From: Syntrophaceae bacterium
Lineage (GTDB): Bacteria > Desulfobacterota > BSN033 > UBA1163
Assembly (NCBI GenBank): GCA_013388645.1
Contig: JACAEV010000163.1
Span: 1 to 37,037 of the forward strand
Reading direction: 5' to 3'
DNA length: 37,037 nucleotides
Shown here: one piece after another, positions 1 through 37,037 of the stretch
Numbering within the stretch: the stretch's first letter is position 1
Layout of the letters: each line of letters opens with the position of its first letter
The notes under the pieces: model-generated
The model's database searches: none
The model's input: only the letters and a program-made list of their open reading frames with translations
Told to the model about the DNA's origin: nothing
Program-made: the position numbers and the translations under genes

Positions 1-1074
1 CTCAAACACCTGAAACAGGCTTCTGATCTTTCGAGGCGAATGGGAATCGAATTTGGGACATTCTGCTGCCTATTTACGAAGGCACAGTTTGAATTCGACC
101 GGGGAGAAGAAAAAAAAGCCGGGAACACCCTCCAGATGGCTCTCAGCCTGGGCAAGGCACGGGGGTTTATGGGACTTTTCATTGACCGGCCGGCGACTAC
201 AGCCAGGGTTTGCATGAAAGCTCTGGAAACCGGGATAGAGGTGGATTACGTCCGGGAGATGATTCGCGAACGCAACCTGATGCCGGAGCAACCGCCATGG
301 CATCTGGAGAATTGGCCCTGGCCTTTGAAAATTTTTACCCTGGGACGATTCGCCATCTTAAAAGACGAAAAGAGTGTCCGGTTCACCAAAAAGATCCAAC
401 AAAAACCTCTCGATTTGCTCAAGGCCATCATTGCTTTTGGAGGGAGGGAGGTGGGAGAGCATCTATTAACCGATGCCCTCTGGCCTGAGGCGGATGGCGA
501 TTTGGCCCATCAATCTTTTGCCAGCAATCTCCATCGTCTTCGCCAGTTGCTCGGCTTTGAGAAAGCGATCCTGCGCCAGGAAAATCAACTGACCCTGGAC
601 GAAAAATATTGCTGGGTCGATATCCGGGCTTTCGAATATCTGCTGGGAAAAGCGGATGCCCAATGGAAAGCGGGAGAAATAGAGAATAGTGTTGAACTGA
701 TCGAAAAGGCCATCGCTTTCTATAAGGGACCCTTCCTGGGTCAGGAGGTTGAGCAGCCTTGGAACATGGGTATAAGCGAACGGTTGAGAAGCATGTTTCT
801 AAGAAGTGTTAAAAAGTTAGGGACCTATTGGATGGAGAATGGTCAATTGGAAAAAGCCCTGGAGTGTTATCAGAGGGGGCTTGAAGTGGACAGGCTTGCA
901 GAGGAATTTTACCAGGGAGTAATGACCTGTTATCACCAGCTCGGCAGATATCCAGAGGTGATCTCCACATATCACCGATGTAAAAAGGCCCTTTCCACGG
1001 GCCTCGGAATCGAACCTTCCTCAAGGACAGAGGGAATTTACAAAGCTACAATAACTCCCCCGACCCCCTCTTAA
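1..1074 (+). CDS. BTAD-domain transcriptional activator, 3' part (5' end outside window)
   Basis: The frame is open to the left edge, so this is the C-terminal part of a larger protein; the first ATG in the window, at 40, is probably internal. The N-terminal stretch looks like helical tetratricopeptide-type repeats. A winged-helix DNA-binding segment follows at about residues 95-185 of the visible frame (KIFTLGRF start, ALWPEADGD and SFASNLHRLR motifs), then a bacterial transcriptional activator domain (BTAD) up to the LGIEPS motif. This order, ATPase/TPR followed by a C-terminal OmpR-like wing and BTAD, is typical of large MalT/SARP-like activators. The family is DNA-binding and cytoplasmic; the target is unknown. 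The last residues (ITPPTPS) are encoded by an intergenic repeat that starts at about 1053, so the natural C-terminus has probably been replaced by repeat sequence. Confidence 0.8.
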   Translation, partial: LKHLKQASDLSRRMGIEFGTFCCLFTKAQFEFDRGEEKKAGNTLQMALSLGKARGFMGLFIDRPATTARVCMKALETGIEVDYVREMIRERNLMPEQPPWHLENWPWPLKIFTLGRFAILKDEKSVRFTKKIQQKPLDLLKAIIAFGGREVGEHLLTDALWPEADGDLAHQSFASNLHRLRQLLGFEKAILRQENQLTLDEKYCWVDIRAFEYLLGKADAQWKAGEIENSVELIEKAIAFYKGPFLGQEVEQPWNMGISERLRSMFLRSVKKLGTYWMENGQLEKALECYQRGLEVDRLAEEFYQGVMTCYHQLGRYPEVISTYHRCKKALSTGLGIEPSSRTEGIYKATITPPTPS

Positions 1075-1110
1075 TTTAAGTCGATTAGACCCGACCACGG
1101 GAGGGGGTTT
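1053..1110. repeat. GC-rich palindromic intergenic repeat, copy 1
   Basis: The copy begins with ataactccccc, contains TAAGTCGATTAGACCCGACC at 1077-1096 and ends in cgggaggggg. The outer C-rich and G-rich arms are complementary. Related copies lie at 1151-1257, 1664-1797 and 3371-3500. It overlaps the stop codon of the upstream activator gene. Confidence 0.75.
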
Positions 1111-1150
1111 ATTCCTTTCATTAAATTAACGCCTCCGTCCATCTACCTCC

Positions 1151-1257
1151 TCTTAGTCTAAGTCGAATAGACCCGACCACGGGAGGGGGTAGGGGGAGTT
1201 ATCAGCTTCCATCCATCTTCCCCCTCTTAAGCTAAGAGGGGGCAAGGGGGAGTTATC
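1151..1257. repeat. GC-rich palindromic intergenic repeat, copies 2 and 3
   Basis: Two adjoining units are present. The first carries the TAAGTCGAATAGACCCGACC core at 1159-1178, one mismatch from copy 1. The second is a compact hairpin, cccctcttaagctaagaggg, near 1221-1240. Both are followed by the shared tail aggggGagttatca. They sit directly upstream of the DUF559 gene. Confidence 0.75.
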
Positions 1258-1285
1258 AGAGGAGGTTGGGTGGGTTAAGAGAGGT

Positions 1286-1660
1286 ATGAAATTCCTTAGA
1301 AATGATCCAGCTTTAAAGCAACGGAGAAGAGAGCTGAGGCGGAATCAGACTGATGTTGAGAAGGCCCTCTGGGCACACCTCCGAAACAAACAGTTTTATG
1401 GAATGAAATTTTTTCGCCAATACAGCATCGGGCCTTATATTTTAGACTTCTACTGTCCAACCATCAAACTTGCAGTGGAATTGGACGGTGGACAGCACAA
1501 CCTGTCCGAAAATAAGAAGTTTGATGAAACCCGTTCAGAACATCTGAATTCAAAGGGAATTAAGATCGTGCGGTTCTGGGACAATGAAGTATTGCTTGAC
1601 ATGGATAGCGTCCTGACTGAGTTGGGTCTTAAAGTACCCCCTCCGCGCCTACAAATATAA
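1286..1660 (+). CDS. DUF559 (Vsr-like nuclease fold) protein
   Basis: This 124-aa protein matches the DUF559 pattern of the PD-(D/E)XK / very-short-patch-repair endonuclease superfamily. A basic N-terminus with RRNQTDVEKALW is followed by FRQYSIGPYILDFYCP and the core VELDGGQH, then a C-terminal IKIVRFWDNEVL strand-helix. The likely catalytic acids are the D of ILDFYC and the E and D of VELDGG. The size is typical of the stand-alone family, whose activity is poorly characterised; nicking or cutting DNA is inferred from the fold. The gene is bracketed on both sides by the same palindromic repeat family, an arrangement I associate with DUF559 genes in other genomes, so it may be tied to the spread of these repeats. 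Confidence 0.85.
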   Translation: MKFLRNDPALKQRRRELRRNQTDVEKALWAHLRNKQFYGMKFFRQYSIGPYILDFYCPTIKLAVELDGGQHNLSENKKFDETRSEHLNSKGIKIVRFWDNEVLLDMDSVLTELGLKVPPPRLQI

Positions 1661-1663
1661 TTC

Positions 1664-1797
1664 CCCCCCTCTTATTAACAGCCTCAAAATAGTCCATACG
1701 TTGATGTTGCTGACATAACCCCACCTAACCTCCCCTTATCTTAAGGGGAGGATTGAACTATTCCTCTTAAGTTAAGAGGGGGAAGGGGGCGTTATGA
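1664..1797. repeat. GC-rich palindromic intergenic repeat, copy 4 (downstream of DUF559)
   Basis: A short CCCCCCCTCTTATTAAC piece is followed at 1715-1797 by a full unit. The unit runs ATAACCCCACCT, then a hairpin ctcccctt..aaggggag, then a hairpin cctcttaagttaagaggg, then ggaagggggcgttat. The unit starts ATAAC and ends GTTAT, so it is bounded by short inverted ends. A near-identical unit is at 3371-3500. Confidence 0.75.
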
Positions 1798-2004
1798 GTC
1801 TTTATTCCATTGATATCTAAAATCTTTCTCTTTTCCCCGCTTCTATTTTTATTAAACTTCTCTCTTCCCCGATTCCCCGTTTCCCCCGCTCATTTTTTCC
1901 CCAATCTGTACCCGATCTGTACCTCCTGCTGTGATATTAGATAAACCAAATTAGACATTATTCCATCATTCCAATATTCCAGTAGTCCGAGTCTGAGGCT
2001 GGTT
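1798..2004. other. Intergenic stretch, no gene seen
   Basis: A pyrimidine-rich stretch with many cttccccg-type runs and two ctgtacc words near 1915-1925. I see no ORF, RNA gene or convincing promoter. It separates the repeat cluster from the next small ORF. Confidence 0.5.
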
Positions 2005-2223
2005 TTGCCAGAGAAAACGATTTTAGCCAATTATATTGTTCGAATTTATCGTTTCCAGAAAAACAAACCCACCAATCTTGTCGGAGTTGTGGAAGAGGTC
2101 GGGCAAAAAGGAAAAAAAGCATTTATCAGTTTAAACGAACTCTGGGAAATCCTCAGCTCATCGAAAGAGATGAGGAATCAAAAGAGAGGAAAGAAGAGAG
2201 GAAAGACATTTCACAAAAGCTGA
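2005..2223 (+). CDS. Small conserved hypothetical protein
   Basis: This 72-aa ORF has a TTG start. It contains a YIVRIYRFQKNKP motif followed by LVGVVEEVGQKGKKAF and NELWEIL. I recall this pattern from small uncharacterised proteins of deltaproteobacteria, where a short beta-rich N-terminus is followed by a helix; that is a memory-based match and not a search. The C-terminus is very basic (KRGKKRGK). There is no signal peptide or membrane segment. The ribosome-binding site is weak, so the exact start is uncertain. Function is not known. Confidence 0.55.
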   Translation: MPEKTILANYIVRIYRFQKNKPTNLVGVVEEVGQKGKKAFISLNELWEILSSSKEMRNQKRGKKRGKTFHKS

Positions 2224-2338
2224 TTTCGGTCGGGAAAGGGGGTGATAAACAATAATTAAGAAGGGCCTGTTCAGGCTGAGTTGTCGAAAAATGTTGCCTT
2301 AACCTTTATCTCTTTCATCAAAAACAAGGAGGTGCAAA

Positions 2339-2827
2339 ATGAACTCGATCAATAAAGTAAAGATTCTGTCAGTTGCCATGGTTTTGGGTTTAGCTATATT
2401 CGTTTCATTTGTCCAGGCAGAGCCTATGGACATCACAAACTGCAGTTCCGGAACAACCAATGTTTTGATTGCGACCGATGAACTGACCATGATGACCACA
2501 GATGTAAAAGGAATCACCCGGGACAATCTTGACAGCAAGTTTTTCGATAATATGACATACCATGCCATCGGTCTTTTCAAGGTGATGGGGGGAAAGAGAT
2601 ACGGAACCACGATGGTAAAGTTTATGGCCCCTAACGGAGATTATTTTATTGTTGAGGCAACCTATAGCCCGGAGGGCGCTACGGCACCATTTCTTCTTGG
2701 CACCGGGAAATTTAAAGGGATAACCGGTAATTGCGAATCAAAACCAATTACCAGCGGCAAGCCGATCGTTCCCGGCACAACCCAGGGCTGCACCCGGGTC
2801 ACAGGAAATTACGAATTTAAGAAATAG
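2339..2827 (+). CDS. Secreted hypothetical protein, probable small beta-barrel
   Basis: This 162-aa protein follows a strong ribosome-binding site, aaggaggtgcaaa, just before the ATG. The N-terminus is a signal peptide: KVK, a hydrophobic stretch, then SFVQA with likely cleavage before EPMD at about residue 28. The mature part is rich in Thr and Gly and predicted beta strands. Its end, LLGTGKFKGITGNCES...GCTRVTGNYEF, resembles the closing strands of allene-oxide-cyclase-like or lipocalin-like barrels. Several Cys residues could form disulfides. No catalytic motif is evident. It lies 65 bases before a secreted rhodanese on the same strand, so the two exported proteins may be expressed together. 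Function unknown. Confidence 0.8.
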   Translation: MNSINKVKILSVAMVLGLAIFVSFVQAEPMDITNCSSGTTNVLIATDELTMMTTDVKGITRDNLDSKFFDNMTYHAIGLFKVMGGKRYGTTMVKFMAPNGDYFIVEATYSPEGATAPFLLGTGKFKGITGNCESKPITSGKPIVPGTTQGCTRVTGNYEFKK

Positions 2828-2892
2828 ACTTACCTTTATCCATTTCCCGATACGGGAAAAACCGGTATTTTCATCTATGACAGGAGGCACTT

Positions 2893-3309
2893 ATGAAAAC
2901 TAAATTATCATTTTTGATACTCATCTTTTTGATGACCGGATTGCTCACCACCTTTGCCTTCTCTGCGGATGTTCCCATGATAACCAAAGATCAACTTAAA
3001 GCAATGCTTGGGAGCACTGATTTAGTGATTTTAGATGTCCGTATTGGCAGCGACTACTTCGCAAGTGATTTGAAGATTAAAGGAGCTGTACGACCAAATA
3101 TGGGGGAAAACATTTGTGGAACAACGTCCAAATACCCAAGAGGATCGACCTTTGTCTTTTATTGTGCTTCACCCAATGAAGAGAGAAGTGTAATGAACCT
3201 AAAACATCTCACAGAAGTGCACCGAGCGGATGGATACACTAAAGTATATGTCCTCAAGGGAGGTTGGGAAGAATGGCTCAAAGCCGGTTACCCCACTGAA
3301 AAGAAATAA
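2893..3309 (+). CDS. Secreted single-domain rhodanese-like protein
   Basis: This 138-aa protein has a clear signal peptide (lysines, then a hydrophobic stretch to about residue 24, ending FAFSA) and a good Shine-Dalgarno site, aggaggcactt, before the ATG. The rest is a rhodanese domain: a MITKDQLKAML start, the VILDVR strand, the active-site Cys in FVFYCASPNEERS at about residue 95, and the C-terminal VYVLKGGWEEWLKAGYP. Rhodanese domains transfer sulfane sulfur through a cysteine persulfide. The Cys is present, so activity is possible. The loop CASPNEERS is longer than the classic CRxGxR loop, so substrate specificity cannot be predicted. The expected location is periplasmic. Confidence 0.88.
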   Translation: MKTKLSFLILIFLMTGLLTTFAFSADVPMITKDQLKAMLGSTDLVILDVRIGSDYFASDLKIKGAVRPNMGENICGTTSKYPRGSTFVFYCASPNEERSVMNLKHLTEVHRADGYTKVYVLKGGWEEWLKAGYPTEKK

Positions 3310-3370
3310 GAAGGAGATCAGAGTCAAACTGACCCCGACTTTAATCAGCTAAATAGGGGATCGAAGACTC

Positions 3371-3500
3371 ATAACCCCACCTGACCTCCCCTTAAAATAA
3401 GGGGAGGGATATACTCCCTTCCCTTGGTCGGGTCTAATCGACTTATATTAAGGGGAGGGATATACCCCCTCTTAAATTAAGAGGGGGAAAGGGGGAGTTA
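3371..3500. repeat. GC-rich palindromic intergenic repeat, copy 5 (composite, inverted core)
   Basis: The unit starts ATAACCCCACCTGACCTCCC as the unit at 1715 does. It contains the core GGTCGGGTCTAATCGACTTA at 3426-3445, the exact reverse complement of the core at 1077-1096. It ends with a hairpin ccctcttaaattaagaggg and gggggagttac. The opposite orientation of this core relative to copies 1 and 2 brackets the 2.3-kb segment carrying DUF559 and the two secreted proteins. Confidence 0.75.
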
Positions 3501-3550
3501 CTTCCACCAATTGGAAGCAATGAGTTCATTAGAAACGATGCTTATTCGAT

Positions 3551-3667
3551 ATGTCCGAACTGCCGCCTATGACATACTATGAATTCGGGACAATCGGTTA
3601 CCACCCTCAAGTTACCGCAGCCACATGGGAGGAGATCGAACGGCTTCTTCCATGGCATTTCTGTTAA
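3551..3667 (+). pseudogene. Short ORF, possible transposase tail remnant
   Basis: A 38-codon open frame from an ATG ends in ATWEEIERLLPWHFC. The closing LLPW is reminiscent of the C-terminal ends of some IS66-type transposases, but the stretch is too short to be sure. No upstream continuation, inverted repeat or ribosome-binding site is visible. It is listed because the rest of 3501-3745 has no gene; it may be an eroded mobile-element end or chance. Confidence 0.2.
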
Positions 3668-3681
3668 TATGCGTAACTAAA

Positions 3682-3726
3682 ATTAACTTATGTTAATGTT
3701 TGCATAATATATTAACATATGTTAAT
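3682..3726. promoter_or_regulatory. Paired palindromic operators upstream of HTH-Doc locus
   Basis: ATTAACTTATGTTAAT at 3682-3697 and ATTAACATATGTTAAT at 3711-3726 (a perfect palindrome) lie 29 bases apart. A flanking inverted pair, tgcataat and attatgca, is at 3701-3708 and 3728-3735. The sites are just before the antitoxin gene and fit the usual autoregulation of toxin-antitoxin operons by the antitoxin. Confidence 0.65.
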
Positions 3727-3766
3727 CATTATGCATGACTGAAAATTGGCATTGTGGACGGAAAAC

Positions 3767-4024
3767 ATGACCGACGAAAAATACCTCACCATTCCTGAGC
3801 TTGCAAAACTTCTCGGAGTCAGCCGTATTGCAATATTCAACCGGGTCAAGAAGGGGCAGATCCCTGCCTCAAAGATAGGGAAAACCTACTTTATTACAGA
3901 CCAAACGATTGCGCACATCCTCGGCAAGGAGGTTACGAAAGGCGGCAAGGACCTGATCGATGCCGCTGTCCGTAAAACGGTGCAGGAATATGGCGAGGTC
4001 CTGAAAAAGCTGGGCAAGGAATAG
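3767..4024 (+). CDS. HTH (excisionase/MerR-like) antitoxin of a Doc-type pair
   Basis: The ATG at 3767 gives an 85-aa protein; a TTG at 3746 in the same frame would add seven residues but has no better ribosome-binding site. Residues about 5-55 (YLTIPELAKLLGVSRIAIFNRV...GKTYFIT) form a classic DNA-binding domain of the excisionase/MerR helix-turn-helix family. The C-terminal half, with GGKDLIDAAVRKTVQEYGEVLKKLG, is helical and probably binds and neutralises the toxin encoded next. The stop codon overlaps the toxin GTG start by one base. The palindromes just upstream are probably its operators. Antitoxins of Doc are more often Phd-like, so this is a variant pairing. Confidence 0.8.
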   Translation: MTDEKYLTIPELAKLLGVSRIAIFNRVKKGQIPASKIGKTYFITDQTIAHILGKEVTKGGKDLIDAAVRKTVQEYGEVLKKLGKE

Positions 4025-4443
4025 TGAAGATCATCACGATTGCTGATGTCGAATACCTTGCTTTCCGGCTCGCGAAGGAGCATCTCTCCTTTGAAGAGCC
4101 GATCCCCGATTTTTCCACCAGGTTTCCGAATATCCTTGAAAGTTGTGTGTTGACCCCGTTTCAGAGATTTTCAGGCAAGGCCCTGTATCCGACGTTGGTT
4201 GCCAGGGCAAGTATCCTCTTCTACCTTTTGATTAAAAACCATCCCTTTCAAAATGGCAATAAGAGAATTGCCATAACGACCCTGCTCACATTCCTTTACA
4301 GCAACAACAAATGGCTGAAAGCCGACACACAGGAATTGTACAATTTCACGGTTTGGGTGGCACAGAGCCCGGCACCGCTCAAAGAGCAGGTTGTCGCGGC
4401 TATCCAGAAGTTCATTCGAGATCATCTTACAGATGCAGAATAG
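4024..4443 (+). CDS. doc: Doc (Fic-fold) toxin, death-on-curing family
   Basis: This 139-aa protein starts at a GTG that overlaps the antitoxin stop. It carries the Fic/Doc active-site motif HPFQNGNKRIA at about residues 75-85; the His and the NKR end match Doc, a kinase of elongation factor Tu, better than AMP-transferring Fic enzymes. The N-terminal helix, VEYLAFRLAKEHLSFEEPIPDF, and the following ILESCVLTPFQRFSGKALYPTLVARASILFYLL have the spacing typical of this family. All key residues are present, so the toxin looks intact. It acts in the cytoplasm and is held inactive by the upstream HTH protein. Confidence 0.88.
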   Translation: MKIITIADVEYLAFRLAKEHLSFEEPIPDFSTRFPNILESCVLTPFQRFSGKALYPTLVARASILFYLLIKNHPFQNGNKRIAITTLLTFLYSNNKWLKADTQELYNFTVWVAQSPAPLKEQVVAAIQKFIRDHLTDAE

Positions 4444-4519
4444 TTTGCCACAAAGAAATGAGGGACACCTTTCTATTTTTGAGGTGGTAAACACGTCATA
4501 AATTCATTACCCCCCAAAC

Positions 4520-4825
4520 TTAACTAATTTGGCAAGGAGTCCCGCCGGCCAAAGGGTCCTTACCCAATTTATAATCATCTATAAAAGTGAAAGAATCTTG
4601 AGTCCTTTTAACCATTTTATAGTGTTTACGGTTATTGGTAAGGAGAGTGAGATGATGGTGAAGGCAGGTGGTCACAATGAGAAGATCGAAATCGCCAATC
4701 ATCTTTTTCGTTTGCCTTTATCTTCCCCGTTCTTTTCCGAAAAGTCTGCAAATTTCGTCTTCAACCCCTATCATTGAGACACCACACAAGAAATCATCCA
4801 AAGCCCTTTTATTTTCGTCCGTCAT
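4520..4825 (-). pseudogene. vapC-like PIN-domain toxin, 5'-truncated and nonsense-disrupted
   Basis: Translation from about 4825 gives ENKRALDDFLCGVSM, then VEDEICRLFGKERGR, an in-frame TAA at 4718-4720, then RQTKKMIGDFDLLIVTTCLHHH and LTLLTNNRKHYKMV. This is the C-terminal half of a VapC PIN-domain ribonuclease, with the acidic motif GDFDLLI and the TNN motif before the final helix. The N-terminal roughly 60 residues with the first catalytic Asp are missing. Upstream, at 4826-4852, lies tggggtcagacttgtttctt, which resembles REP-associated boilerplate. The nonsense codon could be a CAA-to-TAA change. No adjacent antitoxin gene remains. Confidence 0.75.
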
Positions 4826-4925
4826 TGGGGTCAGACTTGTTTCTTGACTTTACAAGAACAACCTGCCCTTCTTTGGAGATGGGATGTTACGATAAACGCA
4901 AGAAACAACCCCAGCTCCCCATACT

Positions 4926-5183
4926 TTATGGGGTCTTCAGGATATCGTGAGTTCCGACCCTTCTAAGCAAATATATTTCTCCCGAAATCTGAAAAGTAAA
5001 ACGATAACTCTTGGTGACCCTACCTTCCCATATGTTCGGGTGGCCTTTGATCTTTTTGAGTTGCAGGGACGGATGACCCGGATTCTCCAGAAGTAAAGTA
5101 AGCTGTTTCTCGGTCCTCTCCTTAATGACCTCTGGCAGAGAATAGTAATCTTCGTCAAAGGGCCTGGTTGTCTGAATTTTCAT
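4926..5183 (-). CDS. RelE/ParE-superfamily toxin
   Basis: This 85-aa protein has the compact RelE/YoeB fold pattern: a MKIQTTRPFDEDYYSLPEVIKERTEKQLTLLLENP helical hairpin, the LQLKKIKGHPNIWEGRVTKSYRFTFQI beta sheet, and a final YLLRRVGTHDILKTP strand with the terminal H..L..P seen in many RelE/HigB toxins. The conserved Arg in GRVTKSYR and the C-terminal RRVGTHD are likely to act in ribosome-dependent mRNA cleavage, as known for the family. Its ATG overlaps the stop of the AbrB antitoxin gene (ATGA, 5180-5183), so translation is probably coupled. It appears intact. Confidence 0.88.
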   Translation of the reverse strand: MKIQTTRPFDEDYYSLPEVIKERTEKQLTLLLENPGHPSLQLKKIKGHPNIWEGRVTKSYRFTFQISGEIYLLRRVGTHDILKTP

Positions 5184-5461
5184 CGACGTTTTCGGAGATG
5201 CCGAACCAATTCCTTCGTATTTTCAAATGGGCCAGATACTTCTCCGCTGGCAATTGCATCGTCAGCTTCCTTTTCTTTTTTCTGCCACTCCTTGGTCCAG
5301 AACCAGGCTTGATCTTTGGAAATGAGTTTCTTGGGTATAAGAAGAAGCCCTTCCTCTGTTACATCCACTTCCAAAAAATCCCCCACCTCTAAATTTAACC
5401 TTTTAAATGCTTCTTTTGGAATGGTAATCTGATGCTTTGGACTAATTTTTGTAATTTGCAT
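5180..5461 (-). CDS. AbrB/SpoVT-type antitoxin
   Basis: This 93-aa protein begins with an AbrB/MazE swapped-hairpin DNA-binding domain: ITKISPKHQITIPKEAFKRLNLEVGDFLEVDVTEEGLLLIPKK. The acidic/basic helical tail (KEWQKKEKEADDAIASGEVSGPFENTKELVRHL) is the usual toxin-binding arm. A strong ribosome-binding site (aggaggaaatt) precedes the ATG. The near-perfect palindrome TTCTTTACTGTAAAGAA at 5481-5497 is a probable autoregulatory operator. It forms a toxin-antitoxin pair with the RelE-like gene that overlaps its 3' end. Confidence 0.88.
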   Translation of the reverse strand: MQITKISPKHQITIPKEAFKRLNLEVGDFLEVDVTEEGLLLIPKKLISKDQAWFWTKEWQKKEKEADDAIASGEVSGPFENTKELVRHLRKRR

Positions 5462-5480
5462 GAATTTCCTCCTGCTTTAC

Positions 5481-5497
5481 TTCTTTACTGTAAAGAA
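5481..5497. promoter_or_regulatory. Palindromic operator of the AbrB-RelE locus
   Basis: TTCTTTACTGTAAAGAA is a 17-base dyad with only the centre unpaired, 20 bases upstream of the antitoxin start. Its position fits repression by the antitoxin-toxin complex. Confidence 0.55.
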
Positions 5498-5662
5498 ATC
5501 TAACAATTTCCTGATAAATTGTCAAGTCGGGATTGAGGAACAGGCTTATCATGAGAATCTTCTTCGAAGGCCCAAAATAGAAACCCGTCCCGATTTCATT
5601 TCAAACCCGCTTTACGAAAGGAATCAATTCTACTTCTAAACTGATAATAGTTATTGAAAGGG

Positions 5663-5706
5663 AAAAAGGGCCAGGCTATTTTTCAAATAGTTGCCTGGCC
5701 CTTTTT
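5663..5706. terminator. Bidirectional Rho-independent terminator
   Basis: The arms aaaaagggccaggc (5663-5676) and gcctggcccttttt (5693-5706) are complementary. Both strands read GC-rich stem then T-run. It lies 24 bases past the stop of the receiver-FNT gene and would end the long minus-strand hydrogenase operon. Confidence 0.85.
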
Positions 5707-5729
5707 TTACACAAGGATTAAAAGAATAA

Positions 5730-7001
5730 TTAAGCGCTTGTGGGTTTGACGGGTCTAAGGTAGGCTCCCCAATAACTCATTCCTACGAATACACCGCCGC
5801 CAATGATATTACCGATGGTAACGGGAAGGAGATTTCTCCATAAGAAATTCCCCCATCCAAGGATATTAAGATCTACTCCTGAAATATTGGCCATCCCCGG
5901 CGCATTCTTCAACAAGATTCCCGTTGGAATGAAATACATGTTGGCGACGCTGTGTTCGAAACCGATGGCAACGAAAGCCATGATGGGGAAAAAGATGGCA
6001 AATATTTTTCCAATGGTTTGTCGAGAGGCGAGAGCCATCCAGACCGCTAAACAGACCAACCAGTTGCAACCGATTCCGCGCCAAAGGGCTTCACTAAAGC
6101 TAAGTGCAGTCTTATTATAAGCAATCTTCACCGCGGCCATACCGAGCGCACCATCGGCTGTTTTCCACAGTCCCGAATAGTAGAAGAGGAGCGTGACGAG
6201 AATTGATCCAATGAAGTTAGCCACAAAAACCACTCCCCACCTTTTCAACATAGTATTGAAGGTGATTTCTCTCGACATGACACTGGACACCATCAGATTA
6301 TTACCTGTGAATAACTCTGCTCCTGCAATGACCACAAGCATCAGACCGACACTAAAAGCAGCCCCTGCCATGATCTTGCTAAAGCCGATCCCCCATTTGG
6401 CGGCGGCATCAAAGGTAACCGTTGTTGACAACAACCCCCCAAAGCCAATGTAGGCTCCTGCTAAAATGCCGAGTACAAATACAGTAAACCAAGGGGAAGT
6501 GGCCTTGGCCACTCCTACCGTTTGAGCAACAGTCTCGGCAATGGTCTTGGGAGCTTTATCCTCTAAGGTAGGGACCGGAAATTGCCAAGATTTCATGATC
6601 GTTTCGAATCGCCCGATGGCTTTTTTCTCTTCTGTGACTTTCCGTCTCACCGCCTTTTTCACAACCTCGATAATCTCTTCGGGGCGAAAAGGTTTAGCCA
6701 GGTAATCCATGGCTCCCCGTTTCATGGCTTCCGTAGCTCGGCCAACCGAAGGATAGCCGCTGATCATCACCACGGCGGAATTGGGTGACCGCTTGTCAAT
6801 CTCTTCCACCACATCCATTCCATCAAAACCCGGCATCATCCAGTCCACCAAAATCACATCAAATGTTTTCCCTGAGACAAGCTGGAGCCCTTCTTGTGGA
6901 TTGGCGGTCGTTGTGACCTCAAAGCCTTCAGCTTCAAATATTTTTCGACATGATTTCAGGACAATCTCTTCATCATCGATGATCAACATCTTTTCAGCCA
7001 T
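5730..7001 (-). CDS. Response-regulator receiver fused to formate/nitrite channel (FNT family)
   Basis: This 423-aa protein has two recognisable parts in one frame. Residues 1-125 are a complete receiver domain: acidic pocket D9-D10, phospho-acceptor D53 in LVDWMMPG, S81 in MISGYP, and K103 in LAKPF. After a linker of about 30 residues, residues 155-415 are a six-helix formate/nitrite transporter of the FocA/NirC type, with the AGAELFTGNNL signature and GFEHSVANMYFIP, where H350 is the conserved pore histidine. FocA N-termini are cytoplasmic and take part in gating, so a receiver placed there suggests phosphorylation-controlled opening; that is inference. The receiver resembles the separate receiver encoded next upstream. 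Transport of formate is favoured by the hydrogenase and FrhB neighbours; nitrite or hydrosulfide is possible. Confidence 0.92.
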   Translation of the reverse strand: MAEKMLIIDDEEIVLKSCRKIFEAEGFEVTTTANPQEGLQLVSGKTFDVILVDWMMPGFDGMDVVEEIDKRSPNSAVVMISGYPSVGRATEAMKRGAMDYLAKPFRPEEIIEVVKKAVRRKVTEEKKAIGRFETIMKSWQFPVPTLEDKAPKTIAETVAQTVGVAKATSPWFTVFVLGILAGAYIGFGGLLSTTVTFDAAAKWGIGFSKIMAGAAFSVGLMLVVIAGAELFTGNNLMVSSVMSREITFNTMLKRWGVVFVANFIGSILVTLLFYYSGLWKTADGALGMAAVKIAYNKTALSFSEALWRGIGCNWLVCLAVWMALASRQTIGKIFAIFFPIMAFVAIGFEHSVANMYFIPTGILLKNAPGMANISGVDLNILGWGNFLWRNLLPVTIGNIIGGGVFVGMSYWGAYLRPVKPTSA

Positions 7002-7170
7002 CGTATTTCCCCCTTATTTAAGGTAAAAATTCTAAATTCGAAACACGAAATCCGAAACAACTTCAAATGACCGAAATCAAAAATAAGGACGATTACGCTT
7101 TGGAAATTGAAACATTGGTATTTCGTATTTGTTTCGAGCTTCGATATTCGGATTTCGGATTTTCCCTATC
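7002..7170. other. AT-rich spacer with cgaaat/ccgaaa repeats
   Basis: The stretch holds several short words such as cgaaatccgaaac on one side and gtttcgagc...ggatttcgga on the other, forming imperfect inverted repeats around 7035-7165. It breaks the otherwise tight gene spacing and may hold a processing site or secondary promoter for the receiver-FNT gene. No ORF is supported. Confidence 0.4.
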
Positions 7171-7566
7171 TTACCCTCCTGCGCCCGTAGGGAAGGAGTC
7201 CTTTTTAAGCGTCTTTTGAAGAACCTGTCGAACCACTTTGATCAACTCATCGGGTCGAAACGGTTTTGGAATAAATTGGGTGGCTCCCAGCTTTAACACA
7301 TCAGCGATGGTCTCCGGAGTGGGATACCCACTCATGACAATGATGGGTATGTCGGGCCAGTTTTTCTTTATTTCTCTCATGAGGAAGATACCATCATGCT
7401 TGGGCATCTTGACATCCATGAGCAAAAGGTCAAACTCATAATATTTGACTTTCTCCAATGCCTCGTCTGCACTGGGGACCGTCGTGACCTCAAACCCTTC
7501 TGCCTCGAGGATGCGCCGGCAACTTTTGATGACGATGGCATCATCATCCACGACTAATAATTTCAT
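7171..7566 (-). CDS. Single-domain response regulator (CheY-like)
   Basis: The ATG at 7566 gives 131 aa consisting only of a receiver domain: D7-D8-D9 pocket, phospho-acceptor D51 in LLMDVKMP, S in VMSGYP, and K in IPKPFRPDEL. A longer upstream extension in the same frame runs into the kinase gene and is not needed. A ggaggag site lies upstream of the chosen start. The gene start overlaps the 3' end of the histidine kinase gene by 23 bases, so the two are probably translated together as a cognate pair. It has no DNA-binding output. Its sequence is close to the receiver of the next gene (shared IKSCRRILEAEGFEVTT-type and KPFRPDEL-type segments), suggesting duplication. Confidence 0.9.
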   Translation of the reverse strand: MKLLVVDDDAIVIKSCRRILEAEGFEVTTVPSADEALEKVKYYEFDLLLMDVKMPKHDGIFLMREIKKNWPDIPIIVMSGYPTPETIADVLKLGATQFIPKPFRPDELIKVVRQVLQKTLKKDSFPTGAGG

Positions 7567-9517
7567 TTTCTGTTCGCTTCTCCTCCGTCGGCAACCAGAC
7601 TTTAAAGGTGCTTCCTTTGCCCACCTTGCTCTGAACCCAGATCGTCCCCCCGTGGCGCTCCACAATCCCGTAGGACACTGACAGCCCTAATCCAGTGCCC
7701 TGCCCCACCTCTTTCGTCGTAAAAAAGGGGTCAAATAGCTTGTTAAGATTCTCGGGAGAAATCCCACATCCTGTATCCGTGCATAAAATCTCAACTCCGT
7801 TTTGACCGGGATGGCTTGTTGAGATCCCCACATTGGTAGAGACGGTGATACTTCCCCCTGGGTCCGTTGCATCCAAGGCATTGATGATGATATTGAGTAA
7901 AACACTTTGCATCTGATTTCTATCCAAGGTCACTAATGGCAGGCCATCCCCAGACTCGAAGGTCAAATTCACGCCTTTTATGAGCGCTTGGTTTTCGACT
8001 AATGTCATGGTTTGGCGAACAAGCCGATTGACATCTGTGGGCTCGCGGTCAAGTTCTGTCTGGCGGGAAAAATCGAGCAACCCTTTCACAATTTTTCGAA
8101 CCCGTTCCGTCTCTTGGGCAATGGTCTCAAGGTCACTCCGAACTTCTTCTGGGATATCGTTTCGGCGAAGAAGCATGTGGGTAAAGGTAAATATCCCTGT
8201 CAAGGGATTATTGATTTCATGCGCGACCCCCCCTGCAAGCTTCCCAATGCTGGCTTGTTTTTCAGATTGAAGAAGTTTAATTTCGCTCTCTTTCTTCAGA
8301 CGCTCATCCCGCTCCTGAATCGAGGTGAGCATTTCCTTGAATGTCTTCTGTAGGACTCCGATTTCACTCTTTGAGATCGGCCCAATCTCCGGAGAAAGGT
8401 TCCCCTGAGAAACCTGATGGCTGGCCTCGATGAGCTGTTGGACGGGTCGACTCATCTTATTGGCAATGATATACCCTAATCCAATGGCGAAAACCATTCC
8501 TGCAACCGTAATCAATATGAAAAGGGAAAGGGCCTTCCATCGTACATCTGCATATTTTGCCTCAAGCACTCCAGTATAAAGCATCCCCACTCTTTGGCCA
8601 AAGATGTCCTCAATCGGCTCATAGGCGGTGATATACCAATCGTTGACCACGAAAGCGCGGTCTGTCCATTTTTTCCCATCTGTCAGGACATATTTGGTCA
8701 CTTCTTCGGAGCCCACCGTTCCGATCGCTCGGCTTCCATCAGGGGCAAGCACATTGGTGGAAATACGAATATCCTTAAAAAAGATCGTTGCGGTACCAAT
8801 ACTCTGGCCTTTGTAAATTTCGTGCTGGAAAACCGTGTCTCGAACACGATCGACAATCTCTTGGCTCCGGTTGAGCAGCACCCCACCATAGAGGACACCA
8901 TGAAAAGTCCCAGCATCAAAAATAGGGACTGCCGCGGCTAAAGCCATTCCAGAAAGCTCCTCAATTTCAGGTCGAGGAGTAGCCATCTTGGTCGGGAGGA
9001 GTTTGATTCTTGCCCGTTCTGCGAGTTCAGGATTTTCTGCAAAGAGAAATGCATTGCTTAAAATAACGGTTCCTGAGACAGCGACTTGTTTTTGGATGAC
9101 CAAATTGGCAATAGGATTTTCAGGGGTATTGCCCTTAGGGAAGGAATTCGGTCCGATTCGGCATAGGGTTTTTCCATCTTTTGAGACGACCCCCATAAAA
9201 TCTAATTCCGTCTGTTGAGCCACCACATTCAACCGATTCACCAATGTCTGTACATCATGTTTTTCAAGGGCCGTTTTAAAAATAGGACCTACCGAAGTGA
9301 TATTGAGGGCGATTTTAATTCCCTTAATACGACTGAGATAGATCTCTCGGGCCGCATTGAGATCCAGACTAATTCGGGTATAGGCTTCGTTCAGAACAGT
9401 TTTATAAAGGAGCTGCCCTCCCACTAAAAGAGCCACTCCGCACACGAGAAAGGAAATGCCAAGGAAACTGAGAATGAGTTTCGATCGAGTAGAATAAAAC
9501 ACGATGGGTCTTCCCAA
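7544..9517 (-). CDS. Membrane Cache-HAMP sensor histidine kinase
   Basis: This 657-aa protein has TM1 at about 13-35, a large extracytoplasmic Cache-type sensor region (about 45-325), TM2 at about 330-352, a HAMP domain (about 353-405), a HisKA dimerisation helix with phospho-acceptor H433 in GGVAHEINNPLTG, and an HATPase domain with DTGCGISPENLNKLFDPFFTTK and GTGLGLSVSYGIVERHGG. The Cache region suggests direct sensing of a small molecule outside the cytoplasm, perhaps an organic acid; the ligand is not shown by sequence. It is the last kinase of the hydrogenase operon, 34 bases after the FrhB-like gene, and overlaps the receiver gene that follows. The start codon is TTG (9517) or GTG (9502). 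Confidence 0.9.
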   Translation of the reverse strand: MGRPIVFYSTRSKLILSFLGISFLVCGVALLVGGQLLYKTVLNEAYTRISLDLNAAREIYLSRIKGIKIALNITSVGPIFKTALEKHDVQTLVNRLNVVAQQTELDFMGVVSKDGKTLCRIGPNSFPKGNTPENPIANLVIQKQVAVSGTVILSNAFLFAENPELAERARIKLLPTKMATPRPEIEELSGMALAAAVPIFDAGTFHGVLYGGVLLNRSQEIVDRVRDTVFQHEIYKGQSIGTATIFFKDIRISTNVLAPDGSRAIGTVGSEEVTKYVLTDGKKWTDRAFVVNDWYITAYEPIEDIFGQRVGMLYTGVLEAKYADVRWKALSLFILITVAGMVFAIGLGYIIANKMSRPVQQLIEASHQVSQGNLSPEIGPISKSEIGVLQKTFKEMLTSIQERDERLKKESEIKLLQSEKQASIGKLAGGVAHEINNPLTGIFTFTHMLLRRNDIPEEVRSDLETIAQETERVRKIVKGLLDFSRQTELDREPTDVNRLVRQTMTLVENQALIKGVNLTFESGDGLPLVTLDRNQMQSVLLNIIINALDATDPGGSITVSTNVGISTSHPGQNGVEILCTDTGCGISPENLNKLFDPFFTTKEVGQGTGLGLSVSYGIVERHGGTIWVQSKVGKGSTFKVWLPTEEKRTENEIISRG

Positions 9518-9551
9518 TGGCCTATGAGATCATAGAGGCCGATTTATTAAT

Positions 9552-10700
9552 CTAAGTAGGAGGGGGAGATGGCGTGATGAAACCCGCTACCGTTCCCCGA
9601 TTTCTCAGAGCCCGTTCTTTCTTTCTTTGGGAGAAGTCAAGTATCCGCTTTTGGATCTGGATTAGTTCATTTCGAGCCTTCTCAGCAGATGAGTATTTTC
9701 TCTCTTTAATATAACCGGCGGTCAGAGCTCCCCGATAAACCATTTTCCCTTTCTCTGATCGGATGAGCACAGTGGTATATCCCTCTGGAGAGCCTAACCC
9801 TCCAAACGAGATGTCTGAATATTCAGCTGAAAAATCAGGACACACCAAGCATGCCGGCCGCGCAATGGAATCAATCTCTTCAAAAGGAATGTGGATCACC
9901 CTTCCATCCTTAAGGTAAATAAAAAAGTCTTCTTTGACGTTGACCTTTGTCACATGGGCTAAGTCAAATCCATATCGTTTCTCTAAGTGCTTCATCTGGA
10001 CGTCGTTGAAAGAAAAGTTCTCCATACAGAAAAGGCCGAAACAGTACTTGATGACATCGGAGGGAAGGATTCCAAGCACCTGCATCTTCCGGACAGTATG
10101 AATCTGACAAGGTGTCCCGACCATGGCCACTCGATCGATTAACCCCTTCCGCAAACTTTTCAGTTCACGTATGGCAGGTGAATAGGTGGAGTAATGGTCT
10201 CCCAACTTGACAATTGAAAAAGACTCATCATAATGGGAACCTGAAGCGGAGATGATTTCCTCTCCTGAAGTGGCAAGCATGGGACCTCTATGAAAAGGAC
10301 CGTCACTTCTTGAGACCAATGCCCCATCGATCATATGATTATCCATGAGATAGAGAAGGAGAGAGGTCACGACCCCTCCATCTGTACACTTCTCCCCTAT
10401 GATGGGGTTGGTGGTCTGAGCCGACACCAAGTCTTTGATTTGCCCAATGGGCGCTTCCCAGTTCGTTTTCTTTTTTAATTCCTCGTCAAGTTCATGGATG
10501 TTGGGACAGATCAAGTAGCAGATCCCGCAATGAAGGCACTTCTCTTCATCCGCAAATCTGGGCATTCCATCTGGCCCAATTTCCAATGCCCCGAGGTTGG
10601 AAGCGGAACAAAAAGCAACACAACCTCCGCACTTCCCACAGAAATTGTTTTTTTGAACGATTCGGATCAAATCATGAAAGGTTTTGACGTCGGTTTCCAT
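9552..10700 (-). CDS. FrhB/FdhB-like iron-sulfur flavoprotein (coenzyme F420 hydrogenase/dehydrogenase beta family)
   Basis: In this 382-aa protein residues 20-70 hold a ferredoxin-type pair of clusters, CGKCGGCVAFC and CLHCGICYLICP. The FrhB N- and C-terminal domains follow, with GGVVTSLLLYLMDN, the VAMVGTPCQIHTVRKM motif, a conserved Cys in IKYCFGLFCMENF, and ARPACLVCPDFSAEYSDISFGG. Family members are FAD/Fe-S subunits of formate dehydrogenases, F420 hydrogenases and reductases that pass electrons between a cofactor and ferredoxin. It lies directly after hydE in the hydrogenase operon, so it may be an extra electron-input subunit or separate reductase working with the HydABC complex. A link to formate is possible because a formate/nitrite channel is encoded downstream. 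The exact electron carrier cannot be read from sequence. Confidence 0.85.
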   Translation of the reverse strand: METDVKTFHDLIRIVQKNNFCGKCGGCVAFCSASNLGALEIGPDGMPRFADEEKCLHCGICYLICPNIHELDEELKKKTNWEAPIGQIKDLVSAQTTNPIIGEKCTDGGVVTSLLLYLMDNHMIDGALVSRSDGPFHRGPMLATSGEEIISASGSHYDESFSIVKLGDHYSTYSPAIRELKSLRKGLIDRVAMVGTPCQIHTVRKMQVLGILPSDVIKYCFGLFCMENFSFNDVQMKHLEKRYGFDLAHVTKVNVKEDFFIYLKDGRVIHIPFEEIDSIARPACLVCPDFSAEYSDISFGGLGSPEGYTTVLIRSEKGKMVYRGALTAGYIKERKYSSAEKARNELIQIQKRILDFSQRKKERALRNRGTVAGFITPSPPPT

Positions 10701-10738
10701 AGGGATTCGCCTTCAAAGTTTTTTGGATATTATAACAG

Positions 10739-11878
10739 CTATTTCGGTATTTTTGAACCCCAAAATTTATAATTTTTATTCTTCTCAATGAGATCCAGAA
10801 GTTTATGGTCCGTTACAGGATGGGAAGACTTACCTTCAGATCGATGAATGCGGTCACCCCGACCCTCCCCTATCCTCCGTCCAAGGGACGGAATATGGCG
10901 TTTTAAAGAATCATCAACATCTTTTGGATTTTCTTTCAGACATGCCTTGGAAGGGTAAATTTCATAATTCAAACGATATTGAATAGGGGTCAGGTTGGGC
11001 ATCACCACATTTGCTCCTCGAATTAAACCCAATTCTCTTCCCCATTCAGGGTTGAGGGTGGCTAAGGCTGTGGTGCTTGGGATATTAGATTCTGGACACA
11101 CAATCCGCGTTAAAGCAATCACCTTATAGGTCATCTTTTCCGTATTGGGAACTTGTTCTTCCTCAGGGATCCTCCATGTCCATTCCCCTTGGCCTAAAGG
11201 GGTTTGAGGATGGGGAAGATAAGGTCCCACACCGATCATGTCAAGATCGAGCCTTCGGAAAAGTTCGATGTCATCGGCAAGACTGGCATAGGTTTGACCT
11301 GGAATGCCAATCATGACCCCACTCCCTGTCTCATAGCCCAGCTGTTTTAAGGTTTGGAGGATCGCTATGCGATCCGATTTATTTTGGGGAAGCGAAGGAT
11401 GAATGAGATGATAGAGGCCTATATCTGAGGTCTCGAACCGAAGGAGGTACCGATCGGCACCGGCTTTGCGCCATTCCTCCAAGTCTTCATCCGGTCGCTC
11501 TCCTAAACTTAATGTGATCGCCAGTGGGGTTTCTCGTTTAATGCGTCGGAGGATGTTTGCAAACCATTTTGTCTCAATCCCATCATCCTCACCCGACTGG
11601 AGGACGACTGTTCCATAACCATATCGTTCTGCTTCACCCACACAGGCCATGATCTCCTCTTCGCTCATTCGGTAACGCTCAAGTTCCTTGTGAGCCGAGC
11701 GTAAGCCACAATAGCCGCATTGTCTGATGCAATGGTTCGATATTTCAATGAGTCCGCGCAAGTGAACCTCTTCGCCAACAGTTTCTTTTCGCACGGTGTC
11801 AGCCCATTGCCACAACTCATTGAGTCGCGTTTCATCCTCTTCGCGCAGCCAACGCAGTATCTCATCTCGCTTCATCAT
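10739..11878 (-). CDS. hydE: HydE, [FeFe]-hydrogenase H-cluster radical SAM maturase
   Basis: This radical S-adenosylmethionine enzyme of about 379 aa has the CIRQCGYCGLR cluster motif (CX3CX2C). GEDDGIET, LSLGERPDEDLEEWRKAGADRYLLRFETS and GIGVGPYLPHPQTPLG-type segments are typical of HydE in the biotin-synthase-like family. HydE builds part of the dithiolate bridge of the H-cluster. The chosen start is the ATG at 11878, which overlaps the hydF stop as ATGATGA and has aagga nine bases upstream; a longer frame up to 11935 would run inside hydF. The C-terminal IPSLGRRIGEGRGD is the expected HydE ending, followed by a longer basic tail. It sits between hydF and the FrhB-like gene. Confidence 0.93.
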   Translation of the reverse strand: MMKRDEILRWLREEDETRLNELWQWADTVRKETVGEEVHLRGLIEISNHCIRQCGYCGLRSAHKELERYRMSEEEIMACVGEAERYGYGTVVLQSGEDDGIETKWFANILRRIKRETPLAITLSLGERPDEDLEEWRKAGADRYLLRFETSDIGLYHLIHPSLPQNKSDRIAILQTLKQLGYETGSGVMIGIPGQTYASLADDIELFRRLDLDMIGVGPYLPHPQTPLGQGEWTWRIPEEEQVPNTEKMTYKVIALTRIVCPESNIPSTTALATLNPEWGRELGLIRGANVVMPNLTPIQYRLNYEIYPSKACLKENPKDVDDSLKRHIPSLGRRIGEGRGDRIHRSEGKSSHPVTDHKLLDLIEKNKNYKFWGSKIPK

Positions 11879-13212
11879 CGGATCGATTCCTTGTCCTCTC
11901 TTTCGCTCCTTTGATATTTCTTTAGGGAAGTACATCCCTTTCCTTCATTTCTATAAATCTCGAGAGCCGCTGGAAAGGGACCCAACGCCCTTTCAAATAT
12001 CCCAAGCGAAAAAGCGATCGTTAATCCGTAGTTCGTCATGGGCACATTTGCCTGACGGCATCGTAACATCCGCGTGAGCATTTCTCGACGATTCATCATA
12101 CAGGCGCCACAATGGATGACGAGATGGTAGGGTGAAAGATCCTCTGGGAAATCATGCCCCTGCACGGTTTTAAACTCCAATTTCCCACCGACATATTGAG
12201 TGAGCCACCTGGGAATTTTAATACGACCAATATCTTCTGCAATGGGATGATGGGAGCATGCTTCAGCAATCAAAATTCGATTGCCAGGTTTTAGTCGATC
12301 GATGGCCAATGTCCCACGAATGAGCTCGGAGAGGTCGCCTTTAAATCGAGCAAAGAGAATAGAAAAAGAGGTAAGAGGGATCTCTCGAGGCGTATCCGCC
12401 GCCACCTTGAGAAAGGCTTGAGAATCAGTGACCACAAGTTTTGGGGGGCGGTTCAGACGCTCCAGGGCATGCTGAAGTTCCTGTTCCTTCACGACCATGC
12501 AATAAGCATCACTATCCAAGAGATCCCGTATGGCTTGGACTTGCGGCAGGATCAGCCGGCCCTTAGGAGCCTCCTTATCGATGGGAACGACCAGTACGGC
12601 CATCTCCCCTGGCCCAATCAGATCACCCAGAATGGCCGGATGGTTGATAAACTCCACGGGTGCGACCTCAAGGAGTGATTGCCTCAGGTCCGGTATCCCC
12701 TCACCTGAAATGGCAGAGGTTTTGACCACTGGGATTCTTTTTTGATTCAATTGGTTTATGACCTCTGCTTCTGGTTCACCGCGATCGGATTTATTGAAGA
12801 CCATGACGATAGGGATATTTCGAGCTTTCAATTCAGCAACCAGTTGTTCCTCAAAATCTCCCCACCTCCCCGCCTCTGAAACAATCACTCCCAAATCCGT
12901 CCGATCAAAAATTTGATGTGTCTTATGAATTCGAAGCTCACCGAGGGATCCGGTATCGTCTATCCCAGCTGTATCAATAAACAGGACAGGGCCTAAAGGG
13001 AGAAACTCCATGGGCTTTTCCACGGGATCCGTCGTCGTCCCCGCCACATCGGAGACAATGGAGACACTTTGACGGGTGATGGCATTGAGCAGGCTAGACT
13101 TTCCCACATTGCGGCGTCCAAATATGCCGATATGGAGTCGAAATCCCTTTGGAGTGGATTGGTGGTGGATGCTTTGCCCCATCAGCTCTTGTTCGGTTGA
13201 AGAATGCCCCAT
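11875..13212 (-). CDS. hydF: HydF, [FeFe]-hydrogenase maturation GTPase and scaffold
   Basis: This protein of about 445 aa has an N-terminal GTPase domain: P-loop IFGRRNVGKSSL, switch AGTTTDPV, DTAGIDD, NKSD. A dimerisation domain and a C-terminal cluster-binding domain follow, with EACSHHP and HCGACM providing the Cys ligands for the [4Fe-4S] cluster that carries the 2Fe precursor. HydF accepts the products of HydG and HydE and loads them into HydA. The ATG at 13212 is preferred over a TTG at 13221; an ATG at 13182 is also possible. It follows hydG by about 23 bases and overlaps hydE by four bases, so the three maturases are coupled. Confidence 0.93.
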   Translation of the reverse strand: MGHSSTEQELMGQSIHHQSTPKGFRLHIGIFGRRNVGKSSLLNAITRQSVSIVSDVAGTTTDPVEKPMEFLPLGPVLFIDTAGIDDTGSLGELRIHKTHQIFDRTDLGVIVSEAGRWGDFEEQLVAELKARNIPIVMVFNKSDRGEPEAEVINQLNQKRIPVVKTSAISGEGIPDLRQSLLEVAPVEFINHPAILGDLIGPGEMAVLVVPIDKEAPKGRLILPQVQAIRDLLDSDAYCMVVKEQELQHALERLNRPPKLVVTDSQAFLKVAADTPREIPLTSFSILFARFKGDLSELIRGTLAIDRLKPGNRILIAEACSHHPIAEDIGRIKIPRWLTQYVGGKLEFKTVQGHDFPEDLSPYHLVIHCGACMMNRREMLTRMLRCRQANVPMTNYGLTIAFSLGIFERALGPFPAALEIYRNEGKGCTSLKKYQRSEREDKESIR

Positions 13213-13235
13213 ATCAATCAATTTTTCTACAACAT

Positions 13236-14645
13236 TTAAAAATAGAGATCGCGTTCTCCCTGTTCGATTTGGATCAAGCGTTTCCTGGTTTCATCTCGGC
13301 GTTTGGCAGAGGGGATCTCTCCGACACTTTTTTCAAGCAGGGCATAACCTGCCGCTCGAGTTTCTGGGGTCGCATAGTCCTCCAGGTATTCTTTGAAAGT
13401 CAAAATGGCATTGGGTAGGCAGAACTGTTTGATGAGGCCAGGTTTGGCTAAGTCCATGAAGTCCTCCCCTGTTCGGCCCAAACGGTAACACCCGGTACAG
13501 AAGGAAGGGATATAACCCATCTGCACAATATCAAAAATAACTTCATCCAAACTCCGATGATCTCCTAATTGAAATTGGGCGCCCGAACGTTCCCCTTCCG
13601 TATAACCTCCTGGATTTGTCCGACTGCCAGCGCTGATCTGTGAAACGCCGAGGGCAAATGTTTCAGCCCTCATTTTTGCCGTTTCTCTGGTACTCATGAT
13701 GATGCCGGTGTAAGGAACAGCCAGACGTAAGATAGCGACAATCTTTTTAAAATCTTCATCTGAAACGGGATAGGGTGGGCTGGCCGCAATTTCCGAACCG
13801 TCTGCGGGTTCAAGTCTTGGAACACTGATCGTATGAGGTCCTACCCCATAGCTTTTTTCGAGGTGTCGGATATGCTGGATCATGGCAAGGATCTCAAATT
13901 GAAAATCATAGAGGCCGAACAACACGCCAATTCCCACATCATCGATCCCTCCCTCAAACGCCCTGCCGATGGCACCCAGCCTCCAATGGTAATCCGCTTT
14001 GGGCCCGCTCGGATGCATCTGCTGATAGGTAGGTAAGTGATACGTCTCCTGAAAGAGCTGGTAGGTCCCAATCTTCGTGGCTTTGAGCTCACGGAATTCT
14101 TCGACCGTCAAAGGGGCGATATTGACGTTGACGCGGCGAATTTCACCCTTGCCTTCGCGAATCCCGTAGATGGTGGCAATGGATTTAAAGATATAATCTA
14201 AGCCCTCATGTGGATAAGCCTCTCCTGCTACCAAAAGAATCCGTTTGTGCCCTGTCCGGACCAAGTGGCGAACCTCTTCTGCAATCTCTTCTTGAGTCAG
14301 CGCCCTTCGCTGGATGCTTTTATTTCTCACACGAAAGGCACAGTATCGGCAATCGTTTTGACAAAGATTCGAAATATAAAGAGGCGAAAAGAGGACAAGA
14401 CGTTTTCCATAGATAGACTCTTTGACTTCTCTTGCAGCATGAAACATCTCTTCCAACACCATCGGGTCATGACATTGAAGAAGAGCAGCAACCTCTCCAT
14501 GATTCAGACCTTTAAGCTCCCTTGCTTTGGTGATGATCTCACGAATCTGTTGCCGATCGGATCGACTGCCGGTTTCAAGTTGGGTTTGGATGATACGTTC
14601 GTCGATGATATTCAGTAGCTTCCTCCTTTTCTCCACCGTTTCCAT
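13236..14645 (-). CDS. hydG: HydG, [FeFe]-hydrogenase maturase (tyrosine lyase)
   Basis: From the internal ATG at 14645 this gives 469 aa, the usual HydG length. It has the radical SAM motif CQNDCRYCAFR, the long HydG core (LVAGEAYPHEGLDYI, YQLFQETYHLPTYQQMHP, GVLFGLYDFQFE), and the C-terminal auxiliary cluster motif FCTGCYRLGRTGEDFM followed by QFCLPNA. HydG cleaves tyrosine to supply CO and CN ligands for the H-cluster. The frame is open without a stop into the upstream histidine kinase, so as read it could be the C-terminal half of a 1101-aa kinase-HydG protein; a G-rich site (aggggggtaagaag) in front of the ATG can serve as ribosome-binding site. The separate-gene model is favoured because both parts have complete family lengths. 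Confidence 0.92.
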   Translation of the reverse strand: METVEKRRKLLNIIDERIIQTQLETGSRSDRQQIREIITKARELKGLNHGEVAALLQCHDPMVLEEMFHAAREVKESIYGKRLVLFSPLYISNLCQNDCRYCAFRVRNKSIQRRALTQEEIAEEVRHLVRTGHKRILLVAGEAYPHEGLDYIFKSIATIYGIREGKGEIRRVNVNIAPLTVEEFRELKATKIGTYQLFQETYHLPTYQQMHPSGPKADYHWRLGAIGRAFEGGIDDVGIGVLFGLYDFQFEILAMIQHIRHLEKSYGVGPHTISVPRLEPADGSEIAASPPYPVSDEDFKKIVAILRLAVPYTGIIMSTRETAKMRAETFALGVSQISAGSRTNPGGYTEGERSGAQFQLGDHRSLDEVIFDIVQMGYIPSFCTGCYRLGRTGEDFMDLAKPGLIKQFCLPNAILTFKEYLEDYATPETRAAGYALLEKSVGEIPSAKRRDETRKRLIQIEQGERDLYF

Positions 14646-16541
14646 CTTCTTACCCCCCTGTTTTTCAGCAATAGGAAGATGGATGATGAAGGTTGTCCCC
14701 ATCCCTTCTTCGCTTTCTACGTGGATTTGGCCTCCATGCTTATCCACAATCTCTTTGACAATGGCCAACCCCAACCCTGTTCCGATGACATCCTTGACGT
14801 TGGATGCGCGAAAAAATTGTGTAAACAAACGATCCATTTCTAATCTGGGTATCCCGATCCCATTGTCGCTGACCACAATACGAACCATCCCATCGGTCCC
14901 AGGCCAAAAGGTCATCCCCACACGTCCGCCTTTGGGGGTATATTTGATCGCATTGGAAATCAGATTCTCAAACATCTGCTCGATCATCTCTAAATCCCCT
15001 TTGATCTGAGGTAACTCTTCAGGAATGCTTAACTCAAAAGACAACTCCTTTTTCGCTATCTCGTCCTGAAAGTTCTGATGGAGTCGTCGAGCAATCGGCT
15101 TGAAATCAATGGCTTTGTATTCCATGTGCGGTCGTTTGCTCTGACTCTTCGCCAGGGTCATTAATTCGTTAATCATCAAAAGCATACTCTGAACCCGACG
15201 ATCCAAGCGATTCAGATAGTCTTGTAATGTTTCACTCCTCTCCCCCAGATATCCGTCCCGGATGACTTCGAGCATACTCGCCATGGTGGCTAAAGGAGCT
15301 CGAAGATTATGAGCCACCCGGTTCATGAAATGCGATCTTTCTTGAACAAGGTCTTCAATAGCCTCATAGGCTTGTGCATTCTCGATGGCAATGGCCACTA
15401 ACCCTGCAGCTTGCCGGAAAAAATTTAAATCATCAGGACCAAATTGCTCCGGACGAGTCGAGTAGGCTCCGAGGATTCCGATAATCCGATTCTCCACGAC
15501 GAGAGGGACAAATTGCACAGATTGTAACCGCGCCGCGCTCAAATCTTCTCCAAATTGAAACCATTCGCCCTGAGTCACACGCCCCGTGACAAAGGATTCT
15601 CCCTCGATGACTCGACGGTTGAGAGGACTCCTCTCTAACTCAACGACCCGGTTCATGAAATCGGGAGGCAAACCATAGGCTGCTGCGTAACGCAAAAACT
15701 TTCCATCATCGCTGAGGAGCTTGACGGAGATGGCTTGGACCTCCATGACACGACTCAGTTCTGAAGTAGCCACCTGGAGCATTTGATCGAGGTGCTGTTT
15801 CGAGAGAATGGCTTGGGTCATGGTGTAGAGGGCGTTCAGCCTGTCATTGAGCGCCGTGACCGCCTCCGTGAGTTCAGCCAGGTGAAGGATTCTCCTCTCT
15901 AACATTCTCATGACGGCGGTGGTGGAGAGGGCCGTGATGAAAACGAATCCAGCAAAGAAAATCAAGATGACCAGTATATGAAAGGGTTGCCCGCTCAGAT
16001 CAATCGATTTTCCATGGAAGAAGAGAGTTTGAGAGGGGATCCAGCCTAAATATCTAACCCCTGCGATCAGTCCCATGCCTAACACGGCCATGGCAGCAAA
16101 ACTATACGTCGAACGAGGTGGAAGAAAGATAGCAGAAAAGGTGATGTGAAAAATGAAAAAAAAGATAAAGGGACTGGCGATCCCACCGGTGAAATGGATG
16201 AGGAGAAACATGGTCCCATAGTCGAAGCCCACTTGCCAATAGGTAAAGCGCTCGATATCTTCTTTTCGGCAAGTCTCCGCCCTAATCCGGCGACTGAGAA
16301 GATAGAAGACGAGGTTATAGATCAGAATAAAACAGGCGACTCCGAGAAGGGCCGTCGTGTTGAATTCAACCCCCGCCCATCGAGCGACTATTATGCCGAT
16401 AGCAATCCCTATTGGGACCCACCAGCGGAGTTTGATAAACCAAAGGGTTCTCTCCTTCAGTTCTCCTAAAATAATCCGCCTCCGCTTCTGAAGCTCAGCG
16501 GGTAGGTCGAGTAAACTTGTTTCCTTGTTAAGCTGGGTCAT
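14646..16541 (-). CDS. Membrane sensor histidine kinase with GAF domain, in frame with hydG
   Basis: The ATG at 16541 (MTQLNKETSLL) starts about 632 aa before the HydG start. Around six hydrophobic segments lie between residues 35 and 215, a GAF domain at about 240-390, a HisKA helix with phospho-acceptor H411 in NRVAHNLRAPLATM, and an HATPase domain with NLISNAIKYTPKGG, DNGIGIPRLEMDRLF and GTGLGLAIVKEIVDKHGG. The sensor is membrane-embedded without a large external loop. It follows a lone receiver gene by 28 bases, a likely partner. As read there is no stop codon before hydG; one extra G in a six-G run at 14653-14658 would create TAA immediately after the kinase. A frame extending upstream to 16709 overlaps the receiver gene and is unlikely to be the start. 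Confidence 0.87.
14653..14658. other. Six-base homopolymer controlling the kinase/hydG reading frame
   Basis: On the minus strand the junction reads cag ggg ggt aag aag atg. With seven G the frame would be cag ggg ggg taa, ending the kinase 11 bases before the hydG ATG. The run therefore decides whether kinase and HydG are fused or separate. It could be a sequencing indel, a real fusion, or a slippery site. Confidence 0.6.
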
Positions 16542-16569
16542 CCGTCTCTCTCGATCCCTTCGATGTCGA

Positions 16570-16974
16570 TTAGCCACCAGCCAAGATGCCTTCGATCTTA
16601 GCAATGAGCTTCTTTGTGTCCACAGGCTTCTCGAATAACCACTTAGCTGGCCAAGATTCTCCCATGATGTGTTGAAATTTGTCCGGACCTTCCTGCCGTA
16701 CCTTTTCAAGGAAACTCGTCAAGAGGATGATGGGAAGGTCCTTCAGCTCAGGCTTGCTCTTGAGCTCATAGGCCAGATCAAAACCCTCGGTGTCCGTCGT
16801 CATCATGATATCAAGGATCATGAGGTCAGGTCTTTTATTCTTCACTGCCTCAAGGGCCTCTTGGCCATTCGCTGCAGTTCGAACGAAATAGCCGTTCTTT
16901 TCTAAAATGATCTGGAGTGAGTCGCGAAGATCCTGATCGTCATCCACGAGAAGAATTTCGCCTTTGGTTGTCAT
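16570..16974 (-). CDS. Single-domain response regulator in hydrogenase operon
   Basis: This 134-aa receiver domain has D11-D12-D13, phospho-acceptor D55 in LMILDIMM, T in LLTSF, and K in FEKPVD. The loop after the phosphorylation site (TTDTEGFDLAYELKSKPEL) and the segment EGPDKFQHIMGESWPAKWLFEKP are longer than in CheY, a variant receiver. A strong Shine-Dalgarno site (aaaggagggtct) precedes the ATG. There is no output domain. It is located between hydA and the GAF kinase, the probable phosphodonor, and may act by binding the hydrogenase or another protein. Confidence 0.88.
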   Translation of the reverse strand: MTTKGEILLVDDDQDLRDSLQIILEKNGYFVRTAANGQEALEAVKNKRPDLMILDIMMTTDTEGFDLAYELKSKPELKDLPIILLTSFLEKVRQEGPDKFQHIMGESWPAKWLFEKPVDTKKLIAKIEGILAGG

Positions 16975-17009
16975 AGACCCTCCTTTTTCAATCGGCTCGG
17001 CCGAATGGG

Positions 17010-18737
17010 TTACACGCCACGTTTTACATAATGGGTATGAAGCAGTTGATGAGACCTCTCACCTAAAGGTTCATGAAGGAATGTTTCGTAGAGTTGCTTG
17101 ACGGCTGGGTTTTCGTGAGACTGCCTAAGTCTCTGCACATCTTTATCGTCATGATAGAGAGCTTGGGCCCGAAGCATCCGTTTCTCATTACTGGCAGGCA
17201 AGGACTGTCCGCCTCCTCCCACACAACCTCCAGGACAGGCCATGATCTCTATGAAATGATAGTCTGCCGTCCCTTCTATGATTTGATCCATCAATTTTCG
17301 AGCATTGGCCAAGCCATGGGCCACAGCAACCCGAACCTCTCCCAACCTCCCCACTTCAAGGGTGGCTTCTTTCACCCCTTCCAAGCCACGCACTGGTGTG
17401 ATATCGAGGATAGGAAGGTTCTCCCCTGTCACGACCGCATAGACCGTCCGAAGGGCCGCTTCCATTACACCTCCGGTTGCTCCAAAAATGGTCCCCGCAC
17501 CTGTATATTGGCCCATCGGGGCGTCAAATGGTTCGTCCGGAAGATTGACAAAATCGATGCCTGCTTGCCGAATCATTCGACCTAACTCACGGGCGGTCAA
17601 AACGACATCAACATCTCGATAGCCTGACGAATTCATCTCCGGTCTGGAAGCTTCAAATTTTTTAGCGGTGCACGGCATAATGGATACCACAAAAATATTC
17701 TTGGGGTCAATTCCTGCAAACTCGGCATAGTAGGTTTTCGCCAAAGCACCAAACATTTGTTGAGGCGACTTACACGTACTTAAGTTCGGAAGAAGAGAAG
17801 GATAAAAATGTTCTACAAATTTAATCCATCCTGGGCTGCAGGAGGTCATCATGGGCAATGTGCCCCCATTTTGGAGCCTTTTTAATAGCTCATGGCCCTC
17901 CTCTATGATCGTCAGGTCAGCGGTAAAGTTCGTATCAAAAACCTTATCAAATCCTAATCGCCTCAGTGCGGCGATCATCTTCCCAGTCACCAGCGTTCCT
18001 GGTGGAAGACCAAACTCCTCCCCTAACATCGCTCGAATCGCAGGGGCCTCTTGAACAATGACATGTTTATGGGGATCCTCCAGGACAGCCCAAACCTGAT
18101 CCACTTCGTCCCGCTCAACAATAGCTCCGGTGGGACAGACCACTGCACATTGGCCGCACAGGACGCAGACGGCATCCATCAAGCTTGTACCCATGGCGGG
18201 CACGACCTTGCAGTTAAACCCCCTGGCCTCAGGAGTCAGGCAGTAGACGCCTTGAACTTCTGCACAAGCCGTCACACAACGAAGGCAATTGATACATTTG
18301 GAGGTATCGCGGATCAGCGAAGGAGAGGAATCGTCAATACGGTGGTGGGTGAAGTCCGTGCGGGGCACACGAATTTCACGCACTCCGATCTGCTCTGCTA
18401 TCGACTGTAATTCACAATGCCCATTTTTTTGGCAGATCGTACAGTCTTGGGGGTGGTCAGACAGAAGAAATTCAATGACCGTCTGTCGAGCACGGCGCAC
18501 TCGATCGCTATTGGTCTTCACTTTCATCCCTTCTGCGACAGGGAAGACACAAGAGGCTACCAAGTTACGACTCCTTTCAACCTCAACCACACATACTCGG
18601 CATGCCCCGGGTGTATGATGGATCTCTACGTTTGCGCAAAGAGTGGGAATATGAATCCCTATTTTATGGGCGGCCTCGAGAAGGGTCGTCCCCTCCGGGA
18701 CCTGTAGCTTTTGATTATCAATTGTCAGGTTAACCAT
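17010..18737 (-). CDS. hydA: HydA, [FeFe]-hydrogenase catalytic subunit
   Basis: This 575-aa protein starts at the ATG at 18737 (MVNLTIDN) after a gggaggaaaagca ribosome-binding site. The order is: an N-terminal [2Fe-2S] ferredoxin domain (CANVEIHHTPGACRVC, C after VAS), a His-ligated [4Fe-4S] (HPQDCTICQKNGHCELQ), two [4Fe-4S] (CINCLRCVTAC, CVLCGQCAVVCP), then the H-domain with TSCSPGW, IMPCTAKKFE and EIMACPGGCVGGGGQ, and a small-subunit-like tail (RAQALYHDDKDVQRLRQSHENPAVKQLY). This is the CpI-like layout seen in NAD(P)-linked multimeric enzymes. The first H-cluster motif has Ser where the common form has a second Cys (TSCCPGW). It works with hydB and hydC encoded just upstream, reducing protons or oxidising H2 in the cytoplasm. 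Confidence 0.95.
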   Translation of the reverse strand: MVNLTIDNQKLQVPEGTTLLEAAHKIGIHIPTLCANVEIHHTPGACRVCVVEVERSRNLVASCVFPVAEGMKVKTNSDRVRRARQTVIEFLLSDHPQDCTICQKNGHCELQSIAEQIGVREIRVPRTDFTHHRIDDSSPSLIRDTSKCINCLRCVTACAEVQGVYCLTPEARGFNCKVVPAMGTSLMDAVCVLCGQCAVVCPTGAIVERDEVDQVWAVLEDPHKHVIVQEAPAIRAMLGEEFGLPPGTLVTGKMIAALRRLGFDKVFDTNFTADLTIIEEGHELLKRLQNGGTLPMMTSCSPGWIKFVEHFYPSLLPNLSTCKSPQQMFGALAKTYYAEFAGIDPKNIFVVSIMPCTAKKFEASRPEMNSSGYRDVDVVLTARELGRMIRQAGIDFVNLPDEPFDAPMGQYTGAGTIFGATGGVMEAALRTVYAVVTGENLPILDITPVRGLEGVKEATLEVGRLGEVRVAVAHGLANARKLMDQIIEGTADYHFIEIMACPGGCVGGGGQSLPASNEKRMLRAQALYHDDKDVQRLRQSHENPAVKQLYETFLHEPLGERSHQLLHTHYVKRGV

Positions 18738-18764
18738 TGCTTTTCCTCCCTCTATCAAATGGGG

Positions 18765-21700
18765 CTATGACTCTATGGAGGCATCGCAACGCATGCAACG
18801 ACGAGCTTCAGCGATGGCCATCTCCAGGGTATAGCCCAATTCCACTTCACGAAAATCCATACGACGAAGCTTTGGGGAAACTTCTGGCATTCGTGTCTGG
18901 GGTTGCTCCTGGGTCTCCTCATCCACTTCAAAAGGAATTTCTATCCTTTCTTCTTCAGGCGGAACCCACAGCTTTTCACCATTGGCCAGACGGATGGTCT
19001 CATCGATGGCACAAGCAGCCTGCTGCCCGGCTTTGATGGCATCGATGACCATGCCTGGTCCTGTAACCACATCTCCACCCGCCCAGACCTTAGCATGTCG
19101 CGTCCTAAAATTTTTGTCGACCTGGATCATTGCTTGGTCTATGAGAATGCCACTCTCTTTTGGCAAAAACTCCAGATCGGGATTCTGACTGATCGCGGAG
19201 ATGACGGTTTCTGCTTTTTCCATGAATTCTGAACCGAGGATCGGCTTGGGTTGCCTTCTTCCACTTCGGTCAAATTTATCGAGTCGCATCTGGGTGAGTT
19301 CCAATTTCGTGACCTTCCCATATTGGGTAATGATCCTCAATGGACCAACTAAATACATCATCCGTACCCCTTCCTCCTCGGCTGCCTTGATCTCCCATTC
19401 TTGGGCTGGCATATCCTTTTGTTCCCGACGATAATAAATGGTTACTTGCTTCGCACCCAAACGAATAGCCGTTCGAGCAGCATCAATGGCTGAGTTACCA
19501 CCACCGATCACCGCGACATGTTTCCCAACTTTAACCTTTTTCCCTAAGTTGTAGTCCCTAAGGAATTCCACGGCTCCCAAAACACCTTGAGCCTCTTCAC
19601 CAGGGATGTGGAGTGGGGCACTTTTTTGAGCCCCTACAGCTAAATAGATGATGTCAAAGTCTTGATTCACCGCTTCAAAAGAAATGTCCCTCCCGATGCG
19701 AACATTGGTCCGAAGCTCCACGCCAGTGTCGAGGATTTCCTGAATCTCTCGGTTAAGCTCTTCTCGAGGAAGTCGATAGGGAGGAATGCCCCATCGAAGC
19801 ATCCCCCCTGCTTCAGGCAACTCTTCAAACACAGTCACTGCATATCCCCGTTTCTTAAGCTCAAGGGCAGCAGTCAGCCCTGAAGGACCCGCACCGATCA
19901 CAGCGACTCGTTCCTTCCGGGTAACGGGCAGCCGTTCCACAGGAGGCCTCTTCGCATGGTCGGTGATGAATCGTTTGAGATGCATAATCGCTATGGGTTC
20001 ATCGAGTTGACCACGTCGGCATTTCATTTGGCAGGTGTGCCCGCAAACCCTCCCACAAACACTTGGAAAAGGGTTGGTTCGTTTGAGCACCTTATAGGCA
20101 TCATCAATACGCCCAGCCCGAACGAGGGCAATGTAAGCTGGGATGTCCATTCCAACTGGGCAGGTATGTTGACAAGGACTCTTAAACAAGGCGGAGCAGA
20201 CGGCTGCTGGACAACGTTTTTCAAAGATATGGGCTTCATATTCCTGCCGGAAGTAACGGATGGTACTCAGGATGGGATTCGGGGCGGTTTGACCTAACCC
20301 ACACAAAGCGGTGTCTTTGATCTGTAGGGCCAAATCTTCAAGAAGTTCTATATCCCCTTTTCGACCCTCCCCTTTACAAATCCGCTGGAGGATTTCAAGC
20401 ATTCGTTTGGTCCCAACCCGACAGGGGGTACACTTCCCGCAAGATTCATCCTGGCAGAAATCCATAAAATAACGTGCCATATCTACCATGCAGGTGTCAT
20501 CATCCATAACGATCATTCCACCTGAGCCCATGATCGCCCCTGCTTGGGTAATGGCTTCATAGTCTGTGGGGATGTTTAGGTGCTCTGCCGGGATACACCC
20601 TCCAGAGGGACCACCCAATTGAGCCGCTTTAAATTTTTTCCCAGAAGGGATGCCACCACCGATGTCGAAGATGATCTCGCCAAGGGTTGTCCCCATCGGG
20701 ACTTCAACCAAACCAATACGATTGACTTTGCCAGTCAGGGCAAATACTTTTGTTCCCTTAGAAGACTCGGTTCCAATCTTTGCATAGTTCTCCCCTCCTT
20801 GGAGAATGATTTGCGAAATATTGGCATAGGTTTCAACATTGTTGAGGACGGTAGGTTTTTTCCACAAACCAGAGATGGCCGGAAATGGTGGGCGGGGGCG
20901 AGGCATTCCGCGCTGTCCCTCAATTGAACTCATTAAAGCTGTTTCCTCTCCGCAAACAAACGCACCCGCCCCCTGATAGACTTCGATATCAAAATCAAAC
21001 CCTGAGCCAAGAATATCCCTCCCAAGAAGTCCATATTCACGGGCCTGTTGAATGGCAAGGTTCAGCCTTTTTACGGCCAAAGGATATTCCGCTCGGCAAT
21101 AAATATAGCCCTGGTGCGAATTGATCGCTTTGGCAGCAATGATCATACCCTCTATCACCGCATGCGGGTCGGCCTCCATCACACTTCGATCCATAAAAGC
21201 ACCCGGGTCTCCTTCATCGGCGTTGCAGAGGATATACTTCGTCTCTCCTTTAGAAGCGGCACAGAACTCCCATTTGATCCCTGTGGGAAAACCTCCACCC
21301 CCGCGACCACGAAGGCCTGAGGTCTTCACCTCGGAAATAATTTCGGATGGGGTCATTTCGAGTAATGCTTTGGCGGCTGCCTGATAGCCATCACGCCAGA
21401 TATAGTCTTCTATTTTTTCAGGATCGATCAAGCCTTTATTACGAAGAACCCATAATTTTTGAAGGGCGAAAAAGGGAACCTGTGAGACGTGAGGAAGCGT
21501 ATCTGATCCGGTAGGCATCGGATCTTCATTGACCGCCTTCCCTCGCACCAAAGCAATGGCGTATTGTATTTCTCCGTTCAGGAGATGTCCCTTAAAAATC
21601 TGCCGCATCTTTGGATCATCCACTTGATGATAAATGATCGGTTCTTTCCCCAACATTTCTACAGTGACCAATGGTTCTTGGCTACATAGTCCGATACAAC

Positions 21701-21914
21701 CTGAACTGGTGATGGAAATGTCTGACCGGCCACTCTTTGACATTTCATCAAGCACGGCGTCCATGACTTTTTGAGCTCCCGAAGCAATACCACAAGTGCC
21801 CATATGGACGGTAATTCGAGCGGTCAGTCCTTCCTGACGGAGCTGTTTTTCTTGATTCACGTTTTCCTTGATCACTTTCAAATCGTCTCGATCTCTAATT
21901 TTCTTTGCCATCAT
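18765..21914 (-). CDS. hydB: HydB/NuoF-like subunit fused to GltD/NfnB-like flavoprotein
   Basis: From the ATG at 21914 (ggaggtgtgaa just before it) this is a protein of about 1049 aa. Residues 1-150 are a thioredoxin-like [2Fe-2S] domain (HMGTCGIASGA, SSGCIGLC). About 165-580 are NuoF: GLRGRGGGGFPTG for FMN/NADH, CNADEGDPGAFMDR, an SLBB segment, and CGKCTPCRVG for a [4Fe-4S]. About 600-1049 are a glutamate-synthase-small-subunit-like oxidoreductase: CPVGMDIPAYI and CGRVCGHTCQMKCRRG clusters, VAVIGAGPSGL (FAD), VAVIGGGNSAIDAAR (NAD(P)H), AGGDVVTGPGMVIDAIKAG. The tail ends RCMRCD. NuoF takes or gives NADH electrons; the extra NfnB-like half may bind NADPH and split electrons. The C-terminal ferredoxin of ordinary HydB is replaced by this module. 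It forms the core of the HydABC complex. Confidence 0.92.
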   Translation of the reverse strand: MMAKKIRDRDDLKVIKENVNQEKQLRQEGLTARITVHMGTCGIASGAQKVMDAVLDEMSKSGRSDISITSSGCIGLCSQEPLVTVEMLGKEPIIYHQVDDPKMRQIFKGHLLNGEIQYAIALVRGKAVNEDPMPTGSDTLPHVSQVPFFALQKLWVLRNKGLIDPEKIEDYIWRDGYQAAAKALLEMTPSEIISEVKTSGLRGRGGGGFPTGIKWEFCAASKGETKYILCNADEGDPGAFMDRSVMEADPHAVIEGMIIAAKAINSHQGYIYCRAEYPLAVKRLNLAIQQAREYGLLGRDILGSGFDFDIEVYQGAGAFVCGEETALMSSIEGQRGMPRPRPPFPAISGLWKKPTVLNNVETYANISQIILQGGENYAKIGTESSKGTKVFALTGKVNRIGLVEVPMGTTLGEIIFDIGGGIPSGKKFKAAQLGGPSGGCIPAEHLNIPTDYEAITQAGAIMGSGGMIVMDDDTCMVDMARYFMDFCQDESCGKCTPCRVGTKRMLEILQRICKGEGRKGDIELLEDLALQIKDTALCGLGQTAPNPILSTIRYFRQEYEAHIFEKRCPAAVCSALFKSPCQHTCPVGMDIPAYIALVRAGRIDDAYKVLKRTNPFPSVCGRVCGHTCQMKCRRGQLDEPIAIMHLKRFITDHAKRPPVERLPVTRKERVAVIGAGPSGLTAALELKKRGYAVTVFEELPEAGGMLRWGIPPYRLPREELNREIQEILDTGVELRTNVRIGRDISFEAVNQDFDIIYLAVGAQKSAPLHIPGEEAQGVLGAVEFLRDYNLGKKVKVGKHVAVIGGGNSAIDAARTAIRLGAKQVTIYYRREQKDMPAQEWEIKAAEEEGVRMMYLVGPLRIITQYGKVTKLELTQMRLDKFDRSGRRQPKPILGSEFMEKAETVISAISQNPDLEFLPKESGILIDQAMIQVDKNFRTRHAKVWAGGDVVTGPGMVIDAIKAGQQAACAIDETIRLANGEKLWVPPEEERIEIPFEVDEETQEQPQTRMPEVSPKLRRMDFREVELGYTLEMAIAEARRCMRCDASIES

Positions 21915-21915
21915 T

Positions 21916-22452
21916 TCACACCTCCGACCCATTCCCATCCGATCCACCCTCATACTTTTTTAGGATTTGATCAAGTTTAGCCTCCTTTACCTGTTTGTGG
22001 GTGTCGTCATCGACGACCATCACAGGTGCCAGGCCACATGCTCCCAAGCAACGAACCACATCGAGACTAAACTGACGGTCTTCTGTGCATTCCCCTGGCT
22101 TTAGGTTCAATGCCTGCATCAGATGTTCCATATTTCGCTTGGCTCCTCGCACATGGCAAGCAGTTCCCAGGCAGACTCGGATCTGGTGTTTTCCACGGGG
22201 CTTCATCGTAAAAAAAGAATAAAAGGTAGTCACTCCATACACCTGACTGAGCGGCAAGTTCAACCCTAAGGCCACTCGACGCTGAACAACCTCAGGCAGA
22301 TAGCCTGTAATTCCCTGAATCTCCTCCAACACAGGAATCAAAGCTCCTGGTTTGTCTTTGAATTTCTGAATCACCCCATCGATCTGGCACCATTGTTTTT
22401 CAGTGAAGCCATTTTCCCCCATCTTTTTTTCACATTTACATTCGTGATTCAT
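21916..22452 (-). CDS. hydC: HydC/NuoE-like [2Fe-2S] subunit
   Basis: The ATG at 22452 has gaggaggataaa directly before it; an upstream in-frame start at 22485 lacks such a site. The product is 178 aa, a NuoE/HndA thioredoxin-like [2Fe-2S] protein: a helical N-terminus (IPVLEEIQGITGYLPEVVQRRVA), VYGVTTFYSFF, then CLGTACHVRGA and CLGACGLAPVM supplying four Cys ligands. It is the small electron-entry subunit of NADH-linked hydrogenases. It is the first gene of the hydrogenase operon; its stop is followed by one base and the hydB ATG. A Cys-rich N-terminal piece (HECKCEKK) could be metal-binding. Confidence 0.92.
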   Translation of the reverse strand: MNHECKCEKKMGENGFTEKQWCQIDGVIQKFKDKPGALIPVLEEIQGITGYLPEVVQRRVALGLNLPLSQVYGVTTFYSFFTMKPRGKHQIRVCLGTACHVRGAKRNMEHLMQALNLKPGECTEDRQFSLDVVRCLGACGLAPVMVVDDDTHKQVKEAKLDQILKKYEGGSDGNGSEV

Positions 22453-22493
22453 TTTATCCTCCTCACTCAAAGTCCAATTACCCAATAAAATAT

Positions 22494-22505
22494 GTTAACG
22501 TTAAC
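22494..22505. promoter_or_regulatory. GTTAACGTTAAC palindrome in the hydC leader
   Basis: A perfect 12-base palindrome (two GTTAAC in a row) lies 42 bases before the hydC ATG and about 130 bases downstream of its predicted promoter. It may be a second control site in a long, AT-rich leader (22453-22625). No riboswitch structure was recognised. Confidence 0.3.
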
Positions 22506-22632
22506 GCAATAAATTAAAAATAAATAATGATTAAAAGTCCTACCTTTCTATAATTGGAAAATATAATGATTTTGAATAATTATACCTAACCATTTGTCCC
22601 CTAATTGATAATCAGTTTAGCTTTATGTATAT

Positions 22633-22661
22633 TGTATACTGTATTCAATTTAATTTGTCAA
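22633..22661 (-). promoter_or_regulatory. hydC promoter with overlapping palindromic operator
   Basis: Read on the minus strand: TTGACA (22661-22656), a 17-base spacer, TATACA (22638-22633), a near-consensus sigma-70 promoter. The -10 lies inside a palindrome TGAATACAGTATACA (22633-22647) with one mismatch. The acs promoter has the same layout. A leader of about 170 bases would separate the start from hydC. Confidence 0.75.
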
Positions 22662-22696
22662 GTAAAAATTTAATGCTTTTTTTATACATAGTTTGA

Positions 22697-22702
22697 TATA
22701 AT
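22697..22702 (+). promoter_or_regulatory. Possible -10 box of CoA-transferase gene
   Basis: TATAAT lies 22 bases upstream of the ATG at 22724 on the plus strand. The expected -35 position has no clear consensus (T-rich). It gives a divergent promoter arrangement with hydC. Confidence 0.35.
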
Positions 22703-22723
22703 AAATTGTAAAAGGTAGTTAAG

Positions 22724-24619
22724 ATGGCACATCGAGAAAGAAATCACCAAATGGAGAAAATGAAGAAGGCCTATCCAGACAAATTGATACCAGAGAATCA
22801 AATCTTCAGTCAAATTCGTCGGGGGGATAGAATTTTTGTAGGGACAGGGTGCGGACGACCGCAATATCTTCTTCAGGCACTTGTCCAATTCATCGAATCT
22901 CACCCCACCGCTTTTTTCGATACGGAAGTATTCCATGTTTGGACCCTTGGTCTTGCCCCCTACACGGATGAAAGATTTAAGCAGCATTTCCGTCACAACT
23001 CTTTCTTCATTGCCAATGATGATATGAGAGAGGCGGTGAACCAAGGAATGGCTGACTACACTCCCATCTTTTTATCCCAGGTCCCCAATTTATTTTATCA
23101 GGGTCTGGTGCCCATTGATGTGGCACTCATTCAGACTTCCCCTCCTGATGATCACGGATATATGAGCCTGGGAGTGAGCGTTGACATTGTTAAGGCGGCT
23201 GTTGAAAAATCATCTTTAGTCATTGTCCAAGTCAATTCAAATATGCCTCGTGTACACGGAGATGGTTTTATTCATATCGATGAGGTTGATTTCGTGGTCC
23301 CGTTTGATGAACCCATCTTAGAGTTCGTTTCTGAAGCAGAGAGTCATATCGCACAGAAGATTGGGAAATATGTATCGCGTTTGATCCAGGATGGGGAAAC
23401 GATCCAGGTAGGATATGGAAGCATCCCGAATGCGATTCTATCTAATCTGCTTGATAAAAAACATTTGGGTGTGCATACCGAACTCTTAACAGATGGAATT
23501 GTCGATCTCATGAAAAAACATGTGATCGATAATTCCCTGAAAAAGATCAATCGCGGGAAAACAGTGGCTGCGTTTTGCATGGGGAAAAAAGAAACCTATG
23601 AGTATATCCATGATAACCCTGCCGTTGAATTTAAAACCATCGATTATACCAATCATCCCCTGGTGATCGCGCAGCACTCTCACATGACCGCCATCAACAC
23701 GGCATTGGAAATGGATCTGACGGGTCAAGCCACCGCAGAGTCCATTGGAAAACTTTTTTATAGTGGCATCGGGGGACAAGCCGATTTTATGAGGGGGGCG
23801 GTGCTATCCCCCCATGGGAAAACGATCCTGGCAATGCCCTCCACGGCTGAGGGGGAAACCCTATCGAGGATTGTCCCTTTTCTTAAAGAAGGAGCTGGCG
23901 TGACCCTCCATCGAGGGGATATCCATTATGTGGTAACAGAATATGGGATTGCCTATTTACCAGGTAAAAATATTCGGGAACGGTCCATGGCGTTGATTTC
24001 CATTGCCCACCCCAAATTCAGGCCCTGGCTCATCGAAGAAGCCAAAAAACAATGTCTGATTTTTAAAGATCAAGCCTTTATTGCGGGAGAAAGAGGAGAA
24101 TACCCGGAGCATCTCGAAACGTATCGAACGACCAAATCGGGACTGGAAATTTTTCTCAGACCGGTCAAGATAAGCGATGAACCCTTGCTGAAGGAATTCT
24201 TTTACTCTCTTTCAGAAAACAGCCTTTATCGAAGGTTCCTTTCCATAAGAAAAGATATGCCTCATGAGCGCCTCCAGGAATTTGTCGTCATCGATTATAC
24301 TCGGCAGATGGTCATCCTTGCGATCATTCCAAAAGGAGAGAAAGAAGAGGTCGTAGGGGTGGGACAGTATGCGATGGATGAACTCAATCACACCGCAGAG
24401 GTTGGATTTGCGGTCAGGGATCATTTTCAAAACAAGGGAATCGGCTCAGAACTACTATCTTACCTTACCTACCTATCAAGGAGACAGGGGTTATTGGGTT
24501 TCTTTGCAGAAGTCCTGATAGAAAACAGGGCCATGCTACACCTCTTTGATAAGATGGGATTTGAGATTGAAAAAAGGCGTGAGGAAGGGGTGTATGAACT
24601 GAAGATCCTATTTAGATGA
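22724..24619 (+). CDS. Acetyl-CoA hydrolase/CoA-transferase fused to GNAT acetyltransferase
   Basis: In this 631-aa protein residues 1-440 match the acetyl-CoA hydrolase/4-hydroxybutyrate CoA-transferase family (IFVGTGCGRPQYLLQAL, TSPPDDHGYMSLGVSVD, VPFDEPILE, IQVGYGSIPNAI, GIGGQADFMRGA, HYVVTEYGIAYLPGKNIRERA-like). About 460-631 form a GNAT N-acetyltransferase domain with a VGFAVRDHFQNKGIGSELLSYL acetyl-CoA loop (R/QxxGxG/A type) and LIENRAMLHLFDKMGFE. The first part moves CoA between acyl groups or hydrolyses acetyl-CoA; the second acetylates an amine or lysine. Such fusions occur in anaerobic proteobacteria. It is encoded opposite hydC and near acs, so its GNAT half could adjust acetyl-CoA synthetase; that is inference. 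Confidence 0.9.
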   Translation: MAHRERNHQMEKMKKAYPDKLIPENQIFSQIRRGDRIFVGTGCGRPQYLLQALVQFIESHPTAFFDTEVFHVWTLGLAPYTDERFKQHFRHNSFFIANDDMREAVNQGMADYTPIFLSQVPNLFYQGLVPIDVALIQTSPPDDHGYMSLGVSVDIVKAAVEKSSLVIVQVNSNMPRVHGDGFIHIDEVDFVVPFDEPILEFVSEAESHIAQKIGKYVSRLIQDGETIQVGYGSIPNAILSNLLDKKHLGVHTELLTDGIVDLMKKHVIDNSLKKINRGKTVAAFCMGKKETYEYIHDNPAVEFKTIDYTNHPLVIAQHSHMTAINTALEMDLTGQATAESIGKLFYSGIGGQADFMRGAVLSPHGKTILAMPSTAEGETLSRIVPFLKEGAGVTLHRGDIHYVVTEYGIAYLPGKNIRERSMALISIAHPKFRPWLIEEAKKQCLIFKDQAFIAGERGEYPEHLETYRTTKSGLEIFLRPVKISDEPLLKEFFYSLSENSLYRRFLSIRKDMPHERLQEFVVIDYTRQMVILAIIPKGEKEEVVGVGQYAMDELNHTAEVGFAVRDHFQNKGIGSELLSYLTYLSRRQGLLGFFAEVLIENRAMLHLFDKMGFEIEKRREEGVYELKILFR

Positions 24620-24625
24620 AGATCC

Positions 24626-25426
24626 TTAATAGATCTGTCCGGGAAAGGTGTTGACTTTAAAATCCTTACCGAGGATTTTGTACATCCTGGGCGACTCCCA
24701 CTCTTCATCAAAGGCATCACCTAAAATACCATCGTAAATGGCCCAACTCCTCCCCCGGACCGTGTTTTCCATCCCTTTTCTGCGGAAGGGAGTGGAATCG
24801 TCTAACTTTTCATAAAGCAAGCCACCGGGTTGAAACTCCTTATGAATCTTTTCCATCATTTTCCCGCCTCGGAAGTAGGTAAATCCATACTTTTCCCATA
24901 CAATCGCGTTATGATAATAAAAGCCATCGATGGTGATGGTCTTTAGTCCTAAGGTTTCTGTAAACCTTTCCAAACAATTCGTTGACTCTTTCGTCAGCCC
25001 TAATCCGCGCCTGACCATTCCAGGAGCTAATCCTGCTTCCATAGCTTTCACCTCCTCAGGGATGTTCCTCGATCGGCTGCCCATCAGGGTATCCCTTCCA
25101 CATCCATCCACATCTACATAAAATCTCTCTGAAAATGGGTCATTGATGATCAGGAAATCGAGATGGAGGCTCTCCATAAAACTCGAAAGAGAGACCTGGC
25201 AAGAAAAAATACAATCACTATCGGAAGAACGGTATTTCACCTCAATACAGGCAAAATTGTCGTCAGGGGGAAACATCCCCCTGACCACTCTCTCCCCAAA
25301 TGGATTTCTCAATGTCTTCGGATCGATTTGAAATTTTTCGAATAGGGATGGAGGAACAAGACGGAGGTAAATGGGATCTCTTTCTTCCTTTGGAAGTTGA
25401 TTTACCTTTGCAATAGAGAAAATCAT
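24626..25426 (-). CDS. Hypothetical protein, possible GNAT-like fold
   Basis: This 266-aa protein is not one I recognise. It has no signal peptide or membrane segment. The N-terminal half is beta-rich; the middle, with EVKAMEAGLAPGMVRRGLGLTKES and LERFTETLGLKTITIDGFYYHNAIVWEKYGFTYFRGG, resembles the last part of GNAT folds, where a neighbour-helix is followed by a 'xYEKxGF' strand. The end is polar (GRSWAIYDGILGDAFDEEWESPRMYKILGKDF). It follows acs by 92 bases on the same strand and may be in its operon; an acetate-linked role is suggested by position only. The converging CoA-transferase ends six bases away. Confidence 0.6.
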   Translation of the reverse strand: MIFSIAKVNQLPKEERDPIYLRLVPPSLFEKFQIDPKTLRNPFGERVVRGMFPPDDNFACIEVKYRSSDSDCIFSCQVSLSSFMESLHLDFLIINDPFSERFYVDVDGCGRDTLMGSRSRNIPEEVKAMEAGLAPGMVRRGLGLTKESTNCLERFTETLGLKTITIDGFYYHNAIVWEKYGFTYFRGGKMMEKIHKEFQPGGLLYEKLDDSTPFRRKGMENTVRGRSWAIYDGILGDAFDEEWESPRMYKILGKDFKVNTFPGQIY

Positions 25427-25518
25427 ATGATCATTCTTTACAAAGTGACGCTCCCCCGTCTCTCTCTGTTTCCTGAAGTTAGCTCATTAAATAATAAATC
25501 ATGTGTTCCCGCCAAAAT

Positions 25519-27492
25519 TTATAATCTCTCCCCGGCAAGCTGGATCACGACGTTGGGATCGGTAAGGGTGGAGGTGTCGCCCAATTCCTCAATCCTACCC
25601 TCAGCAATTTTCCTCAAAATCCTTCTCATGATTTTACCGCTCCTGGTCTTAGGAAGAGAATCCGCAAATTGCAATTTATCTGGGGTGGCGATGGGGCCGA
25701 TTGTCTTCCTCACATGGGTGAGAAGCTCTTTTCTCAATTCGTCACTACTTTTTATTCCTGATTTTAAGGTCACAAAAGCATAGATTCCCTGCCCCTTCAC
25801 TTCATGGGGGATGCCGATTACGGCCGACTCTGCAACAGAAGGATGCGACACCAATGCACTCTCTACCTCCGCTGTACCGATCCGATGGCCTGAAACATTG
25901 ATCACATCATCGATTCTCCCCATGAGCCAGAAATAACCGTCCTCATCCTTTTTTGCCCCATCCCCTGTGAAATAATAACCTGGGAAGATTGAGAAATAGG
26001 TGTCCTTAAACCGCTTTCGATCCGGATCGTTCCAAAAACCTCTCAGCATCCCAGGCCAAGGTTTTGCAATGACGAGAGAACCTCCTTCATCTACATCGCA
26101 TTCACTCCCATTCTCTCTAATAATCTTGGGAAGGACGCCAGGAAAGGGAAAGGTGGCGGAACCAGGTTTTAAGGGTGTGATGGGTAGGGGGCTAATGAGA
26201 AATCCGCCCGTCTCCGTCTGCCACCAGGTATCCATGATCGGACATCTCTCCTGACCGACATTCGTATAGTACCACCTCCATGCTTCTGGATTGATCGGCT
26301 CTCCAACCGAACCAAGAATTCTTAAACTTGAAATTCCCCTCCTTTTCACCCACTCCTCACCTTCTCTCATCAAAGCCCTGATGGCAGTGGGTGCTGTATA
26401 AAAAACACTTACCCTGTATCTTTCCACGATCTCCCAAAAACGATCCGGATGAGGATAAGTAGGAACGCCTTCAAACATCAAACTGGTAGCCCCAAGGGCT
26501 AAAGGGCCATAGACCACATAACTGTGACCGGTGACCCATCCGATGTCTGCTGTACAGAAGAAAACATCCTCGTCTTTAAGGTCAAACACCCATTTCAATG
26601 TTTGGTAAACAAAAAGGAGATATCCACCCGTTGTATGAATCACCCCTTTTGGTTTACCTGTACTCCCACTGGTGTAAAGGATGAACAGAATATCCTCAGC
26701 GTCCATGATCTCCGGTTCACAGAAAAGCTTGATGTCCTCTCTTCTCATTTCCTCATGCCACCATACATCCCGATCTTTCTGAAAAGGCACATCGATCCCT
26801 AATCGTTTGACCACGATAACTTTCTCCACATCTGGGCAATCTTTAAGCGCCTCATCCGCATTGATTTTATTCGGAACGATCCGTCCGCTTCGATAGTATC
26901 CATCTGCCGTGATCAAAATCTTTGATCCACAATCATTGATTCGCTCGCGAAGAGCCTCCGAACTGAAACCTCCAAAGACCACACTATGAATGGCACCAAT
27001 CCTAGCACAGGCGAGCATGGCGATGGGAAGTTCAGGGATCATCGGTAAGTAGAGGGAGACTCGATCCCCCTTTTTTACACCCAACTTTTTTAAGACATTT
27101 GCAAACTTACAGACATGATAATGGAGTTGTTGGTAAGTAAATATCCTGTTTTCCTCCAAAGGTTCTCCTTGCCAGATCAGGGCGACCTTATTGCTTCTCC
27201 AATGATTGAGATGTCGATCAAGGCAGTTATAACTCGCATTGAGCTTCCCCCCCTTAAACCATTGGATATCCGGCTTGTTAAAATCGCACTCTAATACCTT
27301 TTCCCATTTTTTATACCAATCGAGCTGTTCCGCCAATTCGGCCCAAAATGTTGCTGGATCATCGATCGACTTTTGGTATAACTCCTTATACTCGTCAATC
27401 TTCTTTATATAGGCTTTCATTCTAATCTCATCGCTCGGTTCATAAAACTTTTTCTCTCCCAAAGTAGAAATGAATCCTTTTTCTTCTTTCAT
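25519..27492 (-). CDS. acs: AMP-forming acetyl-CoA synthetase
   Basis: This 657-aa protein has the full length of the family. Motifs in order: [33 protein letters not shown]-type adenylation core, [13 protein letters not shown]-loop, [63 protein letters not shown], and the C-terminal catalytic lysine motif [11 protein letters not shown]. It activates acetate to acetyl-CoA with ATP and CoA in the cytoplasm. The lysine in SGKIMRR is a known acetylation control point in this family. A ggagg site ten bases before the ATG supports the start. The promoter upstream carries the same operator as hydC. Confidence 0.97.
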
Positions 27493-27545
27493 GCCTCAAC
27501 GACCTCCTCTCCAAATTTGACTTAATCAAGCACCGTTTCTTCTAA

Positions 27546-27574
27546 TGTATACGGTATACAGTTTTCTTTGTCAA
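27546..27574 (-). promoter_or_regulatory. acs promoter with overlapping palindromic operator
   Basis: On the minus strand: TTGACA (27574-27569), a 17-base spacer, TATACA (27551-27546). The -10 is half of the perfect palindrome TGTATACNGTATACA at 27546-27560. Spacing and register equal those at hydC. Confidence 0.8.
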
Positions 27575-27690
27575 TAAAATAGATTAAGCCAGCACATACA
27601 AAATGGAAGATGCGTCCTAAAAAAATTTTGTACTCTAATGGATCTAAAGAATCATGTGATCAGGGATAAGATTTAAGGCAACTTCTAAAA

Positions 27691-27770
27691 ATGTCATTCC
27701 TGCGGAAGCAGGAATCCATAATCTTTTGAAATTACTGGACTCCCGCTTTCGCGGGAGTGACGAATTAGGA
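27691..27770. repeat. Dispersed two-hairpin repeat (RPE/REP-like)
   Basis: ATTCCTGCGGAAGCAGGAAT (27696-27715) and ACTCCCGCTTTCGCGGGAGT (27739-27758) are perfect or near-perfect hairpins in the common 'PRKRESS...PASAGMT'-encoding repeat class, scattered in many bacterial genomes. Confidence 0.85.
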
Positions 27771-27852
27771 ATTATTAGAGGTTCCCTTAAACATTGAGAA
27801 TGGGATCCATCTTCGCTAAATCTCAAAGCCCCCAGTGACCCTGTTGATTGGA

Positions 27853-30183
27853 TCATTTGATGTCTTGATTTCGATTTTCAATGGGGAGATTGATGATGAA
27901 GGTAGTCCCTTTCCCTTCCTCACTCTCCACTTTGATCTCCCCACCGTGATCTTTAATAATCCCGTAACAGACCGAAAGGCCTAACCCAACTCCTTTCACC
28001 TTCTGTTTGGTAGTAAAAAAGGCTTCGAAAATCTTATCTTTGATGTCTTCCGGAATCCCCATTCCCGTGTCTCGGATATGGATGAATACCTTATTCCTTT
28101 CTCTTCCTGTCCCCACCGTAAGGGTGCCACCCTTCGGCATGGCCTCCTTGGCATTCTTAATCAGATTGAGCATCACCTGTCTCATCTGGTTTGTCGAGGC
28201 CATCACCTCTGGAATCTTCTCATCAAAGTAGGTTTTTATCTTAACGTTGGCCTCCTGCATCTGTTTGTCGACGATCAAGAGAATCCCCTCGAGCAGCTCG
28301 TTCACGTTGACGGGTCGCCTGACCTCCTCTTCAGGCTTTGAGAAGCTGAGCATGTTTCGAAGCATCTCGGCAAGCCGATGGGTTTCTGAAAGGGAAAGTT
28401 CCAGGATCCTCCGTCGTTTGCTCTCCGGAGGGATTTCGGTTTTGAGGAGATCCAGGGTGTTCATAATGCCATAGATGGGGTTGTTCAATTCATGAGCGAT
28501 CTGGGAGGTTAGTCTTCCCATAGCCGCCAATTTTTCAGATTGGAGAAGGGCTTGTTGGATCTCCTGGAGATCCTTTTCCATTTTCAGCCGGGGTCTCAGA
28601 TCGGTAAAAATTCCTACGCTGGCCACTTCTTTCCCCGTCCCATCGTAAATGAGAGCAGCTGAAAGTTGAATGGGAATTTCTTCCCCTTTTTTGTTGACGA
28701 CATTGAGTTGAGTCGGACTAAACTTTCCTGCCCCTCCGTATTCAGAACTCCTGAGTTTCTTCATGATCTCTTTGGCAATCCCCTCAGGATAGATCTGGGT
28801 GATGTGGATCTTTCCGATCACCTCTTCAGCGAGGTAGCCCGTCAAGGTCTCCGCCCCTTTATTGAAAATGATGATGTTGCCCTTCATGTCTGCAGCGATG
28901 ATCCCGTCCACTGAACTTTCGATCAAATTCATCAAGAATTCATTCGCTTCTTTCAGCTCCCTCTCCATCCTCTTCCGATCGGAGATGTCGATATTGAGCC
29001 CTTCGTATCCGATAATTGCGCCCTTCTCATCTCTCTGTGCATGAGCGGTGAGCAGAACGGTGACCTTCTCGCCACTCTTTTTCTTAAATTCCACCTCGAG
29101 GTCCTTAACAAATCCCTGCTCTTCAATCAATTTCTGGAATTTCCTCCGGTCCTCCTTGTTGACATAGAGGTCCCTTGGAATATCGATTTTTAAAAACTCC
29201 TCCTTATCATCGTATCCCGCCATCTCCACCAGGGCTTGATTGCAATCAAGAAACCGTCCTTCTTTGGTGCTGATGAAGAGCCCGTGCTGAACCCTTTCGA
29301 AGAGGTTACGAAATTTCTCCTCCGATTCTTTCAACTCTTTTTCAAACTTTTTTCTTTCGGTGATATCTCGAATATAAGCATAGGTTTTGATCCGGCCCTC
29401 CTCCGATCGGGTTGGGGCGATGCAAACCTCTGCTGCCTTGATCCGACCTTGTGGAGTTTGAAGAGACATTTCTGTACAGACCTTTTCACCAACGCCCTCT
29501 CCCCGCATCACCATCTCTTCCAAAAACTCCTCATCCCGCTTACCGATGAGGGAGAAAAATTCTTGCCCGAGGATCTGGTCTTTTGAAAGCCCTAAAATCT
29601 CAGACGCCATCTGGTTCGCAAATTCGATCCGGGAATTTTCATCAAAGACAATAATTCCATCGTCTCCCATCTCAGCAATCTTTTCAAAGCGCTTCGTGGC
29701 TTCCCGGAGCTCCCTTTCCATTCTCTTTCTTTCGGTAATATCTCTTAAATAGGCATAGGTCTGGACACCGCCCTTCTCCTTCTTGGCGATGGTGATACAG
29801 ACCTCCGCATCCCATTTCAGACCCCTCTGGGTCAATACCTCCATTTCTGTACAGACCCGTTTGCTCTCGTCTGCCCCCACTTCAGAGTGCATCTGATCAA
29901 GATAACCGACATCCCTTTCGCTCAAGAGCAATCGGAAATCCATCCCCATCAATCTTTCTTTCGAATACCCGGTTAATTCGGAGGCAATCGTATTGGCAAA
30001 CTCAATTTTATAGTCTTCATCAAAGACAATAATCCCATCGTCCCCCATCTCGGCAATCTTCTCCAAACGTTTGGTCACCTCATGGAAATGCGGGTGGCCC
30101 TCTTTTCGTTCATACCCTCTCAACTTTTCTTCCAGCTCGGTCACCCTCTGTTTCAATGCCTCTATACTGGGATTCTGTTCCAT
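27853..30183 (-). CDS. Soluble multi-PAS sensor histidine kinase
   Basis: From the ATG at 30183 (gaaaggtgg eight bases before) this is 776 aa; a GTG at 30195 is also in frame. A short coiled coil (EALKQRVTELEEKLRGYE) is followed by four PAS domains. PAS1 and PAS2 are near duplicates (each has KIAEMGDDGIIVFDE, IEFAN, KVCTEM or RVCTEM, TYAY.RDITERK); PAS3 has LFERVQHGLFIS and PAS4 has LIESSVDGIIAAD. HisKA with IAHELNNPIYGIMNTLDLL and HATPase with DTGMGIPEDIKDKIFEAFFTTK and GVGLGLSVCYGIIKDHGG complete it. There are no membrane segments, so it senses an internal signal, perhaps redox, although no cofactor residue is obvious. No response regulator gene is adjacent. Confidence 0.9.
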   Translation of the reverse strand: MEQNPSIEALKQRVTELEEKLRGYERKEGHPHFHEVTKRLEKIAEMGDDGIIVFDEDYKIEFANTIASELTGYSKERLMGMDFRLLLSERDVGYLDQMHSEVGADESKRVCTEMEVLTQRGLKWDAEVCITIAKKEKGGVQTYAYLRDITERKRMERELREATKRFEKIAEMGDDGIIVFDENSRIEFANQMASEILGLSKDQILGQEFFSLIGKRDEEFLEEMVMRGEGVGEKVCTEMSLQTPQGRIKAAEVCIAPTRSEEGRIKTYAYIRDITERKKFEKELKESEEKFRNLFERVQHGLFISTKEGRFLDCNQALVEMAGYDDKEEFLKIDIPRDLYVNKEDRRKFQKLIEEQGFVKDLEVEFKKKSGEKVTVLLTAHAQRDEKGAIIGYEGLNIDISDRKRMERELKEANEFLMNLIESSVDGIIAADMKGNIIIFNKGAETLTGYLAEEVIGKIHITQIYPEGIAKEIMKKLRSSEYGGAGKFSPTQLNVVNKKGEEIPIQLSAALIYDGTGKEVASVGIFTDLRPRLKMEKDLQEIQQALLQSEKLAAMGRLTSQIAHELNNPIYGIMNTLDLLKTEIPPESKRRRILELSLSETHRLAEMLRNMLSFSKPEEEVRRPVNVNELLEGILLIVDKQMQEANVKIKTYFDEKIPEVMASTNQMRQVMLNLIKNAKEAMPKGGTLTVGTGRERNKVFIHIRDTGMGIPEDIKDKIFEAFFTTKQKVKGVGLGLSVCYGIIKDHGGEIKVESEEGKGTTFIINLPIENRNQDIK

Positions 30184-30256
30184 AGCTAAAACCACCTTTC
30201 TAATCTTATAAATGAATCGGTTATTTCGATGTGGATGATTTTAATTCATCCCTTCG

Positions 30257-30375
30257 GCCGCCTCACTTTTTCGGGGACATGGCAAAGAGTCGTTCCTTAT
30301 TCGTCGCGACGCCCTCCAGCCGCCTCACCCTCTCGGCGGCGTGGCAAAAAGTCGCTCCTTATTCGTCGCGACGCC
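30257..30375. repeat. Two tandem 57-base repeat units
   Basis: Copies at 30257-30313 and 30319-30375 share gccgcctcac, tggcaaa(g/a)agtcg and ccttattcgtcgcgacgcc, with a 62-base period. Most differences lie in the middle (tttttcggggacat versus cctctcggcggcgt). The stretch 30184-30480 has no gene and this repeat fills much of it. Confidence 0.8.
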
Positions 30376-30430
30376 ACCCCCCCATTTTACAATAAGAGGA
30401 AGAATGTTTGTCAAATTTTAATAGAAAAAA

Positions 30431-30474
30431 AGGATAGGTTATGATAATAAAGAAAATGAATCTATCCTAAGGAG
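30431..30474 (+). promoter_or_regulatory. Dyad over the proC ribosome-binding site
   Basis: aggatag (30431-30437) pairs with ctatcct (30462-30468), directly before the aaggag ribosome-binding site of proC. A 7-bp stem with a 24-base loop could affect translation, but it may be chance. Confidence 0.25.
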
Positions 30475-30480
30475 TCTCTT

Positions 30481-31305
30481 ATGAAAAAAAACCAAGTGAT
30501 TGGGTTTATTGGAACAGGAAATATGGGGGAGGCCTTGATGTCTGGTTTACTCAAAGCCAAATTTACATCTCCTGCCCAAATGATGGCTTTTGATTCGGAT
30601 GAGAAGAGACTTCGGTCTATTGTAAAAAAATATGGAATTAAAAAAGCTTCTGACAACAAACAAATTTGGGCTCAATGTGACCCTCTCCTCCTTTGTGTCA
30701 AACCCCAATCGTTGAAGGAGGTCATCGAAGGGATGGCGGATGTTTTAGACACCTCTAAGCTCCTCATCTCCATTGCCGCGGGAGTCCCGCTTTATGCGAT
30801 TGAAATCTATGCCAGAAAAAAACTCCGGCTTATCCGGGTGATGCCTAATATTAATGTTCTTGTCCAAGAAGGGATGTCTGCCATTGCTCCTGGAAATCTT
30901 GCCACCCATGAGGATACGAAATTGACTCAATCCATCTTTGACTGCGTTGGGAAATCGATGATCATCCATGAACCATTAATGGATGTAGTGACGGGTTTGA
31001 GCGGAAGCGGCCCTGCATATGTCTTTTTGATGATCGAAGCCTTAACCGATGCTGGGGTCCATCTTGGGATGACCCGACCTCAAGCCCTGAGGTTGGTCAC
31101 CCAAACAGTGGTGGGTTCCGCAAAACTCCTTTCTGAGACAGGAGAACACCCTGGCCTGCTCCGCGAAAAGGTGACTTCTCCCGGTGGAACGACAGCCGCT
31201 GGACTTTATAAACTTGAAGAAGGAGGGTTACGAAAAATTTTGATTGACGCGGTGATGGCAGCCACTCAAAGATCGAAAGAGTTGGGTGACAAGATGAAGC
31301 AATAA
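30481..31305 (+). CDS. proC: Pyrroline-5-carboxylate reductase
   Basis: This 274-aa protein has an N-terminal Rossmann motif, IGFIGTGNMGEALM, for NAD(P)H, the middle VKPQSLKEVIEGM, RVMPNINVLVQEGMSAI, and the C-terminal ProC signature GLSGSGPAYVFLMIEALTDAGVHLG followed by REKVTSPGGTTAAGLYKLEEGG. It catalyses the last step of proline synthesis. Length and motifs are complete. An aaggag site seven bases before the ATG supports the start. It is first in a plus-strand run with usp (25 bases downstream) and the deoxynucleoside kinase. Confidence 0.96.
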   Translation: MKKNQVIGFIGTGNMGEALMSGLLKAKFTSPAQMMAFDSDEKRLRSIVKKYGIKKASDNKQIWAQCDPLLLCVKPQSLKEVIEGMADVLDTSKLLISIAAGVPLYAIEIYARKKLRLIRVMPNINVLVQEGMSAIAPGNLATHEDTKLTQSIFDCVGKSMIIHEPLMDVVTGLSGSGPAYVFLMIEALTDAGVHLGMTRPQALRLVTQTVVGSAKLLSETGEHPGLLREKVTSPGGTTAAGLYKLEEGGLRKILIDAVMAATQRSKELGDKMKQ

Positions 31306-31330
31306 AAATGATCCTAAGGAGGGATAATCG

Positions 31331-31795
31331 ATGTTTAAAAAGATTTTATTCTGTACCGATTTTTCTGAGGATTCCCATTGGGCTTTCACTTATGCCCTCA
31401 ATCTGGCTAAAACATATAAGGCCAAACTTCTGATCTTTCATGTCACCCCTGAACCTGTTCATCCAGAACAACTTTCGCTCTATCTCGCTCCAGAAAAACT
31501 GGAAGAATTAAGAGCGTCGCAGAAGAAAGAAATCGATCACCAACTTGAAACGCATTATATGAATAAAATGGGACGATTCAAAAACTATCAAATCTTCTTA
31601 AAAGAGGGAGAACCTTTTATCGAGATCATCCAGAAGGCCAAAAAAGATTCTGCAGATCTTATTGTCATGGGCACCCATGGAAGGACAGGTTTAGATCATG
31701 TCTTTTTTGGCAGCACCGCGGAAAAGGTCGTGAGGAAATCTCCCTGTCCGGTGCTGACCATCCGACTCCCTGGAAGGCGATTTTCGATGCCTTAA
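31331..31795 (+). CDS. Universal stress protein (UspA family)
   Basis: In this 154-aa protein the N-terminal KKILFCTDFSEDSHWAFTYALNLA strand-helix and the C-terminal ATP-binding motif MGTHGRTGLDHVFFGSTAEKVV (G-x2-G-x9-G-S) with SPCPVLTIR are characteristic of the nucleotide-binding Usp subclass. It is cytoplasmic; such proteins help survival under stress, often with adenine nucleotide binding. An aggagg site precedes the ATG. It is 25 bases after proC and probably co-transcribed. Confidence 0.95.
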   Translation: MFKKILFCTDFSEDSHWAFTYALNLAKTYKAKLLIFHVTPEPVHPEQLSLYLAPEKLEELRASQKKEIDHQLETHYMNKMGRFKNYQIFLKEGEPFIEIIQKAKKDSADLIVMGTHGRTGLDHVFFGSTAEKVVRKSPCPVLTIRLPGRRFSMP

Positions 31796-31922
31796 ACATG
31801 AGACACACGAAATCTCCGCCTGCCCGAAGCAGGCGCTTCGAATTTAAAGGTCTGTCTCACGATAAAGTTTCATTTACAAGAAATCAGGCTTCTGTTATAA
31901 ACATGCAAGAATTGAGGGGGTC

Positions 31923-32558
31923 ATGTTTCGATATATCGTCATTGAAGGACCCATCGGTGTCGGGAAAACAAGCCTGGCAAAACTTTTAGCAAAAGAGTTT
32001 AATGCACGATGTATCTTGGAAAAAGCGGAGGATAATCCTTTCCTCCCTCTTTTTTATGAGGATCGTAAAAAATATGCTTTTCAAACCCAGATGTTTTTTC
32101 TGCTGAATCGTTTCCAGCAGCAGAAGGAGATTTCCCAACTGGATCTATTCAATCAGATCACCCTTTGTGATTACCTCTTTGACAAGGACCGGATATTTGC
32201 CTCCATCAATTTAAACGACCACGAACTCGCTCTTTACGAACAGGTCTTTCATCTTCTGAATGCGCAGATCTCTCCTCCAGATCTGGTCATCTTCTTGCAA
32301 GCCAAACCAGAGGTATTACTTCATCGAATCAAATCGAGAAATATATCTTATGAGAGGGAGATCCATATGGAGTATTTGGAGACATTGATCGAAGCTTACA
32401 ATTACTACTTCTTTCACTACGATCAAACCCCCCTTTTAGTCGTGGATACCAGTGAAATCAATTTTGTAAACCGAAAGGAAGATTTCGACCAATTGCTAAG
32501 AGAAATCAGACAGATGAAAAAGGGAACATGGTATTTCATCCCAATGAGGTCGAAATAG
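31923..32558 (+). CDS. Deoxynucleoside kinase
   Basis: This 211-aa protein has the P-loop VIEGPIGVGKTSLAKLL, the EKAEDNPFLPLFYED motif that binds the nucleoside, QTQMFFLLNRFQQQ, a CDYLFDKDRIFA loop (the usual D(R/K)-type catalytic region), and a lid segment LHRIKSRNISYERE. These match the bacterial deoxyadenosine/deoxyguanosine kinase family, which phosphorylates deoxynucleosides for salvage. Substrate preference among A, G and C cannot be told. It follows usp after a 127-base gap that has a short gcctgcccgaagcaggc hairpin, and ends before a terminator. Confidence 0.88.
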   Translation: MFRYIVIEGPIGVGKTSLAKLLAKEFNARCILEKAEDNPFLPLFYEDRKKYAFQTQMFFLLNRFQQQKEISQLDLFNQITLCDYLFDKDRIFASINLNDHELALYEQVFHLLNAQISPPDLVIFLQAKPEVLLHRIKSRNISYEREIHMEYLETLIEAYNYYFFHYDQTPLLVVDTSEINFVNRKEDFDQLLREIRQMKKGTWYFIPMRSK

Positions 32559-32575
32559 ATGCCCCATCCTAACAG

Positions 32576-32597
32576 GAGGCGCCCCGCCTCATTTTTT
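32576..32597 (+). terminator. Rho-independent terminator after deoxynucleoside kinase
   Basis: gaggcg (32576-32581) pairs with cgcctc (32585-32590) across a three-base loop, then attttttat. It ends the plus-strand proC-usp-kinase run. Confidence 0.75.
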
Positions 32598-32683
32598 ATA
32601 AATTCAAATCTCCTTAACTCGTTTCGAACGGATCGCAATGAGATATTCGAATGGATATCGAACTGGATATTCGAATTATGAAT

Positions 32684-32899
32684 TTACATCGTCTGACCCT
32701 CCGTGGGGGAGGGACTTTCTTCGGGGGCCTCTGGAGGAGTTTCCTTGATTACCTTTTCCGGTTTCTTCTTCGCCGTTTCTCTCAGACCGCCCTCAGGACT
32801 CTTCATCGGCGAGAGAAGGCCCTTGTCCCGAAGCTTTCTTCTTTCTCTTCTACGTTTTCTTCTCCTCGCCAGTTCACGATCCCTCTCACGTCTTGGCAT
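32684..32899 (-). CDS. Small highly basic protein
   Basis: This 71-aa protein is preceded by a very good ribosome-binding site (aaggaggtttt before ATG), which supports a real gene despite low complexity. The N-terminal half, RRERDRELARRRKRRRERRKLRDKG, is almost all Arg, Lys and Glu and probably helical; the C-terminal half is Pro/Glu/Lys-rich (EKVIKETPPEAPEESPSP). No known domain is recognised. The charge suggests binding to RNA, DNA or ribosomes, which is inference. It is transcribed on the minus strand just downstream of plsC. Confidence 0.65.
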   Translation of the reverse strand: MPRRERDRELARRRKRRRERRKLRDKGLLSPMKSPEGGLRETAKKKPEKVIKETPPEAPEESPSPTEGQTM

Positions 32900-32989
32900 A
32901 AAACCTCCTTTTTTTCAGTTTTGAGTTCGGAGTTCAGAGTTCGGAGTATTTTTCTGCCTCCGAACTACGAGCTATTCACTCCAAACTAT

Positions 32990-33607
32990 TTAAGTTGAGT
33001 ACCGAGGCAACCGACACAAACGGCTGATCTCTTCCATCGCTCGATGAGTCAGAGCAATGGCATCAGACTCCCTTTCCGCATAGAGAGGAGAGCCAATGAA
33101 AACCTCCACTCGCCTTCTCCACCTCAACCTCTCCCCATATCGAATCCCCACCGGAATGAAAGGAATGGAATACCCTATCTCCAATTGATATCTTAAAATC
33201 ATCTGAAGCAGGCGACTCTTCCCGAAGCCCACTTCATTTCGAAAGTAGGTTCCTTCCGGGAAAATGACGATCTTCTCCCCGGCTTTCAATAAGGAGATAA
33301 GAACTTTAAAAGAATCTAAGGATCGAATGGATCGTTTTCGATCTACAGGAAGGCCTCCCAAAAGAAAAAGGTAATTTCGAATCAAGGGATATTTGAAAAG
33401 TTCTTGTTTGGCCACAAAATAAAGCAGTGGCTCGAAGACGAGACTGATGATCGGGATATCCGTCCAGTACTGGTGTTTGGGTAGAATGATGATGGGTCCC
33501 TGTTCAGGGAGCGCTTTTTTCATTTCAGCCTCAATCTGATAAAAAAGGGAAAAAACGATTCGGGCGATCTTTTTAGTGGTACAATAGATGAAGGAGTTTC
33601 TTTTCAC
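32990..33607 (-). CDS. 1-acyl-sn-glycerol-3-phosphate acyltransferase-type protein
   Basis: This 205-aa protein has the PlsC acyltransferase motifs: PKHQYWTDIP (the H-x4-D catalytic block), GGLPVDRKRS, FPEGTYFRNEVGFGKSRL, and IPFIPVGIRYGER. The H and D are both present. It is probably a membrane-associated lysophospholipid acyltransferase. The start is a GTG at 33607, three bases after the korC stop, so it appears to be translated with the kor operon even though the role differs. Confidence 0.88.
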   Translation of the reverse strand: MKRNSFIYCTTKKIARIVFSLFYQIEAEMKKALPEQGPIIILPKHQYWTDIPIISLVFEPLLYFVAKQELFKYPLIRNYLFLLGGLPVDRKRSIRSLDSFKVLISLLKAGEKIVIFPEGTYFRNEVGFGKSRLLQMILRYQLEIGYSIPFIPVGIRYGERLRWRRRVEVFIGSPLYAERESDAIALTHRAMEEISRLCRLPRYST

Positions 33608-33610
33608 TTT

Positions 33611-34213
33611 TCAGTAGGAATCTAAAAGGTCTTCTTTTGGAACCTCTGGAGGCACTTCTGATTTCATCCATGCCTTCTTCGCCCTTTTGGCTGCCTGCAT
33701 CCCTGCTTTTAAAGCATCGCGGTTTAACTTCTCTGTGCCTTTGGGCACCCGCGCTAAGACCGCAGACTCGATCGCTTTCGAAGAGACGATGGGAGTGAAC
33801 TGGCTGAGCGCTCCCAGGGCAACGATATTCGCCACCACCTCTCGTTTAAACTTTTCACGAGCGATACGAGTAAAGGGGACTTGAAAAGCCTTTGAGGTGG
33901 GGACCTGAGTGACGAAGGTGGAATCGACAATCAGTAAACCATCCGGTTTGAGATCGGGATAAAACTCATCACAAGATTTTTGGTTCATGGCCAGGAGGAG
34001 ATCGAGTTTCATGGCTTTGGGATAATCAATCTCCTCATCGCTGACCACCACTTCGGACTTGCTGGACCCTCCTCTTGCCTCCGGTCCATAACTTTGAGTC
34101 TGGGCGACATACTTTCCGTCATAGATCCCGATCGCCTCAGCTAAAATAATTCCCATGAGGATCAATCCCTGTCCCCCTGAACCGCTTAAACGAATTTCAT
34201 AACGACTCCCCAT
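33611..34213 (-). CDS. korC: 2-oxoacid:ferredoxin oxidoreductase gamma subunit
   Basis: This 200-aa protein has GSGGQGLILMGIILAEAI, QSYGPEARGGSSKSEVVVSD and LLAMNQKSCDEFYPDL motifs of the gamma subunit of pyruvate/2-oxoglutarate ferredoxin oxidoreductases. A polar tail (KEDLLDSY) ends it. Coupled with korB, korA and korD upstream it gives a complete four-subunit enzyme. The gap to korB (82 bases) holds short gttcatcgtttatcg repeats. Confidence 0.93.
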   Translation of the reverse strand: MGSRYEIRLSGSGGQGLILMGIILAEAIGIYDGKYVAQTQSYGPEARGGSSKSEVVVSDEEIDYPKAMKLDLLLAMNQKSCDEFYPDLKPDGLLIVDSTFVTQVPTSKAFQVPFTRIAREKFKREVVANIVALGALSQFTPIVSSKAIESAVLARVPKGTEKLNRDALKAGMQAAKRAKKAWMKSEVPPEVPKEDLLDSY

Positions 34214-34295
34214 CTGAACCCCTTCAGGCGATGAACCGTGAACGATGGACCATGAACTTATCTTTATCGTTTATTGTTCATCGTTTATCGTTCTT

Positions 34296-35135
34296 TCATC
34301 TTCCTGCTATCCCTTTGGCTCGCTCCCGAATCTTATCGTATTCATTTTGGTAGACCGGAAGTTCCTTATTCACCAAGATCCCGATCACCATTTTATTCTG
34401 CAATTCTTCAGGCTTCATCGTCGCCGCCTTTTCCACCGGGACGGCGTTATCCCTCTGCCACTCCATCATCTCAACCGCTGTGCCCAGACGGTTTTGTCTC
34501 CCATATTGGGTATGGCAGTGGGAGATCACCTCCACCACAGAAAACCCTTCCTTCAAGATCGCCTTCTCAATCAAACTATCCAAAAGTTTGGCATGATAGA
34601 CAGTTCCCCTCCCCACAAAGACCGCCCCTGCGGTGACCGCCAATTCCGAAATCTTAAAGTCTTGTTCAATATTAGAATAGATGGTGGTAGAAGACCTCAT
34701 TCCATAAGGGGTCGTGGGAGAATATTGTCCCCCCGTCATCCCGTAGATACTGTTGTTGACGATAATCGCCGTCACATCGATATTTCTTCGGGCGGCGTGA
34801 ATAAAATGATTTCCTCCAATGGCCACGGCATCCCCATCCCCCATGATCACGATGACTTTCAGGCTGGGTTTCGCTAATTTCACTCCCGTGGCAAAGGTCA
34901 GGGCCCGGCCATGCGTGGTATGAAGCGTATTAAAGTCTACATAAACGGGAAGCCTCCCCGAACATCCGATCCCTGAAACCAAAACCACCTCATCCTTCTC
35001 GTACCCGATCCGATCAATGGCTCGAATGAGGGCACCCAACATGATCCCGATTCCACAACCGGGGCACCAAACATGAGGAAATTTCTTGTCATGGCGGAGA
35101 TATTTATGAATGAGTTTCGTGACCTCGGACATCAA
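34296..35135 (-). CDS. korB: 2-oxoacid:ferredoxin oxidoreductase beta subunit (TPP-binding)
   Basis: This 279-aa protein has the start HVWCPGCGIGIMLGALIRAI, SGIGCSGRLPVYVDFNTLHTTHGRALTFATGVK, and the thiamine-pyrophosphate motif GDGDAVAIGGNHFIHAARRN...NNSIYGMTGGQYSPTTP. It is the catalytic TPP subunit. The start ATG overlaps the korA stop. Next to icd, 2-oxoglutarate is the most likely substrate. Confidence 0.95.
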   Translation of the reverse strand: MMSEVTKLIHKYLRHDKKFPHVWCPGCGIGIMLGALIRAIDRIGYEKDEVVLVSGIGCSGRLPVYVDFNTLHTTHGRALTFATGVKLAKPSLKVIVIMGDGDAVAIGGNHFIHAARRNIDVTAIIVNNSIYGMTGGQYSPTTPYGMRSSTTIYSNIEQDFKISELAVTAGAVFVGRGTVYHAKLLDSLIEKAILKEGFSVVEVISHCHTQYGRQNRLGTAVEMMEWQRDNAVPVEKAATMKPEELQNKMVIGILVNKELPVYQNEYDKIRERAKGIAGR

Positions 35136-36295
35136 AAAATCTCCTTGATTCGATTCCCTATTTCTTCGGGAGTAATAATGGTCCCGTCCACTTTATTCAG
35201 AGTGAAAACCTTGGCCACACCTCGATTGACCCGCTTGACCTCCCGAGAGATCTGACCCATATTCATTTCAGGGACCAGGAGGTTCTTTGAGGTTTTAAGA
35301 ACTTTCTCCACAGCGGACCTCACGAAAGGCCAAATCGTTATTAACTTGAGTAGCCCAACCTTTAATCCTTTCTCTCGGGCCTCGATCATTGCTCTTCTGG
35401 CCGATCGAGCCACACAACCATAAGCAACGATCGTGAGTTCAGCATCTTCTGTTTCATAATATTCCGCCATTTGAATCTCTGAGAAATGTTGACTGATTTT
35501 TCGATGAAGCCGATCGATAAAAGGACCAATTTCATCTGGCCTCGATGTGGGGAAGCCTCGAATATCATGAGTCAGACCGGTGACATGATATCGATAACCC
35601 TCTCCAAAATTAGCCATGGCTGGAATGCCGCTGGGGGTATCCTCAAATGGAAGGTACCATTCCGGAGGAACAGTGGGTTTCAATCGATTGAAGATCTCTA
35701 CCTCTGCCTCATCCGAAAGGGCCATCTTCTCTCGCATGTGACCAACGACTTCGTCGATTAAAACAATCACGGGGGTACGAAACTTTTCAGAAAGGTTAAA
35801 GGCCTTGATCGTGATGTCATAACACTCGCAAACCGTGGAGGCAGAGAGAACAATGATGGGATGATCTCCGTGCGTTCCCCACCGAGCTTGCATGACATCG
35901 CCTTGAGAAGGGGAGGTTGGAAGGCCGGTGCTCGGCCCTCCCCGCATGACATTCACAATGACGCAAGGAACCTCAGCGATGATGGCAAAGCCCAAATTCT
36001 CTTGCATCAGAGAAAATCCTGGGCCACTCGTTGCAGTCATGGATTTCACGCCTGCCAGAGAGGCACCAATCACGGCACCCAAGCTCGCGATCTCATCCTC
36101 CATCTGAATAAAAGTCCCATCCACCTGAGGAAGCTTAACGGACAAAATTTCAGAAATCTCTGTCGCCGGAGTGATCGGGTACCCTGCAAAAAAACGGCAT
36201 CCTGCGCGAAGGGCGCCTTCCACAACTGCTTCATTTCCCTGGAGCAACAATTCTCTCTGGTGAAATTTCTTCCTCTTTTGGCCCTGTCTCTTCAC
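35132..36295 (-). CDS. korA: 2-oxoacid:ferredoxin oxidoreductase alpha subunit
   Basis: This 387-aa protein has LLLQGNEAVVEGALRAGCRFFAGYPITPATEI, MEDEIASLGAVIGASLAGVKSMTATSGPGFSLMQENLG, and RGGPSTGLPTSPSQGDVMQARWGTHGDH, the conserved binding and domain I/II motifs of KorA. The GTG at 36295 has agaggagaaag just before it and is preferred, giving a 65-base overlap with korD; a TTG near 36250 is the other option. The C-terminal domain (NLLVPEMNMGQISREVKRV) is also complete. Confidence 0.93.
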   Translation of the reverse strand: MKRQGQKRKKFHQRELLLQGNEAVVEGALRAGCRFFAGYPITPATEISEILSVKLPQVDGTFIQMEDEIASLGAVIGASLAGVKSMTATSGPGFSLMQENLGFAIIAEVPCVIVNVMRGGPSTGLPTSPSQGDVMQARWGTHGDHPIIVLSASTVCECYDITIKAFNLSEKFRTPVIVLIDEVVGHMREKMALSDEAEVEIFNRLKPTVPPEWYLPFEDTPSGIPAMANFGEGYRYHVTGLTHDIRGFPTSRPDEIGPFIDRLHRKISQHFSEIQMAEYYETEDAELTIVAYGCVARSARRAMIEAREKGLKVGLLKLITIWPFVRSAVEKVLKTSKNLLVPEMNMGQISREVKRVNRGVAKVFTLNKVDGTIITPEEIGNRIKEIF

Positions 36296-36539
36296 CTTTC
36301 TCCTCTAAGATCTTTTCCCCCTTTCTTCGCTTCTCAACGGTGATGGCAAAATCCGGACATCGAATTTCACACCACCCACAATTGATACACTTCTCAATCT
36401 CCTTCACATAAGGATACCCCCCTTCATCAATAGCTAAAACACCCGTCGGGCAGAAAGCCACACAGATCCCGCAGGCTTTGCACCAGGCCTTAAAAATATC
36501 GATTTTGGGGACATCCTTTTTTTTCCTTGTCTCAGCCAT
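36231..36539 (-). CDS. korD: 2-oxoacid:ferredoxin oxidoreductase delta (ferredoxin) subunit
   Basis: This protein of about 102 aa has two [4Fe-4S] motifs, CKACGICVAFCP and CINCGWCEIRCP. A charged C-terminal tail (EKRRKGEKILEEKGEETGPKEEE) overlaps the start of korA. It is the electron-carrying subunit of the Kor complex. The ATG at 36539 or the GTG at 36542 may be the start; neither has a strong ribosome-binding site. Confidence 0.92.
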   Translation of the reverse strand: MAETRKKKDVPKIDIFKAWCKACGICVAFCPTGVLAIDEGGYPYVKEIEKCINCGWCEIRCPDFAITVEKRRKGEKILEEKGEETGPKEEEISPERIVAPGK

Positions 36540-36620
36540 CACTATTTTTGATCGGATGCATCTGCATCCATTCGTTTCTAAGTCCTCCTCACCCTTTATA
36601 AACCAAAAACGGAAATCTTG

Positions 36621-37037
36621 TCAAAGGTTTTCAATGAGGGCGGAGGCAAATTCAGAGCATTTCACTTTCTTCGCCTCTCTCATCTGTCGGGCCAAATCGT
36701 AGGTGACAATCTTCTGGGAGATAGTCTTCTCAAGGGCTTTGGGGATGGCTTCTGCCACTTCCTTCCAGCCCAGATAATCGAACATCATCGCTCCGGAGAG
36801 GATTAAAGAGGAAGGATTGATCACATCCAGATTAGCATACTTAGGGGCACTCCCATGAGTGGCTTCAAAAATAGCCGCTTGGTCTCCTATGTTCGCTCCG
36901 GGTGCCATCCCCAAGCCTCCAACCTGAGCGGCTAATGCATCCGACATATAGTCTCCATTTAGATTGGGCATAGCCAGCACATCATACTCCTCAGGTCTCA
37001 AAAGGATCTGCTGAAACATGGCATCCGCGATTCGATC
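36621..37037 (-). CDS. icd: Isocitrate dehydrogenase, C-terminal part (5' end outside window)
   Basis: The frame runs to the right edge ([20 protein letters not shown]...). It contains [68 protein letters not shown] and TYDLARQM, typical of the C-terminal half of NADP-type isocitrate dehydrogenase. It precedes korDABC by 78 bases on the same strand, so 2-oxoglutarate production or consumption and its ferredoxin oxidation/reduction are placed together. Confidence 0.93.

Follow-up and report, generated by a model that had tools for sequence, protein, structure and literature searches.

The window, a stretch of 37,037 nucleotides (positions 1 to 37,037 of contig JACAEV010000163.1, from a Syntrophaceae bacterium), carries on its minus strand an [FeFe]-hydrogenase operon in which a membrane histidine kinase and the predicted H-cluster maturase HydG share one reading frame. 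HydG assembles the metal centre of the hydrogenase, acting as a tyrosine lyase that yields CO and cyanide ligands. The operon runs in the order [2Fe-2S] subunit, NuoF/GltD-type HydB, HydA, response regulator, kinase-HydG, HydF, HydE, FrhB-like protein, second kinase, and response regulator, with the following features assigned.

21916-22485, minus strand: thioredoxin-like [2Fe-2S] subunit, HydC-type (domain search)
18765-21953, minus strand: HydB-type NuoF subunit fused to a GltD-like NAD(P)-binding half (domain/profile search)
17010-18758, minus strand: HydA, [FeFe] hydrogenase group A6-type catalytic subunit (NF040763)
16570-16974, minus strand: single-domain response regulator, immediately upstream of the kinase gene (Pfam PF00072)
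13236-16541, minus strand: merged frame, histidine kinase plus HydG, 1101 aa (ORF and profile matches)
14653-16541, minus strand: kinase part, residues 1 to about 630, 6TM PilS-like, GAF, HisKA, HATPase_c (Pfam; a separate 630-aa gene in the sister locus L026)
13236-14645, minus strand: predicted HydG, radical SAM H-cluster maturase, from an internal ATG (M633) (TIGR03955, conserved Cys, sequence)
11875-13221, minus strand: HydF, start codon uncertain (TIGR03918)
10739-11935, minus strand: HydE (TIGR03956)

The merged frame is open for 1101 codons, its only stop being the terminal one, and joins an entire membrane GAF histidine kinase (residues ~1 to 632) to an entire HydG (M633 to 1101). This agrees with the initial annotation, which had reported that no stop separates the two and that both halves are complete. 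Pfam and NCBIfam matches place the PilS-like transmembrane region at residues 27 to 168, GAF at 251 to 388, HisKA at 402 to 468, and HATPase at 516 to 625. As in a sensor histidine kinase, the Pfam matches include HisKA with its His and HATPase_c with its N and G boxes, and the motifs HNLRAPL, ENLISNAIKYTP, DNGIGI, and GTGLGLAIV can be read in the sequence. The second half matches TIGR03955 from residue 645 to 1101 (profile positions 11 to 470 of 470), scoring 563 bits where the curated cut-off is 312, and contains both the radical SAM motif CX3CX2C (C727/C731/C734) and the C-terminal motif CX2CX22C (C1015/C1018/C1041); by sequence, the M633-1101 portion is assigned as HydG, the H-cluster maturase. 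Between the halves, the merged protein reads ...IAEKQGGKKMETVEK.... An AlphaFold2 model of the merged protein, built from a 23-sequence alignment, gives the HydG half pLDDT values mostly >90 and residues 627 to 641 values <50, as expected if a flexible tether links the halves here. The model is poor for the sensor part of the kinase, probably owing to the small number of kinase relatives in the alignment.

Three short features lie where the two halves meet.

14653-14658, minus strand: six-G run, core of the putative HydG Shine-Dalgarno (SD) site, in which AGGGGGGU pairs with 8 nt of the anti-SD (SD pairing calculation)
14650-14652, minus strand: out-of-frame TAA, aligned to the in-frame kinase TAA stop of the sister genome (DNA alignment)
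14643-14645, minus strand: ATG, probable independent HydG start at residue 633 (sequence and SD position)

Adding one G to the run would bring the TAA (14652-14650) into frame just ahead of the HydG ATG (14645-14643), which is followed 9 nt downstream by an in-frame GTG. The initial annotation had proposed that an extra G would thus end the kinase and leave an ATG for HydG, with a purine-rich site nearby; the positions of run, TAA, and ATG are confirmed. The run ends 6 nt before the ATG, and its pairing energy of -11.6 kcal/mol passes the threshold for the strongest 5% of random 20-mers (-10.8 kcal/mol), as calculated with a generic anti-SD that may not be the genome's own 16S end. Pairing holds alike with six or seven G. 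Equally strong SD sites occupy the same place before HydG in two relatives described below, RBG_13_61_14 (AAGGAG) and G429 (AAGGAGG). Since the run pairs with the anti-SD close before the ATG, it is better explained as a putative ribosome-binding site of HydG than as a slippage site. Programmed slippage, either transcriptional or as a -1 shift on G GGG GGT, would give a fused product plus a separate kinase, and the six-G run had been suggested earlier to control the locus in this way. The heptamer does fit X XXY YYZ, and a -1 shift would meet the TAA immediately. However, the run is not conserved, being absent from the junction in all three relatives (UBA2208, RBG_13_61_14, and G429); it has only six bases, shorter than the runs of at least eight that PMC3711429 names for transcriptional slippage; and the downstream RNA, with a z of 0.16, folds no better than shuffles, as opposed to forming a stimulatory structure. 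These comparisons do not support the suggestion, and we regard slippage as highly improbable.

Among the genomes searched, the sole same-genus one with a kinase-HydG pair is Syntrophaceae UBA2208 (G001), the sister, in which a 13-nt spacer separates the gene for the kinase (630 aa) from that for HydG (466 aa). In the DNA alignment, its TAA stop sits on the out-of-frame TAA of the window, with a single-base length difference upstream; taken alone, the aligned TAA would leave the polarity of the fusion ambiguous. The two genes are also separate in G429, with a 4-nt ATGA overlap and the SD site inside the end of the kinase. The spacing upstream of HydG in these relatives, -4 nt in G429 and +13 nt in UBA2208, is that of coupled pairs, which overlap or lie within about 13 nt. 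The more distant RBG_13_61_14 (L027) has an uninterrupted merged frame of 1104 aa, 67% identical, in the same operon type, with HydA and a response regulator before it and HydF downstream. The comparison with homologous operons that the initial annotation had called for revealed a second merged frame in RBG_13_61_14 and separate genes in UBA2208 and G429.

Several observations concern the surrounding genes. RBG_13_61_14 has an additional stand-alone kinase copy (L158:9021-10967, plus strand; G400:C21), 57% identical to the window kinase. The response regulator adjoins the kinase in L027 as well and occurs in the L160 operon. ORFs similar in length to the NuoF/GltD-type HydB (18765-21953, minus strand) are present in UBA2208 and G429, and the FrhB (F420-hydrogenase beta-like) protein within the operon (9552-10700, minus strand) is shared with the sister. 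Elsewhere in the window (5730-7001, minus strand), a single 423-aa protein combines a receiver domain (residues 6 to 114) with a formate/nitrite transporter (155 to 411); five further genomes from the phylum encode full-length relatives of it at 66 to 95% identity, and this fusion is therefore conserved.

A kinase in frame with HydG is found only in the window and RBG_13_61_14 among 102 distinct HydG-like matches. A conserved kinase-HydG family was rejected, as HydG matches from about 395 genomes of the phylum and from 116 genomes around G400 include these two loci and no further kinase-HydG fusion. Long open frames also lie upstream of HydG matches at L161 and L163, with no kinase recognisable by eye. 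At L162 (1287-3416, minus strand; G361:C69), a 709-aa ORF begins with a multi-helix, membrane-like part of ~250 aa and continues as a HydG-like radical SAM/BATS protein (40% identity). It is thus a further case of a membrane-like part joined in frame to a HydG-like protein, but its N-terminus is a different membrane part, and the ORF was rejected as a kinase fusion.

In phylogenetic trees, the window groups firmly with UBA2208, and the HydG tree joins L027 and G429 weakly (85/72). As L027 groups with G429 and the window with UBA2208, two separate mergers would be the simplest count, albeit on weak tree support. A kinase-maturase fusion selected for a new function, for example a membrane-tethered HydG whose supply tracks the sensor, would be in keeping with merged frames in two lineages, an open linker, and two complete halves. 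Nevertheless, the closest relative of each merged locus keeps separate genes (the L027-G429 grouping being weak), which is not the pattern of a stable clade-wide fusion, the linker sequences differ between the two merged loci, and HydG retains its own SD in both, so such a fusion appears very unlikely. The merged frame differs from the two genes by a few codons only, too few for selection on the fusion to be read from them. It is also very unlikely that a bifunctional, membrane-tethered sensor kinase-HydG evolved at least twice, linking the synthesis of H-cluster ligands to a signal that the kinase senses.

An assembly or sequencing indel would place seven G in the true genome, with the kinase ending at the TAA and HydG starting 4 nt later. 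Seven G would restore a stop at the exact column of the sister's stop, homopolymers are the likeliest site of such errors, the window is a single base away from having two separate genes, and no other genus relative searched has the fusion. In contrast, no frame break in this genome turned up in the 56 orthologous genes (20,383 codons) of the stretches sampled for comparison with the sister. Two other frame breaks both fall in one G001 contig, L232, and what looks like a second frame break in the sister (34299-35192) is due to an N gap. Across 581 kb of this genome, G/C runs number 661 of five bases, 149 of six, and 30 of seven, a smooth fall with length; a six-base run is in itself common, and seven-G runs are not short in number. 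A seeming shortage of long G/C runs relative to the sister in a small sample (15 vs 31) was dropped, as the fall from six to seven is similar in a larger one (0.20 vs 0.22). Given the absence of frame breaks and the even fall-off of runs, the assembly does not look indel-prone. If errors hit runs of at least six bases at random, they would have 17 such runs to strike in the window, of which the junction is one, yet the stretch compared with the sister has no other frame change. The second merged genome, likewise a draft metagenome assembly, also argues against an error. Moreover, the junction is one of the few places where a real indel is harmless. Because of the low frame-break rate and this tolerance, we favour a real change over an assembly error, which we hold to be clearly the less likely of the two; this weighting is a rough judgement. 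Of the true fusion, assembly indel, and slippage offered by the initial annotation, real merging is thus best supported, by the second merged genome and the lack of other frame breaks, and slippage is not supported.

We consider it probable that two closely packed genes of the operon became one through a genuine one-base stop-loss, yielding both a kinase-HydG read-through product and, by internal initiation, free HydG. The kinase and HydG genes are normally neighbours in a compact [FeFe]-hydrogenase operon, where their junction measures -4 to +13 nt. A one-base length change just ahead of the kinase stop would have shifted that stop out of frame, leaving a single merged frame, so that ribosomes ending the kinase would run on into HydG and produce a membrane-anchored kinase-HydG, its halves joined by a short flexible linker. 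Initiation at the internal ATG at 14645, with the G run as its SD site, would continue to supply free HydG. We infer that the change exists in the cell and that both products are made; the merger is most likely recent and probably near-neutral.

No report of a kinase-HydG fusion was found in a small literature search. Should the joined protein be produced, it would, within that small search, be the first kinase-maturase chimaera found and would tether a hydrogenase maturase to the membrane. The locus offers a small, clear case of a single base turning two packed operon genes into one frame, with the second gene keeping its own ribosome-binding site. Most likely, this is mostly ordinary gene merging, seen again in a related bacterium, and neither a conserved fusion nor a recoding site.

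The junctions of the relatives, at -4 to +13 nt and with an SD site inside the upstream gene in G429, resemble those of known coupled or overlapping operon gene pairs (PMC10666635; GeneTack survey, PMC3711429), whereas the upstream frame of the window and of L027 continues past the start of the downstream gene. The window kinase belongs with the membrane GAF, HisKA/HATPase_c kinases found beside single-domain response regulators in [FeFe]-hydrogenase operons, sharing domain order, length, and operon place with those of UBA2208 and G429, but it has lost its stop codon. Similarly, the window HydG is like its solved relatives (4WCX and 4RTB) in its full-length match to TIGR03955 and in both cysteine motifs, and differs from them in having a histidine kinase in frame ahead of it.
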